A stretch of DNA of 64,000 bases. Source: Wenjunlia tyrosinilytica (GTDB lineage: Bacteria > Actinomycetota > Actinomycetes > Streptomycetales > Streptomycetaceae). A model generated the notes under the pieces. The model searched no databases. It was not told the DNA's origin and saw only the letters and a list, made by a program, of their open reading frames with translations. The stretch covers positions 265,729-329,728 of the forward strand of contig NZ_BMMS01000002.1 of the NCBI RefSeq assembly GCF_014646055.1. Reading direction: 5' to 3'. Positions 1 through 64,000 of the stretch are shown in pieces; position 1 is the stretch's first letter; every line of letters begins with the position of its first letter. A program made the translations under genes and the position numbers.

Positions 1-489
1 GGCACCCAGCCCGTGGCCAGGGCCATCGCCGAGGCGGACGCCGCTGCCCTGTCGGCCGCCCTGCGCGCCGACGGCACCGCCACGGTCACGGTCGACGGCG
101 AGCAGGTCGCCGTCTCCCCCGACGAGGTCGTCGTCACCGAGACCCCGCGCGAGGGCTGGGCAGTGGCCAACGAGTCCGGAGCGACCGTCGCCCTCGATCT
201 GCACATCACCCCGGAGCTGCGCCGGGCGGGCCTGGCCCGGGACGCGGTCCGGCTCATCCAGGAGGCCCGCAAGAACAGCGGACTGGATGTCGCCGACCGG
301 ATCGCGCTGCGCTGGGAGTCCCGCGACGAGGAGACGGCCGAGGCGCTTTCCGAACATGCGGTTCTGGTGGCGGAGGAGGTTCTCGCCCTTGACTTCGCCC
401 GCGGAGAGGCCGACGACAGCTTCGGGGAGCCGTTCACGGACGAGCCCCTGGGCCTGACCTTCCGCCTGCGCAGGACCACGCGGCCGTAG
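1..489 (+). CDS. ileS: Isoleucyl-tRNA synthetase, C-terminal fragment
   Basis: The frame is open at the left edge and stops at 487-489, so only about the last 162 residues are present. The sequence fits the C-terminal tail domain of actinobacterial isoleucyl-tRNA synthetase (DUF5915-like). It shows the family-typical stretch around 'TPELRRAGLARDAVRLIQEAR' followed by 'ADRIALRW'. The full enzyme is cytoplasmic and charges tRNA-Ile; the catalytic HIGH and KMSKS motifs lie outside the window. It is convergent with divIVA, and the ileS/divIVA adjacency is usual in Streptomyces. A perfect hairpin follows 30 bp after the stop. Recognition rests on the tail alone, hence slightly reduced confidence. 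Confidence 0.85.
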   Translation, partial: GTQPVARAIAEADAAALSAALRADGTATVTVDGEQVAVSPDEVVVTETPREGWAVANESGATVALDLHITPELRRAGLARDAVRLIQEARKNSGLDVADRIALRWESRDEETAEALSEHAVLVAEEVLALDFARGEADDSFGEPFTDEPLGLTFRLRRTTRP

Positions 490-519
490 GTCCCGAAGGG
501 CCCCGGGAACCCGCACACA

Positions 520-550
520 GGCCGCGTCCACCTGCCCGGTGGACGCGGCC
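520..550 (+). terminator. ileS terminator hairpin
   Basis: A perfect 13-bp stem (520-532 with 538-550) around a 5-nt loop starts about 30 bp after the ileS stop. There is no long T-tract, as is common for Streptomyces terminators. Confidence 0.75.
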
Positions 551-653
551 TCCTCGTGTGCCGAAGCGGCTTGCGGACGCGCTCCTCGTGCCCGTGCGAA
601 TGCGCTGCTCAAGCGTCCGGGAGGCGTTTGCGGAGGAGCCCCGCACAACGCGC

Positions 654-705
654 GGCAAAGGGCCGGGCCCCCAGGGAATCACTCCCGGGGGCCCGGCCCT
701 TTGCC
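654..705 (-). terminator. divIVA terminator hairpin
   Basis: A perfect 19-bp stem (654-672 with 687-705) surrounds a 14-nt loop that can add four more pairs. It lies just past the divIVA stop on the minus strand, between the convergent ileS and divIVA genes, and probably stops both transcripts. Confidence 0.8.
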
Positions 706-731
706 GCTTGCCGCCTACCGCGTCCTGCGGG

Positions 732-1778
732 TCAGTTGTCGTCCTCGTCGATGAGGAAGCCGCGCATCGGCGTGGGAGCCTGCTGCAACGGCTGCGGCGC
801 CTGCGGGCGGACCGGAGCCATCGGCTGCGTCATCGAGGGGGCCATCTGCTGACCGTGGCCGCCGGTGTGGCCGCCCATCTGCTGGTTGCCGCCCATGGAG
901 TGGTTGCCCCCCATGGTGTGGCCCATCGCGCCGGCACCGGCCGGAGCCATGGACGGCGCTCCCATGCCGCCCATCGAGGGACCCGGCAGCGAGGCCGTCG
1001 CGGGGGTCCGCGGCGGAGCCAGCGAGTCGTCGGCCTGGTTCTCCAGCTGGCGCAGCTGGCTCTCCAGGTACGACTTCAGACGGGTGCGGTACTCGCGCTC
1101 GAAGCCGCGCAGGTCCTCGACCTTGCGCTCCAGCGTGGCACGGGCGCTCTCGAGGGAGCCCATGGCCACACGGTGCTTCTCCTGCGCGTCCCGCTCCAGC
1201 GCGTCGGCCTTGGCGCGGGCGTCGCGCTCGAGGCCCTCGGCGCGGCTGCGCGCCTCGCCGACGATCTTGTTGGCCTCGGAACGGGCCTCCGCGATCGCCT
1301 GGTCCGCGGTCTGCTGCGCCAGCGAGAGCACGCGGGCGGCGCTGTCGCCACCGGGGCCCTGCTGCGGCATGTGCTGAGGGGGACCCTGGGGACCGTGGCC
1401 GGGGAACTGACCGCCGGGTCCGCCCGGTCCCTGGAGCTGTCCTCCAGGACCGGCCGGAAGCTGGGGAGCGCCACCCGGAAGCTGAGGCGGACCCATGTGC
1501 TGCGGCGGCACCGGCTGCGGGCCGGATATGGCGGCGGGCACCGGGCCGTTGGGCCGGTCCTGCGGCTCGGGCTTGCGCATCTGCTGCTGCTGATTCTGCG
1601 CAGCGGCACGAGTCGCGGCGGCAAGCTTCGCCCGCAGGTCCTCGTTCTCCCGGAGCAGTCGGGTCAGCTCGGCCTCAACCTCGTCGAGGAAGGCATCGAC
1701 CTCGTCTTCGTCATAGCCTTCGCGGAGACGGACGGTCGTGAACTGCTTGTTCCGAACATCCTCGGGGGTCAGCGGCAT
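732..1778 (-). CDS. divIVA: DivIVA / Wag31 polar growth protein
   Basis: This 348-residue coiled-coil protein marks hyphal tips and recruits the apical wall-synthesis machinery; in Streptomyces it is essential. The N-terminus has the membrane-binding DivIVA signature (LTPEDVRNKQF, then GYDEDEVDAFLDEVE at about 20-35). A short coiled coil, a long Pro/Gln/Gly-rich linker (about 70-150), a second Ala/Glu/Arg-rich coiled coil (about 155-240) and a Met/Gly/Gln-rich tail follow. It is longer than Bacillus DivIVA because of the linker and tail, which is usual in Streptomyces. The ATG is preceded by GAGGTG at a good distance. It is the last gene of the cluster, 45 bp after ylmG. Confidence 0.95.
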   Translation of the reverse strand: MPLTPEDVRNKQFTTVRLREGYDEDEVDAFLDEVEAELTRLLRENEDLRAKLAAATRAAAQNQQQQMRKPEPQDRPNGPVPAAISGPQPVPPQHMGPPQLPGGAPQLPAGPGGQLQGPGGPGGQFPGHGPQGPPQHMPQQGPGGDSAARVLSLAQQTADQAIAEARSEANKIVGEARSRAEGLERDARAKADALERDAQEKHRVAMGSLESARATLERKVEDLRGFEREYRTRLKSYLESQLRQLENQADDSLAPPRTPATASLPGPSMGGMGAPSMAPAGAGAMGHTMGGNHSMGGNQQMGGHTGGHGQQMAPSMTQPMAPVRPQAPQPLQQAPTPMRGFLIDEDDN

Positions 1779-1823
1779 CTCTTCACCTCAACGTGATCGT
1801 CGACAACTGGCAGCCTGCATCGT

Positions 1824-2111
1824 TCACATCAGGCTCCCCACGACGGAAATCAGGATGTAGACGATGATCATCAGTACGAAGAAGGACAGGTCGAGCGCCA
1901 CGCCCCCGAGACGCAGCGGCGGAATGAACCGCCGCAGAAGCTTGAGCGGCGGATCGGTGACAGTGTAGGTGGCCTCGAGGACTACCACCATCGGCTTCGC
2001 AGGCTGCCACGAGCGGGCGAACATGAAGACGTAGTCCATCACCAATCGGAAGATCAGGACGACCAGGAAGCACATCAGCACGATGTAGAGCACCTCCATC
2101 GCGACGCTCAT
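1824..2111 (-). CDS. ylmG: YggT/YlmG family membrane protein
   Basis: The 95-residue protein has two hydrophobic segments (about 5-30 and 70-93) flanking a conserved basic loop with 'DPPLKLLRRFIPP', the YggT family signature. The family is small integral membrane proteins of unclear biochemistry, usually next to sepF and divIVA and linked genetically to division or chromosome positioning. Its position between sepF and divIVA is the standard actinobacterial and Gram-positive order. The GTG at 2111 starts MSVAMEVL; the internal ATG four codons on is an alternative. Confidence 0.9.
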   Translation of the reverse strand: MSVAMEVLYIVLMCFLVVLIFRLVMDYVFMFARSWQPAKPMVVVLEATYTVTDPPLKLLRRFIPPLRLGGVALDLSFFVLMIIVYILISVVGSLM

Positions 2112-2161
2112 CGTGCTTTCCTCTCCCCACTCGTTTCAGGACCCGGGACCGTGGGCCGGGC

Positions 2162-2710
2162 TCAGCTCTGGTTGAAGAACCCGCCCTCGGCGATGCGGGC
2201 CTTGTCCTCCGCCGTGACATCGACGTTAGCAGGCGACAGAAGGAACACCTTCTGCGTCACTCTCTCGATACTGCCATGCAGACCGAAGACGAGTCCCGCC
2301 GCGAAGTCGACAAGTCGCTTTGCGTCGGTGTCGTCCATCTCCGTGAGGTTCATGATCACGGGGGTCCCCTCACGGAAGTGCTCCCCGATGGTACGGGCCT
2401 CGTTGTAGGTCCGTGGGTGAAGCGTGGTGATTCGGTACGGCTCTCGCTCGGACACGACCTTGGGCATGATCACCGGTGCGTTCTTCTCCAGACTGTGGCG
2501 CTCAGGTGTGATGGATGCCACTGGCGCCACTCGCGGCTCCTGCCGTGCCGGCACGTGCGGGACACGCGCCGGCTCCTCCTGCTGCCGCGGTACCCGCTCG
2601 GGCTCCAGTTCGGGCTCGAAGTCGTCGTCGGGGTCGAACCCCCGGCCGTCGTAACCATCGTCCTCCACGAGGCCGAGGTAGACCGCCATCTTGCGCATCG
2701 CGCCGGCCAT
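2162..2710 (-). CDS. sepF: SepF cell division protein
   Basis: SepF (182 residues) is the membrane tether and bundling partner of FtsZ in bacteria that lack FtsA, as here. The N-terminal amphipathic segment ([14 protein letters not shown]) is the expected membrane-binding helix. A long acidic, Pro-rich and Arg-rich linker (about 20-85) follows, then the conserved globular SepF domain (about 90-180) with '[21 protein letters not shown]' and the '[10 protein letters not shown]' region. The start used gives MAGAMRKM, the usual Streptomyces form; the second Met is possible. It lies 121 bp downstream of ylmE. Confidence 0.95.
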
Positions 2711-2831
2711 GCTCTGAATCCTCCGGTCTGTGGTGGATCGGCCCCGCCACTGGTCCCACGATCCACAGGCCTACCCCGCGACACGCGAGGCAGACCATGA
2801 TTTTTTGCTGTGGTCCGACTTCTTCGTGACG

Positions 2832-3551
2832 TTACCGGAGCCGGGACCTGACGCCGAGTACCGCAGTACCGACGCGTACATGTGTCGCTCCGGCCGCGAT
2901 GGCCTCCTCCAGGTCCCCGCTCATACCCGCGGAGACCATGTTCGCAGCAGGATGGGCCTCGCGCAGGCTGGATGCGATTTCCGTCAACCTGTCGAACGCC
3001 GCACGCGGTTGCCCCTGGTACGGCCCGGTGAGGGGGGCCACGGCCATCACTCCTTCGAGGCGCAGCCCCTCCGCTTCGGCGACGGCGTCCGCGAGGGCCT
3101 CGACCTCCTCCGGGGCGGCGCCTCCGCGGCCCCGCTCCGCGCCCGCCTCGGAGTCGAGCGCGACCTGGATCAGGCACCCCACCTCACGTTCCCTCCGGAG
3201 TGCTTCCGCGGACAGCGCGTTGACGAGCCGGAGCCGGTCGACGGAGTGGACGTAGTCGGCGTAGCCGAGGACCGAACGGACCTTGTTGGTCTGGAGTTGG
3301 CCGACGAAATGCCAGGTCAGAGAGTGCGATGCGCACTCGGCGGCCTTGGGGGCGGCGTCCTGGTCGCGGTTCTCCGCGACATGCTCGACGCCGAGTTCGG
3401 ACAGCAACCGGACGTCACTCGCGGGGTACGTCTTGGTGACCACGACGAGGGTCACCTCCTTGCGCGCGCGGCCGGCGGCGACGCACGCGGAGGCTATCCG
3501 CTCCTCGGTCCCGGCGAGGTTCGCGGCAAGTTGAGCCTTGCGCTCGCTCAC
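2832..3551 (-). CDS. ylmE: YggS/YlmE pyridoxal phosphate homeostasis protein
   Basis: A 239-residue fold-type III PLP-binding protein of the YggS/PROSC/YBL036C family. These bind PLP through the lysine in 'VVVTKTYP' (about residue 40) but show no clear enzyme activity, and affect B6 and amino-acid homeostasis. The family motif 'WHFVGQLQTNK' (about 101-111) and the terminal 'MSGDLEEAIAAGATHVRVGTA' are clear. It starts with GTG 3 bp after the pgeF stop, so the two are almost certainly translationally coupled. ylmE beside ftsZ and sepF is conserved across Gram-positives. Confidence 0.92.
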   Translation of the reverse strand: MSERKAQLAANLAGTEERIASACVAAGRARKEVTLVVVTKTYPASDVRLLSELGVEHVAENRDQDAAPKAAECASHSLTWHFVGQLQTNKVRSVLGYADYVHSVDRLRLVNALSAEALRREREVGCLIQVALDSEAGAERGRGGAAPEEVEALADAVAEAEGLRLEGVMAVAPLTGPYQGQPRAAFDRLTEIASSLREAHPAANMVSAGMSGDLEEAIAAGATHVRVGTAVLGVRSRLR

Positions 3552-3554
3552 GTT

Positions 3555-4289
3555 CTATTCCGCTCCACTCAACCAGACATATCCGGCGAGACGTCCTGTG
3601 GTGCGCTCACGCCGGTACGAAAAATGATCGCTCGATTCGAGCGTACAGATGTGGGATTTTTCACCGCTTGGCACGCCAAGACCGGACAGTTGCGCATGCA
3701 CACCCGCCGCGACGTCGACCGCCGGGGTTCCCCAGCTCGTCGTCGACCACGACTGGGGGACGGCGGCCGCGACCTCGGCCCGCATCTCCTCGGGGACCTC
3801 GTAGCAGGCGCCGCAGACGGAGGGGCCGGTAGCGGCCACGATTCTGGAGGGATCCGCACCCAATGCGCACATGATCTCCACGGTCGCGGGGACCACTGCG
3901 GCCAGCAGACCCGGGCGGCCGGCGTGCGCCGCGGCCGCGATCCCCGCCGCCGGGTCGGCGAGCAGGACCGGGGTGCAGTCGGCGACGAGGACGGCGAGCG
4001 CGAGTCCCCGGCGGGCGGTGACGATCCCGTCGACCTCGGGCACCGCACCCGTCCACGGGCCCTCGACGACGGCGACGTCGCGCCCGTGCACCTGGTTCAT
4101 CCAGACGACATCGCCCGGCTCGAGGCCCAGCGACTTGGCGGCGAGCGAGCGGTTGTGCCGCACCGCGTCGGGGTCGTCGCCCACCGCGCCGCCGAGGTTG
4201 AGCCGGTCGTACGGAGCGGCGCTCACCCCGCCCCACCTGTCGGTGAAGGCGAAGTGCGCGCCGCCTCGGGAGAACTGCTGCCCTATCAC
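3555..4289 (-). CDS. pgeF: PgeF/YlmD family peptidoglycan-editing (laccase-domain) protein
   Basis: The 244-residue protein belongs to the YfiH/PgeF/YlmD family. Members include enzymes acting on purine nucleosides, and E. coli PgeF removes mis-incorporated residues from the muropeptide precursor. The zinc-site residues are visible as His in 'AAAAHAGRPG', Cys in 'CGACYEV' and His in 'GVHAQL'. It starts with GTG 12 bp after ftsZ and runs straight into ylmE, an ftsZ-pgeF-ylmE-sepF order typical of Streptomyces. The exact substrate cannot be read from sequence. Confidence 0.9.
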   Translation of the reverse strand: MIGQQFSRGGAHFAFTDRWGGVSAAPYDRLNLGGAVGDDPDAVRHNRSLAAKSLGLEPGDVVWMNQVHGRDVAVVEGPWTGAVPEVDGIVTARRGLALAVLVADCTPVLLADPAAGIAAAAHAGRPGLLAAVVPATVEIMCALGADPSRIVAATGPSVCGACYEVPEEMRAEVAAAVPQSWSTTSWGTPAVDVAAGVHAQLSGLGVPSGEKSHICTLESSDHFSYRRERTTGRLAGYVWLSGAE

Positions 4290-4301
4290 GGGGGACTGGG
4301 C

Positions 4302-5537
4302 CTACTTGAGGAAGTCGGGAACGTCCAGTTCCTCGGCCGGGGTGTCCTGGTAGGGACGGGAGGCCGGGACCTGGGGCGGGGCGGCCGGGGCCGGGGGCAC
4401 CTCGGAGGCGGTCTCGGCGGGGGCGGGCTCCTCCTGACGGGGGGTCACGCTGCCGAGGCTGCCGAACGACGGGACGCGGGGGGGCTCCGGCTGGGCGTTC
4501 AGCCGTGTGGGTGGCGGGCTCGCGGGCTCGTCGGTCCGCCCACCGCCGCTGTAGCCCAGCACCTTGTCCCGGGCGCCCTTGGTGGGCGGCTGGCCGCCGT
4601 CGAACCCGGCCGCGATGACCGTGACCCGGACCTCGTCGCCGAGGGCGTCGTCGATGACGGCGCCGAAGATGATGTTCGCCTCCGGGTGGGCCGCCTCGCT
4701 GACGAGCTGGGCCGCCTCATTGATCTCGAAGAGGCCGAGGTCGGAGCCGCCGGAGATGGACAGCAGCACACCGCGGGCGCCGTCGATGGAGGCTTCGAGG
4801 AGCGGGCTGGAGATCGCCATCTCTGCCGCGGCGACCGCCCGGTCGTCGCCGCGGGCGGAGCCGATGCCCATGAGGGCCGACCCCGCTTCGGACATCACGG
4901 ACTTGACGTCGGCGAAGTCGAGGTTGATCAGGCCCGGTGTGGTGATCAGATCGGTGATGCCCTGCACACCGGAGAGGAGTACCTGGTCGGCGGACTTGAA
5001 GGCGTCGAGGACGCTGACCTGGCGGTCCGAGATGGACAGCAGGCGGTCGTTGGGAATGACGATGAGCGTGTCGACCTCGTCGCGAAGCCCCGCGATGCCG
5101 TCCTCGGCCTGGTTGGCGCGGCGGCGGCCCTCGAAGGTGAACGGGCGGGTGACCACGCCGATGGTGAGGGCGCCGAGCGAGCGGGCGATGTTCGCCACGA
5201 CGGGGGCGCCGCCGGTGCCGGTGCCGCCGCCCTCACCCGCGGTCACGAAGACCATGTCGGCCCCCTTGAGGACCTCCTCGATCTCCTCGCGGTGGTCCTC
5301 GGCGGCCTTGCGGCCGACATCGGGGTTGGCGCCCGCACCGAGTCCGCGGGTGAGTTCGCGGCCGACGTCGAGTTTGACGTCGGCGTCGCTCATCAGCAGA
5401 GCCTGGGCGTCCGTGTTGATCGCGATGAACTCGACGCCCTTGAGACCGACCTCGATCATCCGGTTGATGGCGTTGACGCCACCGCCGCCGATTCCGACGA
5501 CCTTGATGACTGCGAGGTAGTTCTGCGGTGCTGCCAC
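4302..5537 (-). CDS. ftsZ: FtsZ cell division GTPase
   Basis: FtsZ (411 residues) is the tubulin-like GTPase that forms Z-rings, and ladders of rings in sporulating aerial hyphae. The nucleotide-binding glycines GIGGGG (15-20) and the tubulin signature GGGTGTG (103-109) are intact. The C-terminal core ends near residue 320, followed by a Pro/Glu-rich linker and the conserved C-terminal peptide ending DVPDFLK, the docking site for SepF. The start [13 protein letters not shown] is the standard Streptomyces one. A 270-bp non-coding leader separates it from ftsQ, consistent with the separate developmentally controlled promoters known for Streptomyces ftsZ. Confidence 0.98.
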
Positions 5538-5807
5538 GTCGAAGGCCTCTCGCCTCGAGTTACGTGCCGCCGACGCGTGATGCGTTTCAGCGACTCATGC
5601 CGTTGGATCTGCGTGTTGCCGGGCCTGACGGGCTCCGGACCGCGACCCGAACCCTAACCTTGAGGTTTAGGGTTATCAGTAAGCCGTCTCTCATGCACTG
5701 TTGAGACAGGACACTAAGTCGACAAGCGGGCCGCGTTCAATGAACACGCCGAACCTCCCGTTTTTCTTTTGACCCTATGTGATCAGCCGAACGACGGCCA
5801 ACTCGGG
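5538..5807 (-). promoter_or_regulatory. ftsZ upstream regulatory region
   Basis: This 270-bp gap between ftsQ and ftsZ is AT-rich compared with its surroundings. It holds a near-perfect inverted repeat at 5650-5674 (11- and 12-nt arms, aaccctaacct / aggtttagggtt, 2-nt spacer, one unpaired A). In S. coelicolor this gap carries several ftsZ promoters, one of them sporulation-dependent; by analogy this is the promoter region. I could not assign individual -35/-10 boxes with confidence. Confidence 0.6.
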
Positions 5808-6635
5808 TCAATTCCCCGCCGCGGGGGCCGAGGGGGCGCTCACGTCGTAGTGCCGGGCGCCCGGCACGGCTTTGAGGAGCGAGGTGAGCACCTTGCCTTT
5901 CTCGGACCCGAGTTCGGCGCTCCCCCACACCACCGTGCGCTCCCCGGTGAGGGTGAGTCTGATGTCGTCGTAGGAGCGCACCTCCAGGGAGGTGGCCTGC
6001 CCGCGCACGGCTTCCGGCATCGCGGAGGCGACCACGACCGCCGCGCGCAGAAGCCGTTGGGTGCCGAAGTGACGCAGGCTCGGCGACGGAGGGGAGCCCG
6101 GCTCGTCGAGTTTCAACTCCACCAGCGGAGCGCCTTTCGGGGCCCGGGAGACATGGGCGAAGCGCACCCCGGTCCGGTCGACCTCGCTGTAGCCCGAGCC
6201 GTGGCGCACCACGGCGACGGGCCTGCGCTCGGTGACCACCAGGCGCAGGGTGTGCGGCCACGACCGGTCGGCCTCGACGGACTCGATCCGCGGAAGCCGC
6301 TCGCGAAGCCGCCGTTCGACGGCGGAGGTGTCGACGTCGGCGAGGGGGCCGCCGAGCGGGACGGCGGCGGCCCCGCGCACCTCGGCCGGGTCGAGCACCC
6401 GGGTGCCGGAGACCGCGACGTCGCGCACTTCGAGGAGCGAGGTGCCGTAGACCGCCCAAGTGCCCCCGCCCACCAGGACGGTGAGGGGGACCAGGACGGC
6501 CAGCAGCCGGCGCCTTCGCGCGATGGCCGCCGTCAGACGCGGACGGCGGCGCGGCGCGTCCTGCGCTCCCCCGGTGTTCCCGGTCCCGGCCTTGCGGCCC
6601 TCCCCCGCAACGTCACTGGTCGTCGGTCCCGCCAC
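5808..6635 (-). CDS. ftsQ: FtsQ/DivIB divisome protein
   Basis: FtsQ (275 residues) is a bitopic membrane protein that links early and late divisome proteins through FtsL/FtsB. After a short cytoplasmic N-terminus there is one membrane segment (about 44-66). The POTRA domain follows, starting 'LEVRDVAVSGTRVLDPAEV' (about 70-88), then the FtsQ beta domain with 'RPVAVVRHG' and 'LVELKLDE'. It sits 32 bp after murG, in the order murG-ftsQ-ftsZ usual for Streptomyces, where ftsQ is dispensable for growth but needed for efficient sporulation septation. Confidence 0.93.
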   Translation of the reverse strand: MAGPTTSDVAGEGRKAGTGNTGGAQDAPRRRPRLTAAIARRRRLLAVLVPLTVLVGGGTWAVYGTSLLEVRDVAVSGTRVLDPAEVRGAAAVPLGGPLADVDTSAVERRLRERLPRIESVEADRSWPHTLRLVVTERRPVAVVRHGSGYSEVDRTGVRFAHVSRAPKGAPLVELKLDEPGSPPSPSLRHFGTQRLLRAAVVVASAMPEAVRGQATSLEVRSYDDIRLTLTGERTVVWGSAELGSEKGKVLTSLLKAVPGARHYDVSAPSAPAAGN

Positions 6636-6667
6636 GCTCGCCGTCCCTCACATCCTCGCCGGAGGAC

Positions 6668-7762
6668 CTATCGTGCCCGTCCGGCGGCCACAGCCTCGTA
6701 CACCATGCCGACGAGGAGGTCATCGGCGTCCCTACGGCCGAACTCGGAGGCGGCGCGGCTCATCTCGTAGAGCCGGTGCGGGTCGGTGAGCACGGGCAGG
6801 ACATTGCCGATGACCCAGTCGGGGCTGAGGTCGGCGTCGTCCACCAGCAGCCCGCCGCCCGCCTTGACGACCGGCTGGGCGTTCAGGCGCTGCTCGCCGT
6901 TGCCGATCGGCAGCGGCACATACGCGGCGGGCAGTCCCACGGCGGACAGCTCGGCGACGGTCATGGCGCCCGCGCGGCACAGCATCATGTCGGCGGCGGC
7001 GTAGGCGAGGTCCATCCGGTCCACGTACGGCACGGGGACGTACGGCGGCATGCCCGGCATGTTGTCGATGACGGGCAGCTCGTTCTTCGGGCCGACCGCG
7101 TGCAGGACCTGCACACCGGACTGCTGGAGGCGGGGCACGACGGCCTGCACGGTCTCGTTCAGGCGGCGCGCGCCCTGGGAGCCGCCGGAGACCAGCAGCG
7201 TCGGCAGGTTCGGGTCGAGGCCGAACGCCGCGCGGGCCTCGGGCCGGACGCGGTTGCGGTCCAGGGTGGCGATGGAGCGGCGCAGCGGGATGCCGATGTA
7301 GCGGGAACCGCGCAGCTTGCTGTCGGGGCTGCTGACCGCCACGAAGTCGGTGTAGCGGGAGCCGATCTTGTTGGCCAGCCCGGGGCGGGCGTTGGCCTCG
7401 TGGACGACGATCGGCACACCGCGGCGCTTGGCGGCGAGGTAGCCGGGCAGTGCGACGTAGCCGCCGAAGCCGACCACGCAGTCCGCCTTGGTGCGCTCCA
7501 GGATGTCCTGGGTCGCCTTTATCGTGCCGCGCAGCCGCCCGGGAACCGTGATCAGCTCGGGGGTGGGCTTGCGCGGCAGCGGCACGGCGGGGATCAGCGC
7601 CAGTTCGTAACCGCGCTCGGGGACGAGCCTGGTCTCCAGGCCCCTCTCCGTGCCGAGCGCTGTGATCCCTACGGTCGGGTCCTGCCTGCGCAGGGCGTCC
7701 GCGAGGGCGAGCGCGGGCTCGATGTGGCCGGCGGTCCCCCCGCCGGCGAGCACGACATGCAC
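6668..7762 (-). CDS. murG: MurG N-acetylglucosaminyltransferase
   Basis: MurG (364 residues, GT-B fold) adds GlcNAc from UDP-GlcNAc to lipid I, giving lipid II on the inner face of the membrane. The N-terminal glycine-rich loop '[18 protein letters not shown]' (7-24) and the C-terminal UDP-GlcNAc loop '[10 protein letters not shown]' (about 191-200) are both present. '[11 protein letters not shown]' carries the conserved donor-site residues. The GTG start lies 6 bp after the ftsW stop, implying coupling. Confidence 0.97.
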
Positions 7763-7768
7763 CGAAAT

Positions 7769-9142
7769 TCACCGCTCTCCGGGCGGCCGCTTCTTGACGA
7801 GCCGCCCCATGGTTCGAGTTAGCACCCCTGGTCCCCGCATGGCCAGTGCCGCTCGCGCAGCCGGTTCGCTCCTCGCGAAGGAGAGCAGCATTCCGATGGC
7901 GAACATGGTCGGCAGCAGCGCGGAGCCTCCGTAGGAGAACAGCGGGAGGGGGACTCCGGCGATCGGCAGCAGGCCGAGCACAGCACCGATGTTGATCACG
8001 GCCTGGACCGTGATCCACGTTGTCACGCCTCCCGCGGCGAACCTGACGAAGGGGTCCTCCGTGCGTCCGGCCACGCGGATACCCGCATAGCCTAGAGCCG
8101 CGAAGAGGGCGAGTACTGACAGCGTCCCCGCCAGACCCAGTTCCTCCCCGGTCACGGCGAAGATGAAGTCGGTGTGCGGTTCGGGGAGTTGGCCCCATTT
8201 CTCCACACTCGCACCGAGGCCGCTGCCGAACCATCCGCCCGAGGCCAGAGCGTACATTCCGTGCACGGCCTGCCAGCACTGGTCCTGCGGTCCGGGCTCG
8301 GTGGCGCCGAGGCAGGCCAGGCGCCCCATCCGGTTGGCGCTGGTCTTGATCAGCACCAGCGCCAGGGCCGCGGCGATGCCGAGGGTGCCGCCGAACAGAC
8401 GCCCGGGGGCACCGGCCAGCCAGAGCAGGCCGAACAGGATCGCCCCGAGGATGACCCCGGTGCCCATGTCCCCGCCGAGCATGATCAGGCCCAGCAGCAT
8501 CATCGCCCCGGGCACCAGGGGGACCAGCAGGTGCTTCCACTGCGTGAGCAGGTTCATCCGCTGTTTGCGGGCGATCAGGTCGGCGCCCCACAGGATGAGG
8601 GCGAGCTTGGCGAACTCGCTCGGCTGGAGCTGGAACGGTCCGCCGAGGTAGATCCAGTTCTGGTTGCCGTTGACCGAGCGCCCTATCCCGGGCAGCTGCA
8701 CGAGCGTCATCAGGAAGACCGAGCAGAACAGCAGGGGGTAGGCCAGCGCCCGGTGCAGCCGTACCGGCATCCGGGAGGCCAGCAGGAGCAGGCCGCAGCC
8801 GAGGGCGGCGGCGAACAGCTGCTTGACGAAGAAGTACGTGGACGGCAGGCCGGCCTGGAGCGCCTTGATCTGGGAGGCGGAGAAGACCATCACCAGGCCG
8901 AGCACGGTGATGAGCAGGCTGCCGCCGAGGATCAGGTAGTAGGCGGTCAGTGGCCGGTCCATGGTGCGGCGCATCTGGTGGACGGTCCGCCGCAGCCCGC
9001 CGAACGGACTCGCCGACGCCCCCGAGGAGGCCCTGGGGCCCGCCTTGAGGGAGAAGCGGGGTCCGCTCTGACGGGCGGGCGGACGCGCCGAAGGGACACG
9101 TGCGCGCCGCGCGCGCAGCCCTCCCGCTCGCTGCTGCGGCAT
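7769..9142 (-). CDS. ftsW: FtsW lipid II polymerase (SEDS family)
   Basis: FtsW (457 residues with the start used) is the SEDS glycosyltransferase that polymerises septal peptidoglycan with FtsI. About ten membrane segments follow an Arg-rich cytoplasmic N-terminus of roughly 80 residues. Landmarks are 'NGNQNWIYLGGPFQLQPSE' before the middle segments and 'GVPLPLFSYGGSALL' near the end, both SEDS hallmarks. An open frame extends 35 codons further upstream, but the ATG at 9142 has GGAGGGG at ideal distance and was chosen. It begins 23 bp after murD. Confidence 0.95.
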   Translation of the reverse strand: MPQQRAGGLRARRARVPSARPPARQSGPRFSLKAGPRASSGASASPFGGLRRTVHQMRRTMDRPLTAYYLILGGSLLITVLGLVMVFSASQIKALQAGLPSTYFFVKQLFAAALGCGLLLLASRMPVRLHRALAYPLLFCSVFLMTLVQLPGIGRSVNGNQNWIYLGGPFQLQPSEFAKLALILWGADLIARKQRMNLLTQWKHLLVPLVPGAMMLLGLIMLGGDMGTGVILGAILFGLLWLAGAPGRLFGGTLGIAAALALVLIKTSANRMGRLACLGATEPGPQDQCWQAVHGMYALASGGWFGSGLGASVEKWGQLPEPHTDFIFAVTGEELGLAGTLSVLALFAALGYAGIRVAGRTEDPFVRFAAGGVTTWITVQAVINIGAVLGLLPIAGVPLPLFSYGGSALLPTMFAIGMLLSFARSEPAARAALAMRGPGVLTRTMGRLVKKRPPGER

Positions 9143-9165
9143 CGTTTCCCCTCCGGAAAAAGGCC

Positions 9166-10656
9166 CTATGCCTCCATGGCGGTCACGGCGGCGGCGAAGG
9201 CGTCGCCGCGCTTGCCGTAGTTGGCGAACATGTCCATCGAGGCGCACGCCGGGGCCAGGAGAACGGTGTCCCCGGGCTGGGCGAGCCGCGTCGCGGCCTG
9301 GACCGCCGCCGCCATCGCTTCAGTGTCGGTCCGGTCCAGCTCGACGACCGGCACATCCGGCGCGTGTCGCGTCAGAGCGTCGTGAATCAGCTGCCGGTCG
9401 GCGCCGATCAGCACCGCTGCCCGCAGGCGGCCGCGGGCGCCCTGGACGAGTTCGTCGAAGGTGGCGCCCTTGGCCAGACCGCCCGCGATCCACACCACGT
9501 GCCGGTAGGAGGCCAGGGACGCGGCGGCGGCGTGGGTGTTGGTCGCCTTCGAGTCGTCGACGTAGGTGATGCCGTCCACGGTGGCCACGGTGGCGATCCG
9601 GTGGGCGTCCGGGCGGAAGGCGCGCAGCCCGTCGCGCACGGCGGCCGGGGGGACCCCGAAGGCGCGGGCGAGGGCAGCGGCGGCGAGGGCGTTGGCGATG
9701 TTGTGCGGGGCGGGCGGCTTCACGTCGGAGACCTCGGCGAGCTCCTGGGCCTCGGTCTGCCGCCGGTCCGTGAAGGCGCGGTCGACCAGGATCCCCTCCA
9801 CGACGCCGAGCTGGGAGACGGCGGGGGTGCCCAGGGTGAAGCCGATGGCACGGCAGCCCTCCACCACCTCGGCCTCGCGGACGAGGTCCTCGGTGGCGGG
9901 GTCTTCGACGTTGTAGACGCAGGCGACCTCGTTGCCCTCGTAGACGCGGCCCTTGTCGGCGGCGTACGCCTCCATGGAGCCGTGCCAGTCGAGGTGGTCG
10001 GGGGCGAGGTTGAGCACGGCCGCGGAGTGGGCGCGGACCGACGGCGCCCAGTGCAGCTGGTAGCTGGACAGCTCCAGGGCGAGGACGTCGTAGTGCTCAC
10101 CGGACAGGACGACGTCCAGGACGGGCGTTCCCACATTGCCGATGGCCGCGGTGCGCAGCCCGGCGGCGGTGAGGATGGACGCGAGCATCTGCACCGTGGT
10201 GGTCTTGCCGTTGGTGCCCGTGATGGCGAGCCACGGGGCGGCGTCCGGGCCGCGCAGCCGCCAGGCCAGCTCGACGTCGCCCCACACCTCGACGCCCGCC
10301 CGCGCGGCGGCGGTGAACAGCGGGCTGTCCGGCTTCCAGCCGGGCGAGGTGACCACCAGCGTGGTGCCCTCGGGAAGGGTGTCCGCGGCGCCCAGGCGTA
10401 CCGCGGCGCCCTCCTTCTCGAGTTCGTCGGCGCGCTCGCGCAGCCGCTCCCCCTCGCCGCCGTCCACGACGGTGACGGACGCGCCCAGGCCGAGCAGCGC
10501 GCGTGCGGCACTGACGCCGGAGACCCCCAGCCCCGCGACACAGACGTGCTGCCCGGCCCACGCCTGCTGTCGGGTCGAGCTCTGCCCTCCTTGCCCGCCC
10601 TCGGGCAGGAGGGGCCCGGGGCTGTGCTCCCCAGAGGTCACTTGCCGGTCACCCAT
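9166..10656 (-). CDS. murD: MurD UDP-MurNAc-L-alanine:D-glutamate ligase
   Basis: MurD (496 residues) adds D-Glu to UDP-MurNAc-L-Ala. It has the N-terminal Rossmann region with '[15 protein letters not shown]', the P-loop '[10 protein letters not shown]', the central '[11 protein letters not shown]' and '[12 protein letters not shown]', and '[14 protein letters not shown]' in the ligase C-terminal half. The start is uncertain: the ATG at 10656 overlaps mraY by 19 bp, while a GTG five codons later at 10641 overlaps the mraY stop as GTGA. The same frame stays open far into mraY but no homology supports that extension. Coupling to mraY is likely either way. Confidence 0.95.
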
Positions 10657-11702
10657 CCCGCGTAAAAGAGTCCGAGTCCCAGGGCAACACACACGCCCTG
10701 GATGATCCAGAAGCGGACCACGATGAGCACTTCGCTCCAGCCCTTGAGCTCGAAGTGGTGCTGGAGCGGTGCCATGCGGAAGACCCGCTTGCCGGTCAGA
10801 CGGAACGAGCCGACCTGGATGATCACCGACAGGGTGATCAGTACGAACAGACCGCCGAGCAGCGCGAGCAGGAGCTCGGTGCGGGAGCAGATCGCCAGGC
10901 CCGCCAGCGCGCCGCCGAGGGCGAGCGAGCCGGTGTCCCCCATGAAGATCTTGGCCGGCGAGGTGTTCCACCACAGGAAGCCGAAGCACGCGCCCATCAG
11001 CGCCGAGGCGACGATGGCGAGGTCGAGGGGGTCCCTGACCTCGTAGCAGCCGGGACCGGCCGTCAGCTCGTTGGAACAGGACTGGCCGTACTGCCACACA
11101 CCGATGAAGACATAGGCGGCGAACACGAGCACGGAGGCGCCGGTGGCCAGGCCGTCGAGGCCGTCGGTGAGGTTCACTCCGTTGGACATGGCCAGGATCA
11201 TGAACAGCGCCCAGACCGCGAAGAGCACCGGGCCGATCGACCAGCCGAAGTCCTGTGTGAAGGACAGCTTGTCCATCGCGGGCGTCTGGTTGCGGGAGTC
11301 CGCGAACTGCAGCGAGAGCACGGCGAAGGCGATGCCCACGATGAGCTGCCCGGCCATTTTGGCCTTGGCCCGAAGCCCCAGGCTGCGCTGCTTGACGATC
11401 TTGATGTAGTCGTCGAGGAAACCGACGAGGCCGAGGCCCGCCATCAGGAACAGCACCAGCAGACCGGAGACGGTCGGCTTGCTCAGCGTGATGGCCTTCG
11501 CCGCCGCGTACGCGATCAGCGTCGCCAGGATGAAGACCGCTCCGCCCATGGTGGGCGTTCCGCGCTTGCTGTGGTGGCCCTGCGGGCCGTCGTCGCGGAT
11601 CATCTGGCCGTAGCCCTTGCTGGCCAGCAGTCTGATCGCCAGCGGTGTGCCGACGAGCGAGAGGATCATCGCGATCACACCCGCGAAGAGGATCTGCCTC
11701 AT
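10638..11702 (-). CDS. mraY: MraY phospho-MurNAc-pentapeptide transferase
   Basis: MraY (354 residues, about ten membrane segments) transfers phospho-MurNAc-pentapeptide to undecaprenyl phosphate, making lipid I. The signatures are clear: '[12 protein letters not shown]' (about 43-54), 'FLDDYIKI' with the aspartates that bind Mg, '[10 protein letters not shown]' and '[12 protein letters not shown]' near the C-terminus. Its ATG overlaps the murF stop as ATGA, so it is translated by coupling with murF. It was formerly called murX in actinobacteria. Confidence 0.97.
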
Positions 11703-13129
11703 CGGGCGCCCTCACCCTCGGACAGCGAACCCCCACCGGCGATGAGCGCGTCCGCGACCCGCTCGAGCCCCACCGACCTCGAGGCCTTCACCAGCACGAC
11801 GTCCCCCGGGCGCACTTGCGCGCGCAACAGGTCGATCGCCGTATCCGTGTCGGACACCAGCACCGACTCCTCACCCCACGAACCCTCGTTCTTGGCACCC
11901 ATGTCGAGCCAGGCGGCCGCGCGGCCGCCCACCGCCACCAGCTTGGTGACGTTGAGACGGACAGCGAGCCGTCCGACCGCGTCGTGCTCGGCGAGCGATT
12001 CGTCCCCGAGCTCGGCCATCTCCCCGAGCACGGCCCAGGTCCGACGGCCCGCTCCCATCGCGGCCAACGCGCGCAGCGCGGCCCGCATGGAGTCGGGGTT
12101 CGCGTTGTACGCGTCGTTGACGATCGTGACGCCGTCCGCCCGTTCGACGACTTCCATGCGCCAGCGGGACAGTGCGCCCGCCTCGGAGAGCGCGGTCGCG
12201 ATCTCGTCGACGGGCATGCCGAGTTCACGGGCTACGGCGGCCGCGGCGAGCGCGTTCGACACGTGGTGCTCACCGTACAGGCGCATGGTCACCTGGGCCG
12301 AACCCTGGGGGGTGGACAACGTGAAGGCGGGGCGTCCTTCGGCCGTCAGCCGCACATCCAGGGCGCGGACCTCGGCCCGCTCGGACTCCCCGAACAGCAC
12401 GACACGGGCCTTGGTCCGCGAGGCCATCGCGGCGACGAGGGGGTCGTCGGCGTTGAGCAGGGCGACGCCGCCGCCGCCCTCCGCGTCGGCCGGGGGAAGG
12501 TTCTCGACCAGTTCCCCCTTGGCCTCGGCGATGGCGTCCCGGCCGCCGAACTCACCGATGTGCGCGGTGCCGACGTTGAGCACCAGGCCGATGCGGGGCG
12601 GGGTGAGGCCGGTGAGGTAGCGGATGTGGCCCTTGCCGCGCGCGCCCATCTCCAGGACGAGGTGGCGGGTGCTCTCGTCGGCGCGCAGCGCGGTCAGCGG
12701 CAGGCCGATCTCGTTGTTGAGGTTCCCGGCGGGGTAGACGGTGGGCGCCAGGCGCTCCAGCAGCTGGGCGATGAGGTCCTTGGTGCTGGTCTTGCCCGAG
12801 GAGCCGGTGAGTGCGACGACGGTGGCGCCGAGGCGCTCGACGACGGTTCTGGCGAGCGCGCCGAGCGCGGTGGTCACATCGTCCACGACGATGGCCGGGA
12901 CGCCCACGGGGCGGGCGGCGAGCACGGCGACGGCCCCCGCGGCCACCGCCTGCGCGGCGAAGTCGTGGCCGTCCGCGTTCTCCCCGGCGAAGGCGACGAA
13001 GAGGCTGCCGGGCTCCACCTTGCGGGAGTCCATGACCACGGGTCCGCTGATGCCGACGTCGAGGTCCGGTATGTCGGTTGCGCTCCCGCCGACCGCCTGA
13101 GCGACCTCGGCGAGGGTGAGTGGGATCAC
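11699..13129 (-). CDS. murF: MurF D-alanyl-D-alanine-adding ligase
   Basis: MurF (476 residues) joins D-Ala-D-Ala to UDP-MurNAc-tripeptide, the last cytoplasmic precursor step. It shows the Mur-ligase P-loop '[11 protein letters not shown]' (about 113-123), '[10 protein letters not shown]' and '[12 protein letters not shown]', and the C-terminal '[14 protein letters not shown]'. The ATG lies inside the end of murE, a 4-bp ATGA overlap, and its stop overlaps the mraY start the same way. murE-murF-mraY is thus one coupled run. Confidence 0.97.
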
Positions 13130-14847
13130 TGGTTCTCCGTTTTTTCTTCTTGCTCGTCGCCCCGGGTCGTCGTGGCGGCGATCGCCTCGCGGAGCACCTC
13201 GCGGTCGTCGAAGGGGCGGACGATCCCGCCGATGTCCTGGCCCTGCTCGTGTCCCTTCCCGGCGATCAGGACGGTGTCCCCGGAGTGGGCGCGGGCGACG
13301 GCCGCGGCGATGGCCGACGCGCGGTCGGCGTCCACCAGGACGGTGCCGCGCTCGTGGGCGGGCACGCTCGCGGCGCCTTCGAGCATGGCGGCGAGGATCG
13401 CCAGCGGGTCCTCCGAGCGCGGGTTGTCGCTGGTCAGCACCGCGGTGTCGGCGAGTCTGGCCGCGGCGGCGCCCATCGGGCCGCGTTTGTGCGGATCGCG
13501 GTCGCCGCCGCAGCCGATCACGATGTGCAGCCTGCCCCGGGTCACCCGCCTGAGCGTGCGCAGCACGGACTCGACGGCGTCGGTCTTGTGCGCGTAGTCC
13601 ACGACGGCCAGGTACGGCTGCCCGGCGTCGACGCGTTCGAGGCGGCCGGGGACGCCGGGGACGGCGGCCACTCCGGCCACGGCCCGCTCCAGCGGGAGCC
13701 CGGCGCAGACGAGCGCGGTGATCGCGGCGAGCGCGTTGGCCACGTTGAACGCGCCCGGCAGCGGCACCCTGGCCTCGGCGCTCTCGCCCTTGGGACCGAG
13801 CACCCGGAAGGTGCTGTCGACGGGGCCGAGCTCCACGTCCTCGGCCCGCCAGTCGGCCTCCTTCGCGCCCTCGGCGGAGAAGGTGACGATCGGGACCTGG
13901 GCCTCCTCGACGAGGCGGCGGCCGTGCTCGTCGTCGATGTTGACCACGCCGAGGCGGCTGCGGCGGGGGGTGAACAGCTGCGCCTTGGCCCGGAAGTAGT
14001 CCTCCATGTCGGAGTGGAATTCCATGTGCTCGGGGCTGAGGTTGTTGAAGACGGCGACGTCGAAGACCGCGCCGTCCACCCTGCCGAGCACCAGGGCGTG
14101 GCTGGAGACCTCCATGGCGACCGAGCGCACCCCGCGCTCGCGCATCACCGCGAACAGGGCCTGGAGGTCGGTGGCCTCCGGGGTGGTGCGCTCGCTCTTG
14201 ATGCGCTCCTCGCCCACGCGGGTCTCGACGGTGCCCACGAGCCCCGTGGTCCGCCCGGCCGCCTTGAGGCCGCCCTCGAGCAGATAGGCGGTGGTGGTCT
14301 TGCCGGAGGTGCCGGTGACCCCGATCTGGACCAGGTCCTGGCCGGGCTGGTCGTAGATGGCGGCGGCCAGCGCCCCCATCCGGCCTCTCGGGTCGTCGAC
14401 CACGAGGATCGGGACCGCGACCCCGGCCTCGGTGGCGCGCCTGGCCCCCTCGGCGTCGGTGAGGACGGCGACGGCGCCGTTGCCCACCGCCTGGGGGACG
14501 AAGTCGGCGCCGTGGAAGCGTGCGCCGGGCAGGGCGGCGTAGATGTCGCCGGGCCGGGCCGCGCGGGAGTCGTGGGTGATGCCGGTGACGGGGGCGGCGT
14601 CGGCCGGTCCCCAGGTGGCGGGGTCGGCCAAGCCAAGCTGGTCGGCCAGCTCCGCCAACGGTTTGGGTCGGACCTGTGCGGGGCGGGGCGCTCCGTGGCG
14701 GCTGGCCACGGCCTCCTGCCCGGATTGCGGCTGATCAGGGTTTGGCACGGCGGTGAGAGTACCGGGCGGGCCCTGCCCGCCGCGAAGTGAGGTGCGGCCC
14801 CGCTGGTCGTCGGGGTCCTGGCCGGAGCGGGTTGTGATGGTTCTCAC
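13126..14847 (-). CDS. murE: MurE UDP-MurNAc-tripeptide ligase (DAP-adding)
   Basis: MurE adds the diamino acid at position 3 of the stem peptide. The P-loop 'GTSGKTTTAYLL' and the substrate motif 'SDNPRSEDP' (DNPR is typical of diaminopimelate-adding enzymes) are visible. Streptomyces uses LL-DAP, so that is the inferred substrate. Start choice is hard. The GTG at 14847 (573 residues) lies 5 bp after ftsI with GGAAG upstream. The GTGs at 14748 and 14706 (526 residues, preceded closely by AGGAGG) give more usual lengths. The catalytic core begins near 'PLAELADQLGL', downstream of all three. Confidence 0.93.
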   Translation of the reverse strand: MRTITTRSGQDPDDQRGRTSLRGGQGPPGTLTAVPNPDQPQSGQEAVASRHGAPRPAQVRPKPLAELADQLGLADPATWGPADAAPVTGITHDSRAARPGDIYAALPGARFHGADFVPQAVGNGAVAVLTDAEGARRATEAGVAVPILVVDDPRGRMGALAAAIYDQPGQDLVQIGVTGTSGKTTTAYLLEGGLKAAGRTTGLVGTVETRVGEERIKSERTTPEATDLQALFAVMRERGVRSVAMEVSSHALVLGRVDGAVFDVAVFNNLSPEHMEFHSDMEDYFRAKAQLFTPRRSRLGVVNIDDEHGRRLVEEAQVPIVTFSAEGAKEADWRAEDVELGPVDSTFRVLGPKGESAEARVPLPGAFNVANALAAITALVCAGLPLERAVAGVAAVPGVPGRLERVDAGQPYLAVVDYAHKTDAVESVLRTLRRVTRGRLHIVIGCGGDRDPHKRGPMGAAAARLADTAVLTSDNPRSEDPLAILAAMLEGAASVPAHERGTVLVDADRASAIAAAVARAHSGDTVLIAGKGHEQGQDIGGIVRPFDDREVLREAIAATTTRGDEQEEKTENQ

Positions 14848-14852
14848 CCGAA

Positions 14853-16982
14853 TCAGTGCTTCCAGTCGACGGGCAGCCGGGGAGGCTGGGTGCCCGTGGG
14901 CGGGACCTTGAGGGTCTTCAAAGAGAATTCCATGACCCTCTTGAAGACGGGACCGCAGATCTGACCGCCGAAGTAGCTGCCCCGCGTCGGGTTCTGGATG
15001 ACGCAGGAGACGGTCACGCGGGGCTTGTCCGCGGGGGCGAAGCCCATGAACGAGGCGGTGTAGCCGGAGTAGCGGCCGGTCTTGGGATCCACTCGGTTGG
15101 CCGTGCCGGTCTTGCCGGCGACGCGGTAGCCGGGGATCTGGGCCTTCAGGCCCGTGCCCTGGGTGTCGCCCACCACGGACTCGAGCATGCGCGAGAGGGT
15201 TCTGGCGGTGTCCTCGCTCAGCACCCGTCTCTTGTGCGGCGCCGGGGCGGGGGTGAAGCGGCCGTCCGGGCCCGTGCTGCCCTTGACCAGGGTCGGCTGC
15301 ACCCGCACTCCGCCGTTGGCGACGGTGGAGTACACCGAGGTGGCCTGCATGGCGCTGACCGACAGGCCCTGGCCGAACGGGACGGTGAACTGCTGGGAGG
15401 CGCTCCAGTGGTCCGGCTGGGCCAGGATGCCGCTGGTCTCGCCGGGGAAGCCGAGTCCCGTCCGCTCTCCTATCCCGAACTTGCGCAGGTAGGAGTGCAG
15501 GATCCGGTTGGACTCCTTCTGGTCCTTGCCGAGCTTCTCGGCGACGCTGATCGTGCCGAGGTTGCTGGACTTGGCGAGCACGCCGTTGAGGGTGAGGAAC
15601 CACGTCGGGTGGTCGATGTCGTCGTGGAAGACGCGGTCGGCCCGGCGCAGGGTGTTGGGGATGGTGATGTGCGTGTCCCAGGTGGCGACGCCCTCCTCCA
15701 GGACGGCGCCCATGGTCATGAGCTTGCTGACGCTGCCGGGCTCGTAGGCGTCCTGGAGGGCGGGGTTGCCGATGGCCTCGGGCCGGGCGCTGCCGTAGTC
15801 GTTGGGGTCGAAGCCGGGCGAGGAGGCCATGGCGAGGACCTCGCCGGTGCGGGTGTCCTGCGCGATGACGTAGCCGCGGTCGGCGCCGGATGCCCCGACC
15901 TGCTCGGTGATGGCGTTCTGGGCGGCCCACTGGATGTCGCGGTCGATGGTCAGCGCGGCGTCGCGGCCGGATACCGCGGGCTGTTCCTGGACGCCCGCGG
16001 TGGGGACCTGGCGGCCGCCGGACTGGGCGTAGGTGCGCTTGCCGTCCTGGCCGGACAGCTCCTTGTCCAGGACCTGCTCGAGCCCGGCGCCGCCCTTGCC
16101 CTCGCTGTTGACGAAGCCGATGACCCCGGCCGCGAGGTCGCCCGCCGGGTAGACGCGCTTGCTGTGCTCCTGGGCGAAGACGCCGCCGAGGACATTGCCC
16201 CGGCTCGCGGTGACCTTCTCGGCGAGGTTGGACTTGAGCGCCTTGATCTGGTTCCAGTCCTGCGGGCTGCGGCGGCGGGCCAGCAGGACGTAGCGGGAGC
16301 CGGGCTTGGCGAGCTTGGCCTCGAGGGTCTTCTCGTCCACGCCGATGATCGGCGAGAGCAGCGCCGCGGCCCGGGCGGGAGCGTCGGGGACCTTGGCCTG
16401 CTCGGGGGTGAACAGGTACGGGTCGGCGGTGACGTCGTAGGCGTCCACGGTGGTGGCGAGGTCGACGCCGTTGCGGTCGGTGATCGTGCCGCGGTCGGCC
16501 GGCAGGGGCACCTGGACATAGCGGTTCAGGGCCGCCTTGGCCGCGTAGGCGGGGGCGTCCACGACCTGGAGCTGGAGGAGCCTGACCACGAAGACGAGCA
16601 GGAGCAGGGAGAGCGCGAGGGCGACGAAGCGCAGCCGGGGCTTGGGCGGGGCGAGCCGCAGGGGCTGGGAGGCGAGGGTGGCGCCGCGCGGGCGCGGGGG
16701 GCGCGCTCCCGCCTTCGGCGGGGTCTTGGCGGGGGGCCCAGCGGTGGGCCTGGTGGTCGGCCTGGCAGTGGGCCTGGATGCGGGCTTGGCGGAGCTCTTG
16801 CCCGCGGGCCCGGCGGTGGGCTTGGCCCCGCTCCTGTCCCCGGGCTTGCCGGAGCTCTTGCCCGGGGTGTCGCCCGTGGGCGGCACGGGGCGGGAGCGGC
16901 CCGGCGACGCGGAACGGTCGCCCGAGCGGTCGGGGGTGCGGTCGGCAGGTCGCGGGCGTCGGGGCGGCCTGGGTGTGCTCAC
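14853..16982 (-). CDS. ftsI: FtsI (PBP3) septal D,D-transpeptidase
   Basis: FtsI (709 residues) crosslinks septal peptidoglycan with FtsW. A long Pro/Lys/Arg/Ala-rich cytoplasmic N-terminus (about 1-115) precedes one membrane anchor (about 118-140). The dimerisation and pedestal region follows, then the penicillin-binding domain. Active-site motifs are 'EPGSVSKLM' (SxxK serine), 'SSNLGT' (SxN) and 'VAGKTGTAN' (KTG). The cytoplasmic tail with repeated K/P/A-T-A-x-P units is longer than in most bacteria. The GTG start has AGGAGC six bases upstream and lies 11 bp after ftsL. Confidence 0.96.
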   Translation of the reverse strand: MSTPRPPRRPRPADRTPDRSGDRSASPGRSRPVPPTGDTPGKSSGKPGDRSGAKPTAGPAGKSSAKPASRPTARPTTRPTAGPPAKTPPKAGARPPRPRGATLASQPLRLAPPKPRLRFVALALSLLLLVFVVRLLQLQVVDAPAYAAKAALNRYVQVPLPADRGTITDRNGVDLATTVDAYDVTADPYLFTPEQAKVPDAPARAAALLSPIIGVDEKTLEAKLAKPGSRYVLLARRRSPQDWNQIKALKSNLAEKVTASRGNVLGGVFAQEHSKRVYPAGDLAAGVIGFVNSEGKGGAGLEQVLDKELSGQDGKRTYAQSGGRQVPTAGVQEQPAVSGRDAALTIDRDIQWAAQNAITEQVGASGADRGYVIAQDTRTGEVLAMASSPGFDPNDYGSARPEAIGNPALQDAYEPGSVSKLMTMGAVLEEGVATWDTHITIPNTLRRADRVFHDDIDHPTWFLTLNGVLAKSSNLGTISVAEKLGKDQKESNRILHSYLRKFGIGERTGLGFPGETSGILAQPDHWSASQQFTVPFGQGLSVSAMQATSVYSTVANGGVRVQPTLVKGSTGPDGRFTPAPAPHKRRVLSEDTARTLSRMLESVVGDTQGTGLKAQIPGYRVAGKTGTANRVDPKTGRYSGYTASFMGFAPADKPRVTVSCVIQNPTRGSYFGGQICGPVFKRVMEFSLKTLKVPPTGTQPPRLPVDWKH

Positions 16983-16993
16983 GTCGGCTCCTT

Positions 16994-17653
16994 CTACCGC
17001 CCGGGGGCGGGGGTCCCCTGGGGGCCCTGCGGGGACTGGGAGGGCTGGGCGGGGTACGGATGCTGAGGTACGGACCGGGACGTCCCGGCGCCGGCGGAGC
17101 CGGGACGCACGGGAGCCGCCGGCGTGGGTGTGCCCCGGGGAGCCGGGGTCACGGGCGCGGCAGGCGACGGCACGGACCCCGGTGACGGCGCCGCCGGCGA
17201 GGGCGCGGCGGGCGACGAGGGAGCGGGCTGGGCGGCCCCAGGGGTGGTGGCGGCCGTCCCGGTCGCGGGCGGGGTGGAGCCGTCCGCGCCGGGCACCCCG
17301 TGGACCTTTCCGTCCGGACCGAGGAAGGCCGGGGTGCCGCCGGGCACCATCCCGAGCTCCGTGGCCCGTTCGGACAGGGCGGCGGGGTCGGAGAACTCGT
17401 CGACCTCCTGCTGGAGGGCCTGTTCCTCGTCGGTGAGGCGGGTGGTCTCCTTCTGCAGCCTGCTGAGCTGGAAGGAGCCCTGGTTGACGGCCGAGTTCAG
17501 CACGAGCAGCCCGATCAGACCCGAGGCGAGCAGCACGACGACGAGCAGGACGAAGGGGGTGCGTGCCGCGTTGGTCGTCCCCGAGGGGAGCAGCCGCCCG
17601 AGCGCTCCGCCCGGCCTGCCCGGTCCGCTCGGCCTTCCCGCCGCGGCCGTCAC
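16994..17653 (-). CDS. ftsL: FtsL-like septum formation protein
   Basis: This 219-residue protein sits between rsmH and ftsI, the usual ftsL position. It has a basic N-terminus, one membrane segment (about 33-55) and a leucine-zipper-like coiled coil (about 57-90, 'LSRLQKETTRLTDEEQALQQEV'). A motif 'ERATELGMVPGGTPAFL' follows, then a long Pro/Ala/Thr/Ser-rich extracytoplasmic tail of about 90 residues. FtsL forms a complex with FtsB and FtsQ that activates FtsWI. The disordered tail is an actinobacterial feature. AGGAG precedes the GTG. Assignment is by position and topology because FtsL sequences diverge widely. Confidence 0.88.
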   Translation of the reverse strand: MTAAAGRPSGPGRPGGALGRLLPSGTTNAARTPFVLLVVVLLASGLIGLLVLNSAVNQGSFQLSRLQKETTRLTDEEQALQQEVDEFSDPAALSERATELGMVPGGTPAFLGPDGKVHGVPGADGSTPPATGTAATTPGAAQPAPSSPAAPSPAAPSPGSVPSPAAPVTPAPRGTPTPAAPVRPGSAGAGTSRSVPQHPYPAQPSQSPQGPQGTPAPGR

Positions 17654-17723
17654 GGCTGCTCCTGCCTCATGCCTGCTCCTGCCTCATATCAGCTCTTTTC
17701 GGCTTGTGTCAGCTCTTCTTATG

Positions 17724-18680
17724 TCAGCTCTTCACGTCTTCACGGATGCGTTCGGCCGCGCGCAGCTTCGCGGGCGCGGCCCTGCGGTTCTCGGCGATCT
17801 CGTCGTCACTGGGCAGCTCGGCGCCCCGCGTCAGCAGCTTCAGCCGGGGCTGGTACTGCTCGGGGACGACGGGCAGTCCGGGGGGCGCGGTGCCGGCCGC
17901 GCCCGCGGCGAAGACCTGCTTGACCAGCCGGTCCTCGAGGGAGTGGTAGGACAGCACCGCGATGCGCCCGCCGACCGCGAGGGCGCCGACGCCTGCGGGA
18001 ATGGCGCGCTCGAGGACGGTCAGCTCTCCGTTGACCTCGATGCGCAGTGCCTGGAAGGTGCGCTTGGCGGGGTTGCCTCCGGTGCGCTTGGCGGCCTGCG
18101 GCAGTGCCTCGCGGATGAGCTCGACGAGCCGGGCGCTGGTGGAGAACGGCTCCTTGTCCCGTTCTCGGACAATCGCATCAACGATTTTCCTGGCGAACTT
18201 CTCCTCGCCGTACAGCCGCAGGATCCGTACCAGCTCACCGGGCGGGTAGGTGTTGAGCACCTCCGCGGCGCCGATGCCCGTGCTCTGGTCCATCCGCATG
18301 TCCAGGGGCGCGTCCTGCGCGTAGGCGAAGCCCCGGTCGGCCTCGTCGAGCTGCATGGAGGAGACACCCAGGTCGAACAGGACCCCCTGGACACGGTCGA
18401 TGCCGAGCCGGCCGAGGACGTCGGGCATCTCGTCGTAGACGGCGTGCACCAGCGTGGCCCGCTCCCCGAAGGGCGCCAGCCGCTTCCCGGAAAGCTCCAG
18501 GGCGGCGGGGTCGCGGTCGATGCCGATCAGACGGGCGCCGGGGAAGGCGGACAGCAGGGCCTCGCTGTGGCCGCCGAGGCCGAGGGTGGCGTCCACCACG
18601 ACGGAGCCGGGAGCGGCCAGCGCGGGCGCCAGGACGTCGAGGCAGCGCCGCAGCATGACGGGAACGTGCGTGGGGGCCAC
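17724..18680 (-). CDS. rsmH: RsmH 16S rRNA m4C1402 methyltransferase
   Basis: RsmH (MraW, 318 residues) methylates N4 of C1402 in 16S rRNA. It opens with '[15 protein letters not shown]', has the SAM-binding loop '[14 protein letters not shown]' (about 31-44), and continues with '[13 protein letters not shown]' and '[14 protein letters not shown]', which are diagnostic. A 70-bp gap separates it from ftsL. Upstream there is an unusual 347-bp gap to mraZ. Confidence 0.97.
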
Positions 18681-19027
18681 GTCAGCCCACCCCCCTGGCG
18701 CCGGGCACGGCGCCGATGGGGGCGGCGGTGTGGGACGGGTGGAGCATGTGGGCCCTTCTACGTGCGCCCGCGGGGCGGGACCCTCCTGCCGCCGGCGGGC
18801 GAGGAGGGAGGTGGTGCGCCGGCGGACCGGTGCGCGAGCGGGTCCTGGCTGCCCGCCGCGCTCATTGTCTGCCGCCGACCGGACGGACGTACCGCCGGGT
18901 CCCCGCCCGCTCTTGGGGAAGACAGCCGTCCGGCACCGGGGAAGGTGCGCCAGCGGGCATGAGCGGGTGGAGGCCTAGCCGTACGTACGAGGCGTGCGAT
19001 AAGGCTGGTGGAGCGGCACGGAGCCGG
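18681..19027. other. Non-coding gap between mraZ and rsmH
   Basis: I see no supported gene here. The 347 bp hold an imperfect GC hairpin near 18782-18811 and a short alternating palindrome (ccgtacgtacg) near 18978. It may be an mRNA leader for rsmH with a secondary promoter or attenuator; nothing in the sequence decides this. Confidence 0.4.
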
Positions 19028-19459
19028 TCACAGTAGTCCCGGGAACACCTCCTGCGACAGCTCGGCGAACGACTCGTCCTGAGCCGCCAGGTACTGCTCC
19101 CACGCGGTGGCGTCCCACACCTCGACGCGCGTGTTGGCGCCGATGACCGTGCAGTCCCGCCGCAGTCCGGCGTACTCGCGCAAGGAGGGTGCGATGGTGA
19201 TGCGGCCCTGCTTGTCGGGCACCTCGTCGCTGGCCCCGGCGAACAGTACGCGCATGTAGTCCCGCGCAGACTTGGACGTCACCGGAGCCTGGCTCAGACG
19301 CTCGGTGACCGCGGTGAACTCGGCCACGGGCCACACGTAGAGGCAGCGCTCCTGCCCCTTGGTGATCACTAGGCCCTCCGCGAGTGGGTCCCGGAACTTC
19401 GCCGGCAGGACGAGCCGGCTCTTGTCGTCCAACCGCGGCTCGTAGGTCCCCAGGAACAC
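19028..19459 (-). CDS. mraZ: MraZ transcriptional regulator
   Basis: MraZ (143 residues) is a double AbrB/SpoVT-like DNA-binding protein that heads and represses the dcw cluster. Both copies of the half-motif are visible: '[14 protein letters not shown]' (about 11-24) and '[17 protein letters not shown]' (about 83-99). The GTG start ([12 protein letters not shown]) has GGAGG upstream. Its own upstream region has four phased MraZ boxes, so it probably autoregulates. It is the first gene of the minus-strand run. Confidence 0.96.
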
Positions 19460-19511
19460 CAGGCACCTCCAGCGGCGGACGAGGACGCGTGCGCGGGAAA
19501 CACCTGGCGCC

Positions 19512-19546
19512 TCCCACTTCGCGCCACTTTACTCCACAGCACCCCA
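19512..19546 (-). promoter_or_regulatory. MraZ operator: four 10-bp-spaced TGGNN boxes
   Basis: Read on the minus strand there are four direct repeats TGGGG, TGGAG, TGGCG, TGGGA, each followed by a 5-nt spacer, at 19542-46, 19532-36, 19522-26 and 19512-16. The spacing is exactly 10 bp. Known MraZ operators in other bacteria are TGGGN repeats with 5-nt spacers just upstream of mraZ. Here the array ends 53 bp before the mraZ start. Confidence 0.85.
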
Positions 19547-19808
19547 CCGTCAACCGATGTCGAACGCGCCACACGGGTCACTCGAATGACGAAAGCGCAG
19601 GCCAGAGCGGTTCCATCGGCGGCGCCCGCGTCCAGCCTGGGCAGGCGGGCCCTTCCCGCCGCACGTCACGGTCGCGGCGGCACCGCGTTTTCACCTGGAC
19701 GGTCCATACCACCGAACCCTTGTGGGGTACGTCACAACATGGGGGATTGACCGGAATGCCTGGTCGCGCCCGAGACCGAGGGCCCGCCGCCCGTCTACGG
19801 TTTCCGTT

Positions 19809-20360
19809 ATGCCGATACCCGCAGATCAGCCGCCGGTCGAGAACGCCACCGCCGACACGGGTCACCATGTCGTCGATCGGCTCGTCGAGGCCAACCGGTC
19901 CTACGCCGCCGAGTTCCACGACCCGGGCATGGACGCCCGCCCGGTGCTGCACGTCGCCGTCGTCACCTGCATGGACGCACGGCTCGATGTGCATGCCCTG
20001 CTGGGTCTTGAACTCGGCGACTGCCATGTCATCCGCAACGCCGGCGGCGTCGTCACCGACGACACCGTGCGCTCGCTGACCATCAGCCAGCGGGCGCTGG
20101 GCACGACCGCGGTGGTCCTCATCCACCACACCGGCTGCGGACTGCTCAATCTCACCGAGGACTTCCGGCACGACCTCGAGCAGGAGGTGGGCATCCGTCC
20201 GGCGTGGGCCGTGGAGGCCTTCCGCGACCTGGACCAGGACGTGCGCCAGTCCATGGCCCGTGTCCGCACCTCCCCGTTCCTCCCCCACACCGACCAGGTG
20301 CGCGGGTTCGTCTTCGACGTCCACACGGGCCTGCTCCGCGAGATCGACCCGGCCTCGTAG
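19809..20360 (+). CDS. Beta-class carbonic anhydrase
   Basis: This 183-residue protein interconverts CO2 and bicarbonate with a zinc ion. The ligands are visible as Cys and Asp-Arg in 'CMDARLD' (about residue 49) and His/Cys in 'IHHTGCG' (about 103-109), with 'IRNAGGVVTDD' between. The frame is open further upstream, but the ATG at 19809 (MPIPADQPP) is preferred. TACGGT lies 7 bp before it, so the mRNA may be leaderless, with no clear Shine-Dalgarno. It diverges from the dcw cluster. Confidence 0.9.
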   Translation: MPIPADQPPVENATADTGHHVVDRLVEANRSYAAEFHDPGMDARPVLHVAVVTCMDARLDVHALLGLELGDCHVIRNAGGVVTDDTVRSLTISQRALGTTAVVLIHHTGCGLLNLTEDFRHDLEQEVGIRPAWAVEAFRDLDQDVRQSMARVRTSPFLPHTDQVRGFVFDVHTGLLREIDPAS

Positions 20361-20823
20361 CGGCCGCCGTCGCGGCACCGCCGTCACGGCACCCTGAATC
20401 GCGGCACAGGAATCGCGGCACCGCCGTCGCGGCACAGGAATCGCGGCGCAGGAATCGCCGCGGCGGAGTCGCCGCGGCGGCCCCTGCGTGCAGGACCCGC
20501 TCGGGAGGAGCCCGCCGCATATGGCCCGCCCCGCCGGATGATCCGGCCGGACGGGCCCGACGCACACGACCCGCCCAGGTGGCCCATGCCTGGCCAAACC
20601 CGTGGAAACACCCGCTTGTCGGCGGGCGAGTGACGGGAAGCCGCCGGTCGGGGAAGAATGCAACGCAGCAGTGCCTTGTTCCGTGCCGCGCTGGACAACG
20701 TGGCGCGCCGGGGCGCGGCCGCGGCCCGGGATCGTTTCCGGCCGCTTTCTCGGGGCGGGCCCGTCGGCTGCGTTTGTGACTGCATTCGGCGCGGCCCATT
20801 GATTCGGGCCTTAGGAGTGCCGG
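20361..20823. other. Intergenic region with short GC-rich repeats
   Basis: The 463-bp gap before the MoxR gene begins with a degenerate tandem array (about 20367-20480) built on 'gcggcacaggaatc' and 'gcggcaccgccgtc'. The rest must hold the promoter of the moxR operon but no clear boxes are seen. No gene is supported. Confidence 0.5.
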
Positions 20824-21828
20824 GTGACGACCTATGACGACCAAGCGAGCCTGACCGATCTGACCACCGTGGTGGAGCGGGTGCGCCGCTCGGTGGAGAG
20901 CGTGATCGAGGGCAAGCCGGAGGTCGTGCGCCTCTCCCTCACCGTGCTCCTCGCCGAGGGACACCTGCTGATCGAGGATGTGCCGGGCGTCGGCAAGACC
21001 ATGCTGTCCAAGGCGCTGGCGCGGTCCATCGACTGCTCGGTGCGGCGTATCCAGTTCACGCCCGACCTGCTGCCCTCCGACATCACCGGTGTGAGCGTCT
21101 TCGACCAGCAGCGCCGGGACTTCGAGTTCAAGCCGGGAGCGATCTTCGCGCAGATCGTGGTGGGTGACGAGATCAACCGCGCCTCGCCCAAGACGCAGTC
21201 CGCGCTGCTGGAGTCGATGGAGGAGCGCCAGGTCACGATCGACGGCAGCACCTACGAGCTGCCCACGCCGTTCATGGTGATCGCCACGCAGAACCCGGTC
21301 GAGATGGAGGGAACGTATCCTCTGCCCGAGGCGCAGCGGGACCGCTTCATGGCCCGTGTGTCCATCGGCTACCCCAATGCCGCGGCCGAGCTCCAGATGC
21401 TCGACGTGCACGGCGGGGCCGACCCCCTCGACGATCTCCAGCCCGTGGCCCACGCCCACGAGATCGTCAAGCTCGTCGAGGCCGTGCGCCTGGTGCATGT
21501 GGCCGAGTCGGTGCGCCGCTATGCCGTGGACCTGGTCTCCGCGACCCGCAACCACCCCGATCTGAGACTCGGCGCCTCACCCCGCGCCACCCTCCACCTG
21601 GTGCGCGCCGCCCGTGCGGCGGCGGCGCTCGACGGCCGTGACTTCGTCCTGCCGGACGACATCCAGACGCTCGCCGGTCCGGTGCTCGCCCACCGCCTGC
21701 TGCCGACGGCCCAGGCGCAGTTGGGCCGCCGCACACCCGAGCAGGTGGTGGTGGAGATCGTGCAGCGCACTCCCGTACCCGACCCGTACGGCACCGACCC
21801 GCGTGGCGCCGCCAACCGGAGGCCGTGA
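20824..21828 (+). CDS. MoxR family AAA+ ATPase
   Basis: The 334-residue protein is a MoxR AAA+ ATPase, a chaperone-like family that usually assembles or activates von Willebrand A or DUF58 partner proteins. The Walker A 'GVGKTMLSKAL' (about 56-66), Walker B 'VVGDEINRASPKTQSALLES' and sensor region 'ATQNPVEMEGTYPLPEAQ' are intact. A C-terminal lid domain follows (about 230-320). The GTG start heads a tight operon: its TGA overlaps the start of the DUF58 gene, and a transglutaminase follows. The MoxR/DUF58/transglutaminase trio is widespread in actinobacteria; its substrate is unknown. Confidence 0.95.
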   Translation: MTTYDDQASLTDLTTVVERVRRSVESVIEGKPEVVRLSLTVLLAEGHLLIEDVPGVGKTMLSKALARSIDCSVRRIQFTPDLLPSDITGVSVFDQQRRDFEFKPGAIFAQIVVGDEINRASPKTQSALLESMEERQVTIDGSTYELPTPFMVIATQNPVEMEGTYPLPEAQRDRFMARVSIGYPNAAAELQMLDVHGGADPLDDLQPVAHAHEIVKLVEAVRLVHVAESVRRYAVDLVSATRNHPDLRLGASPRATLHLVRAARAAAALDGRDFVLPDDIQTLAGPVLAHRLLPTAQAQLGRRTPEQVVVEIVQRTPVPDPYGTDPRGAANRRP

Positions 21829-23909
21829 TGGCCGCGGCGGGCAGCGGCCCCCATGAGAAGGGCCCCCCGGAGTGGGGGCCCGGGGAGAGCGGACTCCGGG
21901 AGAACGGCCCCCAGGAGAAGGGACCGGGGGACAAGGGACCTCGCGAGAACAGCCCCCGCGAGAACGGACCTGGGGAGAAGAGACCGCACGGCAATGAGCC
22001 ACGGGGCGCCGATCCCCGAGGCACCGGCCCCCAAAGCACCGGACCTCAAGGCGCCGGAACCCAAGGCGCCAGACCCCAAGGCACCGATCCCCGAGGCACC
22101 AGACCTCAAGGCGCCCGAAACCAAGGCGCCAATCCCCAAGGCACCAGACCACAAGGCACCGGCCCCCGAGGCACCGGACCTCAAGGCACCGGAACCCAAG
22201 GCACCGGAACCCAAGGCACCAATCCCCAAGGCACCAATCCCCGAGGCGCCGATCCCCAAGGCACCAGACCTCAAGGAACCGGACCCCGAGGCGCCGGAAC
22301 TCAAGGCGCCGGGCCCTGGGGTGGCGCTTCCCGCGGTGGTGACTCCCGCCGTGGCGGCTCCCGCGGTGGCGGGCCCCGGCCGGACGTTCCGCAGCCGGAC
22401 GGGCCTGACGGCACCGCGCCCGCGGGGCCCAGGGCTGCGGGGCCCGGGGCCGCCGGCTCGGCGGGCGGCGGCAAGGAGCGGGGCCCCGGCGGGATCCGTA
22501 CCGCGCTGGCCGGACTGACCACCCGGGGCCGTTCCTTCCTGGCCGCGGGGGGCGCCGCCGCGATCTGCTCGTACCTGCTGGGCCAGCCGGACCTGCTGCG
22601 GGTGGGACTTCTGCTGGCGGCCCTGCCGCTGGTGTGCGCCGCCGTGCTGTACCGCACGCGGTACCGGGTGGCGGGAAGCCGCCGTCTCGCGCCGTCGAGG
22701 GTTCCCGCGATGTCTGAGGCCAGGGTGCATCTGCGGGTGGACAACGTCTCCCGGATGCCCACCGGCCTGCTGATGCTCCAGGACCGGGTGCCGTACGTGC
22801 TGGGGCCACGGCCGCGCTTCGTGCTGGACCGGGTCGAGCCCGGCGGGCACCGCGAGGTCTCCTACCGGGTCCGCTCCGACCTGCGGGGCAAGTACCCGCT
22901 GGGCCCGCTCCAATTGCGGCTGACCGACCCGTTCGGCATGTGCGAGCTGACCCGCTCGTTCAGCGCCTTCGACACCTTGACGGTCGTGCCGACCGTGCAC
23001 CCGCTGGCTCCCGTCCGGCTGGTCGGCGAGTCCACGGGCTACGGCGACAGCCGCACCCGCGCGGTGGCGCTCGCGGGTGAGGACGACGTCATTCCCCGCG
23101 GCTACCGGCACGGTGACGATCTGCGGCGGGTGCACTGGCGCTCGACCGCCCGCTACGGCGAGCTGATGGTGCGCCGGGAGGAGCAGCCGCAGCGGGCCCG
23201 GTGCACGGTGCTGCTGGACACGCGCAGGCAGGCCCACCGGGGCACGGGTCCGGATTCGACCTTCGAGTGGGCCGTCTCCGGCGCGGCGTCGGCGGCGGTG
23301 CACCTGCTGGAGCGCGGCTACGGGGTGCGGCTGCTGACCGACAGCGGCAGCTGCGTGCCCGGCGTGGACGGGGTCGGCGGGGCGGGATACGGCTCCGCGT
23401 CCGACACCGCGGGCGTGCTGCTCGACACTCTGGCGGTGGTCGACCACTCCGACGGGGCCGGGTTCTCCCGGGCCCACGATGTGCTGCGCGGCGGGTCCGA
23501 GGGACTGCTGGTGGCCTTCGTCGGGGCGCTGGACGAGGAACAGGCGTCCGTGCTGGCCAGGACGCGGCAGCGGGTGGGCGGCGCGGTGGTGTTCCTGTTG
23601 GACACCGGTGTCTGGGGCGGTCCGGCCCCGGCGGCGGCTTCCGGCGCGACGGCTTCCGCCATGGCGGTTTCCGGCATGACGGCTCCGGGCGCGACGGCTT
23701 TCGGCACGGCGGCGTCCGGCACGGCGGCTTCCGGCGGCTCGGCGGGCGAGGACCCGCTGACGGCGAGGGAGCGCACCCTGCGTGAGGCGGGGTGGAGCGT
23801 GCACCGGGTGGTGCCGGGGGCCACGCTGCCGAAGCTGTGGCAGCGCGCCGACCGCTACAGCACGGACGACGGCGGTCCGGTGGCCGCCGGTGGGGGGATG
23901 TTCCGATGA
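21828..23909 (+). CDS. DUF58 domain protein with a repetitive N-terminal extension
   Basis: The 693-residue protein has three parts. Residues about 1-170 are a low-complexity run of five-residue units (G-T/A-x-P/T-Q/R). After a Gly/Pro-rich stretch, two membrane segments occur at about 235-270. The DUF58 region then carries the hallmark 'YRHGDDLRRVHWRSTARYGELMVR' (about 425-448). The C-terminal part contains a degenerate Gly/Ala/Ser/Met repeat (about 605-645). DUF58 proteins are partners of MoxR ATPases. ATG 21828 has GGAGG five bases upstream and overlaps the moxR stop. Codon use in the N-terminal repeat is abnormal in this frame (see findings). Confidence 0.88.
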   Translation: MAAAGSGPHEKGPPEWGPGESGLRENGPQEKGPGDKGPRENSPRENGPGEKRPHGNEPRGADPRGTGPQSTGPQGAGTQGARPQGTDPRGTRPQGARNQGANPQGTRPQGTGPRGTGPQGTGTQGTGTQGTNPQGTNPRGADPQGTRPQGTGPRGAGTQGAGPWGGASRGGDSRRGGSRGGGPRPDVPQPDGPDGTAPAGPRAAGPGAAGSAGGGKERGPGGIRTALAGLTTRGRSFLAAGGAAAICSYLLGQPDLLRVGLLLAALPLVCAAVLYRTRYRVAGSRRLAPSRVPAMSEARVHLRVDNVSRMPTGLLMLQDRVPYVLGPRPRFVLDRVEPGGHREVSYRVRSDLRGKYPLGPLQLRLTDPFGMCELTRSFSAFDTLTVVPTVHPLAPVRLVGESTGYGDSRTRAVALAGEDDVIPRGYRHGDDLRRVHWRSTARYGELMVRREEQPQRARCTVLLDTRRQAHRGTGPDSTFEWAVSGAASAAVHLLERGYGVRLLTDSGSCVPGVDGVGGAGYGSASDTAGVLLDTLAVVDHSDGAGFSRAHDVLRGGSEGLLVAFVGALDEEQASVLARTRQRVGGAVVFLLDTGVWGGPAPAAASGATASAMAVSGMTAPGATAFGTAASGTAASGGSAGEDPLTARERTLREAGWSVHRVVPGATLPKLWQRADRYSTDDGGPVAAGGGMFR
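21994..22518 (+). other. Alternative-frame open reading frame inside the DUF58 gene (APxPK repeats)
   Basis: In the +1 frame relative to the DUF58 gene an ATG at 21994 opens 174 codons reading MSHGAPIPEAP, then about 20 units such as APDLK, APEPK, APDPK. This frame uses AAG, GAG, GAC, CTC and ATC, the normal Streptomyces codons. The DUF58 frame over the same bases uses CAA, AGA, CGA, GAT and AAT, which are rare. It is therefore either an overprinted gene or the original frame of the repeat, displaced by two compensating indels. No Shine-Dalgarno at good distance is seen. A candidate, not an established gene. Confidence 0.35.
22000..22320 (+). repeat. 15-bp minisatellite in the DUF58 gene
   Basis: About 20 degenerate copies of a 15-bp unit of the form caaggcaccggaccc run in tandem. 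Because 15 is a multiple of three, copy-number change keeps the frame and alters only the length of the disordered extension. A related 15-bp periodicity (gagaag-ggacc units) is already visible from about 21850. Confidence 0.85.
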
Positions 23910-26317
23910 GTGGCCGTACCAGGCTGACCCTGTGCTCAGGGCTCGCGACGATCCTCGTCGCCTGCTCGCTGCTGCCGTTGGTCTCGCCGTCCGGCTGGCT
24001 GGTGCAGGCGAGCGTGCTCGTGGCCCTTCAGGCGGGTGTGGGTGCGCTGGGACGGCGGGTACCGCTGGCCCGGCCGCTGGCGGTACTGGCGCAGCTCGTC
24101 GCCGTCCTGCTGATGCTGACGTTCGTCTTCGCGCGGCACGTGGCACCGTTCGGGATCTTCCCCGGGCCGGGAGCACTGCGCCATCTGGGTGCGCTGGTGG
24201 CCGACGGGATGACGGACGTCGGGCAGTACCAGACGCCCGCTCCGGTGACGGACGGCATCCGGCTCATGCTCGTGGGCGGGGTCGTCGTGATCGCCGTGCT
24301 GGTCGACGCGCTGGCGGTCACGTACCGCAACGCGGCTCCGGCCGGTCTGCCCCTGCTGGCCCTGTACTCGGTGGCCGCGGGGCTCTCGCAGGACGGCTCG
24401 CACTGGCTGTGGTTCGTGCTGGCGGGAGCGGGCTATCTGCTGCTGCTCCTCGCCGAGGGCCGGGACCGGCTCTCGCGCTGGGGCAGGGTCTTCGCGGGCG
24501 GCGGTCCGGGGCGCGGCGGCTCCGGAGGGCTCGCCGGAGGCGGCGGCGAGTCGGCCATGGCGCCGGTGCGCACCGGCCGCCGGATCGGGGCCATGGCGCT
24601 GGGCATCGCCCTGATCGCCCCGGCCGCGCTGCCGTCGCTGGGTGACGGGCTGCTGGGCGCCGCCGCCAACGGCAGCGGACGCGGGGGCACGGGCAGCGGC
24701 ACCATCAACGCCAGCGACCCGGTCATCACCATGCAGGACAACCTCAACCAGCCGCAGAACCGTGAAGTGCTCAAGTACCGCACCGACTCCGACACCAACT
24801 CGGACATGTACCTGCGGACGGTGTCGCTGGACCAGTTCGACGGCGCCTCGTGGAAGTCGTCGCAGCGCTCGCTGCGGGACGTGCCCGATGCGCTGCCGAC
24901 CCCGAAGGGCCTCGACCCGGACGTCCTGCGGCAGGAGATCCACACGTCGGTCGCGACGGCGGGCTGGTTCCGCACCAGCTGGCTGCCGATGCCGTACCCG
25001 GCGACGAAGGTCGACGTGCGCGGGAGCTGGCGGTACGAGCCGGAGGCCCGCACGGTCGTCGGCGATCACAAGCAGACCACGGCGCTGGTGAGGTACCAGG
25101 TCAGCAGCTTGCGGGTGAAGCCGACCGCCGCGCAGCTGGCGTCCGCCCCGGAGCCTTCCGGAGCGCTGGCCGACGAGTACACCAAGGTCCCGGCGGACCT
25201 TCCGCTGGTGGTCAGGAGCGAGGCCGAGGGCGTGACGAGGGGCGCGGCCAACCACTACGAGCAGGCGATGAAGCTCCAGGAGTGGTTCACCACGTCCGGG
25301 GGCTTCTCGTACAACACGCGGGTCAGCTCGGGGACGGGCACCACGGCGATCGTGCGCTTCCTGAGGAACAAGGAGGGCTTCTGCATCCACTACGCCTTCA
25401 CCATGGCGGCGATGTCGCGCACGCTCGGCATCCCGTCGCGGGTGGCCGTGGGGTTCGTACCGGGGGCGGCGCTGTCGGACGGCTCGTACTCCGTGGGGTC
25501 CAAGGACGCGCACGCGTGGCCGGAGCTGTACTTCCAGGGCGTGGGCTGGGTGCGTTTCGAGCCCACGCCGTCTCGGGGCAGCACGCCCGACTACGCGCAG
25601 GCGCAGACGCCCAGCGACCGGGCGACCAACCCCACGGACACCCCGAGCGACACGGCGTCGCCCTCCACCGGGCCGTCCTCGCAGGTGACCTGTGACGCCA
25701 GGGCGCAGCGGGCCGGGGACTGCTCGACGCAGGGTCCTCTGGTGGTCGACAACTCCTCCGACGGGGGCTTCCCGACGGCGGCGGTCGCGGGGATCGTCAT
25801 CGGCGCGCTGGTGCTGCTGATGCTCCTCCTGCCGGTGCTGTGGCGGGCCCGGGTGCGGGCGAGGCGGCTGGGCGGGGGCCACGTCGGTGGCGCCGCCGGG
25901 GCGAGGACCCTCGCGGGGTGGCAGGAGCTGCTCGACACCGCCTGGGACTACGGGATCACTCCCGACGTGAGCGAGACGCCGCGCCGGGCGGCGGCGCGGC
26001 TGGTGAGGGCGGCGGGCCTGGACACGGAGACGGCTGAGGCCGCGCACCGTGTGGCGTCGGCGGTGGAACAGGTGATGTACGCGCCCGAGCCGCGCCCGGT
26101 CCCGGGTCTGGCGGACGACGTGCGCAGAATCGAGTCCGCCCTGTCGGCGGGCGCCGGCCGCGGGGGCCGCCTTCGCGCCCTGCTCCTGCCCCGCTCGAGT
26201 GTCCGGGTCCTCTGGACGGTCTCCGACGCGTGGGCCGGTCTCAGGGACCGGTGGCTGGAGGCGGTCCGCAAGGTGCCGATCCCCGCACGCCTGCGGCAAG
26301 GCGCGACGGGGCGCTGA
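23906..26317 (+). CDS. Transglutaminase-like membrane protein (DUF3488/TgpA type)
   Basis: The 803-residue protein begins with six membrane segments (about 8-240). An extracytoplasmic transglutaminase-like cysteine-protease domain follows: catalytic Cys in 'KEGFCIHYAFTMAAM' (about 492), His in 'DAHAWPELYF' (about 535), then 'VRFEPTPS'. A Thr/Ser/Pro linker, a further membrane segment (about 625-648) and a cytoplasmic DUF4129-like C-terminus complete it. Its ATG overlaps the DUF58 stop as ATGA, so it is the third coupled gene of the moxR operon. The frame extends upstream but only the overlap start makes sense. The substrate is unknown; the architecture resembles TgpA. Confidence 0.93.
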   Translation: MSGRTRLTLCSGLATILVACSLLPLVSPSGWLVQASVLVALQAGVGALGRRVPLARPLAVLAQLVAVLLMLTFVFARHVAPFGIFPGPGALRHLGALVADGMTDVGQYQTPAPVTDGIRLMLVGGVVVIAVLVDALAVTYRNAAPAGLPLLALYSVAAGLSQDGSHWLWFVLAGAGYLLLLLAEGRDRLSRWGRVFAGGGPGRGGSGGLAGGGGESAMAPVRTGRRIGAMALGIALIAPAALPSLGDGLLGAAANGSGRGGTGSGTINASDPVITMQDNLNQPQNREVLKYRTDSDTNSDMYLRTVSLDQFDGASWKSSQRSLRDVPDALPTPKGLDPDVLRQEIHTSVATAGWFRTSWLPMPYPATKVDVRGSWRYEPEARTVVGDHKQTTALVRYQVSSLRVKPTAAQLASAPEPSGALADEYTKVPADLPLVVRSEAEGVTRGAANHYEQAMKLQEWFTTSGGFSYNTRVSSGTGTTAIVRFLRNKEGFCIHYAFTMAAMSRTLGIPSRVAVGFVPGAALSDGSYSVGSKDAHAWPELYFQGVGWVRFEPTPSRGSTPDYAQAQTPSDRATNPTDTPSDTASPSTGPSSQVTCDARAQRAGDCSTQGPLVVDNSSDGGFPTAAVAGIVIGALVLLMLLLPVLWRARVRARRLGGGHVGGAAGARTLAGWQELLDTAWDYGITPDVSETPRRAAARLVRAAGLDTETAEAAHRVASAVEQVMYAPEPRPVPGLADDVRRIESALSAGAGRGGRLRALLLPRSSVRVLWTVSDAWAGLRDRWLEAVRKVPIPARLRQGATGR

Positions 26318-26334
26318 CACGCCCCCGCCCCGTC
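26305..26334 (+). terminator. Terminator of the MoxR operon
   Basis: A 9-bp perfect GC stem (26305-26313 with 26326-26334) overlaps the stop codon of the transglutaminase gene. A second small hairpin (ggcccac/gtgggcc, 26338-26362) follows directly and merges into the 95-bp repeat array. Confidence 0.55.
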
Positions 26335-26355
26335 GGCGGCCCACCGCCCTCGCGG

Positions 26356-26705
26356 GTGGGCCACCGACGGGCACGTGAGCGGGAAACAGCAAGCCCCGAA
26401 GAGCCGAGGACAGCCGCAGCCAGCCCCGATGCCAGCGACCGCCCACGCCAGTGGGCCACCGACGGGCACGTGAGCGGGAAACAGCAAGCCCCGAAGAGCC
26501 GAGGACAGCCGCAGCCAGCCCCGATGCCAGCGACCGCCCACGCCAGTGGGCCACCGACGGGCACGTGAGCGGGAAACAGCAAGCCCCGAAGAGCCGAGGA
26601 CAGCCGCAGCCAGCCCCGACGGCAGCGACCGCCCACGCCAGTGGGCCACCGACGGGCACGTGAGCGGGAAACAACGAGCCCCGAAGAGCCGAGGACAGCC
26701 GAGGT
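26356..26705. repeat. 95-bp tandem repeat array, about 3.7 copies
   Basis: Three almost identical 95-bp units start at 26356, 26451 and 26546, and a fourth, diverging unit starts at 26641 and fades by about 26705. Units begin gtgggccaccgacggg and include cacgtg. Each unit junction can form a hairpin (gcccac-gcca-gtgggc). Frames across the array are open on both strands only because of composition. It lies between two convergent genes. Confidence 0.95.
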
Positions 26706-27156
26706 CGGCCCTGCCGGCTGCGGCCGTCCTGGCCACCGCGGGCGCGGTGGTGCTACGGGGAGGTCGTCGGCTCCCCCGGTCGGCGCCGAGGGCCCCGGCC
26801 GGGTCGGCCCGTTCACAGGCGGCGGTCCGCGCACACCGAGGCACGGCGGTTCCCGGCTCACCGGGCCCTGTGCCCATGGCGCCGCGCTGCGGGCCCTGTG
26901 CCCACGGCGCCGCGCTGCCGGAGACGGCGGGCGCCGCTCGGCAGTTGGGGCTGTCTGTTCGCGGGAGCGGCGCCCGGCCCGCCGCTGCGGGCAGGCCAGG
27001 CACGGCCGCCCCGCAGGGCGCGGGGATCTGCCAGGGTGCGACGGGGCGCCGGCGGGCCGCACTCCGTGTCTCAGCCCCGAGCCCACCGGGCGCGGGAGAG
27101 CGCCGTGCAGCGGTCGCCGGGCCGGTCGGTGCGCCGACGGCGCCCCACCCCGAACA
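26706..27156. other. GC-rich non-coding spacer after the repeat array
   Basis: About 450 bp with no supported gene. It contains a local duplication at about 26862-26919, where a 28-bp segment starting cgggccctgtgccca is repeated with one change. Overlapping frames are open on several strands from composition alone. Confidence 0.5.
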
Positions 27157-27200
27157 CGCCGACCCCCGTCCCCGAGCGGGCTCGGGGACGGGGGTCGGCG
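27157..27200. terminator. Strong bidirectional terminator
   Basis: A perfect 20-bp stem (27157-27176 with 27181-27200) closes a 4-nt loop. It is placed 34 bp after the stop of the minus-strand DUF3040 gene and faces the convergent transglutaminase operon, so it can insulate both. Confidence 0.9.
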
Positions 27201-27233
27201 TTCACGTAACGGCGTGCTTTGCGCGGCGGCCGA

Positions 27234-27635
27234 CTAGCCGCCCTGTTGTTCGTCGCGGCGGCGCTGCCAGCGGTCTTCGATGCGGTCCATGACCCGGCCT
27301 CGGCGGCGGGTACGGCCGGAGCGCCTGCCGGGTGTCCCTTGGGCCTGCGGCTGTTCGCCCGGCTTGGGCGCGCGCCGCCATCCGGTCACCGCGAGCGAGG
27401 CGCAGCCCAGCATCACCAGGAACCCGACAACGCTGACCCACCAGACCTGGCCCACCATCCCGGCCATCAGGAGCGCGATACCCACCAAGAAGCCCGCGAC
27501 CGCCTGGTAAACCCGTCGCCGGGTGTACGTGCGCAGCCCGCTTCCCTCAAGCGCTGTCGCGAACTTGGGATCTTCGGCGTACAGCGCTCGCTCCATCTGC
27601 TCGAGCAGTCGCTGCTCGTGCTCCGAGAGCGGCAC
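27234..27635 (-). CDS. DUF3040 domain membrane protein
   Basis: The 133-residue protein has the DUF3040 signature at its N-terminus (MPLSEHEQRLLEQMERALYAEDPKFA). Two membrane segments (about 45-65 and 67-88) and a strongly basic Arg-rich C-terminus follow. The family is actinobacterial, near division genes, and of unknown function. The GTG start has AGGAGG eight bases upstream. Confidence 0.93.
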   Translation of the reverse strand: MPLSEHEQRLLEQMERALYAEDPKFATALEGSGLRTYTRRRVYQAVAGFLVGIALLMAGMVGQVWWVSVVGFLVMLGCASLAVTGWRRAPKPGEQPQAQGTPGRRSGRTRRRGRVMDRIEDRWQRRRDEQQGG

Positions 27636-27851
27636 GGAGTCCTCCTACTCGTCGGTCGCGGGGGCGACCGGTGCGACCCCTTCAAGGATAGGCAGGGAAT
27701 CGCCGTCATGAAACCCGCCCCACTGCGCACAGCTACTCACTGGAGTACCCCCGTTCCCTCAAGGGACACTGTCCCCTCGGTGGACCGATCGTCCTCCGGT
27801 GCCGAACCCGGCATGCCTCCCCGTGTGGAGAGCACCGCCCCGAAGTCGATT

Positions 27852-27867
27852 CTCTCGATGTCGAGAG
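27852..27867. promoter_or_regulatory. Perfect dyad CTCTCGA-TG-TCGAGAG
   Basis: A 7-bp perfect inverted repeat with a 2-bp centre lies in the gap between the methyltransferase end (27983) and the DUF3040 start (27635). The size and symmetry fit a dimeric winged-helix (for example MarR-type) operator. It is about 220 bp upstream of the DUF3040 start, so its target is unclear. Confidence 0.4.
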
Positions 27868-27982
27868 GTGCATTCCCCGTCCGTCGGCTCCTCATGCCGT
27901 AGTGCTTTACCAGATCATACGGTCCGGACGGCGTGAACGGGTGGCTGAAGGCGGTTCCTTGTGGCTCGAGGTGACGCAGGAC

Positions 27983-28738
27983 TCACGCGCGGGAAGCGAG
28001 GACGTGCAGTTGAGTCGCGAACGAGTGGAATGCCGCCAGTTCCGCCGCGGCCGACTCCAGGCGCAGCAGCGCGTCGAGAGCTCCGGGCTCGGTGTCCACC
28101 AGGACGCCCGGCACCAGGTCGGCGAAGACCCGCACCCCGTGCACGGCTCCCACGACGAGCCCCGCCGAGACGAGCAGCTCGGTGAGGCCCTCGGCGGTGA
28201 ACCGGCGGGGCATCGGGTCGGCCTCGCCCCAGCGGCCGTCGAGGTCGGTCAGGGCATGCTGGGCCTCGGTGAAGTGACCCGCGATGGCGCGGGCGAGCAC
28301 CGCCCCGTTGCGGTTGGCCGCGAGCAGGCTGAGCGTGCCGGTGGAGCGCAGCGCCCCCACGACATTGCCGACGGCCTCCGCGGGGTCGTCCACGTACTCC
28401 AGGACGCCGTGGCACAGCACCACGTCGTGCGCGTCGCGCTCGACCACGTCCAGCAGGCCATGGGTGTCGCCCTGCACACCCCGGACCAGCTCGGTGACCC
28501 CGGCCTCCGCCGCCCTGCGCTCGAGGGCGAACAGGGCGTCGGGGCTGGGGTCCACGACGGTGACGCGGTGACCGAGGCGGGCGACGGGCACCGCGAAGTT
28601 GCCCGTGCCGCCGCCGGTGTCGAGCACGTCGAGCACCTCACGGCCCGTGGTCTTGGTCTGCCGGGTCAGGGCGTCGCGCAGCACATCCCAGACCACGGCG
28701 GTACGCAGGGAGGCACGGGGACGCAGCGGGTCGGACAC
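27983..28738 (-). CDS. Class I SAM-dependent methyltransferase
   Basis: The 251-residue protein has the Rossmann methyltransferase motifs: 'LDTGGGTGNFAVPVA' (motif I, about 40-54), 'VTVVDPSPDAL' (acidic loop end), 'HDVVLCHGVLEYVDDP' (motif IV) and 'GALRSTGTLSLL'. This resembles the UbiE/CmoA-like small-molecule or tRNA-modifying class, but the substrate cannot be assigned. The GTG at 28738 with GAGGAG upstream was chosen over a possible start 22 codons earlier. It lies between the HEPN and DUF3040 genes, all on the minus strand. Confidence 0.88.
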   Translation of the reverse strand: MSDPLRPRASLRTAVVWDVLRDALTRQTKTTGREVLDVLDTGGGTGNFAVPVARLGHRVTVVDPSPDALFALERRAAEAGVTELVRGVQGDTHGLLDVVERDAHDVVLCHGVLEYVDDPAEAVGNVVGALRSTGTLSLLAANRNGAVLARAIAGHFTEAQHALTDLDGRWGEADPMPRRFTAEGLTELLVSAGLVVGAVHGVRVFADLVPGVLVDTEPGALDALLRLESAAAELAAFHSFATQLHVLASRA

Positions 28739-28833
28739 GGCGGGTGGCTCCTCGTGCGGTGGTGGATCGACGGCGGTGCGCCGACAGGGCGGAACGGGCT
28801 CCACCTTAGAGCGTCGGGCACCCCGTCCTCCCC

Positions 28834-28899
28834 TCCCCCGGCGATCATCCCGCCCGCGGTACGCGCTCCCCCGGCGATCATCCCGCCCGCGGTATGCGC
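28834..28899. repeat. Two copies of a 33-bp direct repeat
   Basis: The segment ggcgatcatcccgcccgcgg occurs at 28840 and again 33 bp later at 28873. The second copy covers the last codons of the HEPN gene. Confidence 0.75.
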
Positions 28900-29417
28900 T
28901 CCTCCTCCCGCGGCGGGTCCCCCTCCACCGGCCCGGGCTGGGCGGGCAGCGGGGGCTGGAGCACCAGCAGGCGCTCGACGAGCCGCAGGAACATCCCCGC
29001 GGCGCGGATCAGGTCGTCCGCGTCCCTGGCGCTCGCCGCCCCCTCGATACCGGCCTCGGCCCGCGCCCGCCGGACCGCGCCGGCCGCGAACAGGGCGCTC
29101 CACTCGGCCAGCTCCGGGGCGGCCTCGGGCAGCACCTCCCAGGCACTGCGGATCCGCTTCCTGCGCCGCTCGCTCGTCTCCGGGCGGCCGCGCACGGCGA
29201 GGACGGCCGCGGCGGTGCGCAGCGCGGCGAGGTGGGCGGTGGAGTAGCGCTCGTTCGGCGTGGAAAGGGCGGCCGCTTCCTCGAGCCCTCGGTGCGCCTG
29301 CGCCAGCAGGTCGAGGGCGGCGGGCGGTGCGGTGGCCTTGCGGAGTACCGGGTGGACGTCAGCGGCGGGGCCGTTGGTGAGGCCCGCGGCGCGGCGGGCT
29401 GCTGCGGACAGGGCCAT
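28878..29417 (-). CDS. HEPN-domain protein (SAV_6107-like)
   Basis: The 179-residue, almost entirely helical protein resembles the SAV_6107 family of HEPN-domain proteins common in Streptomyces. Typical stretches are 'LLAQAHRGLEEAAAL', 'ERYSTAHLAALRTAAAVLA' and 'AWEVLPEAAPELAEWSALFAAGA'. The canonical RNase Rx4-6H motif of toxin HEPN proteins is not evident, and no nucleotidyltransferase partner is adjacent, so a toxin role is not supported. The function is unknown. Confidence 0.85.
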   Translation of the reverse strand: MALSAAARRAAGLTNGPAADVHPVLRKATAPPAALDLLAQAHRGLEEAAALSTPNERYSTAHLAALRTAAAVLAVRGRPETSERRRKRIRSAWEVLPEAAPELAEWSALFAAGAVRRARAEAGIEGAASARDADDLIRAAGMFLRLVERLLVLQPPLPAQPGPVEGDPPREEERIPRAG

Positions 29418-29838
29418 GGGGCAGCCTCCTCCATCTTCCTCGCGCCGACGCGCTGGTCGGCGACTCGAAGTCCCCCGACCGGGCCGGTCGGAGGCCGTTC
29501 ACCGACATAGTGGGGCACACCACTGACAATCCGCCCTGACCTGCGGAAACACTGTAAACACCTGTTCGATCAAGGCTCGTCGGGCAGGACTTCGGCCGGC
29601 AGGCCGCGCCCCGACTCCTCCCGCGGGGCCGGGGAATCGCCCGGCCCCGCCGTCGACGCACCCTCTGCGCACCCTTGGCGCACCCCCAACTCCCCCTCGG
29701 AGGCGCCGATCGCCCGCCCCCGGCCGCCGCCCCTTCCCTGCTTCCCCAGGAACCCGGCCCCCGTTTGCCAAACACCCGGGCCCCGTTTTTATACTGACCG
29801 GTCAGTTCAATCACTCGCGGCCAACAGGAGAGGAACCG
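29418..29838. other. Divergent intergenic region with GC hairpins and the ABC operon promoter
   Basis: The 421-bp gap separates the divergent HEPN and ABC genes. The middle (about 29600-29770) is C-rich with several possible small GC hairpins and no supported gene. The right end carries the promoter and operator described separately. Confidence 0.5.
29765..29806 (+). promoter_or_regulatory. Promoter with overlapping TetR-type operator
   Basis: A 14-bp perfect palindrome ACTGACCGGTCAGT (29793-29806) overlaps a -10-like TATACT (29790-29795); TTGCCA at 29765-29770 is a possible -35 with a 19-bp spacer. The operon it starts ends with a TetR gene, so autorepression of transporter and regulator together is the natural reading. 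Confidence 0.7.
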
Positions 29839-30777
29839 GTGGACAGCACCCCGGAGACCCCGGCCACCCCGGAGAAGCCCCCGGCCACCCCGGCCCCGAC
29901 ACCCGGGACCCCGACGATCGCTTCCGTCCCCCCGGCCCCCACCCGCGAGGGCGCCGCCCTCTCGGTGGACGGCCTGCGCATGCGGGGGCCGCGCGGCCCG
30001 GTGTACGGGGATGTGCGGTTCGAGGCCGGGCCCGGCAGCCTGGTCGCCATCGAGGGGCCATCGGGCTCCGGCCGTACCTGTCTCCTGCTCACGCTCGCCG
30101 GCCGTATGCGGCCCACCTCGGGCAAGCTGCTCGTGGACGGTCTGCCGCTGCCCCAGCACATGGCGGCCGTACGGCGGTTCACCGCCCTCGGGCCGGTCGA
30201 GGGGGTCAACGACCTCGACCCGGCTCTGACCGCCGCCGAGCACATCCACGAACGCGTGCTGCTGCTGCGGCGGTTCGACGGCGCCCTGCCCGACCTCTTC
30301 CGCCCCCGCCGGGGCCGCCGCGCCGCCGACGAGGAGCGCCGCACCCACGAGGCGCTCGAACTCGCCGGGCTGCGCGCCGAGGACCTTCCCCGCGGCCTCG
30401 ACACCCACGTCCGGCAGCTGTCCGCCCTCCAGGTGCTGCGCCTGGGCACGGCCATGGCGCTGATCGGCCGCCCCCGTCTGCTCTGCGTGGACGACGCCGA
30501 CCGCGGCCTCGGCTCCGGGGAGCGCGCCGAGGCCTGGCGGATGCTGCGCGCGGTCGCCGCCGCCGGGACGACCGCCGTCGCCACCTGCTCGCAGGCCCCG
30601 GAGGTCCCGCAAGGCCCCGAAGGCCCGAGGGGCCCGGAGGACAACGGCGCCGTGACCGTCCGCCTCGAACCGCCCCACACCCCCGGCCGCCCCGGCCACC
30701 CCCACGGCACCGACGACACCGACGACACGGAGAAGGAGGAAGCCGCCGATGCGCTCGTTCAGGCTGGCCGGCCTTGA
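29839..30777 (+). CDS. ABC-type ATP-binding protein with degenerate catalytic motifs
   Basis: The 312-residue protein has an acidic/Pro-rich N-terminus (1-38) and an ABC ATPase-like domain (about 40-250). The P-loop reads GPSGSGRT (73-80), with Arg at 79 in place of the catalytic Lys. The signature is LSALQ (194-198) instead of LSGGQ, and the Walker B is LLCVDDAD (215-222) without the usual Glu after Asp. It is thus probably a weak or non-hydrolysing ATPase partner. The C-terminus is a Pro/Gly/Asp-rich tail. It overlaps the YhgE/Pip gene by 29 bp and is the first gene after the TetR operator. Confidence 0.82.
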   Translation: MDSTPETPATPEKPPATPAPTPGTPTIASVPPAPTREGAALSVDGLRMRGPRGPVYGDVRFEAGPGSLVAIEGPSGSGRTCLLLTLAGRMRPTSGKLLVDGLPLPQHMAAVRRFTALGPVEGVNDLDPALTAAEHIHERVLLLRRFDGALPDLFRPRRGRRAADEERRTHEALELAGLRAEDLPRGLDTHVRQLSALQVLRLGTAMALIGRPRLLCVDDADRGLGSGERAEAWRMLRAVAAAGTTAVATCSQAPEVPQGPEGPRGPEDNGAVTVRLEPPHTPGRPGHPHGTDDTDDTEKEEAADALVQAGRP

Positions 30778-32830
30778 GCTGAGGAGGTTCGGCCGGGGCA
30801 GGCTGCCCCGGGCGGCGATGGCGGCCCTGATGATCCTGCCGCTGCTCTACGGAGCGCTGTACCTGTGGTCGTTCTGGGACCCGTACGGCCGGCTCGACCG
30901 GGTGCCGGTGGCGCTGGTCAACGCCGACCGGGGGGCCACCGTCGGCGGCAAGAAGCTCAACGCGGGCGACGACATCACCCACGGGCTCCGCAGGAGCAAG
31001 TCCTTCGACTGGCAGGTGGTGGACGCCGACGAGGCCGCCGAGGGAGTCGAGAACGGCACGTACTACCTCTCCCTGACCATCCCCCGGGACTTCAGCTCCC
31101 GCGTCGGCTCCAGCTCGGGCGACCACCCGGAGACCGGCGCCCTGCGGGTGAGGACCAACGACGCCAACAACTACATCGTCGGCCAGATCTCCCGCACCGT
31201 CTTCTCCGAGGTCCGCACCGCCGCGTCCACCAAGGCCTCCCGCGGCTTCTACGACAAGATCTTCGTGTCCTTCTCCGACCTCCACGACAAGACCGAGAAG
31301 GCGGGCAAGGGCGCGGACGACCTCGAGCAGGGCGCGGGCAAGCTCCACGACGGCGCCTCCCGCCTCTCCGACGGCCTGTCCACGGCCGAGAAGGGCAGCG
31401 GTGACCTCGCCGACGGACTCGGGCGGCTCGGCAGGGGCACCCGTGACCTCGCCAGGGGCGCGCACACCGCCGCCTCGGGCACTCAGCAGCTCGCGGACAA
31501 GGTCAACAAGGCCTCCGACACCTACCGCCCCTTCGTGCGCGACCACGCCGACGAGATCGAGAAGGCCGCCCGGCTCGTCGCCAAGGGTTCCAAGGTCATC
31601 AAGGACGACCTGGGCAAGCTCCCCGCCACCACCAGCAAGGCCGCCGCGGACGCCCGCAAGGCGGCGGACGACCTCGAGGCCGTCTACGCCGACCAGTGCC
31701 CCGGCGGCACCGCGGGCCCTGCCTGCCCGCAGCTGAAGCGGGCGGTCAAGGCGGCGCGGGACGTGGCCGGGGTGGCCGCCGACGTCGACTCGGCGGTCCA
31801 GAAGAACAAGCCCGCTCTCGAAGCCCTGTCCAAGGACCTCGACCGGGTCCACGACCTCGCCACGCAGATCGCCGACACCGCCCCGCATCTGCTCTCCACG
31901 CTCGACAACGCGGTCAGGAAGGTCAACGACCTCAACAACGGGGTCCACGACCTCGCCGACGGCGCCGACACGGTGGCGGCCAGTACCGGCACCGCCCACC
32001 AGGGCGCGAAGAAGCTGCACGACGGCATCGGCGACCTCGCGGACGGCAGCGACACCCTCGTCAACGGCCTCTACAAGCTCTCGGACGGCGCCGGCCACCT
32101 CGCCACCGGGCTGCACGACGGGGCGAAGAAGATCCCGGACTACAGCGGCAGCGAGCGCGACCACCGCGCCTCGGTCATGAGCGACCCGGTCCAGCTGGCC
32201 AACAAGCACCTCAACCGGGCCCCCAACTACGGCACCGGATTCGCTCCCTACTTCATCCCGCTCGCCCTGTGGGTGGGCACCATGGTCGGCTACATGCTGA
32301 TGCGGCCGCTCAGCGACCGCGCCCTGGCCGCGGGCGCCCGGAGCTGGCGGATCGCGGTCGCCGGCTGGCTGCCCGTCGCGGCCGTGGGGGTCCTCCAAGC
32401 CGGGGCGCTGCTGGCCGTACTGCACTGGGCGGTCGGCCTCGACATGGTCAGGGCGGCGGGCACGATCGGCTTCCTGGCGCTGACCGTGGCGAGCTTCGCC
32501 GCGATCATGCAGTGGCTCAACGCGCAGTTCGGCGCGGCCGGGCGGCTGCTGGCCCTCGCCCTGCTGATGCTCCAGCTGACCTCCGCGGGCGGTACCTACC
32601 CGGTGCAGACCAGCCCCCGCTTCTTCAACGCCGTCCACCCGTTCCTCCCGATGAGCTACGTGGTCGACGGACTGCGTCACCTGATCAGCGGGGGCGGGAC
32701 CGGCCCGGTCTGGCGGGCCTGCGCGGTGCTCGCCGCGTTCGGCCTGGCCTCCCTGGCGGCCACGACGTGGGCGGCGCGGCGAAAGCAGGTGTGGAGCATG
32801 AGCAGGCTGCACCCGGAGCTGTCGCTGTGA
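30749..32830 (+). CDS. YhgE/Pip family membrane protein
   Basis: The 693-residue protein has the YhgE/Pip layout (related to ABC-2 permeases and phage infection protein). There is one membrane segment near the N-terminus (about 22-42), then a large extracytoplasmic helical region (about 45-490). That region has many heptad-like repeats of 'L-x-D-G-A/S' type, such as GAGKLHDGASRLSDGLS. A cluster of five membrane segments (about 505-685) ends the protein. The family motif 'VPVALVNADRGA' (about 50-61) is clear. It is coupled to the degenerate ABC protein upstream and to TetR downstream. Export or cell-envelope function is likely; the substrate is unknown. Confidence 0.92.
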   Translation: MRSFRLAGLELRRFGRGRLPRAAMAALMILPLLYGALYLWSFWDPYGRLDRVPVALVNADRGATVGGKKLNAGDDITHGLRRSKSFDWQVVDADEAAEGVENGTYYLSLTIPRDFSSRVGSSSGDHPETGALRVRTNDANNYIVGQISRTVFSEVRTAASTKASRGFYDKIFVSFSDLHDKTEKAGKGADDLEQGAGKLHDGASRLSDGLSTAEKGSGDLADGLGRLGRGTRDLARGAHTAASGTQQLADKVNKASDTYRPFVRDHADEIEKAARLVAKGSKVIKDDLGKLPATTSKAAADARKAADDLEAVYADQCPGGTAGPACPQLKRAVKAARDVAGVAADVDSAVQKNKPALEALSKDLDRVHDLATQIADTAPHLLSTLDNAVRKVNDLNNGVHDLADGADTVAASTGTAHQGAKKLHDGIGDLADGSDTLVNGLYKLSDGAGHLATGLHDGAKKIPDYSGSERDHRASVMSDPVQLANKHLNRAPNYGTGFAPYFIPLALWVGTMVGYMLMRPLSDRALAAGARSWRIAVAGWLPVAAVGVLQAGALLAVLHWAVGLDMVRAAGTIGFLALTVASFAAIMQWLNAQFGAAGRLLALALLMLQLTSAGGTYPVQTSPRFFNAVHPFLPMSYVVDGLRHLISGGGTGPVWRACAVLAAFGLASLAATTWAARRKQVWSMSRLHPELSL

Positions 32831-32859
32831 TCGTCCGGGAAGCGGGGAGAATCACCCCC

Positions 32860-33462
32860 ATGAACAGCGCACGTCGTCAGGCCACCCGGCAGAAGCTCTA
32901 CGAAGCGGCCGTCACGCTCATCGCCGAGCAGGGCTTCTCCTCCACCACCGTCGACGAGATCGCCGAGCGGGCGGGGGTGGCCAAGGGCACCGTCTACTAC
33001 AACTTCGCGAGCAAGACGGAGCTGTTCGAGGAACTGCTGAGGCACGGGGTGGGACTGCTGACGCGGTCGCTGCGCGAGGCCGCCGAGGCGGGGGTCAAGA
33101 CCTCCGGCCGCCATGTGGACGCGCTGGACGCCATGATCCGCGCCGGGCTGGACTTCATCGCCCGCTACCCCGCCTTCACCCAGCTGTTCGTCGCCGAGCT
33201 GTGGCGCACCAACAGGGCCTGGCAGTCGACCTTGCTGATGGTCCGCCAGGACGCGGTGACGGTGGTCGCCACGGTCCTGAAGGACGCCGTGGACGCGGGT
33301 GAGCTGAGCGAGGAGCTGGACATCCCGCTCACGGCGTCGGCGCTGTTCGGGATGGTGCTGGTGGCGGCGCTGGACTGGCAGGCGTTCCAGCCCGAGCGCA
33401 GCATCGACGACGTTCACGCGGCTCTGTCCCGGCTGCTCCAGGGCCGGGTCGCCAGCGGCTGA
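32860..33462 (+). CDS. TetR family transcriptional repressor
   Basis: The 200-residue protein has a clear TetR N-terminal helix-turn-helix: 'LIAEQGFSSTTVDEIAERAG' then 'AKGTVYYNFASKTELFEEL' (about 16-58). A helical ligand-binding C-domain follows. The ATG at 32860 has GGGGAGA upstream; a GTG overlapping the yhgE stop at 32827 is an alternative that adds 11 residues. As the last gene of the operon it likely binds the ACTGACCGGTCAGT palindrome at 29793 and senses a compound exported by the system. Confidence 0.93.
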   Translation: MNSARRQATRQKLYEAAVTLIAEQGFSSTTVDEIAERAGVAKGTVYYNFASKTELFEELLRHGVGLLTRSLREAAEAGVKTSGRHVDALDAMIRAGLDFIARYPAFTQLFVAELWRTNRAWQSTLLMVRQDAVTVVATVLKDAVDAGELSEELDIPLTASALFGMVLVAALDWQAFQPERSIDDVHAALSRLLQGRVASG

Positions 33463-33488
33463 CAAAGGCCGGAGAGCATCGAGCGAGG

Positions 33489-33522
33489 GGGGCCGGACCG
33501 GTCGTGCGACCGGTCCGGCCCC
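33489..33522 (+). terminator. Terminator after the tetR gene
   Basis: A perfect 15-bp stem (33489-33503 with 33508-33522) and a 4-nt loop lie 26 bp after the tetR stop. Each arm contains gaccggtc, the core of the TetR-type palindrome upstream of the operon, which may be coincidence. Confidence 0.8.
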
Positions 33523-33644
33523 ATCCATTCCCCCGTTGGGCCCATCCAACGGCCAAGCACCGTTCCGCCGCCCCGTGTCGGCGGTCCGTTGCTCTCCCCG
33601 TGTCCACCACTGTGCCGTTCCCGCAGGTGGCACCCCATCCGCTC

Positions 33645-33672
33645 GGGTACTCAACTCACCGCCTGAGTACCC
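33645..33672. promoter_or_regulatory. Inverted repeat upstream of the DUF4126 gene
   Basis: A perfect 9-bp inverted repeat, GGGTACTCA (33645-33653) and TGAGTACCC (33664-33672), has a 10-bp spacer. It lies about 50 bp before a possible -10 TAGCAT (33722-33727) and 111 bp before the gene start, so it is a plausible operator. Confidence 0.45.
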
Positions 33673-33782
33673 CTGCTCAGGGCTGCGTACGAACGCGGGG
33701 CCGCGATCCCGTCCCCTCCGCTAGCATCAGCGCCCAGCGCGAGGGCGAGACGCCCGGCGCGAGGCGAGACGGAGGACGAGGA

Positions 33783-34385
33783 GTGTCGGTTCTACCCCTG
33801 ATATTCACCAGCGGCTGGGCGAGCGGGATCAATGCCTACGCCGTGGTGTTCCTGCTCGGTCTGCTCGGCCGGATCGGGGTGACCGACGACGTCCCGGGCG
33901 CGCTCCAGCGCATGGACGTGCTCGTCGCCGCCGGCCTGCTCTTCTGCGTGGAGGCCGTCGCCGACAAGATCCCCTATGTGGACACGATGTGGGACGCGGT
34001 GCACACCGTCGTCCGGCCGGTCTCCGGTGCCGTGGTCGCCATGCTCCTGAGCGGGCACGACGGTTCGGTCGGCCAGCTCGCCGCGGGCGCGGTGGGTGGT
34101 GGTACGGCCCTGGCCAGCCATCTGGTCAAGGCCGGAACGCGGATGGCGGTCAACACCTCGCCCGAGCCCGCGAGCAATATCGTGGTCAGCCTCGCCGAGG
34201 ACTTCGGCGTCGCGGGCATCGTCATCTTCGCCGTGTTCCATCCGGTCGCCGCGGCCGTCATCGCGGGGCTGATGCTGCTGCTCGGGATCCTGACGATCTT
34301 CTTCATGGCGAAGAAGATCAGGCAGTTCCTACGGCGCCGGCGCGAGCGCCGCCTCCAGAAGGCGATGGCCCACCAGAGCGCGTAG
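33783..34385 (+). CDS. DUF4126 family membrane protein
   Basis: The 200-residue integral membrane protein has four to five hydrophobic segments. The DUF4126 landmarks are 'FTSGWASGINAYAVVFLLGL' near the start, 'VEAVADKIPYVDTMWDAVHT' (about 58-77) and a glycine-rich 'GAVGGGTALASHLVKAG'. The C-terminus is strongly basic. The GTG at 33783 has GAGGACGAGGA directly upstream; the open frame further upstream is not supported. The function of the family is unknown. Confidence 0.9.
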   Translation: MSVLPLIFTSGWASGINAYAVVFLLGLLGRIGVTDDVPGALQRMDVLVAAGLLFCVEAVADKIPYVDTMWDAVHTVVRPVSGAVVAMLLSGHDGSVGQLAAGAVGGGTALASHLVKAGTRMAVNTSPEPASNIVVSLAEDFGVAGIVIFAVFHPVAAAVIAGLMLLLGILTIFFMAKKIRQFLRRRRERRLQKAMAHQSA

Positions 34386-34429
34386 CCCCATTCCCGGGAC
34401 CGGCCACCGAGCCGATAGAGTCATGACTT

Positions 34430-35878
34430 ATGGCACGAATTGTGGTGATCGGCTCGGGGATGGGCGCTCTCGCGGCGGCCGCCCGGCTCGCGACCACCGG
34501 GCACCGGGTGACGGTCTGCGAGCGGTCCCGGACCCACGGCGGCGCGGTCGGCCGCCACGAGCGGGACGGATTCTCCTTCGACACCGGCCCCGGTCTGCTC
34601 AACCTCCCCGCCGTCTACCGCGACCTGTTCATCAAGACCGGCAAGGAGACCCTCGAGGACAGCGTCGACCTGCGCGAGGTCGATCCCGCCGTGCGCCATG
34701 TCTTCGCCGACGGTACGGAGTTCACCCTCCCCAATGCCTCACGCGCGGGCGTCGTCTCCTCGCTGGACGAGGCGCTGGGCGCGGGCAGCGGTGAGCGGTG
34801 GACGGACCTGCTCAACCGGGCGCGCGGGGTCTGGGAGGCCACCCGCCGCCCCCTGCTCGAGGAGCCGCTGGAGGGGGCCGATCCCTCCGCTCTGGCCCAC
34901 GACCCCTACGTTCCGCTCAAGCGCCCCTGGCTGCGCCGCCGCAGCGCCACGCTCACCGGCGTGGCCCGCCGCGAGCTCAAGCACCCCGCCCTGGTGGCGA
35001 TGCTGGAGGAGTACGCGCTGCGCTACGGCTACGACCCGCGTACCGCCCCCGCGAGCCTGGTCGTGCTGCCGTACATGGAGGCGACCTTCGGCACCTGGTA
35101 CATCGGCGGCGGGATGCGCTCGCTCGCGGACGCGGTGTTCCAGCGGTGCGAGGAGCGCAAGGTGGAATTCCTGTTCGGGGCGGAGGTGACGTCCCTGCTG
35201 GGCGACGGCAGCCGTGTGACCGGCGTCGGGCTGGCCGACGGATCCCGGATCGAGGCGGACCACGTGGTGGCCGGAGCGCCCGTTCCCGGCCTGGACCGGC
35301 GGGAGTCGGCGCAGCACACCGCCACCGGCCGGTGCACCGTCCTGATCGCCGCACAAGGTGCCCGCCCGCCGGGGACCGTCCACCGCACGGTGGTGCACGC
35401 CCTGGAGCGGACCGAGGAACTCGACGCGCTGTTCGGGGAGGATCCGGTGGTCTCCGCCCGCCCGACCCTCCAGGTGCTGCGCCCCGACGACCTCGCGCTG
35501 TGCCCCGACGACGGCCATGAGGCCATCACCGTGACCGCCACGGTGCGGACCCGGGGAGTGGACTGGGCGGTGCCGGGCGTCGCCGACTCCTACGCCGACC
35601 GGCTGGTGGAGGCGGCGGGGTCGGCCGTTCCGGATCTCGCGGAGAGGGTGCTGTGGCGCGAGGTCCGCACCCCCGCCGACACAGCGGCGCAGACGGGCGC
35701 CCCCGAGGGCCGCGTCCCGGGTCCGGCGCTGGCCGGGCAGGGGGGCGGCTGGCTCGCCGCGGGCAACCGCGGAAGCACGGAAGGGCTCCACTTCGTGGGC
35801 GGTTGGGCGCATCCGGGCGGCGGGCTGCCGCACGCGGGGATGTCGGGCGCGCTGGTCGCCGAGCTCATCGGCACCTGA
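34430..35878 (+). CDS. FAD-dependent amine oxidase/phytoene-desaturase-like oxidoreductase
   Basis: The 482-residue protein starts with an FAD-binding Rossmann motif (VVIGSGMGALAAAARLA, 5-21) and the second FAD motif 'THGGAVGRHERDGFSFDTGP'. It ends with 'LHFVGGWAHPGGGLPHAGMSGALVAELIG', typical of the CrtI/phytoene-dehydrogenase and amine-oxidase superfamily. No carotenoid genes lie nearby, so the substrate is open. TAGAGT ends 8 bp before the ATG and there is no Shine-Dalgarno, so the transcript may be leaderless. It follows DUF4126 by 44 bp. Confidence 0.87.
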   Translation: MARIVVIGSGMGALAAAARLATTGHRVTVCERSRTHGGAVGRHERDGFSFDTGPGLLNLPAVYRDLFIKTGKETLEDSVDLREVDPAVRHVFADGTEFTLPNASRAGVVSSLDEALGAGSGERWTDLLNRARGVWEATRRPLLEEPLEGADPSALAHDPYVPLKRPWLRRRSATLTGVARRELKHPALVAMLEEYALRYGYDPRTAPASLVVLPYMEATFGTWYIGGGMRSLADAVFQRCEERKVEFLFGAEVTSLLGDGSRVTGVGLADGSRIEADHVVAGAPVPGLDRRESAQHTATGRCTVLIAAQGARPPGTVHRTVVHALERTEELDALFGEDPVVSARPTLQVLRPDDLALCPDDGHEAITVTATVRTRGVDWAVPGVADSYADRLVEAAGSAVPDLAERVLWREVRTPADTAAQTGAPEGRVPGPALAGQGGGWLAAGNRGSTEGLHFVGGWAHPGGGLPHAGMSGALVAELIGT

Positions 35879-35988
35879 GCCGGCCGCACGCGGGCCCAAG
35901 GCGACGCGCACCCGGCAGGACCGGCGCTCCGAGGGGCCCGGCGACCCCGAGCGAACGAGACCCCCGAGCGAACGAGACCAACGAGACC

Positions 35989-37056
35989 TCAGTACCGGTG
36001 CTGGTCGTACCCGCTCGGGTCGGCCGCGGGCGCCGGCGGATAGGGCTCCTCGGTCTGCTGCTGCGGCACCCAGACGCCGCCGGGCGGGGTGCCGTAGGGG
36101 TCGTACGGGTCGCCCTGGCCGCCGCCTTGGCCCTGCGGCGGCTGGTACGTCAGCGGGTCGGCGTTCCAGCCGCCCTGGTCGCCGTACCCGTAGGCCGTGG
36201 TGTCGTAGGAACCCGCGCCGTACCCCTGGGCGCCGTACTCCTGGGCGCCGTAGCCCCCCGAGGGGTCATAGGCCGAGTTGTCCGCCGGGCCGCCGTAGGA
36301 GGCGCCGCCCTGCGAGCCCGTCCCGTAGCCGTTGTCCGGGTTCACGGTGCCGTAGGAGCCGGTGTCCGAGGTGCCGCCGGTGCCGTACGCGCCCGAGCCG
36401 TACGCCGCCGCGGCGCTGTCGTACGCGGCCGCCTGGTAGTCGGCGGTGCCGCCGTACCCCGCGCCGTAACCCCCGTACGTATTCGCGGCGTTGGGGGCGT
36501 AGGAGCGGGTGTCGTAGGCGTTCTGGCCGTAGCCGCCGCCGTAGCCGTATCCGGCGCCGTCGTACGGCCCACCGGCCGACGGGTCGTGCCCGAGGGACGG
36601 GTCGGGCACATAGGCGGACGAGGTGGTGTAGGCGGCGTACTCCCCGGTGTCGTCGCCGATCGCCTCGGGCTGGTAGACCGGCGGGGCGCTGTCGCGGGCG
36701 TCGCTCCCGCTCCCGGCCGGCTCGATCGGGGAGACGGACAGAGTCGGCACCGGGCGCTGCTCGGCCGCTCCCCCGCCCTGGCCCCGGCGGCTCATGCCGG
36801 GGCGGCCGACGAGCGCCCATCCGGCCGCGTAGCCACGGCGGTAGGACATCGTCACGAAGGTCTGCCCGATGGCGAACGCTATGGCGCCGAGCGAGATGAC
36901 GGCGATGCTGCGCATGGCCACTCCCGCGACCACGCCCATGAACCCGGCGAACGCCAGCAGCCTCCACCGCAGCCGCGCCTTGTACTGCATGAGCACCTCG
37001 CCCAGCAGCCACAGCGCGACCACCCCGAACGCGATGTAGAGCACCGTATAACCCAT
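35989..37056 (-). CDS. Membrane protein with long Tyr/Gly-rich tail
   Basis: The 355-residue protein has three to four membrane segments in the first ~85 residues (starting GYTVLYIAFGVVALWLLGEVL). It continues with about 250 residues of low-complexity sequence rich in Tyr, Gly, Ala, Gln and Asp, with recurring YGxG, GAGY and AYDS units. The N-terminal part resembles an uncharacterised Streptomyces membrane protein usually found near metF. The tail looks prion-like or intrinsically disordered and presumably is cytoplasmic. AAGGAA precedes the ATG. Its function is unknown. Confidence 0.82.
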   Translation of the reverse strand: MGYTVLYIAFGVVALWLLGEVLMQYKARLRWRLLAFAGFMGVVAGVAMRSIAVISLGAIAFAIGQTFVTMSYRRGYAAGWALVGRPGMSRRGQGGGAAEQRPVPTLSVSPIEPAGSGSDARDSAPPVYQPEAIGDDTGEYAAYTTSSAYVPDPSLGHDPSAGGPYDGAGYGYGGGYGQNAYDTRSYAPNAANTYGGYGAGYGGTADYQAAAYDSAAAAYGSGAYGTGGTSDTGSYGTVNPDNGYGTGSQGGASYGGPADNSAYDPSGGYGAQEYGAQGYGAGSYDTTAYGYGDQGGWNADPLTYQPPQGQGGGQGDPYDPYGTPPGGVWVPQQQTEEPYPPAPAADPSGYDQHRY

Positions 37057-37112
37057 GGGCGCACATTCCTTGTCGTTTGGAGCGTTTGCGGCCTTTGCCC
37101 GCCGCTGGAGGC

Positions 37113-38030
37113 TCAGCTCCTCTGGTGCAGCCCGAGGTTCTGGTAGATCTCCAACGTCGCCGTCGAATGATTCAGGGTAATGAAGTGCAGCCCCGGTGCG
37201 CCCTCCGCGAGCAGTCTCTCCGACATCTTTGTGGCGTACTCCACGCCGACCGCGCGTACCGCCGCCGGGTCCTCCTCGACCGCGTGGAGGCGTTCTGCCA
37301 GGTCGGAGGGGAAGGCGGCGTTGCTCAACTGCGCGAAGCGTTCGATCTGGCGCACATTCGTCACCGGCATGATCTCAGGGATCACCGGCGTCTCGCACCC
37401 GGCCGCGGCGACCCGGTCGCGCAGCCGGAGGTAGTCCTCGACATGGAAGAACATCTGGGTCACCGCGTAGTCGGCGCCCGCCGCGCACTTGGCGACGAAA
37501 TGCTTGATCTCGGTGTCCCAGTCGGCGGACCTCGGGTGCCGCTCCGGGAAGGCGGCGACGCCCACGCAGAAGTCGCCGGACTCCTTGATCAGCCGCACGA
37601 GGTCGATGGCGTACTCGACACCCTGGGGATGCCTGACCCACTCGCCCTGCGGGTCACCGGGCGGGTCGCCGCGCAGGGCGAGCATGTTCCTGATCCCGGC
37701 GTCGGCGTACTGCCCGATGATGTTGCGCAGCTCCGCCACCGAGTGCTCCACGGCCGTCAGGTGCGCCACGGGGGTCAGCGTGGTGTCGGAGGCGATCCGC
37801 TCGGTCATCCGGACGGTCCGCTCACGGGACGAGCCACCGGCTCCGTAGGTCACGGAGACGAAGGTCGGGCGGACAGCCTCGATCCGGCGAATGGCATTCC
37901 ACAGGTTCCGCTCACCCTTGTCGGTCTTCGGGGGAAAGAACTCGAACGAATACGAGCTCTCTCCGGAAGCGAGGAGTTCACGGATGGTGGCCGCGTGATC
38001 GGGCCGGGTCGAGGGAGTGCCGAGTGCCAT
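37113..38030 (-). CDS. metF: MetF 5,10-methylenetetrahydrofolate reductase
   Basis: MetF (305 residues, FAD-dependent TIM barrel) makes 5-methyl-THF for methionine synthesis. Motifs are '[11 protein letters not shown]' (catalytic Glu, about 27-37), '[16 protein letters not shown]', '[10 protein letters not shown]', '[14 protein letters not shown]' and 'PEIMPVTN'. The ATG at 38030 is preferred over an in-frame start 12 codons upstream. TAGCCT ends 7 bp before it and no Shine-Dalgarno is visible, suggesting a leaderless mRNA. Confidence 0.96.
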
Positions 38031-38084
38031 GGGGGTCAGGCTAACCACACAACGTGACAAACGCACGACCTCTCACGAAGTGGA

Positions 38085-38138
38085 CAATTTCAGCTCGTGG
38101 AACACTCGGTCTCGCCTGGTGGACCACTCATGAAATTG
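38085..38138. other. Spaced inverted repeat between thiE and metF
   Basis: CAATTTCA (38085-38092) and TGAAATTG (38131-38138) form 8-bp perfect arms 38 bp apart; the interval contains a small inner palindrome gtgg-a-ccac. It may be a thiE terminator or part of the metF control region. No known riboswitch fits. Confidence 0.3.
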
Positions 38139-38144
38139 CGCCGG

Positions 38145-38795
38145 TCAGCCCTGTGCGGCGCGCAGCCGCTTGGCGAACAGCGCCGCGGCCTCCGCCGGGT
38201 CGTCGGCCCCGGTGATCGCCCGGACGACGACCACCCGCTCGGCACCGGCGTCGAGCACCTCGTCGAGGTTTCCGGCGTCGATGCCCCCGATGGCGAACCA
38301 GGGGCGCCTCGTCCCCAGGGCGGCGGTGTACCGGACGAGGCCGAGGCCCGGCGCGTGCCGCCCCGGCTTGGTCGGGGTCGGCCACACCGGGCCGACGCAG
38401 AAGTAGTCCGCTCCCGCCTCGGCGACGGCCGCGTCCACCTCGGACTCGGAGTGCGTGGAGCGCCCGATCAGGACGCCGTCGCCGAGGATGGCGCGAGCGG
38501 CGGGCACCGGAAGGTCGCCCTGCCCGAGGTGGAGGACGTCGCTCTCGATGGCGTGGGCGACGTCCGCGCGGTCGTTGACCGCCAGAAGGCGGCCGTGCCG
38601 GCGGGCGGCGTCCGCGAAGACCTCGAGGTGCTCGAGCTCTTCGCGGGCCTCCATTCCCTTGTCCCGCAGCTGCACGATGTCCACCCCCGCCGCCAGTACC
38701 GCGTCCAGGAACTCGGGCAGGTCCCCCTGCCGCTTGCGGGCGTCCGTGCACAGGTACAGACGGGCGTCTGCGAGGCGGTCGCGCGGCACGGGCAT
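38145..38795 (-). CDS. thiE: ThiE thiamine-phosphate synthase
   Basis: ThiE (216 residues, TIM barrel) joins HMP-PP with thiazole phosphate to give thiamine phosphate. Visible motifs are '[10 protein letters not shown]' (about 39-48), '[11 protein letters not shown]', '[10 protein letters not shown]', '[10 protein letters not shown]', '[14 protein letters not shown]' and '[10 protein letters not shown]'. No TPP riboswitch precedes it, unlike thiO on the opposite strand. It lies downstream of the Rv2175c-like gene, with a 125-bp repeat-containing gap. Confidence 0.95.
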
Positions 38796-38823
38796 ACATG
38801 CACTCCTAGAGAGGGTGGGTCAT

Positions 38824-38915
38824 CACGGTCGCGGGGGCATCGCGGCCGCCGGTCATCGCGGCTGCGGGGGCATCGCGGCCGCCGGTCGTCGCGGCCGCCG
38901 GGTCGCGGCGGCCGC
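38824..38915. repeat. Short GC-rich tandem repeats upstream of thiE
   Basis: Units of about 18-36 bp built on gggggcatcgcggccgccgg recur two to three times between the Rv2175c-like gene and thiE. Confidence 0.6.
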
Positions 38916-38920
38916 AGCCG

Positions 38921-39286
38921 TCACAGGGCCAGCGCCTGGGCGCGCCGCTTGACCTCGGTGCCGCGGTTCTCGGCCAGCGCCCGGGCGGGGGTGCCGGGCA
39001 GCGACGGGTCCGGGGTGAACAGCCACTCCAGGGCCTCGCTGTCGCTGAACCCGTCGTCCTTCAGCACGGTCAGGGTTCCCACGAGCCCCTTGACGATCTT
39101 GCCTTCGCCGATGAACTCCTCGGGGACCTGAAGGGTGCGGTTCTCGCCCCGGCGCACGGCGATGAGCTGGCCTTCCTTCACCATCTGCCGTACCCGGGTC
39201 ACCTCCACTCCCAGCCGCTCCGCGACGTCCGGGAGGGTCAGCCAGGAGCCTACGAGTGTGTCGGTATTAACGTCGATCTCGGTCAC
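38921..39286 (-). CDS. Rv2175c-like winged-helix DNA-binding protein
   Basis: The 121-residue protein matches the layout of mycobacterial Rv2175c. An N-terminal helix-turn-helix reads 'SWLTLPDVAERLGVEVTRVRQMVKEGQLIAVRRGENR' (broken here at about 15-50), followed by the Rv2175c C-terminal domain with 'FIGEGKIVKGLVGTLTVLKDDGFSD'. In M. tuberculosis Rv2175c is a substrate of the kinase PknL and maps beside it; here a PknL-like kinase is encoded 4 kb away. A Thr-rich N-terminus (TEIDVNTDT) resembles the phosphorylated segment. The GTG start at 39286 was chosen from the domain boundary. Confidence 0.88.
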   Translation of the reverse strand: MTEIDVNTDTLVGSWLTLPDVAERLGVEVTRVRQMVKEGQLIAVRRGENRTLQVPEEFIGEGKIVKGLVGTLTVLKDDGFSDSEALEWLFTPDPSLPGTPARALAENRGTEVKRRAQALAL

Positions 39287-39342
39287 AGGACAAGCCTGCC
39301 ATCCCGGCGAGCCTTCCGGGTACCTCGTTCGGGGACCACGCC

Positions 39343-40533
39343 CTAGGACAGCGCGGACTTCAGCGGAACGGAGGGGTCCGCCACCCGCGCCCGGTCCAGT
39401 GCGGCGCCCCTTTCGATCATCTTGCGCCCCTGGGCCAGGTCGCGGGGCCTGCCCACCGCCAGAAGGGCGACGAGCCTGCCGCCGTGCAGCCAGCACACCG
39501 ACCACGCGCTCTCGGCCGGGTCGCCCCGCCGGACCATCTCGTCGGCCCCCTCGTGGTGCCCGGCGTACTGGACGAAGCGGTCGAACTGCTCGGACCAGAA
39601 GTACGGCACCGGGTCGTAGGCGACATCGCCCCCCAGCACATTCGCCGCGACGGCCTTGGGCCCGTGCACCGCGTTGTCCCAGTGGTGCACCAGCAGCCGG
39701 GTGCCGTAGCGGGCGGAGGGGAACGAGGCGCAGTCGCCGACCGCGAAGACGTCCTCGGCCGAGGTGCGCAGCCGGTCGTCGGCGACCACGGCCCGGTCGG
39801 GGCCGAGCTCGATTCCGGATCCGGCGAGCCAGCCGGTGGCGGGCCGCGCCCCGATGCCGATCACGACCGCGTCGGCGGCGAGCCGGTCCCCGTTCGGCAG
39901 GTGGACCGCGCCCGGCTCGACCCGGTCCACGGCGGTGCCGGTCAGCAGCGTCACCCCGGCGGCGGCGTACCAGGCGCGCATGGGCTCGGTGACCTCGTCG
40001 GGCAGCGCCCCGCCGAGCGGCTGCCGCGCCGCCTCGACGACGGTGACCTCGCAGCCGGACTGCCGCGCGACCGTCGCGAACTCGGCCCCGATCCATCCGG
40101 CGCCGACCACCACGACCCGCTCGTGGTGCTCCAGGACCGGCCGCAGGGCGACCGCGTCGTCCAGCGTGCGCAGCAGGTACACCCCGGCGACGCCCTCGCT
40201 GCCGGGCAGGGCCACGGGTTCCGCTCCCGTGGCGAGCACCAGCCGGTCGTAGCCGACGGGGCCGGCGTCGGTGAGCAGGACCCGCTCGTCCGGACGGACC
40301 TCGACGGCTCGCCTGCCCAGCAGGAGTTCGACGTCCAGGGCGTCGAAGTCGATGTCGAACGCCGAGCTCTCCACCGTCCCGAGCAGGAGCGCCTTGGACA
40401 GGGGCGGCCGGTCGTACGGGGGGTGCGGCTCCTCGCCGACCACGGTCACCCGCCCGGAGAAGCCCTCGTCGCGCAGGCTCACCGCCGTCTGCACCCCGGC
40501 CATCCCGGCCCCGACCACGACGACCCGCTGCAT
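39343..40533 (-). CDS. FAD/NAD-dependent ferredoxin-reductase-type oxidoreductase
   Basis: The 396-residue protein has two dinucleotide-binding motifs: FAD 'VVVVGAGMAGVQTAVSL' (4-20) and NAD 'VVVVGAGWIGAEFATVA' (about 146-162). 'DRPPLSKALL' and 'VFAVGDCASF' complete the pattern of the rubredoxin/ferredoxin reductase class with a C-terminal reductase domain ('HHWDNAVHGPKAVAANVLG'). It likely passes electrons from NAD(P)H to a ferredoxin, perhaps for a P450 or dioxygenase; no such partner is adjacent. The ATG at 40533 with GAGGGAG upstream was preferred to an in-frame start 30 codons earlier. Confidence 0.9.
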   Translation of the reverse strand: MQRVVVVGAGMAGVQTAVSLRDEGFSGRVTVVGEEPHPPYDRPPLSKALLLGTVESSAFDIDFDALDVELLLGRRAVEVRPDERVLLTDAGPVGYDRLVLATGAEPVALPGSEGVAGVYLLRTLDDAVALRPVLEHHERVVVVGAGWIGAEFATVARQSGCEVTVVEAARQPLGGALPDEVTEPMRAWYAAAGVTLLTGTAVDRVEPGAVHLPNGDRLAADAVVIGIGARPATGWLAGSGIELGPDRAVVADDRLRTSAEDVFAVGDCASFPSARYGTRLLVHHWDNAVHGPKAVAANVLGGDVAYDPVPYFWSEQFDRFVQYAGHHEGADEMVRRGDPAESAWSVCWLHGGRLVALLAVGRPRDLAQGRKMIERGAALDRARVADPSVPLKSALS

Positions 40534-40612
40534 GTGCGCTCCCTCATCGGAACCGGATCCCCAGTGGATCCCCTGCCCTCCATGATCTCTCGCACTACAT
40601 CCTGACGGGATG

Positions 40613-40954
40613 TCAGCCGTCAATCTGTTCCACCACGCTCGTGCCGCTGCCCTCCTGCGACTCCCACTCCCAGGTCTCCTCCAGCCGGAGCCTTCCGCCG
40701 GGGAGCGTGACGACCGTGCTCACGCAGTGGCCGCCGGAGGTGCCTCCATCGCGCCTCAGCTGCACATACCGGAAGTCGAGCCGGTCGCCGTCCCGTGTGC
40801 CCACGAGGTGGCCGCGCTCGATCGCCCCGCCCGAGTACTCCGCCCAGATCCGGCCGTCGCGCTCGTGGTAGGCGAACCGGGTGGAGGTGCCGACCTCACC
40901 GCCCTCGGGGTCGGCCGCGGGGGCGAAGAGCAGTCCGTCGAGCGAGGAGGTCAA
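40613..40954 (-). CDS. Small conserved hypothetical beta-rich protein
   Basis: The 113-residue protein is predicted to be all-beta: alternating strands such as 'TRFAYHERDGRIWAEYSGG', 'GDRLDFRYVQLRRDG', 'GGHCVSTVVTLPGGRLRLEETW'. This resembles a small family often annotated in Streptomyces as hypothetical with an avidin-like barrel; I cannot assign a function. The start is taken as TTG 40954 because GGGAG lies 7 bases upstream; the frame is open to 41056 but would run into the thi promoter and riboswitch region. It is divergent from thiO. Confidence 0.7.
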   Translation of the reverse strand: MTSSLDGLLFAPAADPEGGEVGTSTRFAYHERDGRIWAEYSGGAIERGHLVGTRDGDRLDFRYVQLRRDGGTSGGHCVSTVVTLPGGRLRLEETWEWESQEGSGTSVVEQIDG

Positions 40955-41035
40955 GGGTCGTCTCCCGGGCAGGTGCCGAAACAGGGGGGCGATACGTGCA
41001 CTTCGCACACGTACTAGGGTGGGCAGGGTAAGACA

Positions 41036-41127
41036 CACGCGGGAGTCCGGACGCACCGGGCTGAGAGTGGGGCTGGACGGCCCCTGACCGTACGAACCTG
41101 ATCCGGGTCATGCCGGCGAAGGGAGGG
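41036..41127 (+). promoter_or_regulatory. TPP (THI-box) riboswitch
   Basis: The conserved THI elements are present in order: 'cgggctgagag' (41057-41067) and, after a variable stem (ggggc...gcccc), 'tgaccgtacgaacctgatccgggtc' split over 41085-41109, then 'atgccggcgaaggga'. The closing helix pairs the 5' 'gcgggagtcc' side with the 3' side that includes the GGGAGG sequence used as ribosome-binding site by thiO. TPP binding would therefore hide that site, so control is probably translational. Confidence 0.95.
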
Positions 41128-41136
41128 GATGTTCCC

Positions 41137-43411
<2,275 letters not shown>

Positions 43412-43509
43412 TTCCGGGAAGTCACGGTTCCTCAACAGATGGCGGCGCGGCGCACCAGGACGGTCACATACCGGCTGCTGGGACATTCACGGCTCGTACA
43501 CTCCAATGC

Positions 43510-45564
43510 GTGGATACGACCGTGAAGGACCCTTCCCCCGCCTTCGGTCAGGGAGACCCGATCATCGGGCGGACGCTCGACGGGCGCTACCGGGTCGAGG
43601 GGCGCGTCGCCGTCGGCGGCATGGCCACGGTCTACCGGGCCGTCGACACGCGTCTGGACCGCCTGCTGGCGCTCAAGGTCATGCACCCGGGACTCGCCTC
43701 GGACCCCGGGTTCGTGGACCGCTTCATCCGCGAGGCGAAGGCCGTCGCCCGCCTGGACCACCCCAATGTGGTCGGCGTCTACGACCAGGGCACCGACGGC
43801 ACCTATGTCTTCCTGGCGATGGAGTACGTCGCCGGATGCACCCTGCGCGACGTCCTGCGCGAGCGCGGGGCGCTCCAGCCGCGGGCCGCGCTCGACATCC
43901 TGGAGCCGGTCCTGGCCGCGCTCGGCGCCGCCCACCGCTCGGGCCTGGTCCACCGGGACGTCAAGCCCGAGAACGTCCTGATCGGCAACGACGGGCGGGT
44001 CAAGGTCGCCGACTTCGGCCTCGTTCGGGCGGTGGACACCAACACCACCAGCACCACGATGGGTTCGGTCCTCGGCACGGTCTCCTACCTCGCTCCCGAG
44101 CAGATCGAGCACGGCACGGTCGACGCCCGCTCCGACGTGTACGCCTGCGGTGTCCTGCTGTACGAGATGCTCACCGGCAGCAAGCCCCACGAGGGCGGCA
44201 CCCCGATGCAGGTGATCTACAAGCACCTCAACGAGGACATCACCGCGCCGTCGAAGGCCCACCCGGGCCTCGCCCCCGAGCTGGACCAGCTCGTCGCCAG
44301 GGCGAGCGCACGCGACGCCCAGCGCCGTCCGGGGGACGCGATCGAACTGCTGGCCTTCCTCCAGGCCACCCGCCGGGCGCTCACCGACGAGCAGCTGGAC
44401 GCGGCCGCGCCCGCGGCCCCGCTCGACGACGCCGCGGCCACCGGTGCCGCAGCGGCCGGTTCCGTGCGCTCCGGGGCCGCCGGTGACGAGGACCGTACGA
44501 CCCTTATCCCCCGGCCCGTCGCCTCCCCGGCGCAGGCCCCCGGCACCGCTGCCGCCGCCTTCTCCCAGGAGCCGCTGAACCGCACCTCGCGGCTCCAGCT
44601 GCCGCCCGAGCTCGTCGGCCGCAGGGCCGAGCCCGCCGCCCACACGATGAGCGGCCCCCCGCCCCGCTCCCGCTTCCGCGAGCGGCGGGGGCTGATCGGC
44701 CTGATCACCGTGCTCGCGGTGGCGCTCACGGTCGGCGCGGTCGCCTGGTTCATCGGCGAGGGCAGGTACACCACCACCCCCAGCGTGCTGCGGATGACGC
44801 AGGCACAGGCCCAAAAACACCTGGACAAGGCTGGCCTCGAGGCCCGTTTCACCAAGCAGTTCAGCGAGACCATCCCGGCGGGCCGGGTCATCTCCACCGA
44901 CCCCGCCAACGGTTCACGGGTCCGCGGCGGCTCCACCGTCAAGGTCGCTCTCTCCTCCGGTCCCGAGCGGATCGCCGTCCCCGAGGTCGAGGGCGAGACC
45001 CTGGCGGACGCCAAGCGCGAGATCCGCGACGCCGGGCTGACCGTGGGCACCCTCGGCAAGGAGTTCAGCGACTCCGTGCCCGAGGGCCAGGTCGTCAGCA
45101 CCGACCCCGAGGTCGGCAGCGCGCAGAAGCCCGACACCCCGGTCTCGATCGTGATCAGCAAGGGCGAGCCCGTGGACGTGCCCGATGTCGTCGGCCGCGA
45201 CCTCGACGACGCCCGCGCCGACCTCGAGGACAAGGGCCTCACGATGGAGATCGCCCCCGAGGAGGTCTTCTCCGACGAGGTGGACAAGGGCGCGGTGGCC
45301 GCCCAGACCCCGGAGGACGGCAATCAGGCCGTCATGGGCTCGACGGTCACGGTGACGATCTCCAAGGGCCCCCAGCTCTTCGAGGTCCCCGACGTGATGG
45401 GCAAGGACAAGGACAAGGCCCAGCGCAAGCTGGAGGAGGCCGGGTTCAAGGTCGACATCACCGACACCGTGCCGCTGTTCGGCGACGACAAGGTCTGGCG
45501 TCAGTCCCCCGACGGGGGCTCCGAGGAGCCCAAGGGGACGACCATCAACCTATGGGTCCGTTGA
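43510..45564 (+). CDS. pknL: PASTA-domain serine/threonine protein kinase (PknL/PknB-like)
   Basis: The 684-residue protein has an N-terminal Hanks-type kinase (about 20-285): Gly loop 'VAVGGMATVY' (33-42), Lys56 in LALKVM, catalytic Asp150 in HRDVKPEN, DFG 168-170, a Thr-rich activation loop (TNTTSTTMGS) and APE. An Ala/Pro-rich linker, one membrane segment (about 397-418) and four extracellular PASTA repeats (about 424-684) follow, which in this family bind peptidoglycan or muropeptides. TACACT ends 7 bp before the GTG and there is no Shine-Dalgarno, so it may be leaderless. The symbol rests on synteny with the mycobacterial Rv2175c-pknL-aroG block. Confidence 0.93.
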   Translation: MDTTVKDPSPAFGQGDPIIGRTLDGRYRVEGRVAVGGMATVYRAVDTRLDRLLALKVMHPGLASDPGFVDRFIREAKAVARLDHPNVVGVYDQGTDGTYVFLAMEYVAGCTLRDVLRERGALQPRAALDILEPVLAALGAAHRSGLVHRDVKPENVLIGNDGRVKVADFGLVRAVDTNTTSTTMGSVLGTVSYLAPEQIEHGTVDARSDVYACGVLLYEMLTGSKPHEGGTPMQVIYKHLNEDITAPSKAHPGLAPELDQLVARASARDAQRRPGDAIELLAFLQATRRALTDEQLDAAAPAAPLDDAAATGAAAAGSVRSGAAGDEDRTTLIPRPVASPAQAPGTAAAAFSQEPLNRTSRLQLPPELVGRRAEPAAHTMSGPPPRSRFRERRGLIGLITVLAVALTVGAVAWFIGEGRYTTTPSVLRMTQAQAQKHLDKAGLEARFTKQFSETIPAGRVISTDPANGSRVRGGSTVKVALSSGPERIAVPEVEGETLADAKREIRDAGLTVGTLGKEFSDSVPEGQVVSTDPEVGSAQKPDTPVSIVISKGEPVDVPDVVGRDLDDARADLEDKGLTMEIAPEEVFSDEVDKGAVAAQTPEDGNQAVMGSTVTVTISKGPQLFEVPDVMGKDKDKAQRKLEEAGFKVDITDTVPLFGDDKVWRQSPDGGSEEPKGTTINLWVR

Positions 45565-46505
45565 TGGCGGACGCGGTGAGCGGCGCCGGGGCCGTGCCCC
45601 CGGCGGACGCCATGTCCCTGACCGGGGGCGCGCCCCTGACCGGCGCCGCGCGCAACCCGGTCGGCGGTCATGTTCCCGTGGCCGGGGGCCTGGCGAAGGT
45701 GGGCCTGTCCTACGCCCGGGAGATGGGCGCCGAGGCGGTGCAGGTCTTCGTGGCCAACCCTCGCGGCTGGGCCATGCCGGAGGGCAGCGCCCGACAGGAC
45801 GAGGAGTTCCGCGAGGCCTGCCTGACCGCGTCGATACCCGCCTACGTCCACGCCCCCTACCTGATCAACTTCGGCTCGCACACCGAGGCCACCGCGCAAC
45901 GGTCCGTGGACTCGGCCCGCCACTCGCTGCGCCGCGGCCGGGCCATCGGGGCCCTGGGCGTGGTGGTGCACACCGGCTCGGCGACGGGCGGGGCGCCTCG
46001 CGCGAAAGCGCTGGCGCAGGTGCGCGAACTGGTGCTGCCGCTGCTGGACGAGCTCGACGAGGACGACGCCCCCTGGCTCCTGCTGGAGCCGACCGCGGGG
46101 CAGGGCTCGTCGCTGTGCTCGCGGGTGTGGGACCTCGGACCGTACTTCGACGCCCTGGACCACCATCCCCGGCTCGGGGTCTGCCTGGACACCTGCCATG
46201 TCTTCGCCGCCGGGCACGACCTCGCCGGCCCCGGCGGGATGAAGCAGACCCTGGACGCCCTGGTGGACACGGTCGGCCCGGGAAGGCTGCGGCTGATCCA
46301 CGCCAATGACTCCAAGGAGGCGGTCGGCGCCCACCGGGACCGCCACGAGAACATCGGCGAGGGGCACATCGGCGCCGAGCCGTTCCGCGAGCTGTTCACA
46401 CACCCCGAGACCGAGGGGGTGGCGCTGACGATCGAGACTCCCGGGCCCAAGGCGCAGCACGCGGCGGATGTGGCCCGCCTCAAAGCCCTGCGCGACGGCC
46501 CCTGA
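45564..46505 (+). CDS. nfo: Endonuclease IV (AP endonuclease)
   Basis: This 313-residue TIM-barrel protein matches Nfo-type AP endonucleases that incise abasic sites. It has 'RNPVGGHVPVAGGLAKVGL', 'AEAVQVFVANPRGWA', 'YVHAPYLINFGSHTE' (zinc His), 'VVVHTGSATGG', 'LLLEPTAGQGSSLCSR', 'VCLDTCHVFAAGHDL' and 'HANDSKEAVGAHRDRHENIGEGHIG'. The catalytic zinc-binding His/Glu/Asp residues appear complete. The ATG overlaps the kinase stop (TGATG); an ATG four codons earlier is possible. Confidence 0.92.
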   Translation: MADAVSGAGAVPPADAMSLTGGAPLTGAARNPVGGHVPVAGGLAKVGLSYAREMGAEAVQVFVANPRGWAMPEGSARQDEEFREACLTASIPAYVHAPYLINFGSHTEATAQRSVDSARHSLRRGRAIGALGVVVHTGSATGGAPRAKALAQVRELVLPLLDELDEDDAPWLLLEPTAGQGSSLCSRVWDLGPYFDALDHHPRLGVCLDTCHVFAAGHDLAGPGGMKQTLDALVDTVGPGRLRLIHANDSKEAVGAHRDRHENIGEGHIGAEPFRELFTHPETEGVALTIETPGPKAQHAADVARLKALRDGP

Positions 46506-46574
46506 CCCTGCGCCAGCGCCCGACGACGCGCGGCCGCGGCCGTGGGAACCTTGGGAAACCCTGGGAGAAGAGCC

Positions 46575-47195
46575 CTAGAGCTCCGGCCCGTCCCCCGGCT
46601 CCTCCTGGTACGAGAAGCGCTGCTCTTTCCACGGGTCCCCGAGATTGTGGTAGCCGCGCTCCTCCCAGAACCCGCGCCGGTCCGAGACCATGTACTCCAC
46701 GCCGCGGACCCATTTGGGCCCCTTCCAGGCATAGAGATGGGGCACGACGAGCCGCACCGGAAAGCCGTGCTCGGCGGTGAGCGGCTCTCCCCCGCGATGG
46801 GTGGCGAAGAGAGCCCTGGCATCGGCGAAATCGGCTATGCGCAGATTCGAGCTGAAGCCGTACTCGGCCCACACCATGACATGCGTGACATCGTCGGCCG
46901 GGGGCGCCAGTTTCAGGATCTCGGCGGTCGAGACCCCGTTCCACTCGACGTTCGGCATGGAGAAACGGGTGACGCAGTGGAAGTCGCCGACCACGGTGGT
47001 ACGCGGCAGCGCCGAGAACTCCTCGTGGTTCCAGCAGTGCTTGTCCCCGGAGGCGGTGGCCCCGAAGACACGGAACTCCCAGCGGTCCTGCTTGAACCGC
47101 GGCACCGGCCCGTAGTGCAGTACGGGCCAGCCGCGCTGGAGCCGCTGGCCCGGAGGCAGCTGGGCCGATCCCTCTTCGTGTTCGGACTGACCCAT
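46575..47195 (-). CDS. Sulfite-oxidase-like molybdopterin oxidoreductase
   Basis: The 206-residue protein is a small, single-domain member of the sulfite oxidase molybdopterin fold (YuiH/MsrP-like). It shows 'GDFHCVTRFSMPNVEWNGV', in which the Cys is the expected molybdenum ligand, then 'FPVRLVVPHLYAWKGPKWVRG', typical of the family. No Tat signal peptide is visible, so it is probably cytoplasmic. Physiological substrate unknown. It is divergent from bfr. Confidence 0.9.
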   Translation of the reverse strand: MGQSEHEEGSAQLPPGQRLQRGWPVLHYGPVPRFKQDRWEFRVFGATASGDKHCWNHEEFSALPRTTVVGDFHCVTRFSMPNVEWNGVSTAEILKLAPPADDVTHVMVWAEYGFSSNLRIADFADARALFATHRGGEPLTAEHGFPVRLVVPHLYAWKGPKWVRGVEYMVSDRRGFWEERGYHNLGDPWKEQRFSYQEEPGDGPEL

Positions 47196-47248
47196 GACTC
47201 CATGGTGACAGACCCGCGGGGGTGCTCCGTACTAAGCGTGTACTTACT

Positions 47249-47260
47249 GGAAGCGCTTCC
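47249..47260. promoter_or_regulatory. LacI-type palindrome GGAAGCGCTTCC
   Basis: A 12-bp perfect palindrome sits 54 bp before the sulfite-oxidase-like gene and 83 bp before bfr. The central GCGC with flanking purine/pyrimidine arms is the common shape of LacI-family operators. No LacI gene is in the window. Confidence 0.45.
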
Positions 47261-47342
47261 CCGACAGTGCGAGGATGGCGCAGCTTTCGAGTTGTTCTTG
47301 TTCCGGCGCGTTGTTCCATCCTCCAGGAAGGCAGCACACACC

Positions 47343-47822
47343 ATGCAGGGCGATCCCGAGGTCATTGAATTCCTGAACGAGCAGCTGACGGCGGAGCTGA
47401 CGGCGATCAACCAGTACTTCCTGCACGCGAAGATGCAGGAGAACTTCGGCTGGACCAAGCTCGCCAAGTACACCCGTGCCGAGTCCTTCGACGAGATGAA
47501 GCACGCGGAGATCCTGACCGACCGGATCCTCTTCCTGGAGGGCCTGCCGAACTACCAGCGCCTCTTCCACGTCAGGGTCGGCCAGACCGTCACCGAGATG
47601 TTCCGCGCGGACCGCGAGGTGGAGGTCGAGGCGATCGACCGGCTGCGGCGCGGTATCGAGCTGATGCGGGCCAAGGGCGACATCACCTCTGCGAACATCT
47701 TCGAGGCGATCCTCGCGGACGAGGAGCACCACATCGACTACCTGGACACACAGCTGGAACTCGTGGAGAAGCTGGGAGAGGCGCTGTACATCGCGCAGCT
47801 CATCGAGCAGCCGGAGAGCTGA
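47343..47822 (+). CDS. bfr: Bacterioferritin
   Basis: Bfr (159 residues) forms 24-mer cages that store iron as ferric mineral and bind haem between subunits. The di-iron ligands are visible: Glu18, Glu50 and His53 in DEMKHAE (Met51 would be the haem ligand), Glu93-94 region 'VEVEAIDRL', and Glu126/His129 in 'ADEEHHIDYL'. AGGAAGG lies 13 bases before the ATG. It is convergent with its ferredoxin partner gene. Confidence 0.97.
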   Translation: MQGDPEVIEFLNEQLTAELTAINQYFLHAKMQENFGWTKLAKYTRAESFDEMKHAEILTDRILFLEGLPNYQRLFHVRVGQTVTEMFRADREVEVEAIDRLRRGIELMRAKGDITSANIFEAILADEEHHIDYLDTQLELVEKLGEALYIAQLIEQPES

Positions 47823-47870
47823 CCGGGCGGCCGGCCGCGCGGGCGGCGACAGACTCGGGCGGCGACGGGC

Positions 47871-48182
47871 TCAGGCGGCGACGGCGGGACGCTCGGCCGC
47901 AGGAGCATCGGCCTCCGCGGCCGCACCGGCCCCGGCGGCCACGGTCCTCGGGGCACCGCTCGCGGGGACCGCGATCCCGGCCAGGAGGGTCTCGGACAGG
48001 GCCCCGCGCTTGCGGGAGCAGTCCACCGGCCGACCGAGCAGGGTCTGTATCCGTCGTACGCAGCTGCCGCAGTCGGTGCCCGCCTTGCAGGCCGACGCGA
48101 TCTGCCGCGGAGTGCACGCGCCGGAGTCCTTGTGGGCGTGAACCTGCTCTTCGGTGATCCCGAAGCAGGAGCAGACGTACAC
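47871..48182 (-). CDS. bfd: Bacterioferritin-associated [2Fe-2S] ferredoxin
   Basis: This 103-residue protein has the BFD-like [2Fe-2S] fold: 'VYVCSCFGITEEQV' gives the Cys-x-Cys pair and 'CKAGTDCGSC' the second pair. Bfd reduces the haem of Bfr to release stored iron. An Ala/Pro-rich tail (about 65-103) is not part of the domain. The GTG at 48182 was chosen; earlier GTG/TTG codons add five residues. An iron box lies 50 bp upstream, as expected for a gene needed under iron starvation. Confidence 0.92.
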   Translation of the reverse strand: MYVCSCFGITEEQVHAHKDSGACTPRQIASACKAGTDCGSCVRRIQTLLGRPVDCSRKRGALSETLLAGIAVPASGAPRTVAAGAGAAAEADAPAAERPAVAA

Positions 48183-48231
48183 GCAGGACACCCCCAAAGG
48201 CGGCTCGTAGGTCGGACCCTCATCGGGCCCC

Positions 48232-48250
48232 TACGGTGAGGCTAACCTAA
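48232..48250 (-). promoter_or_regulatory. Iron box (DmdR/IdeR operator)
   Basis: On the minus strand the 19-mer starts TTAGGTTAGCCTCACC and matches the actinobacterial iron-box consensus TTAGGTTAGSCTAACCTAA at 16 of 19 positions. It is 50 bp upstream of the bfd start, consistent with iron-dependent repression by a DmdR1/IdeR-type protein. Confidence 0.85.
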
Positions 48251-48281
48251 CCTTACCCGCGATGCCACTGGCGCCGAACGA

Positions 48282-48313
48282 ATGAGGCGCGGACCACACG
48301 GTCCGCGCCTCAT
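48282..48313 (-). terminator. aroH terminator hairpin
   Basis: A perfect 13-bp stem (48282-48294 with 48301-48313) with a 6-nt loop begins 17 bp after the DAHP synthase stop on the minus strand. Confidence 0.8.
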
Positions 48314-48329
48314 CACCGTTCCCAAGGCC

Positions 48330-49688
<1,359 letters not shown>

Positions 49689-49747
49689 CTAAGGGGTCTC
49701 GGCGACGGTCCATGGCAGTGCCCAAAGAATGAGACATCGGTGACCGT

Positions 49748-50146
49748 TCACGCCCCGACCTCGAACCATACGCACTTGCCCCCGCCGCCCGGGTCGGGCT
49801 CCACTCCCCAGGCGCTGGTGATGGCGGCGATCATGGCCAGCCCCCTCCCGGACTCGTCCATGAGCCCGGCCCGCCGCGCCACGGGCATCTCGGCGCAGCT
49901 GTCGTGCACCTCGACGCGGACACCCCCGTCGAGGCGGCGTAAGCGGACGGTGCAGCGGCCGTCCGGGACATGGGTGAAGACATTGGCGAGCAGTTCGGTG
50001 GCGGCGAGCTCGACGGCGTCGGTGAGCTCGGGCATGTCCCACAGCACGAGATAGACGCGCACCAGGCGCCGCACGTGTCGCGCGGCGTGCGGAGCGGCGG
50101 TGAGGGTCAGGTGGTGCTGCTGGGGCGGGGCAGGTGTTGGATTCAC
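49748..50146 (-). CDS. ATP-binding anti-sigma-factor-like protein (HATPase_c)
   Basis: The 132-residue protein is a stand-alone histidine-kinase-type ATPase of the RsbW/SpoIIAB class. N-box 'AVELAATELLANVFTHV', G1-like 'EVHDSCAEMP' and G2 'DESGRGLAMI' are visible. Streptomyces has many such proteins next to XRE/DUF397 pairs. The start is set at GTG 50146; a TTG 15 bp upstream is possible. It is divergent from the XRE gene 94 bp away. Confidence 0.88.
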   Translation of the reverse strand: MNPTPAPPQQHHLTLTAAPHAARHVRRLVRVYLVLWDMPELTDAVELAATELLANVFTHVPDGRCTVRLRRLDGGVRVEVHDSCAEMPVARRAGLMDESGRGLAMIAAITSAWGVEPDPGGGGKCVWFEVGA

Positions 50147-50239
50147 GCCACAAGAGTGCAATCGGCCAACTACGCTCTGCTACATCGGAGAATCAACCCT
50201 GCTCAACGTTGCTGAGCGGATTTGAACAAGGGGGAAGCC

Positions 50240-51064
50240 ATGACCAACATCCGCGAACTCGACCCCGGATCCTCGCCGCTGGCGTACTACGGCGCGGAAC
50301 TGCGCCGCATGCGCGAGGACGCGGGCCTCACCCTCCAGCAGTTAGGCGGGATCGTGTTCTGCACGGGCTCGCTGATCGGCCAGATCGAAACGGCGAGGAA
50401 GGCGCCGACGCGCCAGATCACGGAGCGCCTGGACGCTGCGCTGGGGACGGGAGGGGCGCTGCTGAGGCTGTGGAAGCTGGTGAGCAGGAGCCAACTCCCG
50501 TATTGGTTCCAGCCGTATGCGGAGATAGAGGCGATCGCCACCTCGATCGCGACGTTCCAGGCGCAGCTGGTGCATGGATTGCTCCAGACGGAGGAGTACG
50601 CGAGGGCTGTTCTGGGAGCCGTGACTCAGGACCGGCTGGCCGAACGAGTAGAGGCTCGAATGGAGCGCCAGCGCATCCTGGACCGCGCAAACCCGCCTCT
50701 CGTCTGGATCATCCTTGATGAGGCCGTGCTCCATCGTCCCATCGGTGGCCGAGAAGTGATGCGAGGGCAACTCGCGCACCTCTTGAGCTTCCGCGAGAGG
50801 GAGGACGTAAACGTCCAGATCCTCCCTTTCGAAGGAGGGGCCCACGCGGGACTAATGGGCTCATTCACGCTTCTCCGCTTCGAGGAGGAGCCGGACATCG
50901 TCTACACCGAGGACTACGACCGGGGTCACATGACCTTCAATCCGGCGAATATGAGGGATCGTTCGCTCCGCTACGATCTCCTGCAGGCCTCTGCCCTCCC
51001 GGTCGAGGACTCGGCGAAGCTGATTGCCCAGGTGATGGAGGAGCGCTATGGGGAGCACCCCTGA
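50240..51064 (+). CDS. XRE-family regulator with DUF5753 domain (WhiJ/AbaA-type)
   Basis: The 274-residue protein has an N-terminal XRE helix-turn-helix (about 18-75, 'LRRMREDAGLTLQQLGGIVFCTGSLIG' in parts). The DUF5753 sensor region follows (about 95-265) with 'LVHGLLQTEEYARAV', 'ILDEAVLHRPIGG' and 'GLMGSFTLLRFEEEPDIVYTED' in parts. This class pairs with DUF397 proteins and regulates development or antibiotic production in Streptomyces. GGGGGAAG lies just before the ATG. Its end overlaps the DUF397 gene by 17 bp. GC is somewhat lower than around it. Confidence 0.93.
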   Translation: MTNIRELDPGSSPLAYYGAELRRMREDAGLTLQQLGGIVFCTGSLIGQIETARKAPTRQITERLDAALGTGGALLRLWKLVSRSQLPYWFQPYAEIEAIATSIATFQAQLVHGLLQTEEYARAVLGAVTQDRLAERVEARMERQRILDRANPPLVWIILDEAVLHRPIGGREVMRGQLAHLLSFREREDVNVQILPFEGGAHAGLMGSFTLLRFEEEPDIVYTEDYDRGHMTFNPANMRDRSLRYDLLQASALPVEDSAKLIAQVMEERYGEHP

Positions 51065-51476
51065 TCTGACTGCCGCAGCGTGGCGCAAGTCCAGCTACAG
51101 CGGCGACACCGGCGGCGAGTGCGTCGAGGTCGCCGCCCTGGAAGGCGCCCAGTGGCGCAAGTCCAGCTACAGCGATGACAAAGGCGGCGATTGCGTCGAG
51201 GTGGCTGCGCTGGCAGGCGCCCAGTGGAGCAAGTCCAGCTACAGCGGCGACCAGGGCGGCGAGTGCGTCGAGGTCGCCGCGCTGACAGGCGCCCAGTGGA
51301 GCAAGTCGAGCCACAGCGGCGACACAGGCGGCCAGTGCGTGGAGGTCGCGAGCGTCGAAGGCACCATCGCCGTCCGTGACTCCAAGGACCCCAGTGGTCC
51401 CGCGCTCACCTTCACACACGCCGCGTTCACCGCCTTCGTCACCGCCGCCGCCAACGGCGAACTCCCGCTCCCCTGA
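51048..51476 (+). CDS. DUF397 protein with four tandem half-domain repeats
   Basis: DUF397 proteins are normally 60-80 residues. This one is 142 because its first half is present four times as a 24-residue unit starting at residues 12, 36, 60 and 84 (W-R/S-KSS-Y/H-S-x-D-x-GG-x-CVEVA). Only the last copy continues into the second half, 'TIAVRDSKDPSGPALTFTHAAFTAFV'. At the DNA level the unit is 72 bp (51081, 51153, 51225, 51297). It overlaps the XRE gene, so the two are coupled; DUF397 partners are thought to modulate their XRE proteins. Confidence 0.93.
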   Translation: MGSTPDLTAAAWRKSSYSGDTGGECVEVAALEGAQWRKSSYSDDKGGDCVEVAALAGAQWSKSSYSGDQGGECVEVAALTGAQWSKSSHSGDTGGQCVEVASVEGTIAVRDSKDPSGPALTFTHAAFTAFVTAAANGELPLP

Positions 51477-51548
51477 CCCCGGTGCAGGGCTGTCCGCTGT
51501 ACGGTGGCCGAGGCGCCCGAGGAGGACAGCCTCGGCCCTGGTAGGCGT

Positions 51549-51720
51549 CTACTCCTCCGGCCTCAGCAGCGCCCTGGCGTAGTTCGCCATGGAGCGGTTG
51601 TACCTCGGGAGACGCGGAGCCGACGCTCCATGGTCGTCCCGCTCGAAGTCGTCCATCGCCCGCCCACAGTTCGGCGAGCCGCCGTTCCCAGTCGGCTTCC
51701 CGGTCCGCGTCGTTGGCCAT
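51549..51720 (-). pseudogene. Frameshifted remnant of a small Streptomyces protein gene
   Basis: From the ATG at 51720 the minus strand reads MANDADREADWERRLAELWA. After one surplus G (in gcgggcgatg) the sense continues in the next frame as MDDFERDDHGASAPRLPRYNRS, then MANYARALLRPEE and a stop at 51549. The total of 172 bp is one base over a multiple of three. The two ends resemble the start and end of longer tetratricopeptide-type Streptomyces proteins, so the middle may also have been deleted. Either a decayed gene or a sequencing error. Confidence 0.6.
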
Positions 51721-51923
51721 CCGGTTCGTCACGTCGTTCGAGCGTCAGTCCTGCACGCCGTCCGTCCCCGCCACCAGTGATTCGGCCTGCGGCCGAATCA
51801 CCTGGCCTCCGCTGCCCGACAAGGCCGTTGAACTCCTTTCCGCTGAATCGCGTGGTTCGTATGTCCGGTACTCCGGAGCATGCCCAAACCCGCGAGGACT
51901 CAGAGCAGCGAGGAAGGACTACC

Positions 51924-52853
51924 ATGACAACCAGCCCCGAACCCGACATCACGTCCGCCCCACCGCCGCGCCCGGTCACTCCGGAAGCCGACGTCGTGGC
52001 CAGTCTCCACCAGATGCGGACCCGCACAGACATCACGAGGGGCGCGCGCAACGAGGAACTCCGCCTGCCGGACGATCTCGTGGAGTCGCTCGGCGCGATG
52101 GCGCGGGCGCCCCAGGCGGTTCAGGCGCAGCTCGACATGGGGGAGCCTGGCCGCCGACCGTCCCCGTTCATCGGTCTCGGCAGCAAGGTGAACGTAACCC
52201 ACAAGACGACTTTCGACATCCAGGACAGGGACCCGGAGGACGTCAGGTACATCCGCTTCGCGAAAGCGGCCAGGGTCAACAGCGATGTCTCGAACCAGGA
52301 CCTGAAGATCGGTGTCACGGTTCCTGGCTATGTGAGCTTCGAGACGACTCAGCTGAGGGGAGCAGGTCAGCAGAAGGGCGAGCCGGACGACCGGTTTCTC
52401 GAACGAGTCGGCGGACTGGTCAACGAGGCATTCGAAAATGCTGAATGGCAGTATGCCGGGGAGGAGGTCCGCCAGGGCGCGCAATGGTCGTTCGACGGCC
52501 CGCACAGGCAATTCGACGGGCCGGTTGCCGACAACAAGCTCCAGAACACCGACACACCGGGTCTGGCCAGCGACGTGGGCCAGTACCCGATTCTTCAGAG
52601 GTACGAGTTCATCGGGGTCCTCTACGACCAGAGGGCCCAGCAGATCCTCAACGTCCAGCACTACGGCGACACCCTCAAGGCCCTCAACGAGCAGACCCCC
52701 GTGACAAGGGGCATCCCCAGCGCCGCTGCCCTGAGATCCCCCGGGGCCACGACCGGGCAGGCCCAGCGCTCGACTTCGGCGTCCTCGCAGCCTCCGGCCG
52801 CGGCCGTCCAGACCCAGACACAGACACAGCAGGGGCAGAGCCCCACGCGCTGA
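51924..52853 (+). CDS. Hypothetical polar protein
   Basis: I do not recognise this 309-residue protein. A Pro-rich N-terminus (about 1-22) precedes a mixed helical/strand region (about 25-265, with 'SKVNVTHKTTFDIQDRDPEDVRYI' in parts and 'VPGYVSFETTQL'). A Ser/Thr/Gln/Ala-rich tail ends in repeated QT dipeptides. No signal peptide, membrane segment or known catalytic motif is visible. The ATG has GAGGAAGGA at good distance. A strong terminator follows immediately, so it is transcribed on its own. Confidence 0.75.
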   Translation: MTTSPEPDITSAPPPRPVTPEADVVASLHQMRTRTDITRGARNEELRLPDDLVESLGAMARAPQAVQAQLDMGEPGRRPSPFIGLGSKVNVTHKTTFDIQDRDPEDVRYIRFAKAARVNSDVSNQDLKIGVTVPGYVSFETTQLRGAGQQKGEPDDRFLERVGGLVNEAFENAEWQYAGEEVRQGAQWSFDGPHRQFDGPVADNKLQNTDTPGLASDVGQYPILQRYEFIGVLYDQRAQQILNVQHYGDTLKALNEQTPVTRGIPSAAALRSPGATTGQAQRSTSASSQPPAAAVQTQTQTQQGQSPTR

Positions 52854-52860
52854 AGCCTCC

Positions 52861-52889
52861 GCCCCCTTCCGGGCATCCCGGAAGGGGGC
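52861..52889 (+). terminator. Terminator hairpin
   Basis: A perfect 13-bp stem (52861-52873 with 52877-52889) lies 8 bp after the stop of the hypothetical gene. Confidence 0.85.
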
Positions 52890-53102
52890 TCTCCCCCGGC
52901 TCCCCCGCTCCTCCGTTCGGGTGACCTCGGGTCAGGAGTGTTGCCTTCGCATTCACCGGAATGGGTTACTGAATCCGTCCTATTCCGGTGGGCCGCCCAT
53001 CCTTTCCGGTGGAGTGGAAGGCGCCCACTCGAATACGGAGCATCCCGTGTGATGCCTCCACGCCGAGCGCTCCTCCGGCCTCGCGGCTGCTGTGGAGCCG
53101 TC

Positions 53103-56100
53103 ATGCCGACGCCGTACCGCCCCCGCGGGCTTGTCATCGTCACCGATCAGGGCGGGGACTGCCTCGCGATCGTCGAACCGGATTCCCACAGGATCGTGCG
53201 CACACTCCACGCGCCGATCCCGCTGGTGGCGCGATCGGCCCCCGACCGGCTGGTCGTGTGCACCGAGGCCGAGGTCAGCGGCGTGCTGGCGGTGCTCGAG
53301 GCCGGTCCCTTCTCCGCCACGGCGAACGCGCCGCTGCCGGCACCGGTGCCCCTGGGGACGGCCGACGACGACCCACCGCAACTCTTCAACGGGTTCTCCG
53401 GGGTCTTCCCGAACCAGGGCCCGTACAGCGGCGGAACGCTGGTGACCATCATCGGGGAGCACTTGGCCAACGCCACCGCCGTGCACTTCGGCAGCCACCC
53501 GGCGGCCGGCTTCTCCGTCCTCGACGACTCGACGATCGTCGCGGTGACCCCCTGGGGCGCCGGGGCGGTACCGGTCACGGTGACCACTCCCGGCGGCACC
53601 GCGCGCATCGGCTCCTTCCTCTACATCCCCTGGCCCGGCCTGCGGGGCATCCTGCCCAGCACCGGGCCGATCGGCGGCGGCACCATCGTCGAGCTGACCG
53701 GCGTCAACCTGAGCACGGCGATCGTCGTGCACTTCGGCGACGCCGTCGCGCACCCCACGGCCGTCTCCGACCAGCACCTCCTCGTGACCGCTCCCCCCGC
53801 GACCGGTCCCGGTACCGTCCCCGTCCACGTCAGGACCGTCGGCGGGGTGAGCAACCGGCTGTTCTACACCTACGCGCCCGTACCGGAGGTCACCGGCGTC
53901 ACCCCGGCCACCGGGCCGATCGCGGGCGACAGCACACTCCTGCTGACCGGCACCGGGCTCTCCCGCGTCACCGCCGTCACCGTAGGCGGTGCCCCCGCGA
54001 GGTCCTTCCGCTCGTACTCCGACTCCCTCGTCGTCGTGGTGACGCCGCCCGGGGTCGCCGGGCCCGCCGACATCACCGTCACCACTGCCGGGGGCACCGT
54101 GACGGTCCCCGACGCCTTCGGCTACATGGTGCCCACGCAGACGGCCCTCACCTCCGCACCCGACCCCGCCCTCGTCGGCGGGCCGGTGACCTTCACCGCG
54201 GTGGTGACGGGTGTCCCGCCCACGACGGGCACGCCGTCCGGCACCGTCACCTTCGGCTTCGGGGACGGCTCACCCGCCGTCACCACGGCGCTCACCGATG
54301 GCACCGCCACGGTCGTCCACGCCTACTCCGCGCCGTCGGACAGCCCCTGGGCCATCACCGCCACCTACGGCGGCGACGTGTTCTTCACGCCCTCCACCGG
54401 GACGGACACCCAGGCCGTGGAGGCGGCACCGACCACCACCTCGCTGGTCTCCGCCCCCGACCCGTCCCAGACCGGTCAGCCGGTCACCTTTGTCGCGCGC
54501 GTCGCTCCCGTCCCGCCCGGAGCCGGTGCGCCGACGGGCACGGTGACCTTCGACTTCGGCGACGGCACCCCGACGGTCACCCTGCCGCTGACGAGCGGCG
54601 CCGCGACCGCGGACCACGTGTACACGCAGACCGCCGGCAGCCCGTACACCGTCACCGCGGACTACGGCGGCGACGCCGAGTTCACGGCCTCCACCGGCAC
54701 GGACACCCAGACGGTCGGTCAGGCGACGAGCAGCGTCGCCGTCGGCCTGGCCCCCGCCCCTTCCACGGCCGGACAGCCGGTGACCGTGACGGCGACGGTC
54801 ACCGCCGTCCCGCCCGGGGCAGGCACCCCGACCGGCACCGTCGCCTTCGACCTCGGGGACGGCTCACCGGTCGTCGTCGCACCGCTCACCGATGGCACCG
54901 CCCAGGCCACCCACGCCTACACCGGCACCGTCGGCAGCCCGTACGCCATCACCGCGGACTACAGCGGCGACGCCGACTTCTCGTCCGCCACCGGGACGGC
55001 CAGTGCGACGGTGGCGCAGTCCTCGTCGACGACAACCGTGAGCTCGGCGCCCGACCCGTCGGTGGCGGGAGAGCCGGCGACCTTCACCGCGACCGTCACC
55101 GCCGCCCCTCCCGGAGCCGGCCTGCCCACCGGCACCGTCACCATCGACTTCGGCGACGGCACACCGGGCACGACCGCCGAACTCGTGGGCGGCACCGCCG
55201 AGACCGTCTACGCCTACGCCGACACCGCCGGGAGCCCGTACACCGTCACCGCCACCTACAACGGCGACACCGACTTCACCGCCTCCGGCGACACCGGCAC
55301 CCACACCGTCCAGACCGCCGACACCGCCACCGCCGTCGCCTCCGTGCCCGATCCCTCCACGGTGGGCCAGGAGACGACGTTCGTCACCCAGATCACCCCC
55401 GAGGCTCCGGCGGCCGGTACGCCGACGGGAGAGGTGACCTACGCGTTCAGCGACGGAAGCCCGCCCGTCACGGTGCCCGTCGTCGGCGGCACGGCGACGT
55501 TCGAGCACACCGATCCGGACGTGGCGAACAGCCCGTACACCGTGACCGCCGGCTACAGCGGCGACGAGAACTTCAACCCCTCCGAGGGCACGGACATCCA
55601 TGTGGTGCTCCCGGCCGTGACGACCACGGTGGTCAGCGCCTCACCCTCCGTCTCGGTGACCGGACAGCCGGTCGACTTCACCGCTGCCCTCGCCACCGTC
55701 CCGCTGGGGGCGCAGACGCCCACCGGTACCTTCACGTTCGACTTCGGCGACGGCACACCGACCGTCACCGCGCCTATGGCCGACGGCACCGCGGATGTCA
55801 CGCACGCCTACACCAGCGCGGCGCACAGCCCGTACCCCGTGACCGTCACCTACAGCGGTGACCCCAACTTCACGGCGTCCAACGACACGGGACTCCACAG
55901 TGTCGAACCGGCCTCGACGAGCACCACGGTCACCGCCATCCCCGACCCGTCCGTGACCGGGGAGACCGTCACGGTCACCGTGACTCCCCTCGCGCCCGGG
56001 GCAGGTGTCCCCACAGGGCACGTCGACTTCGACTTCGGCGACGGCACACCGATCGTCACCGGCGAACTCGCGGGCGGCACGGTGACGGTCACCCATGCCT

Positions 56101-58026
56101 ACACCCACGCGGGCGGCCCGTACACGATCTCGGCCGTGTACAGCGGAGACGCCGACTTCACCCCGTCCGAGGACACCGTCTCCCACACCGTCGCGCCGGC
56201 CGCGACCACCACCACGGTGATCTCATCGGCGAATCCCTCGGCGGTGGGCCAGAACGTGACACTGATCGCGCGGGTCACACCGGTGCCACCGGGCGCGGGG
56301 GCGCCGACCGGCACGATCGGCTTCGACTTCGGCGACGGCACGACGCCCGCCACCGTGCCGGTCTCGAACGGTGTGGCAACGGCGACGCACGCCTACGCCG
56401 CCACCGCGGGCAGCCCCTACACCGTCACCGCGTCCTACAGCGGCGACGGCGACTTCGCCGCGTCGTCCGGGACCACCGCCCAGCGCGTGGAAGTGAGCGT
56501 CTCGACCACATCGACCACGGTGACCTCCGCACCGGACCCGTCGGTCGTCGGCCAGGCGGTCACGTTCACCGCGACCGTGGTGTCCGTCCCGCCCGCCTCG
56601 GGCACCCCGACCGGCACGGTGACCTTCGAGTTCGGCGACGGCACGGCACCCGTGACCAGCTCCCTGATCGGCGGGACGGCGACGGCCACCCACTCCTACA
56701 CCGCCTCCGGGAACCCCTACTCGGTCACCGCCGGGTACAGCGGCGACGCCGACTTCGAACAGGTCCGGGAGCCCGTACACCGTCACGGCCACCTACAACG
56801 CCGACGCCGACTTCACCGCGTCCAGCGGCACGGACACCCAGACCGTCAACAAGGCGGCCACCACCACCGCCCTGGTCTCCTCGCCGAATCCCTCGGCAAC
56901 AGGTCAGACGGTGGCATTCACCGCGACGGTCGTGGCGCAGGCTCCCGGAGCCGGGACGCCGACCGGCACGGTCACCTTCGCCTTCGGCGACGGCACGGCA
57001 CCCGTCACCACGCCGGTCACCGCCGGAGCCGCGGCGGTCACGCATTCCTTCAGCGGAACCTCGGGCAGCCCGTACACCGTCACGGCCACCTACAACGGGA
57101 GCGACGGTTTCACCGCCTCGAGCGCCACGGCCCCCCAGGCGGTCGACAAGGCGGCCACCACCACCGCCGTGGTCTCCACACCGGACCCCTCGGGAGCCGG
57201 TCAGTCGGTGACCGTCACCGCCACCGTCGCCTCGACCGCACCGGGGGCCGCAGTTCCGACCGGCACGGTCGCCTTCAGCTTCGGTGACGGAAGCCCCACC
57301 GCCTCGGCGCCACTGACCGGCGGCGCCGCCACCGTCACCCACATCTACACGAGCAAGACCGGCAGCCCCTTCCCCATCACCGCCACGTACAGCGGCGACA
57401 CCAACTTCACCGCCTCGAGCGGCACCGACACCCAGACCGTCAACAAGACCGCGACCACCACCACGGTGACCACGACCCCCGACCCCTCGGTGACCGGCCA
57501 GACAGTGACCGTGAGGGCGACCGTCTCCTCCGGGTCGGGTACTCCGACCGGCACGGTCACCTTCAGCTTCGGCGACGGCACCGGCAACAGCACGGCGACG
57601 CTGTCCGGCGGCATCGCGACCATCACCCACGCGTACACGGCCGCGACCGGGAGTCCGTTCACCGCCACGGCCACCTACACCGGGAGCGACAGCCACGGCA
57701 CCTCCAGCGGGACCGACACCCAGACCGTCAACAAGGCCTCCACGACCACGGCCGTGGTCTCCTCGCCGAACCCCTCCTCGACGGGTGACCGGGTGACCGT
57801 CACAGAGACCGTGACCCCGGTCGCCCCCGCCACGGGCACTCCGACGGGGACGGTCACCCTCGCCATCCCGGGGCGCGCGCCCCAGACGGCGACACTCGTC
57901 AACGGCACGGCCTCCACGTCGTTCAATCCCCTGCCGAAGGGGACCCACACCGTCACGGCCAACTTCAACGGCGACGCCAACTACGCGTCCTCCGCGGGGA
58001 GCACGACGCAGCAGGTGACGAACTGA
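53103..58026 (+). pseudogene. Giant IPT/TIG plus Ig-like repeat protein, frameshifted
   Basis: From ATG 53103 (GGAG five bases upstream) the frame encodes a short N-terminal region ('RGLVIVTDQGGDCLAIVEP'), three IPT/TIG domains (about residues 90-340) and nine Ig-like repeats of about 98 residues. Within a tenth unit, near 56760, the sense jumps to another frame and continues through four more repeats to a stop at 58024-58026. The first frame alone stops at 57287 after nonsense sequence. No signal peptide, membrane segment or LPXTG motif is visible. The break could be true decay, recombination between repeats, or a collapsed repeat assembly. Intact homologues would be adhesin- or fibre-like. 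Confidence 0.8.
54139..58026 (+). repeat. About 13 tandem Ig-like repeats of ~294 bp
   Basis: Each ~98-residue unit starts with a Thr/Ser run followed by S-x-P-D-P-S-x-x-G-Q. It contains G-T-P-T-G-T-V-T-F-x-F-G-D-G-T and ends in G-S-P-Y-T-V-T-A-x-Y-x-G-D-x-x-F-T-A-S. The similarity is with bacterial Ig-like (Big_3_5-type) domains. Confidence 0.85.
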
Positions 58027-58148
58027 CGCCCCGGCGCGCGGGGGCGGGCGCGGCGGGGCGAGGTCCGCTACCGCCGAACCGCGCTCGGCGGCGCGGTGGT
58101 GAACCGCGGTTGGGCGCCGCCGACGGTCACCCTCTGCCGACATGGCGC

Positions 58149-59105
58149 TCAGCGCAGAGCGGCGGTGCCGGGCCCCCTGAGATCGGGCAGCAGGCGGAAG
58201 ACCTCGCCCGCGCTGTCGTCGCACGCGAGCTGGAGCACTTCGGCGCCCTGGTCGGTGGACGCGCCCTTCACACCGAGGCACAGCTCGGAGTGGACCGGAC
58301 GCAGGCGCAGGCCGACCATGGGGTGCATGACGGTCTCCAGACGGAAGACCTCCGCGTTGCCCCGGTCGCCGCAGTAGTCGTCCTCGAGATGCGCTCCGGC
58401 CTTGGTACTCATGCCGTGCACACCCGTGCAGCCGGGCCCGAACTCGGGGTGGTCGGTGACCAGGCGCCAGCGGTCGCCGCCCAGCTTCTTCAACGAGAAC
58501 CGGGGGACGCTCGGTCCGCAGGGCAGTTGATACAGGCGCCCGTTGCTCTGGCCGAGCCGCTCCGACAAGCACAAGGCGGAGTAGGCGAGTTGGAGGCGGT
58601 ACGAGCCCGGTGCCGGGAGGGCGCCGGGGCTGTAGGACGGGGACGGCGACGTGTCCGGTGCGGCGCCGCCCGTGCTGCCGGAACTCCCGGAACCCGCCGC
58701 CACGATCAGCACGGCGATCGCCACGACGGCGGCGGCCCCACCCAGGATGGCGGCCACCAGCAGCCCGATGCGCCGGGGTGGTATCCCCTGGTGCTCGGGG
58801 ACCGCGGGGCCATCGGCGGCCTGCTCGACGAGGCCGGAGGCGATCAACGCCCGGGTCTCGTTCCACACGGCGGCCTCGGCGTCCCCAAGTCCGCAGGCCC
58901 GGACAAACGCGCCGACCATCTCCGGCCTCGGTAACGCGTTCCGGGAAAGCGTTCCGGCGACGGTACTTCGCGGCAGCACCACCCCGGCCGCCTCGGCACG
59001 GGCGGTCAGTTCCCGGTACGTCAGCCCCGACCAGCCCTTCAAGTGCCGCATCGCGGCGACGAACTCCTCCGCGTTCCGAGCCTTTCGGGGATCGGGAGAG
59101 GACAT
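58149..59105 (-). CDS. HTH protein with membrane anchor and ricin-like domain
   Basis: The 318-residue protein combines an XRE-like helix-turn-helix (about 10-75, 'GLTYRELTARAEAAG' and 'PRSTVAGTLSRNALPRPEMV'), one membrane segment (about 112-136) and a Gly/Ser/Pro linker. An extracytoplasmic beta-trefoil-like region (about 160-310) follows, with 'ALCLSERLGQSNGRLYQLPCG' and 'ELCLGVKGASTDQGAEVLQLAC', typical ricin-lectin halves. It looks like a one-component transmembrane sensor: a lectin or ligand domain outside, DNA binding inside. It is divergent from a secreted protein with a triple repeat between them. Confidence 0.85.
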   Translation of the reverse strand: MSSPDPRKARNAEEFVAAMRHLKGWSGLTYRELTARAEAAGVVLPRSTVAGTLSRNALPRPEMVGAFVRACGLGDAEAAVWNETRALIASGLVEQAADGPAVPEHQGIPPRRIGLLVAAILGGAAAVVAIAVLIVAAGSGSSGSTGGAAPDTSPSPSYSPGALPAPGSYRLQLAYSALCLSERLGQSNGRLYQLPCGPSVPRFSLKKLGGDRWRLVTDHPEFGPGCTGVHGMSTKAGAHLEDDYCGDRGNAEVFRLETVMHPMVGLRLRPVHSELCLGVKGASTDQGAEVLQLACDDSAGEVFRLLPDLRGPGTAALR

Positions 59106-59159
59106 GGAAAACCCTCGGATCAGTGGGAGGTCTGCCGGGGGTGGATCGTACCCGGCTGC

Positions 59160-59200
59160 TGTCCCGGACAGTCGCGGCCTGTCCGGGACTGTCCGGGACA
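59160..59200. promoter_or_regulatory. Triple GTCCGGGAC repeat in a divergent promoter
   Basis: A perfect 13-bp inverted repeat, TGTCCCGGACAGT (59160-59172) and ACTGTCCGGGACA (59188-59200), surrounds a third half-site TGTCCGGGAC (59180-59189). The array lies 55 bp before the HTH-ricin start and 81 bp before the secreted protein start, a likely shared operator. Confidence 0.6.
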
Positions 59201-59280
59201 GGGGTGTTTCCTTGCCGACGCCTTACCCACCCGAGAAGCATCGGCGGGGCCAGCAAGCGCACTACCGACAAGGAGCAACC

Positions 59281-59766
59281 ATGCTGAAGCGTCGTGCGGT
59301 CCTCTCGCTCGCCGCCGCTACGGCCGCCTGCGTCACCGCGGTGGCCCCGGCCGTCGCGAGTCCCGCGGGCCCCATCAACAACGCCTGCGCGGGGGGCGGT
59401 TACAACCCCAACAACGCCACCGACGTCCACGTCGCCTCGCAGGAGACCGGCGTGGGCAACGACACCGACGCGGTGCTCCAGATGAAGTACGGCTACATCG
59501 GGAGCACGCTCATCGTGTGGGCGAAGATCTACAACGCGAGCGTGGGCGACGGCGCCTCCCTGCGCTGGTCCGACGACCGCGGCGCCAACTACCACCGCTG
59601 CGGCCGCCCCGCGAACGCCGGATACGCCTACATCACCTCGGGCGGCGACCAGTACACCCTGGGCTCGAACAACGTGAACGGCCGCTGGTTCAAGGCCTGC
59701 GGCTACGACAAGAGCTCCGGCAAGATCGACTGCACCCCGAGCAGCGACACCTGGATCCACTTCTAG
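59281..59766 (+). CDS. Small secreted protein of unknown function
   Basis: The 161-residue protein has a typical Sec signal peptide: basic MLKRR, hydrophobic core, and a probable cleavage after AVASPA or near residue 27. The mature part of about 133 residues is rich in Gly, Asn, Tyr and Trp, has four Cys that could form two disulfides, and probable beta strands ('STLIVWAKIYNASVG', 'SLRWSDDRGANYHRCGRP'). No family was recognised. AAGGAG precedes the ATG. It is divergent from the HTH-ricin gene, which suggests a regulatory or functional link. Confidence 0.85.
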   Translation: MLKRRAVLSLAAATAACVTAVAPAVASPAGPINNACAGGGYNPNNATDVHVASQETGVGNDTDAVLQMKYGYIGSTLIVWAKIYNASVGDGASLRWSDDRGANYHRCGRPANAGYAYITSGGDQYTLGSNNVNGRWFKACGYDKSSGKIDCTPSSDTWIHF

Positions 59767-59787
59767 CCACCACCGGGGGGAAGCCAA

Positions 59788-59830
59788 AGGCCCCGAAGGC
59801 CGCTTTCACGGGGGGCGACCTTCGGGGCCT
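59788..59830 (+). terminator. Terminator of the secreted protein gene
   Basis: A 12-bp perfect stem (59788-59799 with 59819-59830) with a 19-nt loop lies 22 bp after the stop. Confidence 0.75.
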
Positions 59831-60030
59831 GGGCCCATGTCGGACCTTTCATCGCCCAGTTCCTGGCCGAGTTCCTCGAGCCCACGAGGAATCGGCTCCG
59901 ATGAGAAGACCGCCAGGCGAAGGCCGCCACCAGCATGGGCGGGCTCACCACGCTGCCCACCAAGACCCTGGCCACCCTGCGCCGCCTTCGTCCGCTGACG
60001 TTGCCTCAGCTACTGCCGTCACGACGTGCA
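59831..60030. other. Intergenic stretch without a supported gene
   Basis: About 200 bp between two hairpins. Short frames such as 'FIAQFLAEFLEPTRNRLR' look protein-like and could be a fragment of a lost gene, but nothing is long enough to identify. Confidence 0.3.
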
Positions 60031-60063
60031 GAAGCCCCGCCAGAAACGATCTGGCGGGGCTTC
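60031..60063. terminator. Terminator after the immunity gene
   Basis: A perfect 13-bp stem (60031-60043 with 60051-60063) with a 7-nt loop lies 20 bp beyond the immunity gene stop on the minus strand and closes the toxin/immunity transcript. Confidence 0.85.
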
Positions 60064-60083
60064 ACATTTGCGCTTGCGTGCCC

Positions 60084-60572
60084 TCACAAGCCCCAGGCGG
60101 ACTCGCGGAACTGCCGCACTTCGGACGCGCTCGTCACCCACTCGGAGATGCGATGCCCGTCCTCGTCGACTTCACGGTGAGGCTCTACGTACCGCCACGG
60201 CTCTTGCGGGTCGAACGGTTCATCGAGCTCATCCAGGAAGATGAGCGAATTCTGGACGTGGATCACATCCCCGTCTCGATACATAGGCCAGCAGGAGATG
60301 AAATTACTGACTGCCGGATCAGTGATCGAAGCAATGAGACAAGAGGTCGCCTTCTCGGAGCATTCGATTTCCCTCAGGGCACTCTCCCAGCTTCGACGGT
60401 ATCCATCCACCGACCAGAAGCTCAGAGCCATCATGAACGTCTCCGTGAAGCTGCCGACCCTGATCCTGGCGACAGCCTCGGAGGATGACGGGGCCGCACC
60501 CCCCGAAAGCGGATCGTCAATCACCTCGATTGAGAATCCACTATTCTTTGAGGTAGTTGAGGTCTTGGTCAT
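60084..60572 (-). CDS. Immunity protein of the RHS toxin (CdiI-like)
   Basis: The 162-residue cytoplasmic protein lies directly downstream of the RHS toxin and overlaps its end by 32 bp, the standard place for a cognate immunity gene. The C-terminal block 'IFLDELDEPFDPQEPW' followed by 'EVDEDGHRISEWVTSASEVRQF' resembles immunity proteins of contact-dependent inhibition systems. It has lower GC than the core genes, as is common for such exchangeable modules. The start ATG 60572 lies inside the toxin gene, implying coupled translation. Confidence 0.8.
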   Translation of the reverse strand: MTKTSTTSKNSGFSIEVIDDPLSGGAAPSSSEAVARIRVGSFTETFMMALSFWSVDGYRRSWESALREIECSEKATSCLIASITDPAVSNFISCWPMYRDGDVIHVQNSLIFLDELDEPFDPQEPWRYVEPHREVDEDGHRISEWVTSASEVRQFRESAWGL

Positions 60573-60873
60573 AGGTTCCGATCCGTTGCCCTCTGCGGTT
60601 GAACATCTTCCAGCCGTCCGTCACGTTATGGCCATCGACATCAGGAGTGATGTAGTTCTTGCCGTTGGAGAAGACGACCTGGCCATGCGAATTGAACGGC
60701 GCTCTCTGCGCGGGAATTCTTGTTCGGTACCCAAGTGCGCCCGCCCGATCGGCCATGGTCCCGGCGTACAGCTCGCGACTCTGCCGACTGCGCTCAGCCA
60801 CCGTGTCCGGATGGTAGGGGTCACCCTTGAGCGCGGGGGAAGAAGTGTATCCCTCCGGAAGGTCGCAGTTGCT
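60541..60873 (-). other. C-terminal toxin domain of the RHS protein
   Basis: This is the module after the HINT domain, of lower GC than the RHS repeats before it. Key features are 'GYRTRIPAQRAPFNSHGQ', 'NGKNYITPDVDGHN' and 'GTYDQDLNYLKE' at the very end. His/Asp/Trp-containing conserved stretches suggest a nuclease like Ntox21; the catalytic residues cannot be fixed from one sequence. Confidence 0.6.
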
Positions 60874-63800
60874 GTTGTGAACCAGGACCGGAGTCTGCCC
60901 TGCCAGCACATAGTACGTGTGCAACTCGGCGACCGTCAGGTTGTACGTTCTGCGGTGGGTGTCCAGACCGCCGACGCGGCGTACAACGGCCGTGGCGCCC
61001 TTGTCCGTTCGCAGGGTGGTGCCCGGAGCCAGGTCGCCCGCGTCGACCCACTTGTGTCGGGATACGGACCAGAACGGGTGGTGTCTCGTGGTGACGATCG
61101 AAGCGTTCTTGCCGGCGTGGGCGACGGTGAGCTTCACGAAGGACTTGTCATCGTCCGTCACGATGGTCGCGACGACGGTCCGCTCCTGGGTCTTCCCTGT
61201 CTTCGGATCGGTGGCCAGGACCTTGTCACCAGTCCGCAATTCTTCGATCGGCTTCTTCGCACCGTCAGCCGCCAGTACCTTCACTCCCGCGACGAAGCTG
61301 TTCCGGCATGCCTTGGCCACATCTTCGGCCTCGTCGGACGCCTTGCGGAGGAACTTGGCTTCGCGGACCAGCTTCAGGGGCTTGGCCCACGGAACCAACG
61401 CCGCGCATCCCAGGACATCCCCGTGCGAGCAGTCCCTGCCGCTGGCGATGGGATTGAAGATGTGCGCGAGCGTGCGAACGATCGTGGTGATCGGCCCCTG
61501 AACGCCGCTGGCGAGGTCCTTCCGCCTGCGCGCTTCGTTGGCCTCTCCAATGGTCAGCGTGTTGGTCAGCCGGAAAAGCACCGCGCTGCTGTAGGCGGGC
61601 CGCCCCTTCTGCCATTGCACGTAGTTGGAGTGATAGACGGCCTGGTCGGACTTGTTCTGAACATTGTTGCCAGTCTGTTCCACCGGCTTTGTGCCGTCCT
61701 TGCAGACCCAACTGCCGCTGCACTCCGGAAACATCATTCCGCTCGGGTCGCTGAAGCTGAGCGGGTTGTTGTTGCCGTAGGTGTAGCCATTGATCTGCTG
61801 GGGGTCGGACAGGTCCATGACCGGGTCGACGCTGACGAAGCGGCCCATCGACGGGTCGTACTCGCGGGCGCCCAGGTGGGTCAGCCCCGTGGTGTCCTGG
61901 GTGCCTCCGATGAAGCCCTTGTGCCCAGGCCAACCGCTGGGCGTGGCACCGCGCGGGGCGCCGAAGGGCGTGGAGCGGCGCTGCTTGAGGGCCTGCGTGG
62001 CGGAGTCGACGGCCAGTTCGCCCGTGCCGTTGTGGTCCGTGACGACGAACGAGAGCTTGTTGTCGTCGGTGCGGATCGCCTGAGCGCCGCCGAGGTCGTA
62101 GTAGCGCGTCGCCTTCGCCTTGCTGCTGCCCTTGGCCTGGGAGATCTCCTGGCCGGACAGGTACAGGGTGGTTGCCTGGTCCGTGCGCTGGATCAGGCGG
62201 TTTCCGTCTGCGTCGTAGAGATAGCTGGTCGTGCGTGTGGTGTTGTCGGGGTCCCGCTCGGTGAGTGTCGCGAGGTGGCCCTCCTCGTCCCACGTCAGCG
62301 ACTGCTTGTCCCCGCCGATCGTGCGTGTGGCGGTATTGCCCACGGCGTCATAGGTGTAGGAGTCCTGCGCCGTGCTGCCGTTGGGCCCCACGGTGTCGAC
62401 CTTCGACAGGGTGTGCGGCTGCGGCGAGCCGGCCGCCGGGTAGGTGTAGGTCTGCTTGATGTCCTTGGCACTGTCACCGGACGGGTCGTGCCGGGTCTGC
62501 GCAAGGCGGTTCCCGACGACGTCGTACGTGAAGGACTGCCAGTACGGCGCCGGGCCGCCGATCGCCGGCTTCGTGGGCTGTCCGTCGCACGAGGTGGTGG
62601 ACTGGGTCCAGGCCTCGGTCAAGCGGCGCTGGTGGTCGTAGGTGAAGCACTGGGTGTCGGTGCCCTCACGGGAGACGTCCGACAGCGACAGGATATTGCC
62701 GATGTCGTCGTAGGCGAACGACGAGGACTTGTCCACGCCCGGCACGTCCTCGCGGTCGACCCGTGAGTTGGCCAGGCGCTGGGTGCCCCACTGGAAGGTG
62801 TTGGTCACCCAGGTCCGCTTGCCTCCCGCGGCCAGTTCGTACTGGAGGGGCTTGCCCGTGTAGCTGTAGGAGGTGCTGGTGACGTAGGTGCTCTCCCCCG
62901 ACAGCCTGATCGGCCGTTTGGTGTCGTCGTACGTGTGGACGAGGGGCTCGCCGGGGAGACTGCCCGCCGCCGGGTAGCCGGTGGACTGGACCGTCCCGTC
63001 CAGGTTGTACCGCGTGTTCGTCTGGTACGAGCCGGCCAGCGCACCCTCGTCATCCGGGATCGTGGTGGTGCTCCGGGTCACCCGGTTCAGGCCGTCATAG
63101 GCGTTGACGGCCGTGGTGTAGGCATTGCCGCCGTCGTAGCGCGTGGACGAGGCGAGCAGGCCCTTGGCACCGAAGACGGTGTCGTACGTCCACCTGGCGC
63201 GCAGGGTGCCGGTGGCCGAGCCGTTGCGGAGCTCGGTCTTGCGCCCGAGACCGTCGTACAGGTCGACGAGCTTCTTGCCGCCCGCGTCCGTGGTCGAGGT
63301 CAGCTGTCCACGGTCGTCGTAGGTGCTGGTCGTCCTGCCCTTGTCGGGGTCCTTGGCGGCGGTCTGCCGCCCGAGCTGGTCGTACGTGTAGGACCAGGAG
63401 TTGCCCGCGGGGTCGGTCACCTTGGCCAGTTGTCCGGCCGGGGTGTAGTCGTAGACGGTCTTGTCCGCGGGACCGGTGGGGCCGGCGCCGTGGTACTGCC
63501 ACAGCTCGGTCGCCCTGCCCCGGGCATCGGACAGCGTGGTCGTGGTGGTGCCGCCGTCGGGCGGGGTCACGGTGACCCGGTCGCCGTCGTAGTCGGTCCT
63601 GGTGACGGACAGGACCTTGCCCGCGTCGCTGTTGCCCGCCACCTGCTTCTGCTGGGTGGGCCGGCCCAGGCCGTCGTAGGTGAACCAGGTCTGCGTCTCC
63701 ACGTCGACCGCGTCGTCGAGAGAGAAGAGCGTCGCCGAGGGAGTGTGCTCGGCGTAGTACGGGGCGAACGTCTTGGCGGTCAGGCCGCGCTCGTCGTAGA

Positions 63801-64000
63801 AGTTGTCGCTGATCAGACGGCCGCCCTCGGGGCCGGGGGCCTGGGTCTGGCGCTCACGCAGGAAACCGTCGTACAGGGTGTAGGAGGTCTTCTGGGTGCC
63901 CGTGTTCGTCAGCGACTTCGTGCCCACCGCGACCGCGTCCCCCTCGGCCACGGTGTAGGTGAACTCGTAGTTGGGCCTCTCTCCGTTGGCCTTCGAGCGA
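60541..64000 (-). CDS. RHS-repeat polymorphic toxin with HINT domain, 5' end outside window
   Basis: The frame is open at the right edge (about 1,153 codons seen). It contains many YD/RHS repeats ('YTYDQLGRQTAAKDPDKGRT', 'YDAVGNTATRTIGG') and the RHS core end 'LGAREYDPSMGRFVSVDP' with 'YGNNNPLSFSDPSG'. A pretoxin region and a HINT autoprocessing domain follow (61308 to 60874: Cys in KACRNSFVAG, 'TTRHHPFWSV', ending TPVLVHN). The C-terminal toxin domain of about 110 residues (60873-60541) has 'RIPAQRAPFNSHGQVVFSNG' and 'ITPDVDGHNVTDGWKMF', resembling Ntox21-type nuclease toxins; that family assignment is tentative. The downstream gene is its immunity protein. Confidence 0.9.
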   Translation of the reverse strand, partial: RSKANGERPNYEFTYTVAEGDAVAVGTKSLTNTGTQKTSYTLYDGFLRERQTQAPGPEGGRLISDNFYDERGLTAKTFAPYYAEHTPSATLFSLDDAVDVETQTWFTYDGLGRPTQQKQVAGNSDAGKVLSVTRTDYDGDRVTVTPPDGGTTTTTLSDARGRATELWQYHGAGPTGPADKTVYDYTPAGQLAKVTDPAGNSWSYTYDQLGRQTAAKDPDKGRTTSTYDDRGQLTSTTDAGGKKLVDLYDGLGRKTELRNGSATGTLRARWTYDTVFGAKGLLASSTRYDGGNAYTTAVNAYDGLNRVTRSTTTIPDDEGALAGSYQTNTRYNLDGTVQSTGYPAAGSLPGEPLVHTYDDTKRPIRLSGESTYVTSTSYSYTGKPLQYELAAGGKRTWVTNTFQWGTQRLANSRVDREDVPGVDKSSSFAYDDIGNILSLSDVSREGTDTQCFTYDHQRRLTEAWTQSTTSCDGQPTKPAIGGPAPYWQSFTYDVVGNRLAQTRHDPSGDSAKDIKQTYTYPAAGSPQPHTLSKVDTVGPNGSTAQDSYTYDAVGNTATRTIGGDKQSLTWDEEGHLATLTERDPDNTTRTTSYLYDADGNRLIQRTDQATTLYLSGQEISQAKGSSKAKATRYYDLGGAQAIRTDDNKLSFVVTDHNGTGELAVDSATQALKQRRSTPFGAPRGATPSGWPGHKGFIGGTQDTTGLTHLGAREYDPSMGRFVSVDPVMDLSDPQQINGYTYGNNNPLSFSDPSGMMFPECSGSWVCKDGTKPVEQTGNNVQNKSDQAVYHSNYVQWQKGRPAYSSAVLFRLTNTLTIGEANEARRRKDLASGVQGPITTIVRTLAHIFNPIASGRDCSHGDVLGCAALVPWAKPLKLVREAKFLRKASDEAEDVAKACRNSFVAGVKVLAADGAKKPIEELRTGDKVLATDPKTGKTQERTVVATIVTDDDKSFVKLTVAHAGKNASIVTTRHHPFWSVSRHKWVDAGDLAPGTTLRTDKGATAVVRRVGGLDTHRRTYNLTVAELHTYYVLAGQTPVLVHNSNCDLPEGYTSSPALKGDPYHPDTVAERSRQSRELYAGTMADRAGALGYRTRIPAQRAPFNSHGQVVFSNGKNYITPDVDGHNVTDGWKMFNRRGQRIGTYDQDLNYLKE

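Follow-up and report, generated by a model that had tools for sequence, protein, structure and literature searches.

In our study, a DUF397 protein of the window was found to contain four consecutive copies of the N-terminal half of its domain (N-half) followed by a single C-terminal half (C-half), and this array is genuine, recurrent and highly labile. The window is the whole stretch of DNA that was analysed, 64,000 nucleotides of contig NZ_BMMS01000002.1 of Wenjunlia tyrosinilytica. Judged from the sequences of orthologous loci, the unit number seems to change too fast to follow ancestry, while the copies appear to stay under selection. We tentatively regard the array as an optional module that serves the valency or oligomerisation of an XRE co-regulator, which may tune its modulation of the XRE protein; this reading falls just short of an even chance. 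The features of the locus are as follows.

49748..50161, minus strand: histidine-kinase-type ATPase gene, divergent, upstream of the XRE gene (PF13581, 5e-12)
50240..51064, plus strand: XRE regulator with HTH_31 and DUF5753, 274 amino acids (PF13560, 3e-13; PF19054, 2.3e-55)
51048..51476, plus strand: DUF397 protein with four N-half units and one C-half, ORF of 142 amino acids (PF04149, 169.6 bits, 4 stretches)
51081..51152, plus strand: N-half unit 1 (WRKSSYSGDTGGECVEVAALEGAQ), 72-bp unit
51153..51224, plus strand: N-half unit 2 (WRKSSYSDDKGGDCVEVAALAGAQ), 72-bp unit
51225..51296, plus strand: N-half unit 3 (WSKSSYSGDQGGECVEVAALTGAQ), 72-bp unit
51297..51350, plus strand: N-half unit 4 (core), the final unit, part of the complete DUF397 domain (best Pfam stretch, residues 82-134)
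51351..51473, plus strand: single C-half (VRDSK strand, strand, helix) and C-terminal tail (Pfam; strands 106-111 and 119-123 and helix 124-135 in the model)

The first-pass annotation had described a fourfold DUF397 half-domain with a 72-bp period and a second half present once, and Tandem Repeats Finder, Pfam and codon shuffles agreed on this. Tandem Repeats Finder placed the array at 51080-51349, with a period of 72, 3.8 copies, 87% matches and a score of 407. The identity of the array with itself shifted by 72 bp was 0.83, whereas 10,000 codon shuffles averaged 0.36 and never exceeded 0.48. The PF04149 score of the protein compares with a cut-off of 24, and the best stretch, the last of the 4, covered positions 1-54 of the 55 of the profile. 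The units, of 24 residues each, start at residues 12, 36, 60 and 84. The protein contained four cysteines, one per unit, as had been noted; the C-x-E motif was present as CVEV in 4/4 units, and VRDSK occurred in the sole C-half, with RDS at residues 110-112. No family above cut-off was found in NCBIfam for the window DUF397 protein. The genome is a draft of 172 contigs, a setting in which a repeat may arise from the assembly. However, all four units are distinct, with a pairwise nucleotide identity of 0.71-0.90 (10-29% of the bases differing), and a separate four-unit array adjoins the XRE orthologue of a second genome (L130); four-unit arrays of other types were present at L139, L140, L148 and L155. 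An assembly artefact is thus scarcely credible.

The XRE gene lies directly upstream on the same strand, and its last 17 bp overlap the start of the DUF397 gene. In NCBIfam, the window XRE protein matched the Sco1979 family below threshold only (174 vs 350 bits). In the published description, whiJ clusters have a three-gene layout in which the third gene shows antisigma-like features of the AbaA type (PMC4255298). The layout of the window fits such a cluster, and by this description the ATPase at 49748-50161 is presumably the AbaA-like (anti-sigma type) third member. We read the window protein as the DUF397 partner, a co-regulator, in an XRE-DUF397 pair of the whiJ type. Directly downstream, at 51924-52850, a protein of 309 amino acids matched no Pfam or NCBIfam family above cut-off. 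In the stretches preceding the XRE gene (window about 50110-50239) and its orthologues, TACGCTC was present in 37/71 against a shuffled mean of 0.8, often within TACGCTCGGCTAC. TGATTCA was found upstream of the orthologues in 21/71 stretches against a shuffled mean of 0.0. From this enrichment, a promoter or operator common to the XRE orthologues is likely. The WhiJ9 operator consensus given in PMC10294661 was found upstream of 0/71 orthologues. The search covered 71 of the 74 orthologues, the remaining 3 having too little upstream sequence.

Other repeats were also present in the window. A very long repetitive protein at 52938-57812 contained tandem repeats of 297 bp in two blocks, 54213-55283 and 56765-57812; by eye the repeats are of Ig-like/PKD type, and the frame looks shifted within them towards the end of the ORF as listed. 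A 95-bp direct repeat was located at 26343-26701 (3.8 copies, 97% alike, Tandem Repeats Finder score 669), and a 15-bp repeat of about 20 copies at 22014-22316.

A search for multi-copy DUF397 architectures, suggested in the first-pass annotation, revealed that they are not rare, as they occurred in this genome, in Actinomadura and at the loci of the XRE orthologues. The 19 DUF397 matches of the window genome were grouped by hand into 11 genes, and 5/11 contained more than one N-half (two units in three genes, three units in one gene and four in another). In other Streptomycetaceae, multi-unit genes numbered 7/28 in G006, 1/28 in G012, 1/19 in G024, 0/19 in G009 and 0/20 in G015; these counts come from match coordinates and are lower bounds, as weak halves can escape, and a lone N-half in G024 and, in G009, five matches that were partial or split stand outside them. 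Actinomadura and its relatives contained multi-unit DUF397 proteins of 2-4 units with spacings of 19-27 residues. Among 200 distinct ORFs, 121, 49, 23 and 7 contained 1, 2, 3 and 4 units, respectively, counts that are biased upwards since the loci were picked by similarity. Unit numbers were assigned by profile, as a regular expression misses degenerate units. No array of more than four units was found among the matches listed (the 200 distinct ORFs and a further set of 217). At the level of the phylum, at E 1e-18, 6/396 genomes were found among the matches listed, all of them kin of the window at the level of Streptomycetaceae. Plasmid and phage records gave no match at E 1e-8 or 1e-4. Whole-gene rather than half-domain multiplication was observed in Actinomadura atramentaria (L098), where five full single-unit DUF397 genes are consecutive, and at L132 a single XRE gene is followed by a tandem of three DUF397 genes, the first with two units and the others with three each.

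Copy number was followed among the XRE orthologues, which we defined by our own cut of at least 300 bits against the window XRE protein. This gave 74 distinct proteins, all of them encoded directly upstream of a DUF397 gene. Units numbering 1, 2, 3 and 4 were found at 26, 42, 4 and 2 of the 74 loci, respectively; only the nearest DUF397 gene was counted, and further DUF397 genes were present at 3/74 loci, having three units at two of them (L129 and L132). Because part of the 74 had been fetched by DUF397 similarity and was therefore biased, the analysis was repeated on the 51 orthologues that an XRE similarity search of 200 genomes had yielded, of which 21, 27, 2 and 1 contained 1, 2, 3 and 4 units. 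On the tree built from these 51 XRE rows, copy number required 19 changes against a shuffled mean of 18.7 (328/500 shuffles gave 19 or fewer), the length of the linker to RDSK required 12 against 20.7, and C-x-E-C of the first unit required 2 against 4.7 (2/500 shuffles as low). The tree of 74 rows, made by a quick method and with 29/71 inner branches drawn open for weak support, gave 26 changes against 26.8 for copy number and 2 against 6.7 for C-x-E-C. Copy number was equal in 8/16 pairs of XRE proteins at 85-89% identity (chance 0.45) and in 5/5 pairs at 94% identity or more. Copy number is therefore without phylogenetic signal, and linker length and C-x-E-C follow the XRE tree. As C-x-E-C is nearly constant on the tree and copy number switches freely, most one-unit genes probably descend, by loss of a unit, from a two-unit ancestor.

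A copy number that is as good as random on the XRE tree is also what a passenger array would give, and this is the main rival explanation. Unequal crossing-over or slippage would gain or lose an in-frame 72-bp unit, and the extra units would be harmless linkers without a task at a tolerant N-terminus. We regard it as rather doubtful, though a serious candidate. It gains from the XRE columns, none of which co-varies with unit number, and from the low confidence with which the extra units are predicted. The composition of the units argues against it. The pN/pS value was 0.30 for the first unit, like that of the last unit (0.28), and 0.29 for the XRE protein; it was taken from 65 pairs, which are not independent, drawn from 47 multi-unit orthologues, the 48th being left out as it had no cysteine at the aligned place. 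Seven residues of the first unit (W1, R2, S7, G11, G12, C14 and E16) were invariant in 48/48, with no filter on Cys14. First units thus look as constrained as last units, although gene conversion between units could transfer the constraint from one to the other. Neighbouring units were 24 residues apart in 55/56 cases and 23 in one.

The cysteines distinguish the non-final units from the final ones. In the 74 orthologues, C-x-E-C was found in 46/56 non-final units vs 1/74 final units (33 CVEC, 12 CIEC and 1 CLEC among the 46), and this near confinement also speaks against a passenger. The three non-final units of the window are counted in the 56 and are devoid of C-x-E-C, and the first unit was without the second cysteine in 7/48 multi-unit orthologues, the window array included. 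The suggestion that repetition could multiply the cysteines thus found indirect support in the relatives. From the 46/56 non-final units and the 2 changes on the tree, the extra units might be a thiol or metal module, which would bind metal or form disulphides and make the co-regulator responsive to redox state or metal; cross-linking by conserved cysteines has been proposed for DUF397 generally in PMC7159879. However, the units of the window and most units of the listed multi-unit Actinomadura proteins contain one cysteine each (C-x-E-V type), and the proteins of whiJ clusters are predicted in PMC4255298 to be cytoplasmic, where disulphides are uncommon. We consider this explanation improbable. 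The linker AALxGAQ of window units 1-3 was common to the first units of L002 and L055, and the serine at position 2 of window units 3 and 4 was absent from the 48 first units and from all other final units. This pattern suggests that in the window a unit of the first-unit type was expanded, with exchange with the last unit.

The claim that the DUF397 protein works with the adjacent XRE regulator agrees with the overlap of the two genes and with the linkage of multi-unit forms. An XRE/DUF5753 ORF was found just upstream of 64/65 multi-unit proteins vs 78/109 one-unit proteins (Fisher p 1.4e-6; loci L001-L157, fetched by DUF397 similarity with 1.5-2.5 kb on each side, related rows not being independent). 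The one multi-unit protein without an adjoining XRE gene is a later gene of the L132 tandem. This almost exclusive position beside XRE genes would be expected if each extra half were another docking site for the XRE/DUF5753 partner, as had been supposed from the repeat itself. However, this contact idea gains no support, because none of the 242 variable XRE columns of the 74 orthologues separates one-unit from multi-unit partners (best z 4.4, p 0.485, permutation). Close XRE kin also pair with either one or two units (L178 and L182, identity 0.88), and we consider additional XRE contact quite improbable. In the final unit and C-half, 1/75 columns, near the C-terminus, tracked unit number, weakly, at p 0.03.

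DUF397 has been described as four strands and a C-terminal helix, with C-x-E in strand 2 and RDS in strand 3 (PMC7159879), and the N-half is by published description a beta-hairpin. The structure prediction suggested at the outset was made for the DUF397 protein alone. The final unit and the C-half were modelled better, with pLDDT values of 55, 66, 84, 87, 91, 91 and 77 in ten-residue blocks from residue 81, whereas residues 1-81 (units 1-3) stayed below 50. The better part contained three strands and a helix, the first strand being two residues only. In the two-unit relative L055, the blocks of the first unit had pLDDT values of 53, 40 and 34, and a three-residue strand there was given no weight. 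The AlphaFold input was 39 of 92 relatives, picked for spread of unit number, for the window protein, and the window protein with 57 others of the same 92 for L055. The models neither show nor exclude a folded array, because few rows cover the extra units. A PDB sequence search with the window protein gave nothing up to E 10, and the best E of Foldseek on the model was 1.9. VIA-align on the model gave a best Z of 5.9 (KhtT), 4.3-4.6 to PUR repeat III, PC4 and Sub1, 4.1 to EF_3132 (3pm7) and 3.8 to SP_0782. Set against the PC4/Whirly/PUR-like beta-beta-beta-beta-alpha fold, the model thus reached middling Z values only. No fold is claimed from the likeness to PUR, PC4 and Sub1, as the Z values are, by the note of VIA-align itself, in the range of unrelated folds.

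The alteration of the co-regulator's own association, rather than of the XRE interface, appears to be the best-supported reading of these sequences, and the passenger array remains its serious rival. The N-half array would grow and shrink, most likely by recombination between the in-frame 72-bp repeats. Together, the last unit and the C-half would make up the core domain, the part acting with the XRE protein. The extra units would be optional add-ons that alter the valency of the co-regulator or the way it self-associates, and in proteins with C-x-E-C they might also change its thiol or metal chemistry. Such a change may tune the strength with which the co-regulator acts on its XRE partner. 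We counted for this module the 1-4 copies of the orthologues with copy number at chance on the tree, the near-fixed period of 24 residues, the low pN/pS of the first units, the C-x-E-C of the non-final units, the better modelled last unit and C-half, the XRE linkage of multi-unit forms together with XRE columns of which none tracks copy number, and, from published work, the need for Scr2, the non-toxicity of DUF397 and the hetero-oligomers of BldB. Counted against it were the low pLDDT of units 1-3 and of L055 unit 1, the window protein's lack of the C-x-E-C of its relatives, and a lability without phylogenetic memory that also fits a weakly constrained passenger array. A bolder form of the idea is unlikely, though worth stating: the N-half, which is also found doubled with no C-half, might be an autonomous repeat module. 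Its unit number would then act as a rapidly changing dial for the XRE/WhiJ-type switches that govern development and antibiotic production, and the non-final units would be specialised as thiol or metal sites by their C-x-E-C.

In the DUF397 and WhiJ/BldB literature, supplements aside, we found no description of a copy number without phylogenetic signal, of first units as constrained as last units, of the C-x-E-C of non-final units or of the finding that no XRE position tracks unit number, and no experiment comparing unit numbers. XRE-DUF397 pairs are numerous and influence antibiotic production and development. The natural series of one to four units beside orthologous XRE genes is a ready-made experiment on which half works, and the C-x-E-C units single out specific residues to change.

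In S. coelicolor, 15 XRE-DUF397 pairs have been reported, and the function of Scr1 needs Scr2 (PMC10364602). BldB and most of its tested paralogues hetero-oligomerise according to PMC10294661. DUF397 was predicted in PMC2701414 to be a type II toxin with the XRE protein as its antitoxin, and the array would then be a multiplied toxin. However, 14 S. coelicolor DUF397 proteins and Scr2 were overexpressed without toxicity under the conditions used (PMC10364602, PMC6262351), and the 14 include all four proteins with a short and a full DUF397 match in the InterPro table; this explanation is very improbable. The window protein shares with the DUF397 (PF04149) members of XRE-DUF397 and WhiJ-BldB-type pairs the profile, C-x-E and RDSK, the upstream XRE/DUF5753 gene and the adjoining AbaA-like gene, whereas those pairs have one N-half and the window protein four. 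A short match followed by a full one is given in Table 2 of PMC10364602 for 4/15 proteins (SCO2514, SCO4177, SCO4300 and SCO6128), which the main text names in that table alone; by coordinates alone these are two-unit forms, with two matches against the four units of the window. PMC7159879 mentions multiple tandem DUF397 copies and possible cysteine cross-links, and with these published double matches multi-unit DUF397 is a kind already known. Two N-halves of the same type behind an XRE ORF, but no C-half, were found in Actinoallomurus (L081, L082 and L094) and Actinomadura sp. DC4 (L087). The proteins of L087, L094 and L082 are 48, 49 and 65 amino acids long, respectively, the C-half of the four was not found in other frames just downstream, and L094 contained a relic-like DSK before its stop. 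The locus L130 (genome G329) is like the window in its XRE orthologue (393 bits), its four units with a period of 24 and its one C-half, and its units 1-3, in contrast to those of the window, contain C-x-E-C.
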